From Acidobacteriota bacterium (GTDB lineage: Bacteria > Acidobacteriota > Terriglobia > 2-12-FULL-54-10): a stretch of DNA of 64,000 nucleotides. Below, in pieces: positions 1-64,000 of the stretch. Location: positions 24,942 through 88,941 of the forward strand of contig JACPPJ010000014.1 of NCBI GenBank assembly GCA_016191085.1, given 5' to 3'. The notes beneath the pieces are model-generated. The model was not told the origin of the DNA and did not search any database. It worked only from the letters and a program-made list of their open reading frames with translations. Each line of letters starts with the position of its first letter. Position 1 is the first letter of the stretch. Made by a program: the position numbers and the translations under genes.

Positions 1-169
1 GGTAAGGATAACATACCCGGCTGGTATTCTCGGGTTGGCCACTGGGCGCGAGCGCGCGGTCAGTCGTGTACCTTTCGAAACACTTTCCACGCGATCAGGC
101 GCCATTTATTATCCGTCAGTTCAGGATGCGGCATCTGCAGTTTTTCTTCCTCCCGCGCTGTCCCGAACC

Positions 170-1114
170 ATGAGCATGCCTACGAGCCAAAAGCGGTTTA
201 GATACACGTGCGCATCGGCGCTGTTCGCACTGGTGCTGCCATGCGCCCTCGCTCAAGCTGCTGCGCCAGTCGGCCTGCTGTCGAAGGTCTCCGGGACTGT
301 TCAGATCGTCCGCGCCGGCGAAAAAAGCACTCATCTCGCTCGAACAGCAGACCTGATCCTGCCGGGCGATCGCATTATTGTCGCTACGAATTCGGAAGCT
401 TCCTTTTTGTTCTGCCCCGAAGCAGTATCTGCCAGGATTCTAGAGGAGAGCGAAATAGAGTTCGATTCGCCGCTCGAGGTGCACAAGGGAAAGGTGACGG
501 ACGAGCGCAAAGTGGGCTCCTGCCAATTGCCGGACAATCTATCTGCTACCAGCGAAATGCCATTCGGCATGTTACGTCTCCGCCCATCAAACCTCGTGCT
601 CGTTTCACCCTTTCGAACCAGCATCGCGACTCCGCGCCCGCACTTCCGATGGGAACCGCTGGACCGTGCCAGTGGCTACCTGATCGATTTGCTGGACCAC
701 GAGCAGCGCGTTCTGTGGAGTGACACTGTTAACACAAATCACGCTGTATACTCGGCCAGTGCGCCTGCGCTCCAGTGGGGGCAGAAGTATTGGTGGCGCA
801 TCACCGCAAGCGATGGCCAACGGATTCTGTCGGAGGCGAGTGCGTCCTTCCAGCTCCTGCCGCAAGAACAAGCCGAAAGGGTGCGCTGGTCGGAGGAGAG
901 CCTGCGCCGCATGATCACGGAGCATCCTGGCGATAACGCGGCGCTGTTCTTAATTGCGTTTCTGTACGAACAAAACGGACTATTTGACCAGGCCGTGCTG
1001 GCTTACGCCGAACTGGCGCACCGCATCGGGCCGCAGAATTGGGTCGAAGCTCGCCTGGTTAACCTTATGAATAACCTCGGCTGGGAAAAGCTCTACACCG
1101 ATTTAATTCAATAG
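170..1114 (+). CDS. FecR-domain containing secreted protein
   Basis: Signal-like N-terminus from internal ATG at 170; 'GLLSKVSGTVQIVRAGEKSTHLARTADLILPGDRIIVATNSEASF' resembles the FecR domain; TPR-like C-terminus. Confidence 0.7.
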   Translation: MSMPTSQKRFRYTCASALFALVLPCALAQAAAPVGLLSKVSGTVQIVRAGEKSTHLARTADLILPGDRIIVATNSEASFLFCPEAVSARILEESEIEFDSPLEVHKGKVTDERKVGSCQLPDNLSATSEMPFGMLRLRPSNLVLVSPFRTSIATPRPHFRWEPLDRASGYLIDLLDHEQRVLWSDTVNTNHAVYSASAPALQWGQKYWWRITASDGQRILSEASASFQLLPQEQAERVRWSEESLRRMITEHPGDNAALFLIAFLYEQNGLFDQAVLAYAELAHRIGPQNWVEARLVNLMNNLGWEKLYTDLIQ

Positions 1115-1117
1115 GAT

Positions 1118-1144
1118 GTAGCGGGGCTCCGCGCGCCGCCCTAC
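1118..1144. repeat. REP-like palindrome (GTAG...CTAC)
   Basis: gtagcggggctccgcgcgccgccctac immediately downstream of the preceding stop codon; same GTAG-foot pattern as 34899, 35854 and 56357. Confidence 0.45.
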
Positions 1145-1247
1145 GCCTGGGCGTGGAGGCGGGTCGGCAGTTCTTCACCTTAGGTAGTGGTGCTTTAGTG
1201 TGCAGATGGGTTTGAATCTGTTCTTTGGGAGAAGGAGGGGTTCCGTC

Positions 1248-1559
1248 TTATTCGGTCTTTGGGGACTGCTTGGAAAGATGCTCCTCGATCTTAAATAAAT
1301 TTCTGGATAACAACTCTGTCATGGCCTTGGCTTGCTGGTGCGTAAGCACAAGCCCAACGACCGGCTTTAGTTCTTTGCCAAATTGATCCCCAAATGCAAT
1401 TCGAACATCAACGTTCCCAATGCCCATCGAGATCCGATTTGCATACAGATAATTCGAGTTGGTGAGCAAGAACTCAACCGCTGGGTCTATTTCTTTGTTT
1501 TCCGGTTGGTCGGGTTTTTGTTCTTTTTGGGTTTCTTTCGGCGGTGTTTCCTTAGGCAT
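1248..1559 (-). CDS. DUF3467-like protein
   Basis: 'NRISMGIGNVDVRIAFGDQF...LVLTHQQAKAMTELLSRNL' pattern typical of DUF3467; RBS ttggag upstream. Confidence 0.65.
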   Translation of the reverse strand: MPKETPPKETQKEQKPDQPENKEIDPAVEFLLTNSNYLYANRISMGIGNVDVRIAFGDQFGKELKPVVGLVLTHQQAKAMTELLSRNLFKIEEHLSKQSPKTE

Positions 1560-1610
1560 TGCAACTCCAATCTTCTCTTATCTCGTTCCAGTTGTTCCGG
1601 GCCGTACTAG

Positions 1611-2123
1611 CTATCCGGCTTTTTCCCAGAGCAGCGTCTGCACTCGTTCACTTGTTGAAACGACATTACTCCCATGGTCAGACAAAATCGCATCCGCAGT
1701 CCATTCGTCGGAATAGGGGAGTCCAACCGCGATCAGCCGCGTGTTCTGTTCGGCTTCTTGTGCAAAAGCTGGGTCATGCTCGAAATCCGGCCGCTGTAGC
1801 GATGTGCGGCTGAAATGTTCGGCCTCATCCAGCAACGTTCCAAACGTCTCAAAAGTGATTCGCAGTCGCATGCCCAGCGCGCGCGCGAGCTTCCGTAGAG
1901 TTTCTGTCTTCCACGCTGAATAATTGACATTTTCTAGCCGAGATATGCCAGCCTGTTTCGTTCCGATCTTCTCTGCTAGGTCCTGCTGCGTCATGTTATT
2001 CCGTTGTTCACGCAGTACCCTGATTTGAGTGGCGATACTTGTATTCAGGAAATCTTCTGCGTATGCGTAGCGGTAATCCTCATCCTGGAATTCTTCCTTA
2101 AGGTTGTTGCGGTATTCGTTCAT
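1611..2123 (-). CDS. XRE-family HTH transcriptional regulator (antitoxin-like)
   Basis: 'IATQIRVLREQRNNMTQQDLAEKIGTKQAGISRLENVNYSAWKTETLRKLARALGMRLRITFE' is a Cro/CI-type HTH. Confidence 0.85.
   Translation of the reverse strand: MNEYRNNLKEEFQDEDYRYAYAEDFLNTSIATQIRVLREQRNNMTQQDLAEKIGTKQAGISRLENVNYSAWKTETLRKLARALGMRLRITFETFGTLLDEAEHFSRTSLQRPDFEHDPAFAQEAEQNTRLIAVGLPYSDEWTADAILSDHGSNVVSTSERVQTLLWEKAG
1742..1813. repeat. 72-bp exact direct repeat, copy 1 (inside XRE gene)
   Basis: Identical to 3592..3663; flanking bases differ on both sides. Confidence 0.97.
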
Positions 2124-2146
2124 GTTTCACTCTCCGCGAGCGATCA

Positions 2147-2419
2147 TTAAGTACTATTTGGCGGTTTTGCGTTTGTCTCTGCTTTTTCTTTCGCCCCTGA
2201 TGGCAGTTTCCCGCCTGTCTCGACTGCACCGAGAACTAGCGTATATTCCCTTTCAACGTCAACGGGACCGCGGCATAGCATGGGTCGCAACTGCACATCA
2301 GCCTTTATCACCAGTTTGTAGATGCTTTTGTAAACAGGACCAGCAAGAAATTTCGTTTGGATCGCGAGTTCAAAGTCTATCTGTGCGAGGCGGTCCAGCT
2401 TCTGATTTAAACGCCGCAC
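2147..2419 (-). CDS. Hypothetical protein, probable operon partner of the XRE regulator
   Basis: 90-aa ORF (GTG start) ending about 24 bp upstream of the XRE start on the same strand; no family recognised. Confidence 0.4.
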   Translation of the reverse strand: MRRLNQKLDRLAQIDFELAIQTKFLAGPVYKSIYKLVIKADVQLRPMLCRGPVDVEREYTLVLGAVETGGKLPSGAKEKAETNAKPPNST

Positions 2420-2617
2420 GGGAACGCTTCGTGAGCCTATCGTCCTCTACCCAACGAAGGATCATATTCTCCCCTCGCTCGGAAAGGAAATCCCATAGCA
2501 GATACGATGATATAGCAGGAAACGGTATAACGCAAGCGTTATTATTTTTATTCTTCGGGATTGACCAAGACATAACTCGCGTGTTATGTTAGAAGAATCA
2601 TGTTAAAAACAAAAGGC

Positions 2618-2656
2618 CAACTAGCCCAGTCCGAAAGAACTGAACTGTTGGCCTTT
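2618..2656. terminator. Strong hairpin just upstream of tRNA-Tyr
   Basis: aaaggccaac...gttggccttt, 10-bp perfect stem, ending about 8 bp before the tRNA. Confidence 0.4.
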
Positions 2657-2664
2657 GATTCTGT

Positions 2665-2757
2665 GGCGAGTTGCCAGAGTGGCTTAATGCGCCGGACTGT
2701 AAATCTGCGTAGGGTGTGTCAGCACCTTCGCGGGTTCGAATCCCGCACTCGCCGCCA
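2665..2757 (+). tRNA. tRNA-Tyr (GTA), 3' CCA encoded
   Basis: Acceptor ggcgagt/actcgcc, anticodon loop CTGTAAA (GTA), long class II variable arm, T-loop ggttcgaatcc, gcca end. Confidence 0.95.
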
Positions 2758-2885
2758 GTCTTATAACTTCGCCCCGTTAGTAGTTGGAGCTACCAGCAGG
2801 GCCATCCTCAAGCCGAAGCCAGAGGACAGGGTTGTTACGCCCGCTGTCATTTTGGCTCTCAGGCTCGAAGAAAGTCAAGCGCCAA

Positions 2886-3663
2886 ATGACATGCCACAAT
2901 TGCGAAGTTCAAACCGTGAAAGCTGGGAAGTACGGCAAGAAACGGATTCAGCGTTACTTGTGCAAGCAGTGTGGGAAGTTTTACAGCGAGCCGCAGAACA
3001 AGCCGCTCGACTCGCGGTTGCCAATGGAGAAAGTAACCATGATTCTCCATTGCCTTGTTGAAGGAAACAGCGTGAGGGGCACAGCGCGGCTCTGCGATGT
3101 AGAGAAGCGAACCGTGCTGAATCTGTTAAAGGCCGCTGGCGATCACTGCGAACGGCTACTCGAAAAGCGAATCTGCAATGTATCAGTGAACGATGTACAA
3201 CTAGACGAAACGTGGAGCTACGTGTTCAAAAAAGAGGGGCACAAATGGATGTATGAAATGGACAATGAGCGGATCGGAGATGCTTACACGTTCATTGGCA
3301 TTGAACGCGACTCAAAACTGATCGTAGCGTGGCACCTTGGCAAGAGGACATCCGAGAGCACAAACGTGTTCATTGAGAAACTACGCAAGGCGACGGGCAA
3401 TAACAGATTCCAAATCTCCACCGATGGATTCCCCGCCTATCCTCCTGCCATTGAGAACACATTTGGCGCAGATGTGGACAACGGGCAAATCGTCAAAACC
3501 TATGGGAAGCCTGAAGAGGGACGGGCGGAGCGATATTCTCCGGGAGAGGTTATAAATGCTATTCCAACTCGCGTATTTGGAGATCCCGATATGTTCTGTT
3601 CGGCTTCTTGTGCAAAAGCTGGGTCATGCTCGAAATCCGGCCGCTGTAGCGATGTGCGGCTGA
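2886..3663 (+). pseudogene. IS1-family transposase, 3' truncated and fused to a 72-bp piece of the XRE gene
   Basis: 'MTCHNCEVQTVKAGKYGKKRIQRYLCKQCGKFYSEPQ' zinc ribbon plus 'LDETWSYVFKKEGHKWMY...STDGFPAYP' DDE core; homology stops at 'VINAIPTRVFGDPD' near 3590. Confidence 0.85.
3592..3663. repeat. 72-bp exact direct repeat, copy 2 (fused to IS1 transposase 3' end)
   Basis: Identical to 1742..1813, offset 1850 bp. Confidence 0.97.
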
Positions 3664-3679
3664 CTTCACCTTTCCTGCA

Positions 3680-3707
3680 TTGACACGCGGGACTCTCGTT
3701 GTAAAAT
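3680..3707 (+). promoter_or_regulatory. Sigma70-type promoter for the sulfurtransferase gene
   Basis: TTGACA (3680-3685), 16-bp spacer, TAAAAT (3702-3707). Confidence 0.6.
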
Positions 3708-3811
3708 ACTAAGGTTTGGCGGATTTCTGTTCGTGATCAAATTGTGCGTACGCTGGACCGTCAGGTCCCAGCGGAATCGCTTTCTTCTTTGGTCCCTACC
3801 TTATGAGGAGG

Positions 3812-4696
3812 ACAATGATGGCCAACTATGCACACCCGGAAGTGCTCGTCGGCACGGATTGGGTTGCCGAGCATCTGAACGATCCCAATATTCGCATCGT
3901 CGAAGTCGATGTAGATAACAAAGCTTATGACGAGGGGCATGTTCCTGGCGCTCTGGCATGGCCGTGGAATACACAGCTATGCGACACCGTTCGTCGCGAC
4001 ATTCTTTCCCAGAAACAATTCGAGGAACTGATGGCCAGTTCCGGAATTTCCAATGACACCACCGTGGTCATCTACGGTGACAACAACAACTGGTTCGCTG
4101 CGTGGGCGTTCTGGCAGATGAAGATCTATGGGCACAAGGACGTCAGGATTATGAACGGCGGGCGCAAGAAGTGGGTGGCTGAGGGCCGCGATTTGAGCAT
4201 GGAAACACCCAAACCATCCCGGACGGCTTACAAAGCCTCGGCGCCGGACAACTCTCTGCGGGCTTTCCTGCCGCAGGTTCAAACCGCCGCCGAACGCGAA
4301 TCGGCCGACTTGGTTGACGTGCGCAGCCCGCAGGAGTACACGGGCGAGATTCTGGCGCCTCCGGGACTTCCCGAGACTTGCCAGCGCGGCGGACACATTC
4401 CCGGTGCGCGCAGTATTCCGTGGGGCAAAGCGGTCAACGACGACGGCACGTTCAAATCGTTTGAGGATTTGAAGAATCTCTACGGGTCCGAAGGCGTGAC
4501 GGGCTCCAGGCCGGTCATCGCTTACTGCCGCATCGGCGAGCGGTCCAGTCACACATGGTTTGTTCTGAAGTATCTGCTGGGCTTTAAAGATGTGGCGAAT
4601 TACGACGGTTCCTGGACAGAGTGGGGAAACCTGGTGGGCGCGCCGGTTGAACGAGGCGCTGCCGCTGCAAAGGCCAGTTATCCAAGGGCGAGCTAG
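3812..4696 (+). CDS. sseA: Thiosulfate/3-mercaptopyruvate sulfurtransferase (tandem rhodanese)
   Basis: Two rhodanese domains; active-site loop 'AYCRIGERSSHTWFVLKYLLG'; 'VDVRSPQEYTGE'. Confidence 0.92.
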   Translation, partial: TMMANYAHPEVLVGTDWVAEHLNDPNIRIVEVDVDNKAYDEGHVPGALAWPWNTQLCDTVRRDILSQKQFEELMASSGISNDTTVVIYGDNNNWFAAWAFWQMKIYGHKDVRIMNGGRKKWVAEGRDLSMETPKPSRTAYKASAPDNSLRAFLPQVQTAAERESADLVDVRSPQEYTGEILAPPGLPETCQRGGHIPGARSIPWGKAVNDDGTFKSFEDLKNLYGSEGVTGSRPVIAYCRIGERSSHTWFVLKYLLGFKDVANYDGSWTEWGNLVGAPVERGAAAAKASYPRAS

Positions 4697-4705
4697 ATAA
4701 GCAAT

Positions 4706-4927
4706 ATGACTTCACAAGAATACAAAGAAACCAAATTGGAGCTCGAAGGGTGGCCGGTCAACGTTACATCGTACAAGCTCGGCGACCGGTTCTATTGCAA
4801 GGTAGACAACGTTTCGCCAGGCGCTTGGTTAGCACGAACAACCGGCGCCACGCGCGAAGAGGCGGAGCAAGCCGCGCTGGAACGTGCTAGACAGATGCTC
4901 GGGCGTACGCGGCGGCAAGCGGTCTAA
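4706..4927 (+). CDS. Small hypothetical protein
   Basis: 73-aa ORF directly after the sulfurtransferase, same strand. Confidence 0.6.
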   Translation: MTSQEYKETKLELEGWPVNVTSYKLGDRFYCKVDNVSPGAWLARTTGATREEAEQAALERARQMLGRTRRQAV

Positions 4928-4942
4928 TAACAGGAATCGCGG

Positions 4943-5620
4943 TCAGGACTGCTCTACCAAGCCGTGATGCAGAGCGGCCATGGCAAGCTCGAGGCGGCTT
5001 GAAACGCCCAATTTGTCAAAGATGTTCGTCAGGTGGTGCTTCACCGTGTCTTCGCTGAGCGAGTAGCGGTTGGCAATTTCGCGGTTGGAGCAGCCTTCGA
5101 CAACTGTCGCCACAATTTCGCGTTCGCGCGCTGTCAGCCCGAAGGGGTGCTGGGTTGCGGGTTGATATTTGCGGCCCGGGCTGACGTTTTGGAAGGCCTG
5201 CCAGAGATCGGGCACGGGCTCCTGTCCCAGCCAGAACTGGCCTGCGCCGACCGCCCGGATACATTTCAGCAGCACCTCCGCCGCCGATTCCTTCAATACT
5301 ACTCCACGAGCTCCGAGCTTCAAACATTCCAGAATCTGCTTCTTGTCAATGCTGGCAGTCAGCACAATGACCTTCAGGCGGTCGTCGAGCGGGGCTAACG
5401 TGCGGAGCACATCCATTCCTTTTACGCGTGGCATGTTCAAGTCCAGCAACAACACATCCGCTTCCACGTTCTTGAGCAGATCGATGGTCTGTTGCCCGTC
5501 GGCGGCTTCGCCTACCACCTGCATGTCGGATTCCGATTGAAACACCATCCGAAGACCGTCACGAAACAGCGCGTGGTCGTCAGCGATCACAATACGGGTT
5601 GGAGTAACGAAGGTTTGCAT
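4943..5620 (-). CDS. NarL/LuxR-family response regulator
   Basis: REC 'RIVIADDHALFRDGLRMV...DVLLLDLNMPRVKG' plus LuxR HTH 'LTAREREIVATVVEGCSNREIANRYSLSEDTVKHHLTNIFDKLGV'. Confidence 0.95.
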   Translation of the reverse strand: MQTFVTPTRIVIADDHALFRDGLRMVFQSESDMQVVGEAADGQQTIDLLKNVEADVLLLDLNMPRVKGMDVLRTLAPLDDRLKVIVLTASIDKKQILECLKLGARGVVLKESAAEVLLKCIRAVGAGQFWLGQEPVPDLWQAFQNVSPGRKYQPATQHPFGLTAREREIVATVVEGCSNREIANRYSLSEDTVKHHLTNIFDKLGVSSRLELAMAALHHGLVEQS

Positions 5621-5630
5621 GGTTAAATGG

Positions 5631-7412
5631 TTAATCTGTCGCAGGATGCCACGGAATCAGAATCTCCAGACGCGCCCCTTCGCCGGGTGTGGAATCCACA
5701 GAGATCTCTCCTCTCAATGAATGCACGCGCTCTTTGATCAGTACAGGACCCGAGCGGCTCTGTCGCAACTCTGAGTCGGAGAGGTGCCCCCTGAACGGGA
5801 ATCCCTGGCCATCGTCGGCAATGACCATCTTGCAGTAGCCGTTCTGGGAGTTGAACGCAACGCTGACGTTACTCGCCCGACTATGCCGTCGCACGTTCAC
5901 CAACGCTTCTTGGACAATGCGAATAGCTTCGCGGCAGACACGTGGACGTAGAGTGACCTGTTGCAAATCGCACGAAAACTGCGCCTTGATGCCGGTCTCG
6001 CGCTGGAACTTATCGACGAGGTCTTCCACGTACTCGAGGAACTTCCCCGGACGAATCTCAATCGGCTTCATCTGCTCCATCAGTTCGCGGAGCGTCACGC
6101 ATTCCTGCCGCAGAATCTCCTCAATTCTCGATAATTCCTCCACGACGGTAGACGGCAAATCATGGCTGCGGCGCCTCAGTAAGTCAAGTCTGATAACGGA
6201 GGCGGTGACCGATTGAATTACTCCGTCGTGAATCTCGCGGGCCACCCGCGCCCGTTCCAAAACGCTGGCGCGAGATCGCAGGCGGCGCAGAATATATACG
6301 TTGTATACAGCCGGAATGGTCCGCCGTAATAGCATTTCCGCGAACTGAAGCTCTTCCTTGCGCGACCAGCCCAGGCGTGGATCTAGCAAAAAGAGGCGGC
6401 CCAACCATTCCCCACGAAATTGAAAAGACACTTGCAACAGAGCGCGAGAAAACGGATGCGCTTGCAAGAAACTGTCGGGCAGTTGCAACGACGAAGTGGA
6501 TTGCGTGCCAGACTCTGATCTCAAGGTGAGCAAATTGTAGTCTCTGTTGCGGCGCTTGGCGTGCCATGTCGACGGGGGTGACTCGAAAAAATACGTACCC
6601 TCAGCGGCCGGACCGGGCTCAGAGTAGAGAAGCGTAACTACCCCAGTATGGCTGGATTCTGCTTCCCACAGAAATATATCCCCGTTGCCGGTTGACTGCA
6701 GAACCAGCAGAGATGAACGGGCGTCGAAGATTCCGAGAAACTCCTCAAGCACCGCTTGGATTGAGTCGCGCAGGCCCGATTCGATCCGTGGTTTCGCCAT
6801 GATACGGGCCACAGTGGAAGCCTCGGCTCGAAGCTCTTTTTCCTTCTCGGCCAGATATCCAATCAGGAATCCTAGACCGAGCAGGTTCGCGATTCGAATG
6901 AAGAATCGGTTCATCTCGAACGTGCCTTCGACTAATCGCGGTCCTGGAGTGCTCTCCAGCAGAAACATTTGGGCCACCAGAACGAGAACGCAGATAACAG
7001 CCGTGCCAATCGTCTCATACAAACCCCAACGATAAGCAGCCGCCATTAGCACAAAGATGAACATCAGAAAGAATGGGCTGCTGGGCCCTTGCGAAAACAA
7101 CGTCAGGAATGCGGGCCAGAGGATATCCCCGGCGTTGAGAGCCCAGGAAATCTGCGGCTTAAACCACCTACCGCCGTGGAGGGCTAGGAGTATCGCTAAA
7201 CTGTAGATTATGTACACAAGTACAGAGATGTGAATCAGACCCGAGTAGCGTGCCGGGTCAGTAGAATCGAAGGAAATCGCGAACATGCTCACGAGGGCTA
7301 GCGTTAAACGCGCCGTAGCTATGACACGCTCAGCCCGGAGCATTTCACCCGTAGGTGCCGGTACTCTAAGCCTCGTGAGAAAACGTTTTGGCCAGTGATA
7401 CAAAGCGCCCAA
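5631..7412 (-). CDS. Membrane sensor histidine kinase (HisKA_3 type)
   Basis: 'RARVAREIHDGVIQSVTASVIRLDLL' H-box and HATPase 'ADDGQGFPFRG'; directly upstream of the NarL-type regulator. Confidence 0.93.
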   Translation of the reverse strand: MGALYHWPKRFLTRLRVPAPTGEMLRAERVIATARLTLALVSMFAISFDSTDPARYSGLIHISVLVYIIYSLAILLALHGGRWFKPQISWALNAGDILWPAFLTLFSQGPSSPFFLMFIFVLMAAAYRWGLYETIGTAVICVLVLVAQMFLLESTPGPRLVEGTFEMNRFFIRIANLLGLGFLIGYLAEKEKELRAEASTVARIMAKPRIESGLRDSIQAVLEEFLGIFDARSSLLVLQSTGNGDIFLWEAESSHTGVVTLLYSEPGPAAEGTYFFESPPSTWHAKRRNRDYNLLTLRSESGTQSTSSLQLPDSFLQAHPFSRALLQVSFQFRGEWLGRLFLLDPRLGWSRKEELQFAEMLLRRTIPAVYNVYILRRLRSRASVLERARVAREIHDGVIQSVTASVIRLDLLRRRSHDLPSTVVEELSRIEEILRQECVTLRELMEQMKPIEIRPGKFLEYVEDLVDKFQRETGIKAQFSCDLQQVTLRPRVCREAIRIVQEALVNVRRHSRASNVSVAFNSQNGYCKMVIADDGQGFPFRGHLSDSELRQSRSGPVLIKERVHSLRGEISVDSTPGEGARLEILIPWHPATD

Positions 7413-7642
7413 GTGTTACCCCTTTTAATACGGGCAGTATACTGCCACGGCATCGAACTGGTAAAGCGAGCAGATGCAGCAGTTCGCGTCATGTGACGGA
7501 TCACTCAAACCGGGTGTAATACTTTTTCCGCCTGCCCCGCCGCCGCGGGAAACCTTTGCAGGTGTAAACTGCATCTAGTTCTGTAAGAGCAGTTCAGACC
7601 GGCGGAACGCTCACCGCGCACCAGCTCATGGCTTTTCTTCCA

Positions 7643-7651
7643 TGGTATAAT
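7643..7651 (+). promoter_or_regulatory. Extended -10 (TGgTATAAT) upstream of degP-like gene
   Basis: tggtataat about 64 bp before the ATG at 7715; no good -35. Confidence 0.4.
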
Positions 7652-7714
7652 TTGGTAGCGCCGTAAAGGGTAGGCCTTGGCAACCAAGTCAGAGAGGAAT
7701 CGGAGGAAGTTAAG

Positions 7715-9283
7715 ATGAACAGGAGAGATTTTCTCCGCATAGTGAAGGAGCGTAAGGGTGTCTCTACACTCGCTATCTTGTTCACGCTCGTACTAGGAAT
7801 CTTGATCGGTACGTTGATTTCGCGAGGAGTTAGAGCGGCCCAGAAGCAGCTTAAAGTTTCCGAAGCGCAGGAGCTCGATCTGCCGGCCCCCGCGCAGCTT
7901 TCCTCCGCATTCAGCAAGATCACTAAAGATATTGCGCCCGCTGTGGTGAACATCAACACCGAATCCACGGTTAGGCCGCATATTCAACGGCGCGGCCCAC
8001 AGCCGCAGGGTCCAGGTGGAGGCGGCCGTCAGGATCCGTTCGAGGATTTTTTCCAACGCTTTTTCGACTTCGGACCCCAGGGCCCGCAACAGGAATTCCG
8101 GCAGAGGAGCTTGGGATCGGGGGTCGTTGTGGACAAGAACGGTTACATCCTGACGAACGACCACGTGGTCAACAAAGCCGATAAGATCAAAGTCAAGATT
8201 CTGAATGACCCCAAGTTGTACGACGCCAAAGTCGTCGGTTCTGATAGAGAAACCGATCTGGCGGTCATTAAGATCGACTCCGACCGCCCGCTGACGGTCG
8301 CGAGAATGGGTAACTCCAACAGCTTGCAAGTTGGCGAGTGGGTGCTCGCTGTCGGTAGTCCGTTCGGACTGGAAGAGACCGTCACGGCAGGCATCATCAG
8401 CGCCAAAGGCCGTGACCTGGGCGGCTCTCAGTTTCAACGGTTTGTTCAGACCGACGCGGCCATTAATCCTGGCAACAGCGGTGGGCCGCTGGTGAACATG
8501 GCGGGAGAGGTGATCGGTATCAATACGGCCATCGCGACCGAGACGGGCAGCTACGCCGGCGTTGGATTCGCGCTTCCATCTACTGTGGCGATTGGCGTTT
8601 ACAACCAGCTTGTTAAGACCGGCAAGGTGACGCGCGGTTCCATCGGCGTCACGTTCCAGCCCGAGCAGAGCCCGGTATTGCTGCGCAGCTTTGGCACAGA
8701 TCATGGCGTCGTTATTACTGGTGTGCAGGCCGATGGTCCCGCGGCCAAAGCCGGCCTGAAGCAGGGTGACGTGATAGTCGCGCTCAACGGCACCCCAATT
8801 AAGGACGGTGACGACTTGGTTTCCAAGGTCGCCGCAACCCCCGTGGGGGAGTCGGTAACTGTGCGCTACATTCGCGACAAGAAGGAGCAGGAGACCAAGA
8901 TAACCATCGGCGATCGTTCCAAAGTCTTCGCCGATCTGCTGGGTTCGAGTGAGGAATCCAGCCGCGAGGAGAAAGAAGGCACAGAGGCAAAGTTTGGAAT
9001 CACCATCCAAAACATCACGCCGGAGGCTGCCAATAGGCTCGGTCTGGGCAGCGACGTAAAAGGTGTCATGGTCACCAATGTGGATAACGACAGCTTCGCG
9101 GATGAGATCGGAATTCTGCGTGGGGACGTGATTACGCAGATCAATCAGCAGCCTGTTACAAAGGTAGATGACGTGCTGAAGATTCAGCGGAGCCTTACGC
9201 CGAAGTCGGATGTAGTGTTCCTGGTACAACGGAACCAGCGCGGTCAATCCATGACCCTCTATCTGGCAGGCACTTTGCCATAA
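7715..9283 (+). CDS. degQ: Do-family periplasmic serine protease with two PDZ domains
   Basis: 'TNDHVVNKADKIKV', 'DRETDLAVIKID', 'QTDAAINPGNSGGPLVN' catalytic triad; two PDZ repeats. Confidence 0.96.
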   Translation: MNRRDFLRIVKERKGVSTLAILFTLVLGILIGTLISRGVRAAQKQLKVSEAQELDLPAPAQLSSAFSKITKDIAPAVVNINTESTVRPHIQRRGPQPQGPGGGGRQDPFEDFFQRFFDFGPQGPQQEFRQRSLGSGVVVDKNGYILTNDHVVNKADKIKVKILNDPKLYDAKVVGSDRETDLAVIKIDSDRPLTVARMGNSNSLQVGEWVLAVGSPFGLEETVTAGIISAKGRDLGGSQFQRFVQTDAAINPGNSGGPLVNMAGEVIGINTAIATETGSYAGVGFALPSTVAIGVYNQLVKTGKVTRGSIGVTFQPEQSPVLLRSFGTDHGVVITGVQADGPAAKAGLKQGDVIVALNGTPIKDGDDLVSKVAATPVGESVTVRYIRDKKEQETKITIGDRSKVFADLLGSSEESSREEKEGTEAKFGITIQNITPEAANRLGLGSDVKGVMVTNVDNDSFADEIGILRGDVITQINQQPVTKVDDVLKIQRSLTPKSDVVFLVQRNQRGQSMTLYLAGTLP

Positions 9284-9299
9284 CCGCAACGAGCAATCA

Positions 9300-9863
9300 G
9301 TGAAGAGTCATAGCAGGCCCAAATCTCAGGGCGTCACGATAGGCAAGCAAGGAGCCACGGTTCGCCGTGGCTTCTTCGCGTCCGGAGGGTGGCCGCTCGC
9401 TTCAACCGCTTTGTTGGCCTGCGCGACGATTTTGCAGCCCGGGGCCGTTGCGCAGACCACATCTAAGCCTACCAACCAGGTTTCAAAGACACGAAACAGT
9501 CCGGCAAAGAAACCCTCATCTGCAAGATCAGCGTCTCCCGCCACCAGCCGCCGCAGTACCGCGACTCAGAAAAAAAGAGTAAGCAAGCGACCATCGAAGA
9601 GACCGAAGGCAGCCGCGCCCGCCGCCAGGCAGCTACGTCCTACACCTGCCCGGTACGCCGAGATACAGACGGCGCTCGCGAAAGCTGGCTATTATGAAGG
9701 TCCGGCGAACGGCGCTTGGGACCAGAGCAGCATTCAAGCGCTGCAGCGATTTCAGGCCGATCAGGGCTTGGAGCCTACCGGGAAGATTGATTCGTGGAGT
9801 CTCATAAAGCTGGACCTCGGCCCTAAGTACGACGACCAAGCCAGCTTGACTTCGAACAAGTGA
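9300..9863 (+). CDS. Peptidoglycan-binding (PG_binding_1) domain protein
   Basis: 'YAEIQTALAKAGYYEGPANGAWDQSSIQALQRFQADQGLEPTGKIDSWSLIKL'; start uncertain. Confidence 0.8.
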   Translation: MKSHSRPKSQGVTIGKQGATVRRGFFASGGWPLASTALLACATILQPGAVAQTTSKPTNQVSKTRNSPAKKPSSARSASPATSRRSTATQKKRVSKRPSKRPKAAAPAARQLRPTPARYAEIQTALAKAGYYEGPANGAWDQSSIQALQRFQADQGLEPTGKIDSWSLIKLDLGPKYDDQASLTSNK

Positions 9864-9941
9864 GCACGCGGGAACGGCTCCGCTCGGGACGGCATTCGCC
9901 GGAATCTGATCCGCTCCATACTGTCACACCTTGGGAGCTAT

Positions 9942-11438
9942 ATGGATCCAGAACCGTACAAGAACTTTATTAATGGTGAGTGGGTGGAGGGCCGGTCTGG
10001 TGACGTTTTGGAAGACCGCAACCCGGCCGATACGCGGGAATTGATCGGCATCTTCCAGCGCTCCGGCGCGCGCGATGTGGAGGATGCTGTCGCCGCCGCC
10101 GAGTGTGCCTATCGGTCCTGGCGTTTGACGCCCGCACCACGGCGCGCAGAAATTTTGTTCCGCGCCGCGCGCATGTTACAAGATCGCAAGGAAGAGCTTG
10201 CGCGCGACATGACTCGCGAGATGGGCAAGGTATTGCTCGAGAGCCGCGGCGATGTTCAGGAAGCCATTGACATGGCCTACTACATGGCTGGCGAAGGACG
10301 CCGGTTGTACGGCCAGACCACTCCATCCGAGCTTCCCAACAAATTCGCCATGAGCGTCCGCATGCCTGTGGGCGTCTGCGGACTCATTACACCGTGGAAT
10401 TTCCCGATGGCGATTCCGTCCTGGAAGATTCTCCCCGCGCTGGTCTGCGGCAACACCGTCGTGATTAAGCCCGCCGAGGACACCCCGCTGTCGTGCTACC
10501 ACTTTGTAAAAATTGTGTCTGAAGCGGGGCTGCCGCGAGGCGTGCTGAACCTCGTCGCAGGGACAGGACCGGACGCGGGCGAACCCTTGGTCACCCATCC
10601 GGCAGTGCGGCTGGTCTCTTTTACAGGCTCGACGGAGGTGGGGCGCCGTGTGGCCGAACTTTGCGCGCCTGTCTTCAAGCATTCCAACCTCGAGATGGGC
10701 GGCAAGAATGTTCTGATGGTGATGGAAGACGCCGATCTGGAACTCGCAGTTGACGGCGCAGTCTGGGGCGGCTTCGGCACCACTGGCCAGCGCTGCACGG
10801 CTGCGAGCCGCGTGATAGTTCAGAAGAAGTTATACAAGGAATTCGTCGAGATGCTCGTGGAACGCGCCGAAGCACTGAAGGTCGGCAATGGTCTTGATCC
10901 GAACGTGCAAGTGGGGCCACTGATCAACCGCGATCAGCTCAACAGAGTACAGCAATATGTGCAGATCGGAATCAATGAAGGAGCGCGCCTGATGTGCGGA
11001 GGGCATGCCATCGATCACGGCCAGTACGCCTGCGGCTTCTTCCATGAGGCTACCGTCTTTTCAGAGGTCTCACCCAAAATGAGAATTGCGCGGGAGGAGA
11101 TATTCGGTCCAGTGGTCTCAGTGATTCCCTGCGACGATCTGGAATCGGCGATTGAGATCGGCAATGGCGTGCGTTACGGCCTGTCGGCGGCCATCTATAC
11201 GCGTGATGTTAACAAAGCGTTCACAGCTATGCGCGACATGTACACTGGAATTTTCTATGTGAACGCATCAACAATCGGCGCGGAGATTCACCTTCCCTTT
11301 GGCGGGACTAAAGACACAGGTAACGGCCATCGTGAAGCGGGCACTGCGGCGCTGGATGTGTTCTCCGAGTGGAAATCCATTTACGTGGATTACAGCGGAC
11401 GCTTGCAGCGCGCACAGATTGACACCTTCAGCCCGTAG
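9942..11438 (+). CDS. Aldehyde dehydrogenase family protein
   Basis: '[10 protein letters not shown]', '[32 protein letters not shown]', '[20 protein letters not shown]', catalytic Cys in 'GQRCTAASR'. Confidence 0.95.
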
Positions 11439-11579
11439 TCGGTTCCGGGCCGCAGTAACGGCCACGCAAGAGCAAGCATGTTAGAGACGCTTGACGAGGG
11501 TGTGCCGACATTGACCATCTACGATTTCGTATTAGTATGGGAGCGTAGTCGCGAAGCGTGCTGACGGGACTTCAAAAAA

Positions 11580-13082
11580 ATGGCTAACCAACTATTTCGA
11601 ACCAAGTCACTCGAAGTGCTCCTGGAAGAGATGAAAGGTGAGCAGCGCCTACGCCGGGTGCTGGGGCCGGTCGCGCTCACCAGCTTGGGAATCGGCTGCA
11701 TCATCGGCACCGGCATATTTGTTCTGACTGGAGTGGCGGCGCACGACAAGGCTGGACCTGCGCTGATGCTCAGCTTCGTCGTATCCGGCGCGGCTTGCAT
11801 CTTCGCCGCGCTCTGCTACGCCGAGTTCGCCTCCATGGTGCCGGTGGCCGGAAGCGCGTACACCTACGCGTACGCCACCATGGGCGAGCTGATGGCGTGG
11901 ATCATCGGCTGGGACCTGGTGCTGGAGTATGCCGTCGCGTCGGCGACTGTGGCGCACGGCTGGTCGGCGTATTTCCGCGATTTTATCGGCCTCATGGGCA
12001 TCCAGTTTCCGGCGCAATGGGCCGGCGGGCCGTTTGATATAACCCACGACAAAGGTTTTTTCTGGACCGGGCAATACTTCGATGTTCCGGCCGTGATCAT
12101 CGCGGCGATCATAACCGTTGTCCTGGTGATCGGCATCAAGGAGAGCGCCGGGTTCAACGCCGGGATGGTCATTGTCAAGGTTCTCATCGTCCTTTTCGTA
12201 ATCGTTGTCGGAGCGTTCTACGTGAATCCGGAAAACTGGCGTCCGTTCGCGCCGTTTGGCTATGGAGGACTGTTTGCCAGCGGCGAGCCGCGTGGCATGC
12301 TCGCTGGAGCCGCCGTAGTGTTCTTCGCCTATATTGGCTTTGATTCCGTTTCGACCCACGCAGAAGAGGCGCGCAACCCGCAGCGCGATGTGCCCATCGG
12401 CATTCTGGTCTCGTTAGCCATTTGCACTTTGCTTTACATCGCGGTCGCGGCGGTGGTCACCGGGATGATCCCCTACGACATGATCGACATCCATTCGCCG
12501 GTGTCGAACGCCTTTATTCAGAAGGGCGTCACGTACGCGGGGATACTCGTATCAGTCGGCGCAATCGTAGGTATCACGTCGGTGCTACTCGTCCTGATGC
12601 TGTCGCAGCCGCGCGTGATGTTGGCGATGGCGCGCGATGGCCTGCTCCCCCGAAGCTTCTTCGGCGCGGTGCATGACAAATTTCGGACGCCTTGGAAATC
12701 GACGATTCTGACGGGCGTTTTCGTCGCTTTCGCGGGAGCGCTGGTTCCTCTGCACATCCTGGCGGACCTGGTGAATATCGGAACGCTGTTGGCATTCGTG
12801 CTGGTATGTGCGTCGGTGCTGATCATGCGCAAGACACATCCAAAAGCCGAGCGTCCCTTTAAAGTACCACTGGTCCCTCTGGTACCGATTCTGGGAATCG
12901 TTTTCTGCCTGGTGTTGATGGGGTCGCTCGGATGGGAAAACTGGATGCGGCTGGGCGTCTGGCTCGCGATCGGTTTAATCATTTACTTGTTGTACGGCCG
13001 CGGCCACAGCCTGATGAATACCATACGCGAGGAGAAGACAGCGCTATACGACCGCCAGCCTTCGACATATGACAAGCTGTAG
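11580..13082 (+). CDS. APC-family (cationic) amino acid permease
   Basis: 'LGIGCIIGTGIFVLTGVAAHDKAGPALMLSFVVSGAACIFAALCYAEFASMVPVAGSAYTY' plus about 12 TM segments. Confidence 0.95.
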   Translation: MANQLFRTKSLEVLLEEMKGEQRLRRVLGPVALTSLGIGCIIGTGIFVLTGVAAHDKAGPALMLSFVVSGAACIFAALCYAEFASMVPVAGSAYTYAYATMGELMAWIIGWDLVLEYAVASATVAHGWSAYFRDFIGLMGIQFPAQWAGGPFDITHDKGFFWTGQYFDVPAVIIAAIITVVLVIGIKESAGFNAGMVIVKVLIVLFVIVVGAFYVNPENWRPFAPFGYGGLFASGEPRGMLAGAAVVFFAYIGFDSVSTHAEEARNPQRDVPIGILVSLAICTLLYIAVAAVVTGMIPYDMIDIHSPVSNAFIQKGVTYAGILVSVGAIVGITSVLLVLMLSQPRVMLAMARDGLLPRSFFGAVHDKFRTPWKSTILTGVFVAFAGALVPLHILADLVNIGTLLAFVLVCASVLIMRKTHPKAERPFKVPLVPLVPILGIVFCLVLMGSLGWENWMRLGVWLAIGLIIYLLYGRGHSLMNTIREEKTALYDRQPSTYDKL

Positions 13083-13134
13083 CGGTAGCCACGACGGCTG
13101 ATTTTCCCGTCCTCCGGTGGAGTCGAAATAAAGA

Positions 13135-15021
<1,887 letters not shown>

Positions 15022-15077
15022 ACAGTCTGCGCTTCTATAAGCGTTTTCAGTATTGCTGTAGACCGAGACGGATTCGT

Positions 15078-15215
15078 AAGGGCACGGCTTCAGCCGTGCC
15101 GCAACTGCGCAGATTAGCGGAGCCTTTAGGCTCTGAGGTTCAATCCCTCAGCGGCTGAAGCCGTACCGCTTGATGCCCGTTTTTCGGCATGACTGAAGTC
15201 ATGCCCTTACCGGTC
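15078..15215. repeat. Multi-hairpin intergenic repeat, copy A
   Basis: gtaagggca...tgcccttac terminal inverted repeat enclosing gcacggcttcagccgtgc, gagcctttaggctc, cagcggctgaagccg and ggcatgactgaagtcatgcc; related to 57851-57985. Confidence 0.8.
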
Positions 15216-15236
15216 TACACCAATTGTGAAAATGCA

Positions 15237-15716
15237 CTAATCTTCCTCTGGTTCCGTCTGTGAGATCAGGTAATTTTGGATTCCGGTGTCCTGGATGATT
15301 TGCAACTGCGCTTCCAGGAAATCGATGTGTTTCTCCTCGTCTTTGAGGAAGTCGGCGAATAGTTCTCGCGAGGTGTTGTCGCCTTCTTCCATGCAGATCT
15401 TAACGGCAGCGTTGTACTGGGCAAAGGCTTCATGTTCCAGCGCCAGGTCGGCTTCCAATTGCTCCTTTACGTTCGCGCCTGGTTTAATATTGACGCCCAT
15501 TCCTAGATTCGGGGTTCCGTCCAGAAACAGGATTCGCTCGATGACTTTTTCAGCATGCTTCATTTCGTCGATGGACTGTTTCTTGATGAATTCGCCAATG
15601 CGCTTATAGCCCCAGTTCTCGCACATTTCGGCGTGGAGGAAGTACTGGTTAATGGCCTGCAGCTCAGATCGTAGCGCTAGGTTCAACGTAGCGATGACTT
15701 TGTCTTTTCCGCGCAT
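15237..15716 (-). CDS. bfr: Bacterioferritin
   Basis: 'MRGKDKVIATLNLALRSELQAINQYFLHAEMCENWGYKRIGEFIKKQSIDEMKHAEKVIERILFLDGTPNL'; internal ATG at 15716 preferred. Confidence 0.95.
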   Translation of the reverse strand: MRGKDKVIATLNLALRSELQAINQYFLHAEMCENWGYKRIGEFIKKQSIDEMKHAEKVIERILFLDGTPNLGMGVNIKPGANVKEQLEADLALEHEAFAQYNAAVKICMEEGDNTSRELFADFLKDEEKHIDFLEAQLQIIQDTGIQNYLISQTEPEED

Positions 15717-15922
15717 ATCCCTCCTTTTGATTCCTGGTGTTTTCCTGGACCGAGTATCCTGAAACCAAGATAAACCAAATCTGTATGTTTTGGGAATACA
15801 GCCGCCGAGATATAACGCCGCACGCGAACTCCCTGCCTTGCGCCTTATAATGGTAAATTGCTTCCAACGCTGGTTCTCGGCCACTGATGCCACCGGGCGT
15901 GTGCAGTTAAGAGGGTACTGTA

Positions 15923-18900
15923 ATGAAAGGCGCAGGGACTGTTGACTCCCGTTTCGCGAGCTTGGTTTTTCTTATTGCTATCGTGATCTCTTATTCGGCT
16001 TCGCTGTCGGCGCGTCAATCTGGAATCTCGATTCAAGGAATCGTGCGCGACCGCGCAGGGGCCGCGGTGGCGGGCGCGAATGTCGTCGTTACAGCGGAGG
16101 GTGGCGGCACGCGCCGGACTGTAAGGACGGATGGTCAAGGCCATTTCGAGCTGAGCGGATTGGTCTCGGGTAAATACTTTGTGGAGATATCGCGCGCTGG
16201 TTTCATTGCACAGACCCACCGCGAGATCGCCGTCGGAGGCGAAACGCTGACTTTAGATTTCGTGCTCGAGAAAGCTTCCGGGGAGAACCAATCGTCGCGC
16301 GTGAGTGAAATGCAGCTAGTCGGGTTGCCACTCAACGGCCGCAGTTACGACCAGCTTGCAACGTTGCAGGCGGGGGTCGCCGATACATCCGCTCAGGATT
16401 CTTCGCGCGGTGTTGGCGGGGGCAGCCTCACAGTCGCCGGAAGCCGTCCCACGTCGAACAATTTCCTGCTGGACGGGACCAACATCATGGATTCAGCCAA
16501 CCTGGTTCCCCGCAGCGCCAGTGGAGTGCAACTTGGCTCGGAAACTGTCCTTCAGGTACAGGTATTCAGCGGCGCTTACGGAGCCGAGTACGGCAGAGGC
16601 AGCGGCGGCACCTTGAATTCCATTACACGCTCCGGAACGAATAATCTGCATGGAACTTTGTTTGAGTATTTTCGTAACAGCAAATTGGATGCGCGCAATT
16701 TTTTCGATCCAGGTGATCCACCGCCGTTCAAGCGCAACCAGTTCGGCTTCATTCTGACGGGCCCCGTCCGAAAGGACCGCACATTCTTTTTGGGCGCGGT
16801 GGAGCTCATGCGCGACCGCCTGACATCAACAGAGACTACGTTCCTGCCCGACGCCAACGCGCACAACGGCATCATTACAGATGCTGATGGTGATGTTCGC
16901 GTGATCGGCGTCGACCCGCGTGTAAGGCCTTACCTGAACTTAATGCCAATTCCAAATCAAGGCTCCATCGGCTCCGGCTTCGGACGAAACACGGCCGCGG
17001 TTTTCTTGCCCACCAACGACTATTATTTTGCCATTCGTGTAGATCATAAGCTTACCGACCATGATAGTTTTTTCGCCCGCTACACATTTGACGACGCGAC
17101 GAGTATCACTCCCGAGAATTTATACCTGTTCCGTTCAATTACCAATACGCGCCAGCAGTACGTGACCCTCGTCGCGAGCCATATCTTCAATCTGCATACA
17201 ATCAATTCCATTCGGCTGGGATATACCAGGCCTGTGGAACTGGTGGATTCGCTCGAATTCATCCCCCAGAAGTTGTATTTTGTACCCGGCGCTGCTCATT
17301 TTGGCCAGATCAACATTCCGGGCATGACCCCGTTTGGGCCGGAATACACGAACCCCGATGGCAAGAAGCACAACAGTTTCCAATTCGCCGACGATTTAGT
17401 GCTGCAGCGCGGATCGCACACGCTGAAGATAGGCGGAGAACTGCATCGTTACCGTTGGGACATTTTTAACAGCAACAGCAAGGGTGGCGTGTGGTCGTTC
17501 AACAGTCTGGAAAGTTTTCTACAAGGCGGCCCGGAGAGCACGGAGTTAATCGTCGCACTACCGGGATCGGACAATCACAAGGGATGGCGCCAGCTCTTGG
17601 GCGGAGTTTACGTTCAAGACGGATACAGGGTCAACCGCAAACTCCGCCTCGATCTCGGCTTGCGGTACGAGGCTGCCTCAATCATCCAGGAAAAGGATGG
17701 CCTCATCTGGTTTTTGCCTGATTGGGAGCACGATACGGCTATGCAGCATGGACCCATGCTGAAGAGGAATCCCAGCTTGCTGAACTTCTCACCGCGAATA
17801 GGTCTCAGCTGGTCGCCTGGGGATTCTTTGAAAAATATGCTGGTTAGTGGCGGCTTTGGCATCTATTACGATCCCATGCTGGAGCACATGGTGGACACAC
17901 AGAAGAACTCCGCTCCCTATAACCAGCGCTTCATCATGCCCAACTTCGACGCATCGAACGTGTTCCCGGACGCCGTTGCCGCCACCGCCCTGGCGCCAGC
18001 CGGTAGTCAGGCCGCCGGTGTTGCTGTTCTGGATTACAACCACATGGCAAGCCCCGCGGTACTGCGTTACAACATCGGCGTGCAGCAGACCCAGAGGGAA
18101 TGGAGCCTGCGTGTCTACTACGTCGGCGCGCGCGGGAATCACCTGTTTCGGGGCTACGAAGCGAATCTGTATCCATACCCGACTGAGATGCCTGGCGGCG
18201 CGCTCTATTTTCCTCCTGATTCCGGACCGCACAATCCTGCGTTTGGGTCCATCACGGTTACTGGGGCAGACGCCCAGTCTTTTTACAACGCACTGCAAAT
18301 CACGGCCAACATGAACCCTAAGAGCGGATTTTCCGCGCAGGGGAACTATACCTTCAGCAAATCCGTAGATGACGCCTCCATCCCTAACGGCACGACCAGC
18401 ACCGTTATCACCCGCGAATACCCGCTCAGGCGCACCAGTGATCGAGGATTGTCCGAGTTCGACATCCGGCATAGATTGTCTGCGAACTACTTTTATACAT
18501 TGCCCTTCGGTCCCAGCCAGCGCTGGGCCAAGGCCGGAGCATTGGCGCAGATCTTCGGCGGATTCCGCCTGGGCAGTGTGATCTCGTATCGAACGGGCAC
18601 GCCCTTTCATGCGCTGATCAACGTCCGTAGCCCGAGGTACTTATTTACGGCTAACCGTCCAAATCTCAATCCAAACAGTAAGCAACGCACCAGCGGCACC
18701 AGCGCAGGCTGCGCGGGCGCGAAGCCAGGCGAAACTTTGGGAGGACCGGACCGATTCTTTGATCCCTGCGTGTACAGCGTTCCCGTTGCCGGTTATCTAG
18801 GGAATGTCGGAAGGAACACGCTCATCGGACCGAGTGTATTCACGATGGACCTCTCGCTACAGAAACACATGGTGCTCGGCGGCGAAAGGCGCTTGGAGTT

Positions 18901-19072
18901 TCGCGCTGAGTTCTTCAATCTACCCAACCATCCGAATTTCGCGCTGCCACTTAAGGGATCGAGCATCGTATTCTCCGGCGCATCAGGACGGCCTAATCCC
19001 ACCACCGGACAGCTTGTCCGTACGATCACTACGTCGCGCCAGATTCAATTTGCGTTGCGATTCTCTTTTTGA
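15923..19072 (+). CDS. TonB-dependent receptor with N-terminal carboxypeptidase-regulatory-like domain (Oar-like)
   Basis: 'GISIQGIVRDRAGAAVAGANVVVTAEGG' CarboxypepD_reg-like; plug and long beta-barrel ending in aromatic residue. Confidence 0.92.
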   Translation: MKGAGTVDSRFASLVFLIAIVISYSASLSARQSGISIQGIVRDRAGAAVAGANVVVTAEGGGTRRTVRTDGQGHFELSGLVSGKYFVEISRAGFIAQTHREIAVGGETLTLDFVLEKASGENQSSRVSEMQLVGLPLNGRSYDQLATLQAGVADTSAQDSSRGVGGGSLTVAGSRPTSNNFLLDGTNIMDSANLVPRSASGVQLGSETVLQVQVFSGAYGAEYGRGSGGTLNSITRSGTNNLHGTLFEYFRNSKLDARNFFDPGDPPPFKRNQFGFILTGPVRKDRTFFLGAVELMRDRLTSTETTFLPDANAHNGIITDADGDVRVIGVDPRVRPYLNLMPIPNQGSIGSGFGRNTAAVFLPTNDYYFAIRVDHKLTDHDSFFARYTFDDATSITPENLYLFRSITNTRQQYVTLVASHIFNLHTINSIRLGYTRPVELVDSLEFIPQKLYFVPGAAHFGQINIPGMTPFGPEYTNPDGKKHNSFQFADDLVLQRGSHTLKIGGELHRYRWDIFNSNSKGGVWSFNSLESFLQGGPESTELIVALPGSDNHKGWRQLLGGVYVQDGYRVNRKLRLDLGLRYEAASIIQEKDGLIWFLPDWEHDTAMQHGPMLKRNPSLLNFSPRIGLSWSPGDSLKNMLVSGGFGIYYDPMLEHMVDTQKNSAPYNQRFIMPNFDASNVFPDAVAATALAPAGSQAAGVAVLDYNHMASPAVLRYNIGVQQTQREWSLRVYYVGARGNHLFRGYEANLYPYPTEMPGGALYFPPDSGPHNPAFGSITVTGADAQSFYNALQITANMNPKSGFSAQGNYTFSKSVDDASIPNGTTSTVITREYPLRRTSDRGLSEFDIRHRLSANYFYTLPFGPSQRWAKAGALAQIFGGFRLGSVISYRTGTPFHALINVRSPRYLFTANRPNLNPNSKQRTSGTSAGCAGAKPGETLGGPDRFFDPCVYSVPVAGYLGNVGRNTLIGPSVFTMDLSLQKHMVLGGERRLEFRAEFFNLPNHPNFALPLKGSSIVFSGASGRPNPTTGQLVRTITTSRQIQFALRFSF

Positions 19073-19100
19073 TACCTGACGGCGCATTTGGGGAGGACTT

Positions 19101-20423
19101 ATGCGATTCGCATTGTTGACAGCGATGGCTGCCGTTCTCATTGCCGCGGCGATACCGCGCATGTTTGCACAAGGCAATCCTTTATACGTGCCGCTCCCGG
19201 GAGGCATTAACGCGGCGCTGTACAGGCCGGATACCAATCCCAACCCGGCTGTAGGAGTGCTGACGGTGCATCGCACTTCTAATAAACTGGCAAGTCTCGA
19301 ATGCACGGAGTTGTCGAAGCGGGGCTTCGCGGTTCTTTGTCTCAACACCCGGTTCGAGAACAACGAATCCCTCGTGGACTGGGAAAAGCTGCCGCTTGAT
19401 GTCAAACAAGGAATGGATTACCTGAAGAACAAGCAGAAGGTTTCTAGGATTGTTCTATTTGGGCACAGCGGCGGAGGCGCAACCATCAGCTTTTATCAAG
19501 CCGTCGCAGAAAATGGTCCTTCCTTTTGCAACGTCCCCAGCAAACTGGTGCAGTGCGACAACAGTGTGGCTGGGTTGCCTCCCGCAGACGGAATCATTCT
19601 GGTGGACGCTCACCCGGCCATCGCGGTGAATGCGCTGCGAGCCATGAACCCAGCCGTGTTCGACAAACACCGTCCTGACCTGGTGAAAAGCGATCTCGAC
19701 CCGTTCAACGTTGCCAACGGTTACAACCCGAACGGCGCGTCACATTATTCCGAAGAGTTCAGGAAGCGGTTCACCGAGGCACAGGCCAAGCGGATGAGCG
19801 CATGGATCGACCGCGCACTGTTCATCCGCGATCTGATGCGTCAGGGCAAGTGGATTTATCCCGACAACGACGCGATCATTATTCCGCGCGCCGCCGACAA
19901 AGCCACAAACATCTTTGCCATGGATCCCAGCATCCTTTGCTGCACCACGAGGCCGCAGAAATTACTGAAGAACGACGGCACCATCGTGACACAGATCGTG
20001 AAGAGCGTGCGCCCTCCGGACACCAGCCGCGCCAAGCTTAACGGCAGCTATGACACCGGCGCGCGGCTCCTCACCGTAACGTCGTTCCTGAGCGCGAACG
20101 CCATCCGCGCGACCGATTCCCTCGACTACAACAAGATCGACTGGTGCTCCACCAACAATTCCGTGCCTTGCGCGCTCAAGAACATCAAGGCTCCGCTGCT
20201 GATCACCGCAATGGGTGCTCATTATTTCGTGACAGACAGCGAGTTCTTTTTCGATACAGCCAAGAGCACAGACAAAGACTTCATCACTATCGAGGGCGCT
20301 GTACACGGCTTCACCCCGTGCAACGAGTGCCAGGGCGGACCCTACAACAACTCCGCAAGGAATTTCTTCGATTATGTCGCAAAGTGGATCAACACGCGCT
20401 TCGGCGCGCGAGTTGAGAACTAA
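19101..20423 (+). CDS. Secreted alpha/beta hydrolase
   Basis: Signal peptide; nucleophile motif 'GHSGGG'; C-terminal His in 'GAVHGFTPC'. Confidence 0.75.
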   Translation: MRFALLTAMAAVLIAAAIPRMFAQGNPLYVPLPGGINAALYRPDTNPNPAVGVLTVHRTSNKLASLECTELSKRGFAVLCLNTRFENNESLVDWEKLPLDVKQGMDYLKNKQKVSRIVLFGHSGGGATISFYQAVAENGPSFCNVPSKLVQCDNSVAGLPPADGIILVDAHPAIAVNALRAMNPAVFDKHRPDLVKSDLDPFNVANGYNPNGASHYSEEFRKRFTEAQAKRMSAWIDRALFIRDLMRQGKWIYPDNDAIIIPRAADKATNIFAMDPSILCCTTRPQKLLKNDGTIVTQIVKSVRPPDTSRAKLNGSYDTGARLLTVTSFLSANAIRATDSLDYNKIDWCSTNNSVPCALKNIKAPLLITAMGAHYFVTDSEFFFDTAKSTDKDFITIEGAVHGFTPCNECQGGPYNNSARNFFDYVAKWINTRFGARVEN

Positions 20424-20498
20424 TGGGTGTCCTGGTGCTCGAACCAGATATTGAAAGATGGTATGTAATAACGTGCTAGACATTAGGAGGAGAGCACT

Positions 20499-21287
20499 AT
20501 GGACGTTTTAGAGAAGTTCAAGTCCACACAGAGGGAAATCTGGCGGGATTTCGCACCTCTCGAAGTATTCACCACCTATACCGCATTCCCATTGGTGAAA
20601 CACGCACGCATTCGCGCCGAGCATAGGGTGTTGGATGTGGCGTGTGGAACAGGCGTGGTGGCGGTCACGGCCGCGCGGCTGGGCGCCCGCGTCACAGGCC
20701 TAGATCTTACGCCCGAACTGCTGGAGCGTGCTCGAGAAAACGCGCGGATTGCGGCCGTCGAAATCGAATGGCATGAGGGTGATGTCGAGAATCTCCCCTT
20801 TTCGGCGGAGAGCTTTGATGTGGTGGTGAGCCAGTTCGGCCACATCTTCGCTCCGCGACCACAGATAGCCGTCGCAGAGATGCTGCGGGTGCTGAAGCCC
20901 GGCGGCACACTCGCTTTTTCAACTTGGCCCCCGGAACTGTTCATGGGCGGCATGTTCCAGCTAGTGGCGCGTTTCCTGCCGGCGCCCCCGCCGGGCGTAT
21001 CGCCTCCCTGGCAATGGGGAGACCCCAATGCGATCCGGGAGCGGCTCGGCGCGGCGGTGAAGGACCTGGTGTTTGACCGGGACCGGCTGCTCTCGCCCGC
21101 GATGAGCCCCCAGCACCATCGCGAGCAAGCTGAGCGAACCATACCGCCGGTTATGAAAATCATCCAATCGGCAGATCCTTCAACTCTAGCAGTGTTCCGC
21201 CGTGACTACGAGGAACTCGCCGCCAGATATCTCAACGAAAACGCGGTGCGACAGGATTTCCTGATGACACGCGCAACCAAGCTCTGA
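20499..21287 (+). CDS. Class I SAM-dependent methyltransferase
   Basis: 'VLDVACGTGVVAVTAARLGARVTGLDLTPELLERAREN'; RBS aggaggag. Confidence 0.93.
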   Translation: MDVLEKFKSTQREIWRDFAPLEVFTTYTAFPLVKHARIRAEHRVLDVACGTGVVAVTAARLGARVTGLDLTPELLERARENARIAAVEIEWHEGDVENLPFSAESFDVVVSQFGHIFAPRPQIAVAEMLRVLKPGGTLAFSTWPPELFMGGMFQLVARFLPAPPPGVSPPWQWGDPNAIRERLGAAVKDLVFDRDRLLSPAMSPQHHREQAERTIPPVMKIIQSADPSTLAVFRRDYEELAARYLNENAVRQDFLMTRATKL

Positions 21288-21719
21288 CGGATTCAAGATT
21301 GCTTCGTCATCTCATCGAGGAATTTTGCCCCGCGAAGGAAACTTTCCCCGGAGACCTCCATTGATTGCCTGCCTCTGACATCCACGAGAACCCAATATTT
21401 CCGGGCTTCCCGCGTTAGGTACCTACCTTGCTCTGAGCTGCAGCGGAATTCGATTTGGTTCGTTCTGCTCCGAGTTCAGCCGATCGGCGGCTGAACCTGC
21501 ATCAGCGTGATTCGGGACGCGCGCCCTTGTAGGTCTGTTCACTCCAGTTCGAAATTCCAGTGATCCAGTTCCTACCCAACCAGGAGATCGTGAGCAATGC
21601 ATCACCCGACGTGAACTGTGATGCCGCGGAGCGGCACAAAAAGGGAGCGCCTGGCTGCACACCCCACGACATTCAACAACAACGCGAACTTTAATACACT
21701 TCATGGAGGAAATGTAAAG

Positions 21720-22433
21720 ATGAAAAACTGCAGGTTTCTCGCTTCTCTGTTTGGACTAGTTCTGTTCGCAGGCACGGCTCTCGCCGGTAACGGCGCTCCG
21801 AGCGGCTCTCACTACAACCTCAACATCATCGGCGTGCCGAAGGACAAGACCGCCGCAATGACGAGCTCCAACATGCATGTAATTTTCGTCCCGTTGTGGG
21901 GAAACGCGAAGATTAACCTGTGCGATTCCGATGCCTGTGCGGACGGCGGTTTTCAAGTCCTTGACGGAAATGGCACGGATGGCAATGGGGCATTGTTCGC
22001 CCTTCCCAGCCCCGATCCTGATGGAAACGGCACAACCGACTACTCTGTTTTCGCGCGTGCCTTAGGACAGCCGAACAACAGCGCCGATATGACCACGTGC
22101 GCGACAGGGGCAGGCGACGATGGCGTCTTCGGTACTGCCGACGACGAACTCGTTTGTTCCGAGATCACCCTGACGCTGGACAGCACCACCCGGCCGAGCA
22201 AGTTCCAGAATGTCAGCAAATATCTGCTGTATGTCTACGCTGACGTAGACGGCGATGGCATTCTCGACCGCGTGCCTCTGTTTGGAGATTCGTTGCAGGA
22301 CTTCTACTGGAACTATGACAATAACGGATTGAAGCTGGCTCAACTGCGCTTCTATCCCTGCTCCAGCACTATTCCGTCCGCGACCGATCCGACCGGCGTC
22401 ACAACCGACAACTGCGGCCGCACCGGCAATTAG
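21720..22433 (+). CDS. Secreted hypothetical protein with DxDGDG calcium-binding-like motif
   Basis: Signal peptide from ATG 21720; 'YADVDGDGILDRV'; RBS ggagg. Confidence 0.75.
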   Translation: MKNCRFLASLFGLVLFAGTALAGNGAPSGSHYNLNIIGVPKDKTAAMTSSNMHVIFVPLWGNAKINLCDSDACADGGFQVLDGNGTDGNGALFALPSPDPDGNGTTDYSVFARALGQPNNSADMTTCATGAGDDGVFGTADDELVCSEITLTLDSTTRPSKFQNVSKYLLYVYADVDGDGILDRVPLFGDSLQDFYWNYDNNGLKLAQLRFYPCSSTIPSATDPTGVTTDNCGRTGN

Positions 22434-22463
22434 TTCGTGTCCCGTTGCACTACTAACATTGAA

Positions 22464-22497
22464 GGCCGCGGTACTGAGGCCGCGGCCGTTTCTTTCA
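22464..22497 (+). terminator. Rho-independent-like terminator
   Basis: ggccgcgg-tactgagg-ccgcggcc followed by gtttctttc, between two + strand genes. Confidence 0.65.
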
Positions 22498-22515
22498 ACT
22501 CTTGAAGTAGGAAGC

Positions 22516-23520
22516 ATGCTACGAAAAGTTTTGTCCATCGTAATCTTGTTAGCAGGTTCGCGGTTAGCGGCTCAGGATGGGCCACAACTAACAATCGCCG
22601 GGGCTGACTTCGGCTTTCCAAAGACTCCGGCAGGCGAAGTAATTGAGCATGAATACTTCATCATTAATGGAGGAAGCAAGCCTTTCCGGCTGCTGAAAGC
22701 CAACATGACTCCTCCGCTCCGCGCCGTCGCGATGCCCGCCGTTATACCACCCAATACGCCCGTGGCGGTTCGTTTCCGGCTGGATACGTCCCGAGTAGCG
22801 GGCCAGTTTGACGGCAACATCCTCCTGATTACCGACGATCCGGATCGCCCCCAAATTAATCTGACCTTTCAGGGGGAAGTCGTTCCGCTAATTGAGTTCG
22901 ATCCTTTACCGGCGTTTTTCGTCTCGGCGCAGCACGGCGAGTCAAAGACTGCTTCGATTGAGATTATCAATCACCAGCCAATCCCGCTGAAAATTCGTAA
23001 AATGGAGAGCGACAGCAGCCGATTTGTAGCCAGCCTCGAAACAATCGATCCTGGGAAACGATATCGACTCAAACTGACGACACTCGCAAATGCTCCCGTG
23101 GGAAGAGTCAGTGAAACGATCAGGCTCGCCACTTCCGACCCGGCGAAACCGCTGTTGGAAATTCCGGCCAACATACTAGTCAGAGAGCGTATATACACGT
23201 TCCCCGACTTCCTGGATTTCGGCGCGCTACAACCGGAAAGGCTCGAAGGCAATCTGGAACAGCTCAGTCAAACCGCGCAGACTTTGATGGTTTATCAGGC
23301 AGGTGGGAAGGACTTCCGCATTTCAGTCCAATCAGATCTCCCGTTTCTATATCTGTATCCTGTCCGGTCCAAGCTCGGGGAACGCTACCAGATAGAAATT
23401 GCAGTCATACCGGAGAAAATGAAGGCTGGCGAATTCAGTGGCTCCATTATCATTACCACGAATGACAAGGAGTTCCCGAAACTAGTCGTTCCCGTGAAGG
23501 CAATTGTAGAGGGGAGCTGA
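22516..23520 (+). CDS. Secreted DUF1573/HYDIN-like Ig-fold protein
   Basis: Start moved to ATG 22516 with signal peptide 'MLRKVLSIVILLAGSRLAA'; 'FGFPKTPAGEVIEHEYFIINGGSKPFRLLKA', 'FDGNILLITDDPDRPQINLTFQGEV'. Confidence 0.8.
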   Translation: MLRKVLSIVILLAGSRLAAQDGPQLTIAGADFGFPKTPAGEVIEHEYFIINGGSKPFRLLKANMTPPLRAVAMPAVIPPNTPVAVRFRLDTSRVAGQFDGNILLITDDPDRPQINLTFQGEVVPLIEFDPLPAFFVSAQHGESKTASIEIINHQPIPLKIRKMESDSSRFVASLETIDPGKRYRLKLTTLANAPVGRVSETIRLATSDPAKPLLEIPANILVRERIYTFPDFLDFGALQPERLEGNLEQLSQTAQTLMVYQAGGKDFRISVQSDLPFLYLYPVRSKLGERYQIEIAVIPEKMKAGEFSGSIIITTNDKEFPKLVVPVKAIVEGS

Positions 23521-23585
23521 ATTCATGAGCAGTTCTTTCATTCTTTCCATCATTTTGCTTACTGTTTGGTTGCGAGGTCATACGT

Positions 23586-23786
23586 ATGTGGTTTTTCGGG
23601 TGTTCACATAGAAAAACTGGGTTGCCGATAACGGTACCGTCAGGCGACGCTGATGCAACTGAGGATACTTACGTCGTCTGCCTGGATTGCGGGCAGCAAC
23701 TTGCCTATAGCTGGGAAGAGATGAAGATTGTGAAGCGGCGGCCACAGAAAACCTCGCGGCGCGACCAGCAACCATCTACGGGTTGA
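23586..23786 (+). CDS. Small hypothetical protein with CxxC pair
   Basis: 66 aa, 'FGCSHRKTGLPIT...VVCLDCGQQLAYSWEEMK'. Confidence 0.6.
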   Translation: MWFFGCSHRKTGLPITVPSGDADATEDTYVVCLDCGQQLAYSWEEMKIVKRRPQKTSRRDQQPSTG

Positions 23787-23812
23787 AGGCGCTTTTAGCC
23801 TGCTGCGCGCGC

Positions 23813-24943
23813 TCAGCGTGCGAGGCTTCTGCGGAACCACAACAGCGAAAACGTGAACACGGCGCCGCCGAGCACCACGATGCCGATGATGTCCCAGGCG
23901 ACGAGCGACAGCCCATTGCCCTTGAGAATCACGCCGTACCCAAAATCAATGAAGAAGCGCATCGGGGAGATGACGCTCAGCTTGCGCAGCCACGGGTTCA
24001 TCGCTTCGGGCGGATTCCACGCGCCGGAAAGAAAAATCATCGGCTGCAATACCAGCAGCATGATCATCATTGCCTGCGCCAGGTTCTTCGCGACGACAGC
24101 GATAGCGATTCCCAGGCTCGACATGGCAAATACGTACAGTGCAGCCACGCTATAGAACAGCAGCAGGCTACCCCGAATCGGTACGTGGAAGGCAGGTCTC
24201 AGGATCAGCAGAAAACTCAAGCCGGAGAGCGCCAGTGTTGTGATGAGAGTTGGAATGATCTTGGCTAGAAAGATTTCAAACGCGTGAGCTGGACTCACCA
24301 GCAGTTGATCGAGCGTGTCGTTTTCCTTTTCTCGTACCAAACCTGCGGACGTCAGCAGCAGCGAAACCATCGCGAGCATGTTCATCAATTCCAACACACT
24401 GCTGAACCACGCGCTGGACATATTCGGGTTGAACCTGACTCGCAGCCGTTCTTCCACGATCGGCGCCGATCCGCTGCGCATCGAGAACCCGCCACGCTCC
24501 TCGAGCACCGTGACGGAATATTGCGCCGAGATTTGGGCCACGTATGCGACTGCTACGGTCGCGAGCAAAGACAGCGCGCCGTCCGTGATCACTTGTATCT
24601 GAGCCTGACCGCGCCCGTGCACGCGGCGCTGGAAGTCCGGAGGAATCACCACCACGATCGCAGCCTTCCCCGCGTCCATCCACTCTGCGATCTGCTCGTC
24701 GCGATCGAAGTATCCCACCATCTTGAAATACGGGGGCTGCAGATGACTCAAGAATTCGCGGCTCGCCGGGCTGCGGCTGAAGTCCAGCACCGCTGTGGGA
24801 ACATTGATCACGTCCATGGCATTGCTGTGTCCGGCAGTGTAAATCGCAACTGTGAAGGCCCAGATCAGGATGGCCACGAGGATGCGATCCCTCAGTATCT
24901 GCGCGAACTCTTTGCGGACTAATCCGAATAATCGCCGCAGCAT
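23813..24943 (-). CDS. ABC-2 type transporter permease
   Basis: 'LVRKEFAQILRDR', 'VREKENDTLDQLLVSPAHAFEIFLAKIIPTL', YbhR/YhhJ-like. Confidence 0.93.
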   Translation of the reverse strand: MLRRLFGLVRKEFAQILRDRILVAILIWAFTVAIYTAGHSNAMDVINVPTAVLDFSRSPASREFLSHLQPPYFKMVGYFDRDEQIAEWMDAGKAAIVVVIPPDFQRRVHGRGQAQIQVITDGALSLLATVAVAYVAQISAQYSVTVLEERGGFSMRSGSAPIVEERLRVRFNPNMSSAWFSSVLELMNMLAMVSLLLTSAGLVREKENDTLDQLLVSPAHAFEIFLAKIIPTLITTLALSGLSFLLILRPAFHVPIRGSLLLFYSVAALYVFAMSSLGIAIAVVAKNLAQAMMIMLLVLQPMIFLSGAWNPPEAMNPWLRKLSVISPMRFFIDFGYGVILKGNGLSLVAWDIIGIVVLGGAVFTFSLLWFRRSLAR

Positions 24944-24944
24944 C

Positions 24945-26075
24945 TCAGCCCACCTTTTTCCGCAAGGCCAATGAAGCGATTACGTACACGACGGCTGCGT
25001 ATATCATGAGGAGCACAAAGTCGAAAAAGTAATACGAGAATGGCAGCCCTTTCAGGAAAATTCCGCGGGCCATGCTCATGAAATAGGACGCCGGAATTAC
25101 GCGGCTGATGATCTGCGCAGAACGGTCCATGCTGGCGATGGGTGTGAGAATCCCGGAAAACAGGATCGACGGCGTCATCAGTGTGATGAAGGTCAGGAAC
25201 ATTGCCGCCACCTGCGTCTTGCAGAGAACCGAGATAACCAGCCCCAGGCCGATGCAGCAGGTGATGAACAGTGCGGCGCCTAGCGTCAGGACGAAAAAGT
25301 TTCCTACGAACCTGACGCCGAAAGCCGTCACCGCGAGCGTGAAGAGCAGAAAATAATCTACCAGCGCCACGCCGATGTACGGTACCGCTTTTCCGACGAT
25401 GATTTCCCAGCGGCGAACGGGCGAGCAATAAAGATTGAAGATAGTGCCGCGCTCCTTCTCGCGTACCACCACCAGTGCCGCAAGCAGGCTGGGGTAAAAC
25501 ATGAGGTTGATCACCAGCAGACCTGGCACGGTGGAGTTCTTCGCTTCCAACGACGGGTTGTACCAGACGCGGCCTTCCACTGAGATGGGAACAACATTCG
25601 CGCTCACGCCCCTGCGCGCCAGATACTTGGAAAGGAGTTGTTGATTGAACTGCGCGTTGACGGCAGCGATATAGCCGCTGACGATCTGCGCTCGGCTGGG
25701 GAACGATCCGTCCGCCAGAATCTGCACCGCCGCGGGCTTGCCCGCGCTCAGGTTGCGCGAGAAGTCTGGCGGGATGACCACCACGGCACGGATTTGCCCA
25801 GCTTGAATAAGCTGGTCGATTTCCGCCTCGTCATTGATGAGCCTTGTCAGGCGAAAGTACTCGGAGTTGGTGAACGAATACATGTACTCGCGGCTGAGCG
25901 TGCTGCGATCCTGATCATAGAATGCCACCGGCAGATTTTTTACATCCAGGATGAATCCGAGCCCAAGGATAATCATGATGATCAGCGGCACGGCTATGGC
26001 TAAAGCGAGATAGATGCGGTCCCGCAACACTTCACGCGTTTCTTTGCGAATAATCGCGACAATGCGGCTATGCAT
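24945..26075 (-). CDS. ABC-2 type transporter permease
   Basis: 'IVAIIRKETREVLRDRIYLALAIAVPLIIM', 'VVREKERGTIFNLYCSPVRRWEIIVGKAVPY', YbhS-like. Confidence 0.93.
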   Translation of the reverse strand: MHSRIVAIIRKETREVLRDRIYLALAIAVPLIIMIILGLGFILDVKNLPVAFYDQDRSTLSREYMYSFTNSEYFRLTRLINDEAEIDQLIQAGQIRAVVVIPPDFSRNLSAGKPAAVQILADGSFPSRAQIVSGYIAAVNAQFNQQLLSKYLARRGVSANVVPISVEGRVWYNPSLEAKNSTVPGLLVINLMFYPSLLAALVVVREKERGTIFNLYCSPVRRWEIIVGKAVPYIGVALVDYFLLFTLAVTAFGVRFVGNFFVLTLGAALFITCCIGLGLVISVLCKTQVAAMFLTFITLMTPSILFSGILTPIASMDRSAQIISRVIPASYFMSMARGIFLKGLPFSYYFFDFVLLMIYAAVVYVIASLALRKKVG

Positions 26076-28029
26076 GCACGCGCTCCGAGTAGCGGATAAA
26101 ATCGAGGAACGTCTCATCCATCGAAAGTGGCGGCGAGCTGATCTGTGTTCCAGCGATTCCGGCGTTGCTCAATAGAGAAAGCAGCTTTTGTTCATCGGTC
26201 GCCGGATCGAAGCTGCGCAGACGGATGCTGTCGCCATAAAGCACAGCGTCAGCGAAACGGGTGGTGATTACGTCAAACGCAGCGCTGAAGTCGTGCGTCC
26301 GCACGGAGAGCAGTTTCCCCGAGCGGTTCTCTGATATCTGCTTCAGCGTGCCGGGTGAATCGGCTGCGATCAGCAGTCCCTGGTTCATCAACCCGAGCCG
26401 GTCGCAGTGGTCGGCCTCATCCATGTAGTGCGTCGAGACCAGCACGGTGACACCGGATTCGCGAGAAAGCGAGTAAATCAAATCCCAAAATACGCGCCGC
26501 GCCGGAGGATCAACCCCCGAGGTTGGCTCGTCGAGAAATAACACCGGCGGTCCGTGCAGCACAGCGCACAATAGTGACAACCGCTGCCGCAACCCCGTCG
26601 GCAAGTCGCCGGCCAGCCGCGATTGGAACGGTTCCAAACCCAGCGAGGCGGTCATATCCGTCGAAGCAGCATTTTGCACGCCATAGAGATCTGCATAGAG
26701 CCGCAGATTCTGTTGCACGGTCAGATCGCGGTAGAGAGAAAACTGCTGGGACATATATCCGATCTGCGTCCACACCCGGCGTTTCTCTTTCGCGATATCA
26801 AATCCCGCGACGCGGATGGAGCCTGCGCTCGGCTCCAGCAGGCCGCACAGCATTTTGATCAACGTAGTCTTGCCGGCTCCATTGGGGCCGAGCAAACCGA
26901 AGATTTCGCCGCGCTCGACGTGCAGGTGCACCTGATCAACAGCCACAAATTCGCCGAACCGCCGCGTGACTCCGTGGCACTCGATGGGCGATTCAGCGAC
27001 GATGTGACGTGCCGCCGCCACACGTAGCGTCGGTGTCCGCTGCTTAGAGGGAGCGAGAAGCTGTAAGAACACGTCTTCGAGCTTCGGCTCCTCAACCGTG
27101 AGGCTTTGAACATCCAGTCCCTCGGCGCGCAGATCGGATTCGATTCCACCGAGCGGCGCTGTCGAGCGCACGCGGATCTCCCTGCCGAAAACTTCTGTGG
27201 CGCTCACGTCATCGCGCTGTTGAAGGATCCGCAATGCAGTGGTTTGCGGCTCGGCAACGATCCTGGCGTAGTGGCCGGTAGCTTTCCTTCGAATGCTGTC
27301 GGGCGTACCTTGGTCGATCACGACTCCGGAGTGCACCAGCGCAACACGATGGCAGCGCTCCGCCTCATCCATGTACGACGTGCTGAGGAGAACCGTCACG
27401 TGACGCTGCTCGACCAGGCGGTGAATGATCTGCCAAAATTCCTGGCGTGAAATGGGATCGACACCCGTCGTTGGCTCGTCGAGCAGGATCACGTCGGGTA
27501 GATGGATGAGCGTGCAGATCAGTGCCAGCTTCTGGCGCATGCCGCCGGAGAGATTGGCGGCGCGCCGATCGACAAAGCGATCCAGCCGCGTCATTTTCAG
27601 GAAATTGGCGCGGTTCTCACGATAGATGTTCTCCGGCAGCTTTCGAAGCTCGCGAAAAAAGTCGATATTTTCAGCGACCGTGAGGCTCTCGTACAGATTC
27701 ACTCCGAGCCCTTGAGGCATGTAGCCGATCCGTTCCTTCACCGCTTCCGGATTGGCAAGCACATTGATGCCGCCGACGGTCGCCGAGCCGCGATGCGCGT
27801 TGAGCACGCCCGCGAGAATTTGGATGATACTGGTCTTACCGGCGCCGTCCGGGCCAATCAGCCCAAAAATTTCTCCACGGCGGACGTCGAATGAGACGTC
27901 GCGGACCGCTTCGACCTTCTTGCTGCGGCCATAAAACCGCCAAAGGCCTGAAACGGAGATGACGGGCTGGGCGGGAGGGTTCATTTCGATTCCGGCTGGA
28001 TGGCGGAATCTTTCCAGCGGATGAGGCAA
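26068..28029 (-). CDS. ABC transporter ATP-binding protein with two fused NBDs (YbhF/RbbA-like)
   Basis: Two Walker A motifs 'GPDGAGKTS' and 'GPNGAGKTT' and two Walker B/D-loops 'ILLDEPTTGVDP', 'LFLDEPTSGVDP'. Confidence 0.95.
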   Translation of the reverse strand: MPHPLERFRHPAGIEMNPPAQPVISVSGLWRFYGRSKKVEAVRDVSFDVRRGEIFGLIGPDGAGKTSIIQILAGVLNAHRGSATVGGINVLANPEAVKERIGYMPQGLGVNLYESLTVAENIDFFRELRKLPENIYRENRANFLKMTRLDRFVDRRAANLSGGMRQKLALICTLIHLPDVILLDEPTTGVDPISRQEFWQIIHRLVEQRHVTVLLSTSYMDEAERCHRVALVHSGVVIDQGTPDSIRRKATGHYARIVAEPQTTALRILQQRDDVSATEVFGREIRVRSTAPLGGIESDLRAEGLDVQSLTVEEPKLEDVFLQLLAPSKQRTPTLRVAAARHIVAESPIECHGVTRRFGEFVAVDQVHLHVERGEIFGLLGPNGAGKTTLIKMLCGLLEPSAGSIRVAGFDIAKEKRRVWTQIGYMSQQFSLYRDLTVQQNLRLYADLYGVQNAASTDMTASLGLEPFQSRLAGDLPTGLRQRLSLLCAVLHGPPVLFLDEPTSGVDPPARRVFWDLIYSLSRESGVTVLVSTHYMDEADHCDRLGLMNQGLLIAADSPGTLKQISENRSGKLLSVRTHDFSAAFDVITTRFADAVLYGDSIRLRSFDPATDEQKLLSLLSNAGIAGTQISSPPLSMDETFLDFIRYSERVHA

Positions 28030-29264
28030 TCGGCGGGCATGCCCGGCTTGAGCAGCCGGTCCGGGTTTTCCAGGCCAAGCTCGACGCCAAAAACCATCTT
28101 CACGCGCTCTTCTTTCGTTTCCACGTTTTTAGGAGTGAACTCGGCTTGGTTATAGATCCGAGTAATTCGGGCCGGGAATGTCTTGCCGGGGAAAGCGTCA
28201 ACCGAGATTTCTGCCGGCTGTCCAAGCTTCAGTTTGGGGATGTCCGGCTCAGGAATGTAGACCTTCAAATACAGCCGGTTCATGTCCACCATAACGAATA
28301 TCGGTGAGCCGGGGCTGACCACGTCTCCAGGTTCGACCGCCCGTGACAGGATGGTACCGTCTGACGGCACGTAGATGTTGCGCTCCGCGAGATTCGCCTG
28401 AGCTTCTGCGAGCTGCGCCTGTGCCGCGCGCCGCGACTGTTCCAGCGCGTGCAGTTGCTCGATTTTCAGCTCAACATTGCCTTTGGAGGCCTGCGCCAGC
28501 GTGAGGTTCGCTTCCGCCTGCGCTAGTTCCTTCTCCGCCGCATTCACGTCGGCCTGGCTGGTTTCAAGTCGCATCGAGGCCTGATCGAGAACGCTCCTGG
28601 AGACCACCTGATCCTCATGAAGCCTAACAGCGCGTTCCTGCTCGAGTTTCGCGTTGTTCAGGACCGAGCGCGCGCGCTCCAGGCGAGCTTTGGCGCTGCT
28701 CACGGCGGCTTCGGCCGCCGCAACGGACGCCGCCGAATTCTTTGCGGTGTAAGCAGCGTCTATAGAAGCTTGCCGGATCTGAACGTCTAACGCAGCGATA
28801 TTTGCTTGCAGTCCCGCAAACCGTGACTCGAGTTGATTTGCCTCCAACTCCGCCACGAGCTGCCCCTTTTTCACATCGTCACCTTCGTCCACCAGGAGTG
28901 ATTTGACGCGGGCTTGGATCTCCTTGGCCGCAAGCGTGATTTCGCGTCCTTCGATCCTTCCGCTTGCCATCAGAACATCTTGCGGAGGTTTCTCAGTGAG
29001 TCCGGGAAGAACGCGGTAGTAGAAGGCGAGCGCCGCCGCTCCAATTAATACGATGATTAGTAGTGTGCGTAGCGAGGACTTCAGGCGTGAAGGGGGCTCT
29101 GGCATCCACTCAGGCGGTGCTTCGACCTGACGTCCGACGGCGGCCTCGCCATTTGTTTCAGTCGTATGGGTGCGGCCAGGCATGACGTCCCCCGGAGCGG
29201 CTGGCAGCAGGCGTCTCTTTCTGCCGCGGCAATCTAACAGTCCAACATAACACGGAAGAAGCAA
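27981..29264 (-). CDS. HlyD-family periplasmic adaptor (membrane fusion protein)
   Basis: 'ASGRIEGREITLAAKEIQARVKSLLVDEGDDVKKGQLVAELE', coiled coil, 'YVPSDGTILSRAVEPGDVVSPGSPIFVMVD'. Confidence 0.93.
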   Translation of the reverse strand: MLLPCYVGLLDCRGRKRRLLPAAPGDVMPGRTHTTETNGEAAVGRQVEAPPEWMPEPPSRLKSSLRTLLIIVLIGAAALAFYYRVLPGLTEKPPQDVLMASGRIEGREITLAAKEIQARVKSLLVDEGDDVKKGQLVAELEANQLESRFAGLQANIAALDVQIRQASIDAAYTAKNSAASVAAAEAAVSSAKARLERARSVLNNAKLEQERAVRLHEDQVVSRSVLDQASMRLETSQADVNAAEKELAQAEANLTLAQASKGNVELKIEQLHALEQSRRAAQAQLAEAQANLAERNIYVPSDGTILSRAVEPGDVVSPGSPIFVMVDMNRLYLKVYIPEPDIPKLKLGQPAEISVDAFPGKTFPARITRIYNQAEFTPKNVETKEERVKMVFGVELGLENPDRLLKPGMPADCLIRWKDSAIQPESK

Positions 29265-29362
29265 GGACGCGCGGCGGGTAGCCGCACCTCAGCGGTTCGC
29301 TCGTGCTCAACTGTTTTTCGGATAGGAAATGTGGAGTTGCGTACACTATGCAAGTGGCGACT

Positions 29363-29650
29363 TCACGCTTCGCCGGTCATGCCGGTCGCTTCCGAACCGG
29401 TCACCTCTGAAATGATCTCCATCGCTCTCTCGACTTCAGATTCCAGAACCAGAATGTCCTGCTTGGCAAGATCGCCGGTCTTCATCGGGAAAAGACCCGG
29501 CGCCGTCTCAGCGTTGATGGTGCTTTCAATACCGTGGTTGCGCAGCAGCTCCTGGATCATGCGAGCTTCGATTTCGTCGTTCGTCGTGTACACCGGAACC
29601 ACTATTTCATGGGCCGCGTCATCGCCATTGGGCATGATTGTCTCCTCCAT
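29363..29650 (-). CDS. DUF2007-like putative signal-transducing protein
   Basis: 'VPVYTTNDEIEARMIQELLRNHGIESTIN...DILVLESEVERAMEII'. Confidence 0.7.
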   Translation of the reverse strand: MEETIMPNGDDAAHEIVVPVYTTNDEIEARMIQELLRNHGIESTINAETAPGLFPMKTGDLAKQDILVLESEVERAMEIISEVTGSEATGMTGEA

Positions 29651-29682
29651 GAAGTTCTTTCCATATCACAATCGGACACGGT

Positions 29683-29721
29683 GAAAACAAAAACGGCGAG
29701 AGAAGCTATTCCTCTCGCCGT
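29683..29721 (-). terminator. Rho-independent terminator
   Basis: On minus strand: acggcgagag-gaatagctt-ctctcgccgt followed by tttttgtttt. Confidence 0.85.
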
Positions 29722-29736
29722 ATTGAAGTGGAGAGA

Positions 29737-30219
29737 TTAGGCGGCGCGCCGAGTGCTGATATCTGGCTCCCTCGGTTCTTCGACCACGCCCACGCGGTGC
29801 ACGTAAGCCATCTGCCCGCCGATCCAACCCGACACCGCGAGCATGACCAGGGGAACGACTTCCAGCACCATGGCTATCGTCCAGCGATCCGTTTGATAAG
29901 CGGCGTTATTGAGCCGCAAAAAGAATGTCACCGCATAGAGCACCACTGCGACCAAATTCAACGACAGGTGCATGGTCGCCAGTCTGCGAGCCGCCGTGCT
30001 CATGGGCACCGCTACGAAATCAACAAACCCGAAAATCGCTGCGATCAGAGCCGTGAGTATTCCGATGCCGACGCAGTACAACGCGAACTGATACCAAAAC
30101 AGCTCGCCGTTATAGCTGTGCATGATGTCCCCGATCAAAGCCAGGACAAAAGCTCCAATAGGTATAGGGACCAGTGCTGGGTGTATCGGGTGATCGCCGA
30201 TGGCAGCTTTGCTTCTCAT
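29737..30219 (-). CDS. DUF2231-type integral membrane protein
   Basis: 'IGDHPIHPALVPIPIGAFVLALIGDIMH' plus 4 TM segments; start moved to 30219. Confidence 0.8.
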   Translation of the reverse strand: MRSKAAIGDHPIHPALVPIPIGAFVLALIGDIMHSYNGELFWYQFALYCVGIGILTALIAAIFGFVDFVAVPMSTAARRLATMHLSLNLVAVVLYAVTFFLRLNNAAYQTDRWTIAMVLEVVPLVMLAVSGWIGGQMAYVHRVGVVEEPREPDISTRRAA

Positions 30220-30481
30220 AGATCCCTCCTTGACTATCCTGGACGACCCTTCGCCACTCTGCAATCCCCGCCACAGCGAAAAGGGCGACTCAAGATCTGA
30301 TTCATTAGATGAAATTTGCAGCGTTGGCGGTGGCCTCTTGTAAGGCGCTGAAATCGAAGGCTCTCGCTCCTGCCCGACGGAACCCAAGAAACTTTTCAAA
30401 TTTCACCCGGACCGTGCGCTGGCGACAGTAAAACCGTCGCTAAAATCCGGTATCATAGCCACAGGTATCGAGGCGTTCTGA

Positions 30482-33400
30482 ATGCCCTTATCGTTATTTC
30501 ATCCAGCCGTCGCGGAGTGGTTCTCCTCGGCGTTCGAGAGTCCCACCGAGCCGCAGCGCATGGGGTGGCCGGCGATCCAGTCTGGCCGCGACACGCTCAT
30601 TGCCGCTCCCACAGGCTCCGGCAAGACACTGGCGGCATTCTTGTGGAGTATTGACTCGCTCATCCGGCAAGGCACGCTCGGAGCAATTCCCGATGAGCTG
30701 GAAGTCGTATACGTCTCGCCGCTCAAAGCTCTGAGCAACGACGTGAAGCAGAACCTCGCCATACCGCTCTCGGGCGTCGAAGCGGTGTTGCGTAACCAGG
30801 GTCTACCTGCACCGGAGATTCGTGTGTGGGTGCGAACCGGCGACACGCCCGCGTCCGAGCGACAGAAGATGACGCGCAAGCCGCCGCACATCCTGGTCAC
30901 CACTCCCGAGTCGCTCTACATCCTGCTCACCGCCGAGAAGAGCCGCAAGCTATTCCGCGGCGTTCGAACCGTCATTGTGGACGAGATCCACGCTGTCGCG
31001 CGCGACAAGCGCGGCTCACACCTGGCGCTGACGCTCGAGCGGCTCGACGCTATCGCGACGCATAAGCCGGTGCGCATCGGTCTGTCGGCCACCCAAAGCC
31101 CCATTGAAGAAGTGGCGCGGTTTCTGGTTGGAACGCGTCGCATTGACTCGAACGGCCATCCGCGCTGCACGGTCGTGAACACCGGGCACGCGCGGCGGAT
31201 GGATCTCGCGATAGAAGTTCCCGGCTCGCCACTCTCGGCAGTGTGCTCCAACGAGACCTGGGAGGAGATCTACGACCGCATCGCCCGCCTCATCGAAGCG
31301 GAGCGGACGACCCTCGTGTTCGTCAATACGCGGCGGCTGGCCGAGCGCGTAACACTGCACCTCAGCAAGCGGCTGGGTGAGAACAGGATCACCTCGCATC
31401 ACGGCAGCATGTCGCGTCGCCATCGGCTCCAGGCCGAAATGCGATTAAAGTCGGGAGATCTGAAGGCGCTGGTCGCGACAGCATCGCTGGAACTCGGCAT
31501 CGACATTGGCACGGTGGATCTGGTCTGCCAAATCGGCTCACCACGTTCGATCGCAACTCTGTTGCAGCGCGTGGGCCGCTCCGGCCACAGCGTGGGCGCA
31601 GTGCCGCGCGGGCGCGTTTTCGCGTTAAGCCGTGACGAGCTGATCGAATGCGCCGCGCTGCTGCGCGCTGTACGCCGCGGGCGGCTCGATCGTCTGCACA
31701 TCCCGGAAAAGCCGCTCGATATCCTGGCGCAGCAGATCGTCGCCTCGGTGGCAGCGGAGGAGTGGAAAGAAGACGCGCTCTACGATCTGTGCCTCGGCGC
31801 ATACCCTTATCGTCACCTCTCCCGGCAGGAATTCGATGAAGTCGTGCGCATGCTCGCGGAGGGCTTTTCGACGCGGCGCGGACGCAGCAGGGCGCATCTG
31901 CACTATGACGCCGTCCACAAGCGTATCCGCGCCCGCAAAGGAGCGCGGCTGGCGGCAATCACCTCCGGCGGCGCCATTCCCGACAACGCCGATTACCGGG
32001 TGATCCTCGAGCCCGAAGGCGTGCTCGTCGGCACAGTCAACGAGGACTTCGCCGTGGAGAGTATGTCTGGCGACATCTTTCAGTTGGGCAACAATTCTTG
32101 GCGTATTCTGAAAATTGAAACCGGCGTCATGCGCGTCGAGGACGCGCGCGGCGAGCCGCCTAGCATCCCATTCTGGCTGGGCGAAGGCCCGGCGCGTACA
32201 GCGGAGCTTTCGGCCGAGGTATCGGAAATTCGCGGCGAGGTGGAGAAGCGGCTGGAGCCGGTGTCCCAATCAGACGGTGCATCGATCCAGTGGTTAAAGG
32301 ACGAGCCGGGACTCAACGAGCCCGAGGCGATGCAGATCGTGGAATATCTCGCCGCATCGCGCAACGTGCTCGGCGTGGTGCCGACCCAGAAAACGATAGT
32401 GCTGGAGCGGTTCTTCGATACCACTGGCGGCATGCAGTTGATCGTGCACGCGCCATTCGGGGCGCGCATCAATCGCGCCTGGGGGCTCGCGCTTCGGAAA
32501 CGTTTCTGCCGCAGCTTCAATTTTGAACTGCAAGCTGCCGCTACGGACGATTCCATCGTGCTGTCGCTCGGGTTGCAGCACAGTTTTCCCCTCGACGAGG
32601 TTTTCACGTACCTGAATTCCAAGACCGCCCAGGACCTGCTGGTGCAGGCGCTGCTGGCGGCTCCCATGTTCCAGTCGCGCTGGCGTTGGAACGCTATGCG
32701 GGCGCTGGCCATTCTGCGCAGCTCGGGCGGCAGGAAGATACCGGCGGCATTTCTGCGCATGAAGTCGGATGACTTGCTTGCCACCGTCTTTCCCGACAGC
32801 GCCGCCTGCGCCGAGAATCTCACCGGACCTATTTGCATTCCCGATCATCCTCTGGTGCGACAGACGATTCATGATTGCCTGACCGAGGCGATGGACTGCG
32901 AAAGCTTCCTCGCCCTGCTGCGTTCAATGGAACAGGGCAAGCTGCGTCTCGTGGCGCGCGATACCACTGAACCGTCGCCGCTATCGCATGAGGTTCTGAA
33001 CGCCAAGCCTTATGCATTCCTCGACGATGCGCCGCTTGAAGAGCGCCGCGCCCGCGCGGTCCAGACGCGCCACAACCTGGATTACAAACCGGACGACATG
33101 GACAAGCTCGACTCGGCGGCGATTCAAACTGTGCGCGAACAAGCTTGGCCGCAGGCGGAAAACCCCGACGAACTGCACGATGCGTTGATGCTGGCTGGGT
33201 TCGTTGGTAGTGAGGAACAGCGGGAATGGCGCAGCTATTTCGATCTGCTAGCGATGGCCGGGCGCGCTACGGAACTCGACACCGGTGCTGGTCCAAAGCT
33301 ATGGGTTGCCGCCGAGCGCAAGGCGCAATTTGATCTGGTCTACCCGCACGCGCGATATTCGCCGTACATCACGGCGCCTACCGGTGCTACCGGTCAAAGT

Positions 33401-34888
33401 AGAGATGAAGCGCTGGTCGAGATTGTGCGCGGCCGGATGGAAATCCTGGGGCCAGTTACCGCTGCTTCCATTGCGGCCTCGATGGGCCTCAGGACAGATG
33501 AAATCGAAACGGCGCTGGCGGCGCTTGAGAAAGAAGGGTTCGTCTTCAGAGGGCACTTTACGGGGCTGCCGGAGCTTGAATGGTGCGACCGCCGCCTGCT
33601 GGCGCGCATTCATCGCGCCACGCTCGACCGGCTGCGCAAGGAGATCGAGCCGGTTACCGCAGCCGAGTTCATGCGCTTCCTCTTTTCGTGGCAGCACGCC
33701 GACCCCGACTTCCGGCTGGATGGCCCGCTGGGGTTATCGGCCATTGCGGGGATGCTGCAGGGCTTTGAGATTCCTGCCGCGGCGTGGGAATCCGCGATTC
33801 TCCCCGCGCGCATGGTGCGTTACGATCCGGCGTGGATGGATCAGCTTTGCCTCTCGGGAGAACTCGCTTGGGCTCGTCTGTTCCAGCCCGCCGAAAGTGA
33901 AGTACGCCGCCCCGGAGCCAACCGCGCTTCTCCCATTTCGCTGGTCTTCCGCGATCAGATGCAGGCATGGCTCCAGTTTGCGTCCGCGCACTCGAACGGC
34001 CAGAATCCCCTCAGCAATGGAACCGGTTTGGGGTCGAGCGCAGTCTTGTTGCTTCAGTATCTCCAGCGGCAGGGCGCTTGCTTTTTCCAGGAGCTGGTCT
34101 TGGGTACAGGCTTGTTGCGCACCGAAGTCGAAGCCGCGTTGCGTGAGTTGATCGCTGGTGGATACGTCACGGCGGATGGGTTTGCGGCGCTGCGTGCGCT
34201 GGTCATCGCTCCCGATAAGGCTTTGGGGACTGCGACTTCCAAACACAAAGACGGCCGCCCCGGGAACCTGCCAGTGATCCCCCCGTCAGCGGGCCGCTGG
34301 TCCCTTCTGCGGCGACCAAATGGTAGCCACGGCGAAACGTCTTCTTTCGCCGTGGGTTTGTCACATGAGGTCACGGTCCCACGGCGAGAAAATGCGCTCG
34401 CCGTGGCTACCAATACGGACGGAACAGACTTTGATATCGTTGAACTCTGCGCCTGGCAACTGCTGCGGCGCTACGGTGTGGTGTTTCACCGTTTGCTGGA
34501 ACGCGAAAGCGGCCTGCCGCCGTGGCGCGAGCTGCTCTACCGTTTCCGCCGTATGGAGGCACGCGGCGAAATTCGCGGAGGCCGGTTTGTCAGCGGCTTC
34601 TCCGGAGAGCAGTACGCATTGCCGGAAGCGGTGCAGGAGTTGCGAGCCGTGCGGCGCCGTGCTCCCTCCGGCATGATCATCTCCATCTCCGCCGTCGATC
34701 CGCTGAACCTGGCGGGCGTCATCACGCCCGGTGAGAAGATCGCGGCGGTTGCAACAAATCGTGTCCTCTATCGTGATGGCATTCCCGTCGCCGCGCGCGA
34801 GGCGGGCGCAGTAATCGAACTGCATGCCTCCGCCTCCGAGCTACGCAGAGAAGTCGAGTCCCGCTTGCAACAACGCTTCGCAGTATGA
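30482..34888 (+). CDS. lhr: Lhr-like DEAD/DEAH-box helicase (1468 aa) with an in-frame palindromic insert
   Basis: 'AAPTGSGKTLAAFLW', 'VDEIHAV', 'LSATQSP', 'LVATASLELGIDIGTVDLVCQIGSPRSIATLLQRVGRSGH', Lhr C-terminal extension. Confidence 0.95.
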   Translation: MPLSLFHPAVAEWFSSAFESPTEPQRMGWPAIQSGRDTLIAAPTGSGKTLAAFLWSIDSLIRQGTLGAIPDELEVVYVSPLKALSNDVKQNLAIPLSGVEAVLRNQGLPAPEIRVWVRTGDTPASERQKMTRKPPHILVTTPESLYILLTAEKSRKLFRGVRTVIVDEIHAVARDKRGSHLALTLERLDAIATHKPVRIGLSATQSPIEEVARFLVGTRRIDSNGHPRCTVVNTGHARRMDLAIEVPGSPLSAVCSNETWEEIYDRIARLIEAERTTLVFVNTRRLAERVTLHLSKRLGENRITSHHGSMSRRHRLQAEMRLKSGDLKALVATASLELGIDIGTVDLVCQIGSPRSIATLLQRVGRSGHSVGAVPRGRVFALSRDELIECAALLRAVRRGRLDRLHIPEKPLDILAQQIVASVAAEEWKEDALYDLCLGAYPYRHLSRQEFDEVVRMLAEGFSTRRGRSRAHLHYDAVHKRIRARKGARLAAITSGGAIPDNADYRVILEPEGVLVGTVNEDFAVESMSGDIFQLGNNSWRILKIETGVMRVEDARGEPPSIPFWLGEGPARTAELSAEVSEIRGEVEKRLEPVSQSDGASIQWLKDEPGLNEPEAMQIVEYLAASRNVLGVVPTQKTIVLERFFDTTGGMQLIVHAPFGARINRAWGLALRKRFCRSFNFELQAAATDDSIVLSLGLQHSFPLDEVFTYLNSKTAQDLLVQALLAAPMFQSRWRWNAMRALAILRSSGGRKIPAAFLRMKSDDLLATVFPDSAACAENLTGPICIPDHPLVRQTIHDCLTEAMDCESFLALLRSMEQGKLRLVARDTTEPSPLSHEVLNAKPYAFLDDAPLEERRARAVQTRHNLDYKPDDMDKLDSAAIQTVREQAWPQAENPDELHDALMLAGFVGSEEQREWRSYFDLLAMAGRATELDTGAGPKLWVAAERKAQFDLVYPHARYSPYITAPTGATGQSRDEALVEIVRGRMEILGPVTAASIAASMGLRTDEIETALAALEKEGFVFRGHFTGLPELEWCDRRLLARIHRATLDRLRKEIEPVTAAEFMRFLFSWQHADPDFRLDGPLGLSAIAGMLQGFEIPAAAWESAILPARMVRYDPAWMDQLCLSGELAWARLFQPAESEVRRPGANRASPISLVFRDQMQAWLQFASAHSNGQNPLSNGTGLGSSAVLLLQYLQRQGACFFQELVLGTGLLRTEVEAALRELIAGGYVTADGFAALRALVIAPDKALGTATSKHKDGRPGNLPVIPPSAGRWSLLRRPNGSHGETSSFAVGLSHEVTVPRRENALAVATNTDGTDFDIVELCAWQLLRRYGVVFHRLLERESGLPPWRELLYRFRRMEARGEIRGGRFVSGFSGEQYALPEAVQELRAVRRRAPSGMIISISAVDPLNLAGVITPGEKIAAVATNRVLYRDGIPVAAREAGAVIELHASASELRREVESRLQQRFAV
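34321..34412. repeat. BIME-like palindromic element inside lhr
   Basis: 15-bp perfect terminal inverted repeat tggtagccacggcga/tcgccgtggctacca with two inner hairpins; GTAG/CTAC feet. Confidence 0.9.
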
Positions 34889-34898
34889 CGTACCGTCT

Positions 34899-34925
34899 GC
34901 GACGGGCCGGGAGGCCGGTCGCTAC
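34899..34925 (-). repeat. REP-like palindrome (CTCCCG-loop family)
   Basis: Minus strand gtagcgaccggcctcccggcccgtcgc, just after lhr stop. Confidence 0.6.
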
Positions 34926-34948
34926 CCCGCGTTGAGAACATTTACAAT

Positions 34949-35857
34949 ATGCGCAAAATCAAGATCATCGGAGTCCCGCTGGACCTGGGACAGGAAAGGC
35001 GCGGCGTTGACATGGGACCATCTGCGCTGCGCGTTGCCGGACTGAATGAGCAGATCCGGAACCTGGGCTATGAAGTGGAAGATGCCGGAAATCTGGTGGT
35101 CCCCATTCGCGAGACGCGGGCCGGCGGCGACACCCACGCCAAGTATCTGCCTGAGATCGCCGACACCTGCCGCCGTCACGCCAGATGGATAATGAGCACT
35201 CTTAGACAGGGCTGGATGCCATTGGTGCTCGGCGGCGACCACTCCATTGCTGTCGGCACCGTCGCTGGCGTTGCGGAATTCTACCGCCGCAAACGGAAGC
35301 GCATCGGGCTCATCTGGGTGGATGCGCACGCTGACATCAACACCCCCGAGACATCGCCCAGCGGCAACATACATGGCATGCCGCTGGCGTGCTGCCTGGG
35401 AATGGGACCGCCGGAACTCACCAACCTGCTCGGGACAGCGCCGGTCGTGGACCCATCGAATGCCGTGCTGGTGGGAGTGCGCAACGTGGACGCCCGCGAG
35501 AAGCAAAACGTTGAGACGAGCGGCCTCACCGTCTACACCATGCGCGACATCGACGAGCGCGGCCTGCGTACTGTGGTGCAGGAAGCGATTGCGATTGCCG
35601 ATCGAAACACCGCTGGCTTCTGCGTGTCGCTTGACATGGATTTTGTCGATCCCTCCGAGGCGCCGGGAGTGGGCACGCCGGTTCGCGGCGGCGCCACTTA
35701 CCGTGAAGCGCACCTGGTCATGGAACTGATAGCCGATGCGGCACACATGCTGTCATTTGAGATTGTGGAGATAAATCCTGTATTCGACGTCGCCAACAGG
35801 ACGGCCGTGCTCGCAGTCGAACTGGCGCTCTCGGCGCTAGGCAAGAAGATCCTGTAG
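34949..35857 (+). CDS. rocF: Arginase
   Basis: 'LVLGGDHSIAVGTV', 'IGLIWVDAHADINTPETSPSGNIHGMPLA', 'SLDMDFVDPSEAPGVGTPVRGGATYRE'. Confidence 0.95.
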   Translation: MRKIKIIGVPLDLGQERRGVDMGPSALRVAGLNEQIRNLGYEVEDAGNLVVPIRETRAGGDTHAKYLPEIADTCRRHARWIMSTLRQGWMPLVLGGDHSIAVGTVAGVAEFYRRKRKRIGLIWVDAHADINTPETSPSGNIHGMPLACCLGMGPPELTNLLGTAPVVDPSNAVLVGVRNVDAREKQNVETSGLTVYTMRDIDERGLRTVVQEAIAIADRNTAGFCVSLDMDFVDPSEAPGVGTPVRGGATYREAHLVMELIADAAHMLSFEIVEINPVFDVANRTAVLAVELALSALGKKIL

Positions 35858-35904
35858 CGCCAGCCTCCCGCTGGCTCTTTAGGCCGCCGGGACGGCGGCG
35901 CTAC
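35854..35904. repeat. BIME-like palindrome pair (CTCCCG-loop family)
   Basis: gtagcgccagcctcccgctggctctttaggccgccgggacggcggcgctac; 8-bp perfect terminal IR, two hairpins; overlaps the arginase stop codon. Confidence 0.8.
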
Positions 35905-36033
35905 TCTTGGACGACCGCGTGATTTGTCGCACAATGTCAGAGCCACGACGCAAGGGAGTGGATGCGGAAGTGACAACATTCGCTGCGCATGCTACACGCA
36001 ACCGCTTGCTGGCGGTCGCGGCTCTGAAAGAAT

Positions 36034-37173
36034 ATGGCAAAGAAACTTAGAGTAGGCATTCTGTTCGGCGGACGCTCGGCGGAACACGAGGTCTCGCTCG
36101 TATCGGCGCGCAACATCATGGCGGCTGCCGATCGGAGCAAGTACGAGTTGATTCCGATTGGGATCACCAAGAAGGGACAGTGGCGCGTCGGCGACGGCGC
36201 ATTGCGCCTGCTGGACACCGCCGACCTCAGCAAAGCGCAGCAGCAAGTCCTAAGTAAGGGGCGCGACGTCACGCTTGCTTCGAACCCGAGCACCGGGACC
36301 TCGCTGGTTCCGGTGAAGGGTTCCGGCGGCGACCGCAAAGCGGGCAAATTAGACGTAATCTTTCCCGTGCTTCATGGCACCTTCGGAGAGGACGGAACCG
36401 TGCAAGGTCTGCTGGAGCTTGCCGGAATACCATACGTCGGCGCGGGAGTGCTTGGCTCTGCGGCAGGCATGGACAAGGAAGTGATGAAGCGATTGTTCCG
36501 CGAACGCGGGCTGCCCGTTGTGCCGTACATCAAAGTTCTCCGACACGACCTCGCCGCATCTCCGCGCCGCGTGGTCAACGCAATCGAAAAACAGTTCCGG
36601 TACCCCGTTTTCGTGAAACCGGCCAATCTCGGCTCCTCTGTCGGTATCAGCAAGGCTCGTGACCGCAAGCAACTGCAAGCGGCCCTGGAGCTCGCGGCGC
36701 AGTACGATCGCAAATTACTGGTCGAGAAAGCAGTTGTCGGGCGTGAAATCGAGTGCGCCGTGCTGGGCAACGACGATCCCAAGGCATCCATTCCCGGCGA
36801 GATTGTGCCGGGAGGAGACTTCTACGACTACTCCGCTAAATACCGGGAAGACACGGCCCGGCTGGTGGTGCCCGCGCCGCTCAGCGCCGCTCAGATGAAA
36901 GAGGTGCAGCGCCTCGCGATCGGTGCGTTTCAGGCTACGGAATGCGCCGGGATGGGCCGGGTAGACCTGTTCCTCGAAAAGAGGACAGGGGAGTTCTACG
37001 TAAACGAGATCAATACCATCCCCGGCTTTACTTCCATCAGCATGTACCCGCGGCTGTGGGAGGCAAGCGGCGTACCGTACGCCAAGTTGATAGACAAGCT
37101 GATCGAACTGGCGCTGGAGCGTCATCGGGATCAAGTCAACACGCAGTTTTCACTACCGCAACAGCACGAGTAG
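36034..37173 (+). CDS. ddl: D-alanine--D-alanine ligase
   Basis: 'GGRSAEHEVSLVSARNI', 'HGTFGEDGTVQGLLELAGIPYVGAGVLGSAAGMDK', 'VNEINTIPGFTSISMYP'. Confidence 0.97.
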   Translation: MAKKLRVGILFGGRSAEHEVSLVSARNIMAAADRSKYELIPIGITKKGQWRVGDGALRLLDTADLSKAQQQVLSKGRDVTLASNPSTGTSLVPVKGSGGDRKAGKLDVIFPVLHGTFGEDGTVQGLLELAGIPYVGAGVLGSAAGMDKEVMKRLFRERGLPVVPYIKVLRHDLAASPRRVVNAIEKQFRYPVFVKPANLGSSVGISKARDRKQLQAALELAAQYDRKLLVEKAVVGREIECAVLGNDDPKASIPGEIVPGGDFYDYSAKYREDTARLVVPAPLSAAQMKEVQRLAIGAFQATECAGMGRVDLFLEKRTGEFYVNEINTIPGFTSISMYPRLWEASGVPYAKLIDKLIELALERHRDQVNTQFSLPQQHE

Positions 37174-37177
37174 ACAG

Positions 37178-39508
37178 ATGTCCACCCGTTCATTCTCGCC
37201 GCGTACTGCAAGGTGGTTGTTGTTCCTGATAATAGCGGTCGCGCTGTTCCATTGGAAGATTCTCTTCACGAACCAATTCTCGATTGTCGAAGACTGGGAA
37301 GCCGCCAACCAAGGATTTGCGTGGCACCAGTTCGCCGTCAGCACGTTCAAGAAAGGCATACTGCCGATATGGGACCCTTATAGTTTCTCCGGCAGAACGC
37401 ATATCGGCGAGATGCAGCCGGGAGTTTTCTATCCGTTCAAGCTGTTGCTGTACCTATGGCCTGTTGATAGCTCGGGGATGCTGTCGGAGCGGCTATTCCT
37501 CCAGTACCACGTGCTCGCGCGTCTGCTCGCCGCCTGCTTTATGTTCTTTCTCGCCAGAGAGGTGGGCCTGAGAAAGGCGTTCGCCGCGTTCATAGCCGGG
37601 CTTTGCTTTGGCGTGGGAGGATTTGTCGGGAATGCAGGAGGACTGCAACTGCTCGACAGCGCCATTTGGCTGCCGCTGATATTGCTGTTCTTTCTGAGGG
37701 CGCTTGGCGCGGGCGCCACTCGCGCCGGTGCGATTAATGCCGGGTTGAGCGGTGTCTGCTTGGGGATCACCGCCTTGGCTGGCAGCGTTCACTTGCCATT
37801 GATGGACGCGCTGGTGATTGCTGGAGCCGCCGCGTTCTTCACTGCTTTCCAGCCGAACGCGCGGGTGGAGCGTCCGGCGCGCTCGCGCTGGATGTGGAGC
37901 GGTGGGGCAGTGGCCATTGTCTCGATAGCAGCGTTTGCAACAGCCGCCATCCAGCTATTGCCCGCAATCGAGTATTCGCCGCTCGCGTTCCGCTGGGCAG
38001 GTGAGTGGACCGGCCCGGCGCTCCAGAAGATACCGTACTGGAGTGTGACCAATTCGGCTTACCTGCCGGCCAGATCATTGCTTACCGTCTTCTTGCCCGG
38101 CGTGATGCCGCAAGGCGTCGAGTTCAGTCCCTACTTCGGCGTGCTTCCGCTCTTCTTCGCAATTGCGGGGGCGGTGGTCTATTGGCAAAAACCGGCCGTG
38201 AAGTTCTTATGCGGCGTCGCGGTTCTCGCCTTCATCTACGGCATGGGACCGAATTCGTTGCTGCACGGTATCACCTATCTGCTCCCCGGAATGGACAAAG
38301 CACGCGAAGCCGACCGGTTCATTTACCTGACGCATTTTGCCCTGGCACTGCTGGCCGGCTTCGGTGTAGAAGCTTTCTGGACGTCGCAACAAGATCATCC
38401 GTTATTGCTGCACAAAGTTCTCCGCGCTTTCCGGATCGCGGTCTATTCCATTGTTGCGCTACTCGCAGCGGCCAGTGTGTTTGGGACACCCAGCGTGAGT
38501 GAATGGCACTTCTTTTCGTTGATCTGTTACCTGGCGGCTTGGGGAGTTTGCCAGTACATTGTGAGCGGCCATCGGGGTGGCGCGGTGCGGGTTCTTGTGA
38601 CCGCTATCATCCTGTTCGACGTGAGCGCGTTCAACTGGGGGCAGTTGAATCGTGCCCAGAGACATCAGACGGGTGAAGACTACATGCAGCAGTTGAGGGC
38701 GGGTAAAGGTGTCGCCGACTTCTTACAATCCAAGCCCGGACTATTCCGCGTCCATGTCGACGCTGAGGGAAGCAAGTTTATTAACCTCGGAGACATGTTT
38801 GCGGTACAGAGTACTTGGGGACAGGCCGCGACTTCACTCATGGATTATCACCTGTTTCTGTGGGCGCCCCGGTCGCTGGACTTGCTGAACGTGCAGTACA
38901 TCGTATCGGCTGGAAAAGACGAGCCGGGCCGTTTGGTCTACGATGACGGCCGCTGGAGAGTCTACGAGACGCCGAATTCCTGTCCACGCGCATGGGTCGT
39001 GTCTCAGGTCGTCGTGGACCCGTTTCTAGACGTGGTCCGGTTCCGCGAGCGCATCGCGGAACCGGGATTCGATCCGATGCGGGTGGCGTTTGTAAACGAG
39101 CCGCTGGCGGAAGCTCTCCCGGACACGCCCGAGGTGCAGAGCCAGATCAAGTTCTCGAAATACGATGCAGACGGCTTCGAGCTGGACGTGAATGTAAATC
39201 GCCGTGCTTTCCTGGTGCTCAGCGAGATGTATTACCCGGGTTGGGAAGCAACCGTGAACGGCAGGCCGACGACGATATACAAAACCGATCGCTTTCTGCG
39301 CGGCATCGTGGTTCCGGCGGGACAGAATCACGTCGTCTTTAAGTACCGTCCCCGCTCCGTGATGCTCGGGGCCGCACTCACCATCCCGATGCTCCTCGGC
39401 GCGTTGGCGGTTGCAGTTGCGGCTATTGCCAAGCGGAGACGAAATGGGAATGCTACGCGCGATTCGTTGGAGCCTGCGCTCTCAGGCTCTTCTGCGAGCG
39501 AGGTGTAG
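37178..39508 (+). CDS. YfhO-family multi-pass membrane protein
   Basis: 'WDPYSFSGRTHIGEMQPGVFYPFKLLLYLWP'; C-terminal 'LSEMYYPGWEATVNGRPTTIYKTDRFLRGIVVPAGQNHVVFKYRP'. Confidence 0.9.
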   Translation: MSTRSFSPRTARWLLFLIIAVALFHWKILFTNQFSIVEDWEAANQGFAWHQFAVSTFKKGILPIWDPYSFSGRTHIGEMQPGVFYPFKLLLYLWPVDSSGMLSERLFLQYHVLARLLAACFMFFLAREVGLRKAFAAFIAGLCFGVGGFVGNAGGLQLLDSAIWLPLILLFFLRALGAGATRAGAINAGLSGVCLGITALAGSVHLPLMDALVIAGAAAFFTAFQPNARVERPARSRWMWSGGAVAIVSIAAFATAAIQLLPAIEYSPLAFRWAGEWTGPALQKIPYWSVTNSAYLPARSLLTVFLPGVMPQGVEFSPYFGVLPLFFAIAGAVVYWQKPAVKFLCGVAVLAFIYGMGPNSLLHGITYLLPGMDKAREADRFIYLTHFALALLAGFGVEAFWTSQQDHPLLLHKVLRAFRIAVYSIVALLAAASVFGTPSVSEWHFFSLICYLAAWGVCQYIVSGHRGGAVRVLVTAIILFDVSAFNWGQLNRAQRHQTGEDYMQQLRAGKGVADFLQSKPGLFRVHVDAEGSKFINLGDMFAVQSTWGQAATSLMDYHLFLWAPRSLDLLNVQYIVSAGKDEPGRLVYDDGRWRVYETPNSCPRAWVVSQVVVDPFLDVVRFRERIAEPGFDPMRVAFVNEPLAEALPDTPEVQSQIKFSKYDADGFELDVNVNRRAFLVLSEMYYPGWEATVNGRPTTIYKTDRFLRGIVVPAGQNHVVFKYRPRSVMLGAALTIPMLLGALAVAVAAIAKRRRNGNATRDSLEPALSGSSASEV

Positions 39509-39515
39509 GCCACGC

Positions 39516-40487
39516 TCATCTCCTCGGCTCTGCTTCCCAGAAATTCAGGGACGATCTCGCGGGAGTTTCCGCAACTCCAGGCGCTGGGTGCGCCAGGTAT
39601 GCCAGGCGTTTCGCTTCGCGGCGTCCCAGCGTGATCATGTCAATGATCAGCCCCCAGGCCGCGCTCATCACCGCCAGCATCATTACGCTCGCCGAGAGCA
39701 CAGCAGTGGGCAGTCTCGGCACGAGTCCCGTTTCCAAATACGTAAGGATCACCGGATAGGCCAGTGTCGCGGACGCTGCGGCCAACAGCAGTGCAACGAC
39801 TGCGAAGGAGTGCAGCGGACGCTCTTCTTCCACCAAGCGCAGGATGGTCCACAGCACGTGGAAGCCGTCGCGGATGGTGTGGAGTTTGCTCGCGGATCCT
39901 TCCGGACGCGATTTGTAAGGCGTCTCGATCTCGCCGATAGGCATGTGCAATTCGAGTGCGTGGATGGTGAGCGCCGCCTCGATATCAAAGCCGGCTACGA
40001 GCGCGGGAAACGACTTCACGAAACGGCGCGAGAAGACCCGGAATCCCGACAGAATATCCGAGCAGCGATTGCCAAAGAACTGCGCCACGATGCCAGTCAG
40101 CACGCGGTTGCCGAATTGATGCCCCCGCGGATAAGCTGAGCGATCCAATGCGACGCGAACACCAGTAACCATATCGAGTCGCTCTTTGACGAGCTTCTCG
40201 ACCATGCGCGGAGAGCTGTCGGCGTGATACGTGTCGTCGCCGTCTACCAGCACGTAAACGTCGGCTTCGATGTCTGCAAACATCCGGCAGACTACGCTTC
40301 CCTTCCCCTGTCGCTTCTCCTGCCGGACAATGGCGCCGGCGCGGCCGGCCGCGGCTGCTGTTTCGTCGGTAGAGTTGTTGTCGTACACGTAAATGGCCGC
40401 TTGCGGCAGAGCGAGAGAGAAATCGCGCACCACGCGCTCGATGGTGGTCCGCTCGTTGAAACAGGGGATTAGCACCGCAATCTGCAT
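39516..40487 (-). CDS. Family 2 glycosyltransferase (dolichol-phosphate mannosyltransferase type)
   Basis: 'VLIPCFNERTTIERVVRDF', 'VYDNNSTDETA', 'DVYVLVDGDDTYHA', two C-terminal TM segments. Confidence 0.93.
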   Translation of the reverse strand: MQIAVLIPCFNERTTIERVVRDFSLALPQAAIYVYDNNSTDETAAAAGRAGAIVRQEKRQGKGSVVCRMFADIEADVYVLVDGDDTYHADSSPRMVEKLVKERLDMVTGVRVALDRSAYPRGHQFGNRVLTGIVAQFFGNRCSDILSGFRVFSRRFVKSFPALVAGFDIEAALTIHALELHMPIGEIETPYKSRPEGSASKLHTIRDGFHVLWTILRLVEEERPLHSFAVVALLLAAASATLAYPVILTYLETGLVPRLPTAVLSASVMMLAVMSAAWGLIIDMITLGRREAKRLAYLAHPAPGVAETPARSSLNFWEAEPRR

Positions 40488-40653
40488 TGTATTCTCACCA
40501 GGAGCACCGACTCACCGTATCGGTGAGAGTGTAACAACCCCTTTGGGCGTTTTCAATCCGCAAACCTGTTTGGCTGAAGGCGCGCGTCGCCGTCCCACTC
40601 GCAATTCATGCTAGACTGGCGGCTATCCGGCAAACGAACGAAACGGCAACACC

Positions 40654-42234
40654 GTGAACACTCCAGAGGATCTAAGACCCGTCCTGGACAACATGCGCCG
40701 CGCCTGGAATGAGCGCGCGGCTGAGAATGCGCAATACTACGTCTACACCGGCGCGCCCACGGGAGAAGACTTCGACACCTCCGGCAGAGTGAATTACGAA
40801 CAGATTGTGCGGCCTTACCTGCCCGTGCTGCTGCGAGGGCGTCCTCCGCGCGAGTGCCGCGTCGCCGAGATCGGGTGCGGGCTGGGACGCATGACGGCTT
40901 GCTTCGCGCAGGAGTTCGGCGAAGTGCACGCGCTCGATGTCTCCACCGAGATGCTGGCCAAGGCACGCGACCGGCTGAGCGGCTTCAGTAATGTTTCGCT
41001 GTACACCGGCTCGGGAATGGATCTGGCGTGCCTGCCCACGGCCTACTTCGACCTGGCGTTTTCGTACATCGTTTTCCAGCACATACCTTCGCGAGAGGCG
41101 ATTCGGAACTACATTCTGGAAGCAGGCCGCATTGTCAGGCCGGGCGGAGCGTTCCACTTTCAGCTCAACGGCTATATCGCGCCGGAATACCAGACTGGAG
41201 AGAAAGACACCTGGCAGGGCGAGAGCTTCTCGTTCTTGGAAGCCGTGGAGATGCTGCGCGCGGCTGGATTTATGCCGTTCAATGCCGTGGGAGCTGGCAC
41301 ACAATACTTCGTGCTTTCGGCGCGGCGCATCAGCAGCGACGCTCAGCCGCTGTCATCATTCATTCTGCCGGGGCAGGCATGGCCGCCAGGACAACTTCTG
41401 GAGGGCTGGTCGCGCGATATTCCAGGCGATTGCCGCCCTATCGGCGTTGTAAACCGCGTGCTGCTTGGCATGCCTCCATGCGAGCGCGAACGCCAAAGCA
41501 GTGATCGCTCAGGGCTGCGCTTCTTCATATCCCTGAATTGCGGACCCGCAGAGGGGTATCCAACCGCCAGCGTTATGCTGAATGAACGTCAACTTGGTAC
41601 TGTGCCGATGAACGGTCCCGGAGACTACTACGGCGAGTTCCCGGTTCCCGGCGAAGCCGTGCAAGCACCGACTGTGGTCGTGACGCTCAGCTTCAACGCA
41701 AAGCAAGCGCCGGCTGTCTCGGTCCGGTCGCTGGGTGTGTATGACGCTGCATGCGGTACTTTGGACCACACTGCCACGAGCGAGCACGTGTTCTGGATTG
41801 CGAACCTGGAGCAGGAGTGCGCCCGGTTGTCTGCTGAGATCTCGCGGGCAAATGCACGCGTAGCCGAGCTAGTAGCCTGGGCGCGCTCGTTGGATGAAGA
41901 TTTGAATACCAAAGTAGCCTGGGCGCGCTCGTTGGATGAAGATTTGAATACCAAAGTAGCCTGGGCGCGCTCTCTTGAGCGCGATGTGGAAAAGGCGGGC
42001 AAGGATCTGGCGCAGTTGCACACCGAATTCGAAGAGCGTACCGCGTGGGCCTTATCGCTCCGCGACGATGTGGAAGCGGCTCGCAACGCCTGGGCTAATG
42101 CGCAACAGCAAGCGCAAGAGTCCGCGCTGAGAGCGCAACAACTCGACACCGCTTTACGAGCCGCGCACGAGAACCCATGGCCGTTCGTCGTGGGCCGCAT
42201 CAAACGCGCGTTGCGTTCACTGCTCAAGAGATGA
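40654..42234 (+). CDS. SAM-dependent methyltransferase with C-terminal coiled-coil repeats
   Basis: 'VAEIGCGLGRMTACFAQEFGEVHALDVSTEMLAKAR'; repeated 'VAWARSLDEDLNTK'. Confidence 0.9.
   Translation: MNTPEDLRPVLDNMRRAWNERAAENAQYYVYTGAPTGEDFDTSGRVNYEQIVRPYLPVLLRGRPPRECRVAEIGCGLGRMTACFAQEFGEVHALDVSTEMLAKARDRLSGFSNVSLYTGSGMDLACLPTAYFDLAFSYIVFQHIPSREAIRNYILEAGRIVRPGGAFHFQLNGYIAPEYQTGEKDTWQGESFSFLEAVEMLRAAGFMPFNAVGAGTQYFVLSARRISSDAQPLSSFILPGQAWPPGQLLEGWSRDIPGDCRPIGVVNRVLLGMPPCERERQSSDRSGLRFFISLNCGPAEGYPTASVMLNERQLGTVPMNGPGDYYGEFPVPGEAVQAPTVVVTLSFNAKQAPAVSVRSLGVYDAACGTLDHTATSEHVFWIANLEQECARLSAEISRANARVAELVAWARSLDEDLNTKVAWARSLDEDLNTKVAWARSLERDVEKAGKDLAQLHTEFEERTAWALSLRDDVEAARNAWANAQQQAQESALRAQQLDTALRAAHENPWPFVVGRIKRALRSLLKR
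41872..41972 (+). repeat. 42-bp in-frame tandem repeat, 2.4 copies
   Basis: gtagcctgggcgcgctcgttggatgaagatttgaataccaaa at 41872-41913 and 41914-41955, partial copy to 41972. Confidence 0.95.
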
Positions 42235-42372
42235 TCACCACCCTGACGGCGCGCGCATTGTGTCCGCACCACAGCACCTGAAGTACATTCCAGCCTCTAT
42301 TTCCCGCCTAACAAACATCTAAACCCCTGCAGGGTCTATCTTCGGTTCAGAGGCTCTATCCCGGAGGCGGCA

Positions 42373-43659
42373 ATGCATATCGCACGCGTCGGCAATCAGC
42401 GGCCGCAGCCGACTGCAAGTTCTCCTTTCGTCAACCAAACTCACTCGTGCGCCCTTCGACCCGCAGTTTTCATAGCTATCTGCTTAGGTCTTGTCATCGT
42501 CACGGCAGCGGCATATGCGCCGGTGCGTCATTACGGTTTTGTGGCATGGGACGACGCTCAGCACGTCAGCACCAATCCTCATGTGATTGGCGGGCTCACG
42601 TGGAGCGGGTTGCGTTGGGCATTCACGACCGAGTACTTCTCGAATTGGCACCCGTTGACTTGGCTGTCGCACATGGCTGATGCACAGGTGTTCGGGATCA
42701 ATGGCCGCGCACATCATATCGTCAACGTGTCGCTGCACATCATCAATACTCTTCTGCTGTTCGGGCTGTTGCGCCGTATGACAGGAGCACTGGGCCGCAG
42801 CGCGTTCGTCGCAGCGCTGTTTGCCGTGCATCCGCTGCACGTGGAGTCGGTGGCCTGGGTGGCGGAACGAAAGGACGTGCTGAACACGTTGTTTGGCCTG
42901 CTGGCAATTTGGGCATACGTCGCCTCTGTCCAGCGGAAGCGCCTGGGAATGCATGTCGTCGCGCTGCTGTTGTTCGCCTGCTCGCTAATGGCCAAGCCAA
43001 TGCTGGTTACGTTGCCTTTCGTATTACTTCTGCTGGACTATTGGCCGCTAGAGCGATTGCGAGCAGATTCTTCCGCATCCGTCTGGACGGCACTTGCCCG
43101 CCGCCAAGTCGGGTACTGGAGCAGTGATGTTGCGCTCTGGCAGCACGCCATCGATGTGGCTCCGCAAAACTATCGTGCTGAAAACAACCTGGGAGTCGCG
43201 TTGGCTGTCGAGGGCAAATTAGATCAGGCCATTGCTCATTATCGTGAATCCATCCGCCTCACGCCCGGCTTTGCCGAAACGCACAACAACCTCGGCGCAG
43301 CATTGGCCAACCAGGGCAGGTATGAGGAAGCCCTGGCGCAATACTATGAAGCAATCCGTTTGAAACCCGATTATCCAGATCCATACCAGAACATCCAAAT
43401 CGCTCTCGCGAACCAAGCCAGGATAACCCCGGCATTACCGGCCATACCGGTTCAGCAACGCCTGGCAACAGCCGCTACCGCTTCTGAGACGGCACAAGAG
43501 CACAGCCGCCGCGCCGCCGCTCTGGCCAGCCAAGGCAAAGGCAATGACGCGCTGTTCGAGTATATGCGCGCGATTCGTGGCAACCCCAATCTGCCGGAGG
43601 CGTGGCGAGGCTTGCAGGACTTAATGGACAAACAACAGATTCAGCCTGGAACGCGATAA
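42373..43659 (+). CDS. TPR-repeat membrane protein, apparently internally deleted
   Basis: N-terminal PMT/TMTC-like 'VAWDDAQHVSTNPHV...WHPLTWLSHMADAQVFG' fused straight to 'RQVGYWSSDVALWQHAIDVAPQNYRAENNLG' TPRs. Confidence 0.85.
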   Translation: MHIARVGNQRPQPTASSPFVNQTHSCALRPAVFIAICLGLVIVTAAAYAPVRHYGFVAWDDAQHVSTNPHVIGGLTWSGLRWAFTTEYFSNWHPLTWLSHMADAQVFGINGRAHHIVNVSLHIINTLLLFGLLRRMTGALGRSAFVAALFAVHPLHVESVAWVAERKDVLNTLFGLLAIWAYVASVQRKRLGMHVVALLLFACSLMAKPMLVTLPFVLLLLDYWPLERLRADSSASVWTALARRQVGYWSSDVALWQHAIDVAPQNYRAENNLGVALAVEGKLDQAIAHYRESIRLTPGFAETHNNLGAALANQGRYEEALAQYYEAIRLKPDYPDPYQNIQIALANQARITPALPAIPVQQRLATAATASETAQEHSRRAAALASQGKGNDALFEYMRAIRGNPNLPEAWRGLQDLMDKQQIQPGTR

Positions 43660-44032
43660 GGCGATGACGTTGATCGGCATCAACTCCTCAACTGCTGGAA
43701 TTCGGCAGCAGAGCGCGGTCAATGGTTTTGTAATTGGGAACTGTGACAGGGTTTCTGCCCACACAGTGAAGGCGGATGTCCAGAGAGAGGATCGGAAGCT
43801 CGGCCATAATTACAATGCGGGGGTATGGAGACCGATTTCGGTGGGGTGATAGGCTTCGACCGCAGCGCGTTCGCATTCTAACACAGGATAATTGCGGACC
43901 TTCCGAACCTCGGACAGGGGTCGTTGGGCTTCTTATTGCGTTCACACTTACCGTGGACCTGTAAGGGCATGTCAAGAGGTCGAACGGGGACGGGCCGTTC
44001 GGCAGCCGGAGGTACGACATCGGGAAGCTTCG

Positions 44033-44419
44033 CTAACGGAGAGAATTGCTCAGTGCTCTATTGAGGAGCGATTGCAGTTGTCCGGGAAGTGCGGCGACGT
44101 CAACCGGTTTCGGAATGTGGGCATCGAATCCGGCGTTGAGGATTCGCTCGCTATCCCCCCGCATGGCATAGGCTGTAAGGGCGGCGACGGGAATAGCTGA
44201 CAGCCCGGGTTGATTTTTCAGCCATCGCAGTACGGCAAAACCGTCGAGCACCGGCATTTGGATGTCTAATAATATCAGGTCGGGCGAGACCTGTTCGATC
44301 TTTCGTACGGCCTCGGCGCCGTCGAAAGCTAGAGTAACATCATATTGATGCGCAGTTAGGAAATCGCACATCAACTCGGCGCTCGGTGGGTCGTCCTCTG
44401 CAATCACAATTCTTTTCAT
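44033..44419 (-). CDS. Single-domain response regulator
   Basis: '[20 protein letters not shown]...[22 protein letters not shown]'. Confidence 0.95.
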
Positions 44420-47229
44420 GACGCCGATCTGGCGCTGCCCAAGGCTTGGCGTATATGGCCGAGCAACGCATCCTTCCAGCAGGAGCTTTTCGAGAGAAAT
44501 GCCTCGGTGTTCTTGCTCAATACGTCCACGTCCGTGTCGGTAAGTTCTTTAGCGGTGAATACAATGACCGGAATCTCTCGCCAGCGAGAATCATTCTTCA
44601 ATGACCGGATCACATCGAAACCGTCCAGGTCGGGCATCACAAGGTCGAGCAGTATGACACTAGGCTTAGTTTCCTCCAGTAGGCGCAGAGCATCTTTGCC
44701 TCCCAGCGCTGAGATCGTTTCGTAACCTGCAGAGCCGAGAACCTCGCCGATCATCTGGAGATCTTCCGGCGTATCATCCACGGCCAGTACAGGAAGACGC
44801 TGACCCTGCTTAGTGTGCACGTGTTTTTCAACGGCTCGCACCAGAGCTTCACGGGACACAGGCTTGACAAGGTATTCGGCTGCACCTAGAGCAAAACCCC
44901 TGCTCTTGCGATCTACAATCGAGACGATGATCACCGGTATATGAGCCGTGGCAGCAGTGCCCTTCAATTCCTGAAGAGTTTCCCATCCGCTTTTCCCCGG
45001 CATCAGCATGTTTAGCGTGATTGCATCGGGGCGGAGAGTTTTGGCCTGCGCCATGGCTTCAGCGCTGGACGAGGCCATAGCGGTGCGGTATCCCTGTGGT
45101 TCCAGATACCCCACGATCAATTCGCGCGCCTCGGAGTCATCATCCACGATCAATACTAATGGCTGCCGGCGCTCGATTGAGGTGCCGTCCTGAGCTTGCA
45201 TTTCGGTTCCACGAGCGGAACTGCTCGCCAGCGGCAAAGTGAAAGTGAATCGGCTGCCTTTACCCTGCTGACTCTCCACCGAGATCCTGCCGCCGTGCTG
45301 TTCCACGAGCCGGCGGCTGATAGCGAGTCCCAATCCTGTTCCCTCTCTTAGTCCCTTGGTGGTTGTTCCGACCTGATGAAACTCGTGGAAGATAAGTTCC
45401 TGGTCTTCGGGAGCGATGCCCATTCCGGTATCTTGCACCGAAATCGAGGCACGGCCTTCGTCGCTCCACGCGGTAATATTGACGGATCCCTCGTCCGGCG
45501 TAAATTTCACCGCATTGCTGAGCAAGTTGTACATGATCTGCTTCCAACGCACGCGGTCGGCGTTCACCTGTAGACGCGGTTCCGTATTGCTCTGCAACGT
45601 AATTTTCTTCGGCATGGCCAGCGGCCGGATCAGCGTTAGAGTTTCGCTGAGTGCTTCGGCAACCGGGAAGCTTTCCAAATGAAGCTCTAAGCGGCCCGCC
45701 TCGATTTTCGACAGATCGAGAATGTCATTCACCAGTCGCAACAGGTGCTGTCCGCCGGCTTGAATATGCTGCACATAACGACCCTGCTTGCCTGTGATCG
45801 GTCCTGCCGTGCCGTCGGCCAGCAAACTCGAGAATCCCAGGATGGCATTCAACGGAGTTCGCAGGTCATGACTCATGCTGGCGAGAAACTGGCTCTTGAG
45901 ACGCGTGGCGTGCTCCACTTCTCGATTTCTGATCTCGAGCTGCCGGTTCATGTCTTCTAGCTGCCGCGTGCGCTCCGCGACGCGCCGCTCCAGGTCCTTA
46001 TTCAGCTCCATGATCTCTTGCTCGGCGCGTATGCGGTCCGTAATGTCTCTGGCGATCGTGGAAAAGAAAGTGACTGCTCCGTTCTCGTCCTTATGGGCCA
46101 CGAGTACCTGCGATACAGCGATCTCCTGCCCATCGCTGCTGAGCAATGCAGTAATGCCGCGCCAAGCACCATCGCTGACTGCGGTAAGGTTTCCTTCTTT
46201 CAGCAGCACCTCGCGTACCCACTTCGGGTGGCAGTTCTTTACGGCGTGCGGGATTTGATCGTTCGGAGCCAGCCCGAGCATTTTTCGACCGCCGCTGTTG
46301 ATGTAGATCATGTTGCCTTCGGGATCGGCGATTCCTACATAATCGGAGGTGGCCTCCAGAATTGCTGCGAGCCGCTCCTGTCCCTCTTGCGCAAGTTTGC
46401 GCTCGGTGACATCCTGACTGACCACCAGGAGGGCGTTTGGCCACCCGCGGTCCAACACGTGCGACCTGCTGTCGACATAGATAATGCGACCGTCCTTGCA
46501 GCGGTGACGCCATTCACCATGCACCTTGATGCGCGATCGCTTCGGCTGACGAATGGCAGCGAGAAACCGCGCCACGTCCTCCGGCGGGCGTATGTCCTCG
46601 GCGCTCATCTCCAGAAATTCTTCACGCGAGTATCCATACTGGGCGATGGCCGCATCATTCACTTCCAGGAACCGGAGCGTCTCCAGATCCAGCACAAACA
46701 TTGCGAGTGGATTGTTTGCGAATAACAAGCGAAAGTTCTGCTCGCGCAGTTGTAGATCCTCGGATGCGCGGTCCCGCTGTGTACGCAGTTCGGATTCCCG
46801 CAAGGCGCGGCCAACCGCGATGGGCAGCCGTGAAATTTCATGTGGAGCTATCACGTCGGCAAAGCCCTCGGTTATACACTGCACCGCGGACCGGACATGA
46901 TTGACGTTGCCGACCAGAATGACGGGAACATGCCGCGCGTCGTCTCGGAGGATGGACTGCAATTCGCCGCCGATCCATGACGTGGGTTTGTATGTGGCAA
47001 CGATAACGTCGAGGTTCGGCGACTCAACACGCGCGCTGAAATCGCGCTGGCTATTGCATCGGGAGGAAACACATCTGAATCCTCCTTTCGCCAGTTCGCG
47101 CACGCAAACGTCAGCGTCAGGTAAACTCAGCCCGACAAACAGAACACGCAGTTCGGCCGCAGGCCGTGGAACCGGTTTGCGAGGCGGCGTACGCCGGGTG
47201 GTCCTCGCTCGTTTTGTTTGCAATTTCAT
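44416..47229 (-). CDS. Hybrid sensor histidine kinase (pseudo-REC, PAS, PAS, HisKA, HATPase, REC, REC)
   Basis: '[30 protein letters not shown]', '[18 protein letters not shown]', two C-terminal REC domains. Confidence 0.95.
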
Positions 47230-48224
47230 TTAGCCTCGTTCACCGCGAACGACCCCGACGCCGGAGCCGAGATGACGCCCTGTTCCTCGAGGACCCTGCA
47301 AAATACCTCGAAGATGGCCCGATCCCACCAGCCTTTCTTTATCTCGCTCTCCATCGTTCCCAGCACCTCTGGAATCGAGAGCGCCGGTTTATAGGGGCGC
47401 TTGGTGGCGAGCGCGTCAAAAAGATCCACGATCTGCAGCACACGCGCGGTAATTGGGATCCGCTCGCCTTTCAGCCCGTCCGGATACCCCGAGCCATCCA
47501 TCTTTTCGTGGTGGTGCCGGATGATGGGAAGCACCAGTTTGAACGATTTCAGCGGCGCGCAGATGCGTTCTCCCACGATCACATGCTGCTGTATAATGCT
47601 CCGCTCTTCCGGCGTGAGCGGGCCTGGTTTTAGCAAAATAGAATCGGGAACTGCTACCTTTCCGACATCATGAACTATTCCGGCGCGCCGCAGCGCAATC
47701 ACTTGCTCGACCGGTAATCCAATGCGCTCGCCAAGAGCTGCAGAGTACTCCGAGAGGCGTTCACAGTGTCCTTCGGTATACGGGTCTTTCGCCTCGATGC
47801 TATGCGCCAGCGCCATCAGCACGGATTCGGCCCGCTCCAGCTCGTCTGTATAAGCCTTCACGCTCAGAAGCGACCGCACTCGTGCCAGCAGTTCGCTCAT
47901 GTCCACCGGCTTATTGAGGAAGTCGTCTGCGCCTGCTTCGATTCCGCGCACCCGGTCCTCACTGTCGGCCAGCGAGGTGACTAGCACGACCGGCGTAAGA
48001 CGGGTATCCGGATTGCTCTTCAGCCGGCGACAGACCTCCAGTCCGTTGAGGCGGGGCATGATAACGTCCAGCAGCACCAAATCTGGCCGCAGACGAGCAA
48101 AATCCTCCAGAGCCGCTTGTCCATCAGCGGAGCTGGCCACCGTGTAACCGTGCGCGGTCAGCATTTCTTCCAAGAGCAAGCGGTTCGCCGGCTCGTCATC
48201 TACCACGAGTATGGCGGCAGACAT
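47226..48224 (-). CDS. Response regulator with HD-GYP phosphodiesterase output
   Basis: REC '[18 protein letters not shown]...[14 protein letters not shown]' and '[13 protein letters not shown]...[24 protein letters not shown]'. Confidence 0.95.
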
Positions 48225-48610
48225 GGAATGTTAATCCTCCGCGGATCGATTCTTACTATCAAGGGGATCTATCGTCACTCTGCGAAAAATAATAAGCTCA
48301 GTTATATAGCACCTTCGTGCTAGACCTCTCCTGCTTCAGAGGAGCGGAATGCGGTCCACCCTCGACAGCGTGCCGCGCTTCACCATTGCAACAGATGAAT
48401 GCGGCGTGGGGATAATAACTCCGGGTGTTATGTCTTCAAATGTACCTTACAGCCTATTGTTACCATTTGGTGCACAGTACTCGAGTGCGAATGAGCTTGT
48501 TCGCTGGCCGACCGTTCTACTGCTCACCATGTCCGCCGTAGGCTTAGCAAAGTCTCCATCCCGACGGCCTCTGGGTGAGCCGCCAATTGCCCACTAACAA
48601 ACCCGATCTC

Positions 48611-48652
48611 ACTTGTGACTTCTGGCTTCTGATTTCTGACTTCCGAGTTCCC
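48611..48652. repeat. Heptanucleotide tandem repeat, about 6 degenerate units
   Basis: acttgtg acttctg gcttctg atttctg acttccg agttccc just upstream of der. Confidence 0.75.
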
Positions 48653-48668
48653 CCTGTACAATTCCCGT

Positions 48669-49982
48669 ATGGAACAATTGCCGAGTGTCGTGATTGTGGG
48701 CAGACCCAACGTGGGCAAGTCCACGTTGTTCAACCGCATCACCGGCCAGCGGCGCGCGATTGTAGGAGATGAGCCCGGCATCACGCGAGACCGGAACTAC
48801 GGCACAGGCGAATGGCAGGGCAGGTCCTTTCAGCTCGTAGACACCGGCGGCATGATTGCCGGCGACGCCGCGCAAATTCCCACCCAGATTGTGGCACAGG
48901 CCAAGGTGGCCATCGACGATGCCGCCATGGTTATCATGGTCGTGGACGGACGAAGCGAGCTTACCGCCAACGATGTGGAGCTGGCCCGATTGCTCTTGCG
49001 AACCGGGAAGCCACTTGTGCTGGCGGTCAACAAAATCGACACACCCAGACTCGAAGCACAGATCAGCGACTATTTTTCGCTTGGTATCTCGAAGGTGATC
49101 CCCATCTCCGCCGAGCACAGCGCCGGAGTGGACGATCTGCTGGATGAAATTACGGCCGGATTCGAGATTTCAACGGAAGAAGAGCCTGCGAGGGAAGAGA
49201 TCAATGTGGCGATTATCGGCCGCCCCAACGTTGGCAAGTCCACACTGCTGAACCGGCTGGCGGGCGCGGAGCGTTCGATTGTATCGCAGGTGCCCGGAAC
49301 GACTCGCGATGCCGTGGATACTCTCGTCGAGCAGGGCGGGATAGCTTACAGGCTCGTTGACACGGCGGGCATTCGCCGCAAAGGAAAGACGTCTCTCATG
49401 GCGGAAAAACTTAGCGTCGTCATGGCGCGCCGGCACATGCGGCTCTGCGACGTGGCTCTGTTGCTGCTCAGCGCTCCGGACGGCGTCATAGCGCTGGATG
49501 CCACCATCGCCGGTTATGCCAGCGAAAGCGGGAAATCGGTGATCGTGGTGGTGAATAAGTGGGATCAGGTCGAACGCAGCCGCCAAGCGGCGCGCGAGTT
49601 CCTGAATGACATTAACCAAAAGTTCAAGTTCCTGGATTACGCTCCCAAGCTGTTCATCTCCGCCAAGACTGGATACGGGGTCAAGAAGATTTTATCTGAG
49701 GTGAAGGAAGTCTACACATCGCGGCGCACGAGAATCCCTACAGCCGAGCTTAACCGCTTTCTACAGAGCATCGACCTCGAACGGGCCAGCACGCCTTACG
49801 GCAGGCGTCCCAAGATCTATTACATGACGCAGTCGAATGCTTCCCCGCCGACTTTCGTTCTATTCACGGATCAAGCGCGCCGCCTGCATTTCTCTTTTGA
49901 ACGTTTTCTAGTCAACCAAATCCGGAGCAAGTTCGGATTTAGAGGATCTCCCATCATCATTAAACAGCGGATGCATCATTAA
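48669..49982 (+). CDS. der: Ribosome biogenesis GTPase Der
   Basis: Two G domains: 'IVGRPNVGKSTLFNRITGQRRAIVGDEPGITRDRNYG' and 'IIGRPNVGKSTLLNRLAGAERSIVSQVPGTTRDAVDT'; KH-like C-terminus. Confidence 0.97.
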   Translation: MEQLPSVVIVGRPNVGKSTLFNRITGQRRAIVGDEPGITRDRNYGTGEWQGRSFQLVDTGGMIAGDAAQIPTQIVAQAKVAIDDAAMVIMVVDGRSELTANDVELARLLLRTGKPLVLAVNKIDTPRLEAQISDYFSLGISKVIPISAEHSAGVDDLLDEITAGFEISTEEEPAREEINVAIIGRPNVGKSTLLNRLAGAERSIVSQVPGTTRDAVDTLVEQGGIAYRLVDTAGIRRKGKTSLMAEKLSVVMARRHMRLCDVALLLLSAPDGVIALDATIAGYASESGKSVIVVVNKWDQVERSRQAAREFLNDINQKFKFLDYAPKLFISAKTGYGVKKILSEVKEVYTSRRTRIPTAELNRFLQSIDLERASTPYGRRPKIYYMTQSNASPPTFVLFTDQARRLHFSFERFLVNQIRSKFGFRGSPIIIKQRMHH

Positions 49983-49991
49983 GGATTTCTC

Positions 49992-50345
49992 ATGGACTAC
50001 AACGAATTCGTAGTTAGCTCGCCCATGGACGGCACTCGTTTTGAATGCCGCTTCAGCAAGATAATCGTGGGCATCGCCCCCCGTCACAGCGATTCAGTGG
50101 ACGTCAAATTTCTGGTGAATGGAAGACCCGTGTGGGTGGCGGTGCCTCTGCCGGCGCTCGCCGAGTTAGGCAGACGCAATCGTCAGGCGCTGAGCGATCC
50201 CGAGGTTATTGAACTCGCCGCCCTGTCTTTGAGGAAAACGCTCGAAAACGAGGGAGTGCAGGAGGACCGCATGATTGTGCCCTCAGACGAGCGCATCATT
50301 GCGCTTGCGGAAAAGCTTACTTCCAGCAATGGAGCGCCGCGATGA
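49992..50345 (+). CDS. Hypothetical protein
   Basis: 117-aa ORF immediately downstream of der. Confidence 0.6.
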   Translation: MDYNEFVVSSPMDGTRFECRFSKIIVGIAPRHSDSVDVKFLVNGRPVWVAVPLPALAELGRRNRQALSDPEVIELAALSLRKTLENEGVQEDRMIVPSDERIIALAEKLTSSNGAPR

Positions 50346-50448
50346 AGCCGTTCGAGTTGGCCCGCTCCCGCGAGGCGCAATGTCGAGCGTCCGACCTGTC
50401 CGTCACCGCCTGACAACATCAGACGTGCCAACCGGTGTAGTCAGCTCC

Positions 50449-50841
50449 TCACGCTCGAAACTGCGTCGAGCGGCTCAATATTTCCTCTAACGACTGCTCG
50501 GACACCAGTACGTTGCAGCCGGGGCCGCCAAGTTGCCAACCCGAGAGGCGGCCGCGGCGCAGCCATCTATAAATCGTGTCTTCGCTCTTCATGGAGCGAT
50601 ACGCGGCCTCTTTTACACTGATTGTTTTTACTTTTCTCAGATCCAGCAGCGGCGACGCCTCGGAATTTGGAAGCGTTGGTGCCACGGCAGATGCCTTGGT
50701 TGCGGGCGAGGACGCCTGAATTGACGCGACGGCGCCGGTATGAACCGGCCCGGTCTGCGGCTGAACGTTGCGAATGGAAAGCTTACGTATCGGGAGACGG
50801 GGCGTGCCTGGTTTCTTGGAGCGATCTCTTGAACGGATTGC
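50449..50841 (-). CDS. HTH protein with excisionase/MerR-like C-terminus
   Basis: 'TISVKEAAYRSMKSEDTIYRWLRRGRLSGWQLGGPGCNVLVSEQSLEEIL'; start at 50841 or 50862. Confidence 0.65.
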   Translation of the reverse strand, partial: AIRSRDRSKKPGTPRLPIRKLSIRNVQPQTGPVHTGAVASIQASSPATKASAVAPTLPNSEASPLLDLRKVKTISVKEAAYRSMKSEDTIYRWLRRGRLSGWQLGGPGCNVLVSEQSLEEILSRSTQFRA

Positions 50842-50900
50842 CATCTTTTGGACTCTCCACATAGGATTTCGGTATACGCGGCACTTAAGACATGTTTTGC

Positions 50901-51566
50901 TCAGAACGCCGCCAGCGCCGTGGCGCGTGGTGGCTGCGTGGCGGCCGGTTTGCGTAACGTCGGCGTTTCGGCCATTTCTGGTACGCTGCGCCGCGTTGCG
51001 TCGGCGTCATACCAGAACTCTTCGCCGTCGTGCAGGCGAATGCCCGGGCAGCCGCGGAGATCGACGGCAGATTCCTTAGAACCATCATCGGAACCCAGCA
51101 GAGCGGACCGCAGTGCTTCCCGGTCCAGTTCCGTCCGAACCCGGAGATAGCGGTCCAGACCATGTCGCGCGAGCCACTCCTGCGCCGCAGCGGCGTTGTC
51201 CACCGCCAGGGTTCGCGAGCGCCGCGTGCCTAATCGTCCAAAAGCAAGATCCATGGACTTCCGGCCTTGCCCCAGCACCTCTTCGCGGTGCGCCCAGTAG
51301 AAGCATTCGATCTGCTCCTCGAGTTCTTTCTTCGTGTGAGTCACCGGCTGTGAGGCTTCCACCCATTGCTGCTTCAGCACGGCCACGTGCTGCTCAAACT
51401 GGTCTCGCAGCGAACGAAGCTGCCGCTCCATTTCTCCTAAACAAGCCAGCCGCTGATTGACGTCCTCCCAACTGCGCGGCTGGGCGCTGGAAGTTTTCTT
51501 TTTGCGAGAGGTCCGTTCCACCGTAGTTTCTGCTGCACTCGGTTCTGGATTAACTCGTGCGTTCAT
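50901..51566 (-). CDS. Host-nuclease inhibitor Gam family protein (phage Mu Gam-like)
   Basis: N-terminal coiled coil; 'EEQIECFYWAHREEVLGQGRKSMDLAFGRLGTRRSRTLAVDNAAAAQEWLARHGLDRYLRVRTELDREALRSALL'; strong RBS aaaggagcagct before ATG at 51566. Confidence 0.75.
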   Translation of the reverse strand: MNARVNPEPSAAETTVERTSRKKKTSSAQPRSWEDVNQRLACLGEMERQLRSLRDQFEQHVAVLKQQWVEASQPVTHTKKELEEQIECFYWAHREEVLGQGRKSMDLAFGRLGTRRSRTLAVDNAAAAQEWLARHGLDRYLRVRTELDREALRSALLGSDDGSKESAVDLRGCPGIRLHDGEEFWYDADATRRSVPEMAETPTLRKPAATQPPRATALAAF

Positions 51567-51653
51567 AGCTGCTCCTTTTTCACTTTGCGTTGTGTGGTGC
51601 ATTCGTGGTGACCCCGGCCTTGTGTGGTATTCCTGATTGACGGCGAGATGATA

Positions 51654-51669
51654 TAGGTGTTAACATCTA
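51654..51669. promoter_or_regulatory. Putative repressor operator 1
   Basis: TAGGTG-TTAA-CATCTA near-perfect inverted repeat in the gam/repressor intergenic region. Confidence 0.6.
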
Positions 51670-51681
51670 AGAGTGAGCATA

Positions 51682-51697
51682 TAGGTGCAAACACCTA
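51682..51697. promoter_or_regulatory. Putative repressor operator 2
   Basis: TAGGTG-CAAA-CACCTA, perfect 6-bp half sites, centre 28 bp from operator 1. Confidence 0.65.
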
Positions 51698-51714
51698 GTT
51701 GTCAAGAGGAAAAA

Positions 51715-52449
51715 TTGGCTAAAGATTTCTCCTTGCGAATTAAGAGGTTGCGCAAAGCGCTGGGGGTCACGCAGCATGCGCTGGCGCAAAAACTCGGCGT
51801 GCTGCCGTGGGCTGTTGCTTCCTGGGAGCAAGGCCGCTGGGAGCCCTCGGGCGAGCACTACGCACATCTTGCAAAGCTCGCGCCTCCCGACGACGCACAG
51901 TTCTTCTTATCGAAAATTGGAATCGATCGCCAGATGCTGCGCTCTCTCTCGCCGGAACCGCAGCAGGTGCAGTCGCCTGAGATTCGCATCTACACTACGG
52001 AAGATTGGAAACAGGGAACCGAAGATCGTCTCCGATTTCAAATCCAGGTCCCCGTGTTACGAGACGAGGCGGCGGCAGGCACGCCGCGGGAAATCAACGA
52101 GCGGGACGTGGACAGCTTCATCGCGGTGCCATCGAAGTTCGTGCCCAGAGGTCCGGCAGCGTACACCGGAATCTATATTCGCGGCGACTCCATGGAACCC
52201 ATTCTGAGCGAGCGATTCATTGTTGTGGTAGACCACAGCAGCCGCGATCCGCTACGCCTGCGAGGACGAATGGTGGCGGCGCTGGTGCAGGACGGCGTAC
52301 TAGTAAAATGGCTGGCCCGCGAGACTCGTCGCGACAGAATCATCCTGCACTCGCAAAACTCGGCGTACGAGGACATCGTGATTGAATCTCCCGAGACCAA
52401 TCCAATCATCGGCGACATCGTTTTCTGGTGGGGAGTGCAGCGGGGCTGA
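51715..52449 (+). CDS. XRE-family repressor with S24 (LexA/CI-like) peptidase domain
   Basis: HTH 'RIKRLRKALGVTQHALAQKLGVLPWAVASWEQGRWEP'; 'GIYIRGDSMEPIL' (Ser) and 'GVLVKWLARETRRDRIILHSQNSAYEDI' (Lys); TTG start at 51715 has RBS aagagga. Confidence 0.88.
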   Translation: MAKDFSLRIKRLRKALGVTQHALAQKLGVLPWAVASWEQGRWEPSGEHYAHLAKLAPPDDAQFFLSKIGIDRQMLRSLSPEPQQVQSPEIRIYTTEDWKQGTEDRLRFQIQVPVLRDEAAAGTPREINERDVDSFIAVPSKFVPRGPAAYTGIYIRGDSMEPILSERFIVVVDHSSRDPLRLRGRMVAALVQDGVLVKWLARETRRDRIILHSQNSAYEDIVIESPETNPIIGDIVFWWGVQRG

Positions 52450-52552
52450 CAAAGACAGCTCAGGTAGCAACACCAGTCCGCCACGAAGCCGAGTCTCGAC
52501 ATGACGGGCGTCGGCTACAGTTTGCTGGTCTCAACCTGGGTCCTGGCGTTCT

Positions 52553-54028
52553 TTAGTGACCTGCGGGAACGGAGATCTTCTGACCCGTTACGACCAACCC
52601 GGCGGCGCGGCGGGCTGCCTCGCGGTAGCGCTTCATGTCGGCGTGGGCGTAAGTAGCGAGACGCTCGGCTGCCAGCGATCCTTCAGCGTGCAGAGATGTG
52701 ACTTCCCAGAAGCCTCCCAGTTCGGAGGCGACTAGATCCTTCACCAGGTGAATAATCTTAAAGCGGTCTTCGGTAGAGACTTTCTGGCTGCCGGCCAAGT
52801 ACTTCTCGAGCAGCGGCTGCGTTTCAGGGTTGTTCCAATCGTGCTCGGATGGAATCGTCACGATAATGCCGCCGGCGATGTCCTGGACTGCTTTCACCGC
52901 CTGATGGTAGTTGTCGGCGAAGAAGAACTTTGAGGCGTTGCCGATGACAGGGTCGGGATAGTACAAGCCGGTGAGCGGGTCTTTGCTTGCCTTGTAGCAA
53001 GACTGTTCACTCAGCGCCAGGATGCTTTCCGCGTACATCACCAGCCAGGCAACCTTGTCTCGGACGTGCGCCACGCGCTCGACGCCGTTGGCCTCGGCGA
53101 TCAACTGCGCCGTGCCGACGAGGAGTTCGGCGAACGGATATTTATAAGCCGCCGCCGTAACGCGGTGGTAATTAGAAAACATCGCAGCCATCGGCCCGGC
53201 AAACTGCCACTCGCCGTTCAGAAAAACACGCTCCTCCGGGATGAACACATCTTCAAAGATCACCAGCCCTTCCACCATCGACGCGCGGTTCGCGACCGGG
53301 TAGTCCACCGTGCCCTCTTCCCACGGCCCCGAGCGGCAGATGATCTTGATGCCGGGCGCATTCGCCGGGATCGCAAACGCGACGGCGTAATCGCGATCCG
53401 CCTCCGACATGGCGCGTGTGGGCAGCACGCAAAATTCGTTGGTGTATGCAGCCGTGGTGATGTGCGCCTTGGCGCCGCGCACGATGATGCCGCCCTTGGC
53501 GTCGCGCACCTTGCGAACGTATAGGTCGGGATCGGCCTGCTGCGACGGCTTCAGCGCGCGGTCGCCCTTCACATCGGTCATGGTGATCGAGATGCTGGAA
53601 TCTTCATGCTGCAGCCGACGCCGGAAAGCTTCCAATCGTTGCGCGTATTGGCTTCCCACGGCTTCGTCGCAATGGGCCGCAACGATCGCGATGGCGTTGA
53701 CGGCGTCCGAGCCGCCCTCCTTCGCGAAAGGAGGAAAACCGAAGCAGACGCGGCTCCCCGTCTCGCACAAAAGCCGCCGCCGCAACAGGTCCTCAGGAGA
53801 GCGCGGCGGGAGGAAGAACCGGCTATACGGCTCTCCGGTCTCGCTCTTCACGACTGCGAGTTCGCGCGTCTCCGGATTCTCAGCCAGCTCGTAATCGACA
53901 GCGGAGGAATCCACGCCGATCTTCAGCACCGGGTGAGTGGTCACGTCCTCAACTCGCTGTCCTTTGTAGTAAACTACGCGACCGTCCTTCAAACTATTAC
54001 GAAACTGTTCCGGAGTTCTTAGGGCCAT
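52553..54028 (-). CDS. 4-hydroxyphenylacetate 3-hydroxylase / 4-hydroxybutyryl-CoA dehydratase (AbfD)-family protein
   Basis: 'MTDVKGDRALKPSQQADPDLYVRKVRDAKGGIIVRGAKAH', 'VFEDVFIPEERVFLNGEWQFAGPMAAMFSNYHR', 'DIAGGIIVTIPSEHDW'. Confidence 0.88.
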   Translation of the reverse strand: MALRTPEQFRNSLKDGRVVYYKGQRVEDVTTHPVLKIGVDSSAVDYELAENPETRELAVVKSETGEPYSRFFLPPRSPEDLLRRRLLCETGSRVCFGFPPFAKEGGSDAVNAIAIVAAHCDEAVGSQYAQRLEAFRRRLQHEDSSISITMTDVKGDRALKPSQQADPDLYVRKVRDAKGGIIVRGAKAHITTAAYTNEFCVLPTRAMSEADRDYAVAFAIPANAPGIKIICRSGPWEEGTVDYPVANRASMVEGLVIFEDVFIPEERVFLNGEWQFAGPMAAMFSNYHRVTAAAYKYPFAELLVGTAQLIAEANGVERVAHVRDKVAWLVMYAESILALSEQSCYKASKDPLTGLYYPDPVIGNASKFFFADNYHQAVKAVQDIAGGIIVTIPSEHDWNNPETQPLLEKYLAGSQKVSTEDRFKIIHLVKDLVASELGGFWEVTSLHAEGSLAAERLATYAHADMKRYREAARRAAGLVVTGQKISVPAGH

Positions 54029-54064
54029 AGTGCGGTACTCCAGTAGTGTCCTAATTCTGCGTTG

Positions 54065-54238
54065 CTAACGACTGGACTCGACGAGTGAGCTTAGTTTGGT
54101 GGCTGCGTGGTGAAGCGAATCGAGTATTGATTCAAAGGCAGCGGCATCATCTAGATGTTTCAGTCTTAAATGAATGGCTCCCTCTTGCGCTTTCTCCACG
54201 AGCGTTAACACTATCTGCAATTCATCTGCTGCTATCAT
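54065..54238 (-). CDS. Small hypothetical ORF (57 aa, below the supplied track cutoff)
   Basis: MIAADELQIVLTLVEKAQEGAIHLRLKHLDDAAAFESILDSLHHAATKLSSLVESSR*; RBS gaggagaaagg upstream. Confidence 0.5.
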   Translation of the reverse strand: MIAADELQIVLTLVEKAQEGAIHLRLKHLDDAAAFESILDSLHHAATKLSSLVESSR

Positions 54239-54282
54239 GTTCGCCCCTTTCTCCTCTGATTCCTAAAAGTGCGTTGGCGTGA

Positions 54283-54438
54283 TTACCCTCGATCCAATTC
54301 CTTTAACTTCTTGACCATCGCATCTAAGAATTTGCTGACATTTTGGTTCTTGTCTTCCACGAGCAGCGTGCCTTCGCCTTGTGCGGTAATCGCCGCTTTT
54401 GTTAATTCCACGGCATAACTAAGTAATTGCCGATCCAT
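54283..54438 (-). CDS. Small hypothetical ORF (51 aa)
   Basis: MDRQLLSYAVELTKAAITAQGEGTLLVEDKNQNVSKFLDAMVKKLKELDRG*; RBS gaggag before ATG at 54438. Confidence 0.5.
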   Translation of the reverse strand: MDRQLLSYAVELTKAAITAQGEGTLLVEDKNQNVSKFLDAMVKKLKELDRG

Positions 54439-54486
54439 ATCGCCCACTCCTCGATGTAAGTTGTAATCAGCCGGGGGCCGGAACGT

Positions 54487-54517
54487 ACCCACGGCACAAA
54501 AAGCGTGCCGTGGCTAC
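54487..54517. repeat. REP-like hairpin (CCACGG family)
   Basis: cccacggcacaaaaagcgtgccgtggctac; 9-bp stem and CTAC foot. Confidence 0.7.
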
Positions 54518-54533
54518 AATGCGGCGCTCGGGT

Positions 54534-55448
54534 CTACTCGAAATGCATTAGCCTTTGAAATTCGTGCAGACGTGCGTCGATGTCTTCGCGCGTGAGGTGG
54601 AGCAGGCGGTCCACACCGAACTTCTCCACGGCGAAACTGCCCATCACTGAACCATAGATTATGGCGCGCCGGAACTTGGCGTGTGTGAGCCCGCCGTTGT
54701 TGCTGCCGTGCGAAGCGAGATATCCCATGAATCCTCCGGCGAAGCTGTCGCCAGCGCCCGTGGGATCGTAGACCTCTTCGAGCGGCAGCGCCGGAACGCT
54801 GAAAATCTCCTGCCCTTGGAGCATCGTCGCGCCGTTGTCGCCGCGCTTGATGACAATCGTTTCGGGACCCATGCTCTGAATCGCGCGCCCCGCCTTCAGC
54901 AGGTTGTACTCGCCGCTCAGTTGGCGCGCCTCCGAATCGTTGATGATGAGCGCGTGAATCTTGCTCAGCGTGCGAATCAGCTCGGCGCGTTTGCCCTCGA
55001 TCCAGAAGTTCATTGTATCGCCCGCGATCAGCACCGGTGATTCCATCTGGTGAGCGACGGCGAATTGCAGCTCCGGGTCAATATTGCCGAGGAACAAGAA
55101 CGGCGCCTGGCGGTAGTGCGGCGGCAATTTGGGCTGGAAAGTTGCGAACACGTTGAGCTGCGTGTCGAGCGTCTCGCGCTCGTTCATATTGGCGCTGTAC
55201 TCGCCGGCCCAGAAGAAAGTCTTACCCGCGACGCGCTCCAGTCCTTGCGTGCAGACGCCGCGCGTCAGCAACACGCTGTGGTGCTCGTCCGCGAAATCGT
55301 CCCCAACCACTCCCACCACGCGCACCGACGTAAAGTAACTCGCCGCGATGGAAAAGTACGTCGCCGACCCTCCCAGCATGCGATCTACGCACCCGTGCGG
55401 GCCGCGCACCGAATCAAAGGCTACCGATCCAACCACTACTAGACTCAT
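54534..55448 (-). CDS. PfkB-family sugar/nucleoside kinase
   Basis: 'VVVGSVAFDSVRGPHG', 'DPTGAGDSFAGGFMGYLASHG'. Confidence 0.93.
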   Translation of the reverse strand: MSLVVVGSVAFDSVRGPHGCVDRMLGGSATYFSIAASYFTSVRVVGVVGDDFADEHHSVLLTRGVCTQGLERVAGKTFFWAGEYSANMNERETLDTQLNVFATFQPKLPPHYRQAPFLFLGNIDPELQFAVAHQMESPVLIAGDTMNFWIEGKRAELIRTLSKIHALIINDSEARQLSGEYNLLKAGRAIQSMGPETIVIKRGDNGATMLQGQEIFSVPALPLEEVYDPTGAGDSFAGGFMGYLASHGSNNGGLTHAKFRRAIIYGSVMGSFAVEKFGVDRLLHLTREDIDARLHEFQRLMHFE

Positions 55449-56326
55449 TTCACCACTTCCTGAGACAGATATTTCCCGACCAACAATTTTAGCTTTTTCA
55501 GCGTCTCGTGCGGGATTTTTTCTCGCTCCGTAATCAGAGCGTATTCTAGAGTCGAGCCACAGCGGCAGTTGCGCTCAGCCGGCATCTGCTCGACCGCTTT
55601 CAACAGCAGTTTGATTGCGTTTTGAGAGTTGCTTTGCAGATTGCACATGACCTGCTGCACCGTGACCGCGTCATGCTCCGGGTGCCAGCAGTCGTAATCT
55701 GTAACCATGGCGACGGTAACATAGCAAAGCTCGGCCTCGCGAGCCAGCTTGGCTTCCTGCAGGTTGGTCATGCCGATGACGTCCATTCCCCAGGAGCGAT
55801 AGAGATTCGATTCGGCCTTGGTCGAGAATGCGGGGCCCTCCATGCACAAGTAAGTGCCGCCGCGCTTGACCGGTACATCGGCGGCCCGGCCCGCCGACTC
55901 CATCACGCCGAGCAGCGAGGAGCAGATGGGATCAGCGAACGTGACATGCGCGACGAGACCGTCGCCGAAAAACGTGTCAATACGATGGCGCGTACGGTCT
56001 ACGAACTGGTCCGGCAGCACAAAATCCATGGGCTTGTGCTCTTCCTTTAAAGATCCGACGGCGCTGAACGAAAGTATCCGCTCTACGCCCAGCACCTTGA
56101 AGGCGTAAATATTGGCTCTGAAGTTCAGCTCGCTGGGGAGGATGCGGTGCCCGCGCCCGTGCCGCGCTAGAAACGCTACGCGGCGGCCATTCAAGCTGCC
56201 AACCATGAAGGTGTCAGAAGGATCGCCCCAGGGCGTTTGCAGATCAACTTCTTCGACGCCGGATAACTCAGGCAACTGATACAGTCCGCTCCCGCCAATC
56301 ACGCCGATTTCCGCTCGTGGTGTCAT
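55445..56326 (-). CDS. mtnP: S-methyl-5'-thioadenosine phosphorylase
   Basis: 'IGVIGGSGLYQLPELSGVEEVDLQTPWGDPSD', 'FLARHGRGHRILPSELNFRANIYA', 'GMTNLQEAKLAREAELCYVTVAMVTDYDCW'; internal ATG preferred. Confidence 0.96.
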   Translation of the reverse strand: MTPRAEIGVIGGSGLYQLPELSGVEEVDLQTPWGDPSDTFMVGSLNGRRVAFLARHGRGHRILPSELNFRANIYAFKVLGVERILSFSAVGSLKEEHKPMDFVLPDQFVDRTRHRIDTFFGDGLVAHVTFADPICSSLLGVMESAGRAADVPVKRGGTYLCMEGPAFSTKAESNLYRSWGMDVIGMTNLQEAKLAREAELCYVTVAMVTDYDCWHPEHDAVTVQQVMCNLQSNSQNAIKLLLKAVEQMPAERNCRCGSTLEYALITEREKIPHETLKKLKLLVGKYLSQEVVK

Positions 56327-56356
56327 TTTCCTCCTGATGGACCGAGATTTGGCCGA

Positions 56357-56410
56357 GTAGGGACGGGCCCTCCCGGCCCGTCCCCGATGAGACGGGGCGG
56401 GAGCCCCGTC
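56357..56410. repeat. BIME-like palindrome pair (CTCCCG-loop family)
   Basis: gtag-ggacgggcc-ctccc-ggcccgtcc then gacgggg-cgggag-ccccgtc. Confidence 0.75.
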
Positions 56411-56419
56411 GCTCATTGC

Positions 56420-56848
56420 TTATGCCGATTGCACCAATTCCAGCAGGACCCCGCCCGTGCTGCGCGGATGTACAAAGACGTACTCGTGGCCGCCGGCGCC
56501 GATAGCGGGTTCCGAATTGATCAGTTGCACGCCGCTGGCACGCAGGCGCGCTATGGTGGCTCGCAGGTCCGGCACGCGCAGGCAGATATGGTGCAGCCCC
56601 TCGCCTCGCTTCGATAAGAAGCGGCCAATCGGCGAATCCGGCACAGTCGGCTCCAGCAGCTCGATGCGGCTTTCTCCCACAGGGATCATCGCCACTTTCG
56701 TTTTTTCCTGCGCTATGGTTTCGAAGCCGGAAACCTTTAGGCCAAGCGTCTGTTCGTAAAATTTCACTGCCGTTTCGAGCGACGAGACCGCGACGCCCAA
56801 GTGATCCAGGGCGAAGTTGCCGCCGATGGGCTCAATTTGCTGTGCCAT
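56420..56848 (-). CDS. mce: Methylmalonyl-CoA epimerase
   Basis: VOC fold, 'LDHLGVAVSSLETAVKFYEQTLGLKV', 'KRGEGLHHICLRVPDL', 'VFVHPRSTGGVLLELVQ'. Confidence 0.92.
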   Translation of the reverse strand: MAQQIEPIGGNFALDHLGVAVSSLETAVKFYEQTLGLKVSGFETIAQEKTKVAMIPVGESRIELLEPTVPDSPIGRFLSKRGEGLHHICLRVPDLRATIARLRASGVQLINSEPAIGAGGHEYVFVHPRSTGGVLLELVQSA

Positions 56849-57818
56849 GCCAGCCTGCTTTTTCCAGGATTTCATCCATGACTGCGTAGGGATCCTCAGT
56901 GCGCTTCGAGATACTAGAAGCGTATTGATTCAATGCGGCGTCTCCCAAAAGCTGCTGCGTCACTTGCTGGAGCAAGCGGTCGCGCAATAGTTCGAGCAGG
57001 CGTACTCGCCAAACACGTTGCCGCCGCTCGTCCCACGTACCGTTCGCTTTCGAGAACGCGATGAACCCTGAGATCGTTTCGAGCAATTCTTCAGCGCCCG
57101 TCCCACGCGTTGCGACCGTCTTGACGACTGGCGGCCGCCACGCGTCCGGCTGCGCCGCGACGTTCAGGCTCAGCGCGGCCTCGATCTCCTGCTCGACGCG
57201 GTCCGCTCCAGGTAGATCAGCTTTGTTGACAACGAATATATCTGCGATCTCCATCACGCCCGCTTTGAAGGCTTGAATGTCATCACCCAGCCCGGGCACC
57301 AATACCACCAGTGTCACATCGGCGAGCTTAGCGATTTCAACTTCGTCCTGCCCCACACCGACGGTCTCGACCAGAATGTAGTCCTTACCCGCCGCGTCCA
57401 GAACCAGAGCTGCCTCGAGCGTGGCACGCGCCAGCCCGCCGAGCGATCCGCGCGTGGCCATGCTGCGGATGTAAGCTCCCGGGTCGTTGTAATGCGACTG
57501 CATGCGAATGCGATCGCCGAGTATTGCGCCGCCGGTAAATGGGCTAGTGGGATCGATCGCGAGCACGCCGACTGTTTTGCCCTGCTTCCGCAGCGCGGAG
57601 GTCATCGCGTCAACAAGGCTGCTCTTGCCTGCGCCTCCAGAACCAGTGATGCCGATAATGACGGCGCGCCCGGTATGCGGGAAGACGGCCTGCAATAATT
57701 CCCTGACGCGCCCGTTACGGTTCTCGACAGAGGTGATGGCGCGCGAGATAGCTTTCGGATCACCGCGACGAATTCGCTCCACCCAGCTTTCGATCTCCGT
57801 TGCCACTCGCTCGTTCAT
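56832..57818 (-). CDS. meaB: Methylmalonyl-CoA mutase-associated GTPase MeaB
   Basis: 'GITGSGGAGKSSLVDAM', 'GVLAIDPTSPFTGGAILGDRIRM', 'ILVETVGVGQDEVEIA'. Confidence 0.96.
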   Translation of the reverse strand: MNERVATEIESWVERIRRGDPKAISRAITSVENRNGRVRELLQAVFPHTGRAVIIGITGSGGAGKSSLVDAMTSALRKQGKTVGVLAIDPTSPFTGGAILGDRIRMQSHYNDPGAYIRSMATRGSLGGLARATLEAALVLDAAGKDYILVETVGVGQDEVEIAKLADVTLVVLVPGLGDDIQAFKAGVMEIADIFVVNKADLPGADRVEQEIEAALSLNVAAQPDAWRPPVVKTVATRGTGAEELLETISGFIAFSKANGTWDERRQRVWRVRLLELLRDRLLQQVTQQLLGDAALNQYASSISKRTEDPYAVMDEILEKAGWHGTAN

Positions 57819-57850
57819 CGGAAGGTGCTACGATTCCTTGCCGCAACCGG

Positions 57851-57985
57851 AAGGACACGGCTTCAGCCGTGCCGATATGCCGCCGCTTTTCTCTGGGCTT
57901 TAGCCCTTAGGGTGCTGCTCCTCAGCGGCTGAAGCCGCGTTGCTTCGCGTCGTTTACGGCATGGCTGAAGCCATGCCCTTATGTC
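57851..57985. repeat. Multi-hairpin intergenic repeat, copy B
   Basis: gacacggcttcagccgtgcc, gggctttagccc, ctcagcggctgaagccg, ggcatggctgaagccatgcc in the same order as copy A (15078-15215). Confidence 0.8.
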
Positions 57986-58038
57986 CTTACGTCCTGATAC
58001 ACGTCGGAGCCGTGCTATTACATCGCAACGACGGCACC

Positions 58039-59199
58039 TCAGTCATCCGTTTCCAGCAATTGACGGGCGATGATCAGCCGTTGTATTTCGCTGGTACCCT
58101 CGCCGATGGTACACAGTTTTACATCGCGATAAAACTTCTCGACGGGATAATCTTTCAGATAACCGTAGCCGCCGTGAATCTGAAGAGCCTCTTCAACGAC
58201 CCGCACAGCCATTTCTCCTGCGAGCAGCTTGGCCATGGATGCCTCTTTGGTCGCGGGCAGACCTTGGTCTTTGAGGCTCGCTGCTTGGTCCGTCAGCAGG
58301 CGGGCGGCTTCGATTTTGGTGGCCATATCGGCCAGCTTCCAGCGAATCCCCTGGAACTCAGCCAAGGTTTTCCCGAACTGGCGCCGCTGTTGCGAATAAC
58401 GTAAAGCCGCGTCGAATGCGCCTTGCGCCATGCCGACGGCGAGAGCGGCGATTGACACACGGCCTCCGTCCAGCACCTTCAGGGCGTCTCGGAACCCTTC
58501 GCCTTCGCGGCCGAGAAGGTTTTCATGTGGGACAAGACAGTCCTCGAAAATCACCTCGGCGGTGTCGCTGGCGCACATCCCCATCTTCTCTTCTTTTTTT
58601 CCGGGCCGGAAGCCAGGTGTGCCCTTTTTAATGATGAATGCCGAGATGCCGCGGTGCCCGACGTCAAGGTTGGTGACCGCCATTGCGACGCAGACGTCGG
58701 CATAGCTGCCGTTGGTGGTGAACGTTTTCGCGCCGTTGATCAGCCAACCATCTTCGTGCCGCACAGCGCGGGTGCGCGTTCCGCCTGCATCAGAACCCGC
58801 CTCAGGCTCGGTCAAGCTCCAGCAGCCCAGTTTCTTACCGGATGCAAGTGGAGATACATACTTCCGGCGTTGCTCTTCCGTGCCGCTTTGGTAGATGTGA
58901 TTAGTACAGAGGGAATTGTGAGCGGCCACGAGCAAGCCGACAGCGCCATCGACTCTCGCCAGTTCCTGGATGACGGTTACGTATTCGATGTATCCAAGGC
59001 CAGCTCCGCCGTACTCCTCGGGGAAGATGATCCCCATCAGGCCTAACTCGCCGAGCTTGTGAATTAATTCGGGAGGAAGCGAAGCAGCCCGGTCCCACTC
59101 GCGCGAATGAGGCGCAACCTCATTCTTTGCGAACTCCCGGACCATGTTGCGAAGCTGCGCTTGTTCGGCGGTCAGTTCCACACCCATTCTAAGTATCAC
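58039..59199 (-). CDS. Acyl-CoA dehydrogenase
   Basis: '[22 protein letters not shown]', '[45 protein letters not shown]'. Confidence 0.96.
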
Positions 59200-59299
59200 T
59201 ATATCATCATCATCCGGGATGGGGCGGGAACAGAGGGATTACAGATTTCAATACTCGGATATTAGAATTGGCCCATTGGTGCTTGGAGTTTCTGTCAGG

Positions 59300-59920
59300 T
59301 TATAGCGACAGCGACTTTATGTATCCGTCGCGGACGGCCAACGTCACCGTCTCCTGAGTCGGTCTGCCGAAGACAGTTGCCGGATCAAATACTGTAAACA
59401 CCAGCAGGTACTCAAGGTGACGGACCTGATCTGGGGTCCGGTTGCCTTTGATGATCTGATAGTCCGCCACGCGGCCATTCTGATCGATCAAAAGCTTAAC
59501 CTCCATACACTTGATTCCGGTTTCGCCTTCAATCAGCGCGGTGGTGCGGAGGCGCGGCGCAGTTCGCAGCGTGAGGGGCACGTCGCCAGACCCGGCATGT
59601 ACCGGAACTTCAAAAATGCGAATGAAAACGCCAAAAATCAACAGAGCCGAGAGCAGACCAACGGAAGCAGGCACAGCGACCGGCTGCAGAAGCCTCTTGC
59701 AGCGCCAGCTCAATGGAACCGGCTGCGGCTTGCGTCTTTCCTGGGCAATGCGGCAGCGAATACTCGCGGTGAGGTCTGCAGGCATGGCGGATACCGGCAT
59801 CTGCCTCAGAAAAGCAGCGGCCTCATCCGAAGAAATTTCATTGCCGCGATCGTGCTCACCCGTAAACGACTCTCCTACACAGCATGTAAGGAACCGTACG
59901 TATTTTCGCAGAGTTAACAT
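59300..59920 (-). CDS. Putative anti-sigma-like membrane protein with TonB-C-like C-terminus
   Basis: Downstream of sigma factor; single TM 'VGLLSALLIFGVFIRIF'; 'MEVKLLIDQNGRVADYQIIKGN...FDPATVFGRPTQETVTLAV'. Confidence 0.6.
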   Translation of the reverse strand: MLTLRKYVRFLTCCVGESFTGEHDRGNEISSDEAAAFLRQMPVSAMPADLTASIRCRIAQERRKPQPVPLSWRCKRLLQPVAVPASVGLLSALLIFGVFIRIFEVPVHAGSGDVPLTLRTAPRLRTTALIEGETGIKCMEVKLLIDQNGRVADYQIIKGNRTPDQVRHLEYLLVFTVFDPATVFGRPTQETVTLAVRDGYIKSLSL

Positions 59921-59930
59921 GGCGATACAC

Positions 59931-60623
59931 CTATTCGGCCGGGTTCCAAACTGGAAACCTGGCGGGGCCGGACTCGATCAGTGATTCCAGTTCCGACTTG
60001 AGCGCCTGCCGCGCCCGCGCCAGCCTTGATTTCACCGTTCCTAGAGAAATATGCAGAATTTCAGCAATCTCTTCGTAGCTCAGGCTCTCCATTTCGCGCA
60101 GCACGAGCACGGTGCGGAAACAATCCGGCAGCGAAGCCATAGCAGTGCGCACCATCTCCTGGGTTTCCCGGGAAAGCAGGGACTCGAACGGGTTCTGAGC
60201 TTGGTCCACAGGTACAAAATAGGAGTCGTTGTCGCCCGGCTGCGGTGCATCCAGCGAATATTCCTGTTCTTTGTGCCGCCGCCACCACCGGTTCTGATTG
60301 GCCGCAGTATTCACCGTGATTCGGTAAATCCAGGTTTTCAAGGAGCTGTCTCCTTGAAATTCCCCGATGTTGCGAAAAACCTTTAGGAACACCTCTTGCA
60401 CGGCATCGGCGGCATCGGCACGGTCGTTCAGGATACGATAGGCGAGGCGGAAGACGGGCGCGGTGTATTCAGCAATCAGCGAGTCGAATGCCTCTTCGGA
60501 ACCGGCTTGCAAGGATCGGATCCGTGACTTTTCGTCCGGCTCGCCGCCTGGTGTCGTCTCCACCCCAATCGGTTCTTCCACAGGATTGCCTCGTAGGTTA
60601 CGGGTACAGCCCACTGCATCCAA
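59931..60623 (-). CDS. ECF (RpoE-like) sigma factor
   Basis: 'LAYRILNDRADAADAVQEVFLKVFRNIGEFQGDSSLKTWIYRITVNTAANQNRWWRR', 'LREMESLSYEEIAEILHISLGTVKSRLARARQALK'. Confidence 0.95.
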   Translation of the reverse strand: MDAVGCTRNLRGNPVEEPIGVETTPGGEPDEKSRIRSLQAGSEEAFDSLIAEYTAPVFRLAYRILNDRADAADAVQEVFLKVFRNIGEFQGDSSLKTWIYRITVNTAANQNRWWRRHKEQEYSLDAPQPGDNDSYFVPVDQAQNPFESLLSRETQEMVRTAMASLPDCFRTVLVLREMESLSYEEIAEILHISLGTVKSRLARARQALKSELESLIESGPARFPVWNPAE

Positions 60624-60793
60624 GATACCTGACCCAGCCGGAGATTCAAATAATGTTCACACTTTCTACAGACACCGCTGCAGGAAAAAAGTTCAATCGG
60701 AACTCAATTGCAGGGGCTCACGGTGAACTTTGGTCGGTTAACGGCCTGCGCCGCCGAGTTGACATTTAGCGAATAAAAAGCGAAAATATTCCC

Positions 60794-61867
60794 ATGGAGT
60801 TTTTTGTACTCAATAAGCCCGCTGCGGAAAATCCGCCTCTGGTAGGAATCGCTCGTCTTGCCGCACAGAGCCCCCATCTCGCGACTAAGAAATCTGTTGA
60901 ATACTTCAGCCTCGCGTCGCGTTCCGTTCTCAACCGCTGCACCAGCAAGCGCGTGCCGTTTACCTGGACCATCAATCCGTATCGCGGCTGCGAGTTCGGC
61001 TGCAAGTACTGTTACGCTCGCTACACGCACGAATGGATGGGAATGGAAGACCCGGCGGATTTCGAAGAGAAAATCTACAGCAAAGAACGGGCCGGGGAAA
61101 TTTTGCGGCGCGAGCTAGCTAAGCGCCCCTCCGGGGCAATCGCCATTGGCACCGCCACCGACCCGTATCAGCCCGCCGAGCGCTTGTTCCAGACCACGCG
61201 CAGCATTCTGCAGACGATCTCGGAATTCCGCGGCTTGCGCGTTTCCATCACGACCAAGTCGGACCTTGTTACACGCGACCGCGATCTGCTCAAAGATATC
61301 AACCAGCGGAATCACCTACAGGTGAACATAACTGTCACCACTATGAATGCTGAGTTGGCGCGGTGCCTCGAGGTGCGTGCGCCCCGGCCCGACCTCCGCA
61401 TCGGCGCCGCCGCCGAACTAGCCCGGGCGGGAATCCCGGTCGGTGTGTTTGCGATGCCCGTTGTGCCAGCGATCACCGATTCCCCAAAAAGCCTGGACGC
61501 TGTAGCAAGAGCTGCGTCGCAGGCCGGCGCCTGCCATTTCGCGGTGAACGTGCTGTTCTTGATGCCCTCCGCGCAAAAGGCATTCTTCCCTTTTCTGGAA
61601 CAACGTTTTCCCAATCTGGTGGAGAGATACCAAAAGCTATACGCCAGAGGCGCGTACGCTGAGGCGCCGTATCGCGCGCGTATGGAGGAACTGGCGAGGC
61701 AATTGCGCCTCAAGTACGGGCTGACCGGGCAGCATCGCGAATACCGCGCCGAGGCTTTCGCGCCCTCGCCGCAACTTCAGCTATTCGGAGCAGATTCCCA
61801 CCCTCTCCGCCAGAATCTTTCGTTTCAAGCACATAGAATTCCTCCCTGGCGCGTCAGAAATGGATAG
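60794..61867 (+). CDS. Radical SAM protein (Rv2578c/SplB-like)
   Basis: 'INPYRGCEFGCKYCYARYTHEWMGM' CxxxCxxC; 'IGTATDPYQPAERLFQTTRSILQTI'. Confidence 0.93.
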   Translation: MEFFVLNKPAAENPPLVGIARLAAQSPHLATKKSVEYFSLASRSVLNRCTSKRVPFTWTINPYRGCEFGCKYCYARYTHEWMGMEDPADFEEKIYSKERAGEILRRELAKRPSGAIAIGTATDPYQPAERLFQTTRSILQTISEFRGLRVSITTKSDLVTRDRDLLKDINQRNHLQVNITVTTMNAELARCLEVRAPRPDLRIGAAAELARAGIPVGVFAMPVVPAITDSPKSLDAVARAASQAGACHFAVNVLFLMPSAQKAFFPFLEQRFPNLVERYQKLYARGAYAEAPYRARMEELARQLRLKYGLTGQHREYRAEAFAPSPQLQLFGADSHPLRQNLSFQAHRIPPWRVRNG

Positions 61868-61907
61868 TATGCGCCGTCTTATTTGCATGAGACGAGGGAA
61901 TTCTGTA

Positions 61908-62640
61908 GTGCATCGCAAGGTAAATATCCTACAGTACGTGAAGACCGAATCCGGCTGGACGTGGAAGCCGATTCCGAAAAACGGCAAGAAAAACACGTAT
62001 CAGTGGAGCAGACTCGAAAGCCCGCACCTCTACATCACCTGGCGCGAGCATAACGGACGGCGATACCAGAAAACCGGCTCCACGCCTTCAGAGGCGCTTG
62101 AAGCCGGGCGTCGCAAGGAATTCGAGCTTGCCGGCAGAGCCGTTCTCCAACATGGATGGAAAAACCCAGGTAAAAACAGGTCTCACGATCAGAGAGGCCG
62201 TTGCTGATTTTCTCGAGTTCGTCAAGACCAAGCGCCGCCCGAACACCTACAAGCGATATCGCGCGATCCTGGAACACTTCCGAGAATCTATCCGGGCAGA
62301 TTCCGATGTGTCGGCACTCACTCCTGCTGATATTGACGCTTTCCGGGATTACCGTCTCGGGAAGAAAAATCCTTTCGGAGAGGCAATCACGCCGCGGAAT
62401 GTCAATTACGAGATGGCGACTATCCGGGCGTTCTACTACTGGCTGCAGCGTTTCAGATGCGCCGAACTCTCGAATCCGGCAGCAAAGGTGAAGCCGCTTG
62501 CGGTTACGAGAACGCTCGTAGACGTGTATGAAGAAGAAGAGTTGGAGCGGTTCTTCAATGCCTGTGCGCCGGAGGAACGTGCCATCTTCAAGGCGTTCTA
62601 CTATACAGGATTGCGCGACCAGGAACTTGCGCACTTTTCC
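61908..62640 (+). pseudogene. Tyrosine recombinase/integrase, frameshifted and 3' truncated
   Basis: Frame 1 'YVKTESGWTWKPIPKNGKKNTYQWSRLESPHLYITWREHNGRRYQKTGSTPSEALEAGRRKEFEL' then frame 2 'TIREAVADFLEFVKTKRRPNTYKRYRAILEHFRESI...EERAIFKAFYYTGLRDQELAHF' ending just after box I Arg. Confidence 0.85.
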
Positions 62641-62845
62641 GTTTTGATGACCGCCCGCACGCTCGTGTTCCATGTCGCCGACGTTGAGCGCCAGAATCTC
62701 TCCGTTGCGCGCTCCGGTGTCCCATAGAAGCTGGATGATCGCCCGGTTCCTAACATGCCGCGGGTCGTTCGTTTGCTCCGGGATCGCCGCAAGAAGCTTC
62801 CGATAGCTTTCTATAAAGCGGGACTTTGCAGGCGTTTTCGTTGGT
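62640..62845 (-). pseudogene. Second tyrosine recombinase fragment (box I region only)
   Basis: Minus-strand translation 'PAKSRFIESYRKLLAAIPEQTNDPRHVRNRAIIQLLWDTGARNGEILALNVGDM'; no start, frame lost after. Confidence 0.7.
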
Positions 62846-62859
62846 CTTAGGGCCGCGGC

Positions 62860-62935
62860 TTATTTTCCGTGACACCGCTTATACTTATTACCGCACCCAC
62901 GGGGATTGGCGACCCGAAAACACCTGCAAAGTTTC
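62860..62935 (-). pseudogene. Degenerate SEC-C zinc-motif C-terminal fragment
   Basis: Minus-strand 'LCRCFRVANPRGCGNKYKRCHGK*' resembles SEC-C 'CPCGSGKKYKKCHGK' with losses. Confidence 0.4.
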
Positions 62936-63004
62936 TGCTCGACAACTGTCCTTACTGTACCGTTTGGGGGCGTATCGTCAAGAAAAGACGCTGTCGCTAT
63001 TGAT

Positions 63005-63036
63005 CACAACAGCCCCGCCTGATGCGAGGCTGTTGT
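63005..63036. terminator. Long hairpin downstream of the HEPN gene
   Basis: acaacagcc...ggctgttgt, 9-bp stem with inner cgc/gcg pairing. Confidence 0.45.
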
Positions 63037-63060
63037 GTGATGGGAGAAAAATATGCAGCT

Positions 63061-63454
63061 TACAGCAGTCCTTTTTGCGGATTCTTTTTCTCGATTTCTG
63101 CGCGAATAATCGTAAGGTATTTTAGGGTGGTCTCAAGCGCCTGTTCAGCTTCGTCTTTGGAAATGAAGGCGTTTCGGCATAGATCGTGTCGTGACGCTTG
63201 CGGCGCATGCGGTTGAACATCGCCATGAGACTTTTGAATTCCTTTCCGAGATGTTCCTCGGCAAACTCGATGATGGTAACGTGATGCCCTGGCAGGCTCC
63301 GGGGACGCACCCCAAAGCTCAACATGTAGCCCAGAGAACCCTTAAGCATCGCCTCGTACGCAAGCTGATAGGCCGCCTCAAGCTTCTTTTCCGCGCCAGC
63401 GAGAAACTTGATGATCTGGTCGAATTCAACATGTTGAGATTTGAGCTTTTTCAT
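63061..63454 (-). pseudogene. HEPN-domain protein with C-terminal frameshift
   Basis: 'FLAGAEKKLEAAYQLAYEAMLKGSLGYMLSFGVRPRSLPGHHVTIIEFAEEHLGKEFKSLMAMFNRMRRKRHDTIYAE' then continues in another frame as 'AFISKDEAEQALETTLKYLTIIRAEIEKKNPQKGLL*' to 63061. Confidence 0.8.
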
Positions 63455-63789
63455 TGAGCCAAAAGTTTAATATGTTTCTTGCGAAAGATGTCTTCAATGA
63501 GCGGATCTTTCCGAGAACGCCGCTCTTTTAGTTCTTTTGAAGAGAGTGACGTGTAACTGATCTCCCGCCCGAGCCGCCGTTCAAGTTTCCTAATCGCCTC
63601 CTCCAGGCCTTCCGCATGGGGTTCGCCAATGATGAGCACGTCTATATCACTTGAGGCGTCCTGTTGATCCTGGGCAAACGAACCATACAGAATGGCCTCT
63701 TGCACACCCGCGACTTTTTTTATCGCATCCCGAAGCTGGCCGACAACGCCCGTCGTCTTGAAGATAAGCTGCCGGAGTTCCTTATACAA
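63451..63789 (-). CDS. Minimal nucleotidyltransferase (MNT) domain protein, probably missing an N-terminal winged helix
   Basis: 'AILYGSFAQDQQDASSDIDVLIIGEP' MNT motif; 4-bp overlap with the HEPN gene; upstream in-frame 'QGLFHSEVRGRQKYFTINRDHA' preceded by a stop. Confidence 0.8.
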   Translation of the reverse strand: MYKELRQLIFKTTGVVGQLRDAIKKVAGVQEAILYGSFAQDQQDASSDIDVLIIGEPHAEGLEEAIRKLERRLGREISYTSLSSKELKERRSRKDPLIEDIFRKKHIKLLAQ

Positions 63790-64000
63790 GGCATGGTCCC
63801 GGTTGATGGTAAAGTATTTTTGCCTGCCGCGGACTTCTGAATGAAAAAGGCCTTGCTAACCTGCCCCCGTTGTTTCTACCAGTCATAACTAGAGGATTCC
63901 GGTCATTGTACACCTGTGTTTAGCGGGGATGGGAGCGCGAGGGAAGGGGATGGCGTTTGAATCCCCTTTCCTCGCTCATCCACATATAGTTCTGATCCGC

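Follow-up and report, generated by a model that had tools for sequence, protein, structure and literature searches.

A stand-alone repressor, Gam and HTH gene module of Mu-like phage descent, probably domesticated as a damage circuit, in Acidobacteriota

The window, a stretch of 64,000 nucleotides of an Acidobacteriota genome, carries a module of ~2 kb that consists of a gene for a Mu Gam-like protein (gam), a gene for an excisionase-like helix-turn-helix (HTH) protein (hth) and a gene for an S24-type repressor (s24). Profile matches place all three genes, surrounded by host genes, where the sequence-only reading had put them, and the layout bears out its description of gam and hth as sharing a strand and diverging from s24. 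The end of gam (50901) lies less than 60 nt from the likely start of hth (50844). The likely starts of gam, hth and s24 were placed from ribosome-binding sites in the sequence. The genes of the locus are the following.

48669-49982, (+) strand: der, a core gene.
49992-50345, (+) strand: an open reading frame (ORF) of 117 aa between der and the module, without a family match.
50449-50844, (-) strand: hth, encoding an HTH_17, Xis/BldC-like DNA-binding protein; the ORF is open to 50862, with the likely start at ATG 50844.
50901-51566, (-) strand: gam, encoding a Mu Gam-like DNA-end-binding protein by family; the ORF is open to 51602, with the likely start at ATG 51566 after AAGGAG.
51715-52449, (+) strand: s24, encoding a repressor with XRE/HTH_3 and Peptidase_S24 domains; the ORF is open to GTG 51685, with the likely start at TTG 51715 after AGAGGA.

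The module had been described as lying right after der; der is indeed upstream, but the 117-aa ORF intervenes. The neighbours of the module are host genes, namely HpaB-like, PfkB, PNP/MTAP-like, glyoxalase, MeaB, acyl-CoA dehydrogenase, histidine kinase and HD-GYP genes. No homologs of MuA, MuB, portal, terminase or other Mu-phage proteins were detected either in the window or elsewhere on contig C2, and no head, tail or lysis genes were found near the module within the window, in keeping with the earlier remark that no transposase A/B, capsid, tail or lysis gene is visible nearby. A search around the module for flanking direct repeats, end inverted repeats or phage-type ends gave none that is convincing. 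The assembly of the window genome comprises 3.47 Mb and is 88% complete.

Identification of Gam relies on profile matches to PF07352 (69.1 bits against a cut-off of 28.3, E 5.2e-19), to phrog_491, annotated as 'Mu Gam-like end protection' (1.5e-23), and, by profile comparison, to the solved Gam structure 2p2u (7.2e-12). A fold search with the Gam model against the PDB returned no match, so DNA-end binding is deduced here from membership of the sequence family alone. Binding of double-strand DNA ends and a block of RecBCD-type nucleases have been reported for Mu Gam (PMC12407980, PMC8987985), and Gam is most likely the end-protecting partner in the circuit proposed below. Scans of viral contigs using the Gam and HTH alignments gave no matches. 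The sole Gam match in a profile scan of genome contigs, in Psychrobacter, covers residues 16-74 inside a protein of 514 aa and was rejected as a coiled-coil chance match. A further match of 25 bits, in G143, lies against a host-type ORF on the other strand and was judged spurious.

The HTH protein matches HTH_17 (PF12728) at 1.5e-5 and 25.6 bits, just under the cut-off of 27, and the 'excise' family TIGR01764 at 2.2e-5. The N-terminal half is disordered, and the AF2 model is confident over residues 80-130. The best folds found for the model are the phage Xis 4j2n and BldC 6ama (E 0.01-0.03); since the HTH domain is predicted to fold like these proteins, the HTH protein may act as a transcription regulator. 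An integrase partner, as expected for an excisionase, is not found beside hth; a fragment of a tyrosine integrase lies 10 kb from the module and near the contig end (window 62152-62727; phrog_1, 2.7e-22).

The product of s24 combines a Peptidase_S24 domain (PF00717, 1.5e-15) with an HTH_3 domain (PF01381, 4.1e-7). An Ala-Gly cleavage site at residues 131-132 and the pair Ser169 and Lys208 (numbered in the 254-aa ORF) are recognizable, and the LexA-type cleavage site and the Ser/Lys pair are invariant across all seven aligned S24 proteins. The repressor is probably SOS-responsive. Assignment as LexA itself was rejected: the score against TIGR00498 is 26.6 bits, far under the cut-off of 110.95, and the closest relatives are repressors of Mu-like phages. 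Where all module genes are intact s24 is the best conserved of them, with 78% identity between the window genome and G001, and it evolves at the pace of host genes.

Promoter and operator elements are predicted between the likely starts of gam and s24 as follows.

51637-51666, (+) strand: P_s24, a promoter-like TTGACG-N18-TAACAT with an extended -10, directed into s24; a consensus match only.
51654-51669, no strand: predicted operator O1, TAGGTGTTAACATCTA, a 16-bp inverted repeat over the -10 of the s24-side promoter.
51676-51705, (-) strand: P_gam, a sigma-70-type TTGACA-N18-TATGCT directed into gam-hth, its spacer filled by O2.
51682-51697, no strand: predicted operator O2, TAGGTGCAAACACCTA, a 16-bp perfect inverted repeat with a 4-nt centre.

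The promoter-plus-operator pattern of P_gam was reached in none of 100 shuffles, and the same arrangement is present in G001 and at C5 and C64 of the window genome. From the position of O1, we infer autoregulation of s24. The 16-mer of O1 is identical in the s24-gam region of G001, where the sites are near-identical overall, and the recognition region of the G001 repressor is likewise nearly the same as that of the window. In G003, G004 and family f14 other palindromes accompany diverged N-terminal halves of the repressor, replaced outright in G004, so repressor and operator appear to change together. In G004 (L008 4793-5605) the DNA-binding half has given way to an HTH domain of a very different kind, while identity in the C-terminal sensor half is still 80%, and the palindrome near this repressor differs (ACTTGTATTATACAAGT). 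A pair of genes that resembles HicA/HicB by eye follows s24 directly in G001 (L006 13534-14067); beyond it lies a 17-codon copy of the end of s24, as if an insertion had duplicated the gene end.

The window genome harbors five exact TAGRTGNNNNCAYCTA sites, two in the module and one each at C5, C23 and C63, against none for a control with the reversed pattern. The C5 site was found by the operator alone and is directly upstream of an hth paralog. A third hth copy, at C64, was found by an HTH-family profile search, and a promoter-plus-operator match obtained without protein information lies 77 nt before that profile match, in the promoter of the gene. Both solo hth genes are preceded by TTGACA and the same operator, the end of which is ~50 nt before the start codon, and the window genome thus has three operator-linked copies of hth: that of the module, that at C5 and that at C64. 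This convergence at C5 and C64 is the strongest single piece of evidence for a repressor that controls more than its own operon. The module would accordingly command a small, putative regulon: outside it, the operator occurs at only a few sites of the genome, of which two are directly upstream of solo hth paralogs. The match at C63:45878 falls within a permease ORF and was dismissed as fortuitous. At C5, the solo hth with its operator has an N-terminal fragment of a phage tail tape-measure protein about 1 kb away (L042 10579-10959; phrog_8462, 4.2e-10).

The site at C23 lies in a region (positions 1-560; L043 1-560) that also has a CRISPR array. A promoter, TTGGCA-N17-TATACT, whose spacer contains a perfect S24-type operator, points toward the array ~280 bp away at the contig edge, of which three full 37-nt repeats and a partial one are present. 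No other array with this repeat was found in the seven family genomes. A role of the repressor in CRISPR control was weighed; the end of the repeat, ...AGTGAAAC, suggests, as judged from what is generally known of such repeats, that the array reads the opposite way, so the promoter may be antisense to the array or may serve a decayed gene.

The origin of the module is apparent from its relatives in phages. A scan of viral sequences with S24 gave 80 loci; the full-length S24 relatives that come closest among viruses (28-36% identity) are on six contigs, each of which has MuA next to the repressor on the opposite strand, and a related prophage in G330 is arranged likewise. The viral contig L146 has the order MuA, MuB, two small genes, gam, gemA and HTH_17, and in a prophage of G206, HTH_17 comes after a gene with weak GemA likeness. 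A gemA gene (PF06252, above cut-off) is still present in three relatives of the window genome's family, f1 (G001, G003 and G004), and in G001 and G004 the order gam-gemA-hth equals that of L146; from the window genome gemA is missing. Because the related repressors are linked to MuA, the relatives retain gemA, and the order agrees with L146 and with Mu, the gam-gemA-hth unit is, on comparison of gene order, the distal half of an early operon of the Mu type from which A and B have been deleted and in which hth stands in the place of mor. By the same comparison, the trio of s24, gam and hth derives from the early control region of a transposable phage related to Mu. The Gam and S24 trees place the f1 and f14 sequences near those of Mu-like prophages, with weak support and long branches. 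Mu-like prophages lie in four other genomes of the class, at L018, L019, L020 and L034; all four have MuA and the first three have gam.

The prevalence of the module was assessed in a class sample of 399 genomes, in which Gam and S24 relatives were counted. Gam relatives are present in nine genomes, comprising four of f1, one of family f14, three Mu-like prophages and the match judged spurious. S24 relatives (E 1e-30) are present in seven, comprising four of f1, two of f14 and the G330 prophage. Recurrence of the gam-HTH-S24 synteny without phage genes, which had been proposed as a check, is therefore found in two families, f1 and f14, but not in many genomes. In both families the trio occurs without a transposase, and not only inside full Mu-like prophages: no MuA, MuB, portal or terminase homologs were found at the corresponding loci of the f1 and f14 relatives, and no transposase, integrase or packaging gene adjoins the module in f1, except unrelated insertion sequences in G003.

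Within f1, the completeness of the module varies. In G001 and G004, s24 diverges from gam-gemA-hth beside common ZnuA/ZnuB-like and porin genes. G003 has s24 and gemA, with gam broken next to an IS1595-type transposase and a contig that ends before any hth. G002 lacks gam and retains the N-terminal part of s24 and the last part of gemA, together with hth. In G005 and G006, gam and s24 are absent and only hth is left, its position at the ZnuB locus unchanged. Altogether gam is decayed or gone in four of the seven f1 genomes (broken in G003; absent in G002, G005 and G006), and hth, kept in six of seven, is the most widely persisting gene of the module. Judging by the losses of gam and s24, about half of the sampled family can dispense with the full circuit. 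In f14, s24 diverges from gam-hth in G353, G341, which belongs to another genus, has hth and the final part of gam with flanking genes that match those of G353, and s24 lies at a contig edge in G210. To judge from the loci shared by G001, G004, G005 and G006 and within f14, the history of the module is one of vertical inheritance with repeated loss. The window copy is located elsewhere than the ZnuB-side locus of G001 and G004, and because of this difference it may have undergone transposition or transfer within the family. Near the f14 module lies a lysis-type cassette (L154 2833-4628, L017 119-2174) with a glucosaminidase endolysin, a lipoprotein, and small and membrane proteins. No S24-type operator was found upstream of it; the cassette is kept in two genera with dN/dS of 0.21-0.35, and its endolysin and membrane protein match those of the Mu-like viral contigs L075-L078.

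Selection on the module was gauged from pairwise counts of dN/dS, with the reservation that many pairs are dS-saturated, between-genera ratios partly so, and exact values therefore rough: with saturated pairs left out, within-family pairs of s24, gam and gemA give about 0.1-0.37; s24 gives 0.12 between the window genome and G001 and 0.147 between G353 and G210 (dS 0.98, unsaturated); and gam gives 0.17-0.37 within f1, faster than host genes, for which controls give 0.06-0.15. The sequence-only reading had asked whether dN/dS would show neutral decay; in the intact copies, s24 and gam are under purifying selection, and intact frames over such distances are not, on these counts, a picture of neutral decay.

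The module is probably a part of a Mu-like phage's early control region that has been domesticated and retained as a repressor-controlled damage circuit. In the course of its descent, A, B and the small genes would have been lost from the ancestral region, gemA would have been lost in the window, and the HTH gene would occupy the position of mor. In the resting cell, the S24 repressor is envisaged to bind O1 and O2 and to shut its own promoter and the gam-hth promoter, as well as the promoters of the two solo hth paralogs. On DNA damage, RecA filaments would stimulate the repressor to cut itself between Ala131 and Gly132, in the manner of LexA and CI. Gam would then be made, coat double-strand ends and slow RecBCD/AddAB-type resection, while the several copies of the HTH protein that are made would bind DNA and change the expression of host targets. 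Since hth is more widely retained than gam, the HTH regulator may be the main retained output of the module. In our view, the host is no less likely to keep the module for the regulator than for Gam, as hth remains where gam has gone in three genomes and the window genome has three copies of it.

The sequence-only reading had left a choice between a remnant control region of a Mu-like element and a domesticated, SOS-responsive module for DNA-end protection; it had noticed neither the operator with its putative regulon nor the ancestral gemA. Mu-like descent holds, as does retention under purifying selection without phage replication or structural genes; a purely end-protecting function fares less well, gam having decayed in several relatives and hth persisting more widely. 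The module should be called a domesticated phage circuit and not yet a new host repair system. The caution is due to its rarity, its partial loss in the family and the position of the window copy away from the ancestral locus.

Slow decay of a defective prophage remnant without host use, its ORFs persisting as the repressor must silence harmful early genes, appears unlikely. Truncation or loss of gam, gemA and s24 in G002, G003, G005 and G006, the disappearance of gemA from the window genome and the faster evolution of gam relative to host genes are in its favour, whereas the ORFs are intact with low dN/dS across genera at near-saturated dS, the locus and gene order are common within two families, and hth remains intact after the loss of gam and the repressor in G005 and G006 and has three operator-linked copies in the window genome. 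The strong conservation of the repressor where all genes are intact (78% between the window genome and G001, at the pace of host genes), together with Mu-like prophages in other families of the class (G206, G152, G095 and G330), could also reflect superinfection immunity, in which the repressor is kept to silence incoming Mu-like phages and gam-hth are passengers. This explanation is very unlikely, given that conservation resides in the sensor half while the DNA-reading half and the operators vary between genera, the former being replaced altogether in G004, that the repressor is lost in relatives keeping hth, and that the operator also precedes the solo hth genes.

A still-mobile element, or a satellite borrowing the transposase of a helper phage, merits hardly any credence: neither flanking direct repeats nor inverted repeats at the ends are conspicuous, the f1 modules adjoin no gene for a transposase, an integrase or packaging apart from the unrelated insertion sequences of G003, and a locus in common within two families speaks for vertical descent, even though the window copy is at a different locus from G001 and G004 and the solo hth of C5 adjoins the tape-measure fragment. 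Beyond the domesticated circuit preferred here, a more far-reaching possibility, on balance doubtful, is that a lysogeny switch has turned into a private branch of the host damage response, in which a self-cleaving repressor, its operator specific to the clade, commands a Ku-like protein that binds DNA ends and dispersed, phage-derived HTH regulators, perhaps along with a CRISPR-side promoter. If true, this branch would constitute a second, LexA-independent damage regulon of phage origin.

Comparison with known systems clarifies what is shared and what is not. The closest parallel is the early region of Mu and other transposable phages (c, ner A B ... gam ... gemA mor), in which a repressor is likewise divergent from gam, followed by gemA and a DNA-binding regulator; S24-type repressors beside MuA in viral contigs extend the likeness. 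Unlike that region, the module lacks A, B and the late genes as well as, in the window, gemA; its last gene is HTH_17/Xis-like and not a Mor homolog, it is vertically inherited, and its operator recurs at solo hth genes. LexA and lambda-type CI (Peptidase_S24) have in common with the repressor an HTH plus an S24 domain, the Ala-Gly site, the Ser/Lys pair and an operator over promoters, but the module repressor falls far below the LexA family threshold and has its nearest kin in Mu-like phages. The HTH protein shares a predicted domain fold with winged HTH proteins of the Xis, BldC and MerR types, from which it differs by the lack of an integrase partner, by its Mor position and by its multiple operator-linked copies.

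Chromosomal gam homologs that belong to defective prophages are already on record (d'Adda di Fagagna 2003, as cited in PMC8987985), and movement of gam back and forth between phages and their hosts has been suggested in a review (PMC8987985). Those bacterial homologs and Mu Gam (PF07352) belong to the same protein family as the Gam described here; in contrast to the former, the present gam lies outside a recognisable prophage, with its own S24 repressor and dispersed operator-linked genes. Exapted mobile elements and grounded prophages (PMC8987985, PMC6379469) resemble the module in their immobilised phage genes, purifying selection and vertical inheritance, but here the part that is kept is a lysogeny switch with DNA-end genes and not a tailocin, gene transfer agent or toxin. 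No description of a stand-alone repressor-gam module was found in a literature search. In the case described here, switch, operator, gam and regulator have stayed together under selection in two families, with the phage itself gone. As further genes carry the operator outside the module, the regulon claim is directly testable. If confirmed, the module would be an example of a phage lysogeny switch becoming a branch of the host damage response, with a Ku-like protein as one output.

An interplay with defence systems that sense antagonism at DNA ends, such as Gabija, is also predicted. Gabija is licensed by either Gam or GemA of a Mu-like phage and has been proposed to sense RecBCD antagonism at DNA ends (preprint, PMC12407980); such licensing by Gam and GemA is consistent with an action of both proteins at DNA ends.
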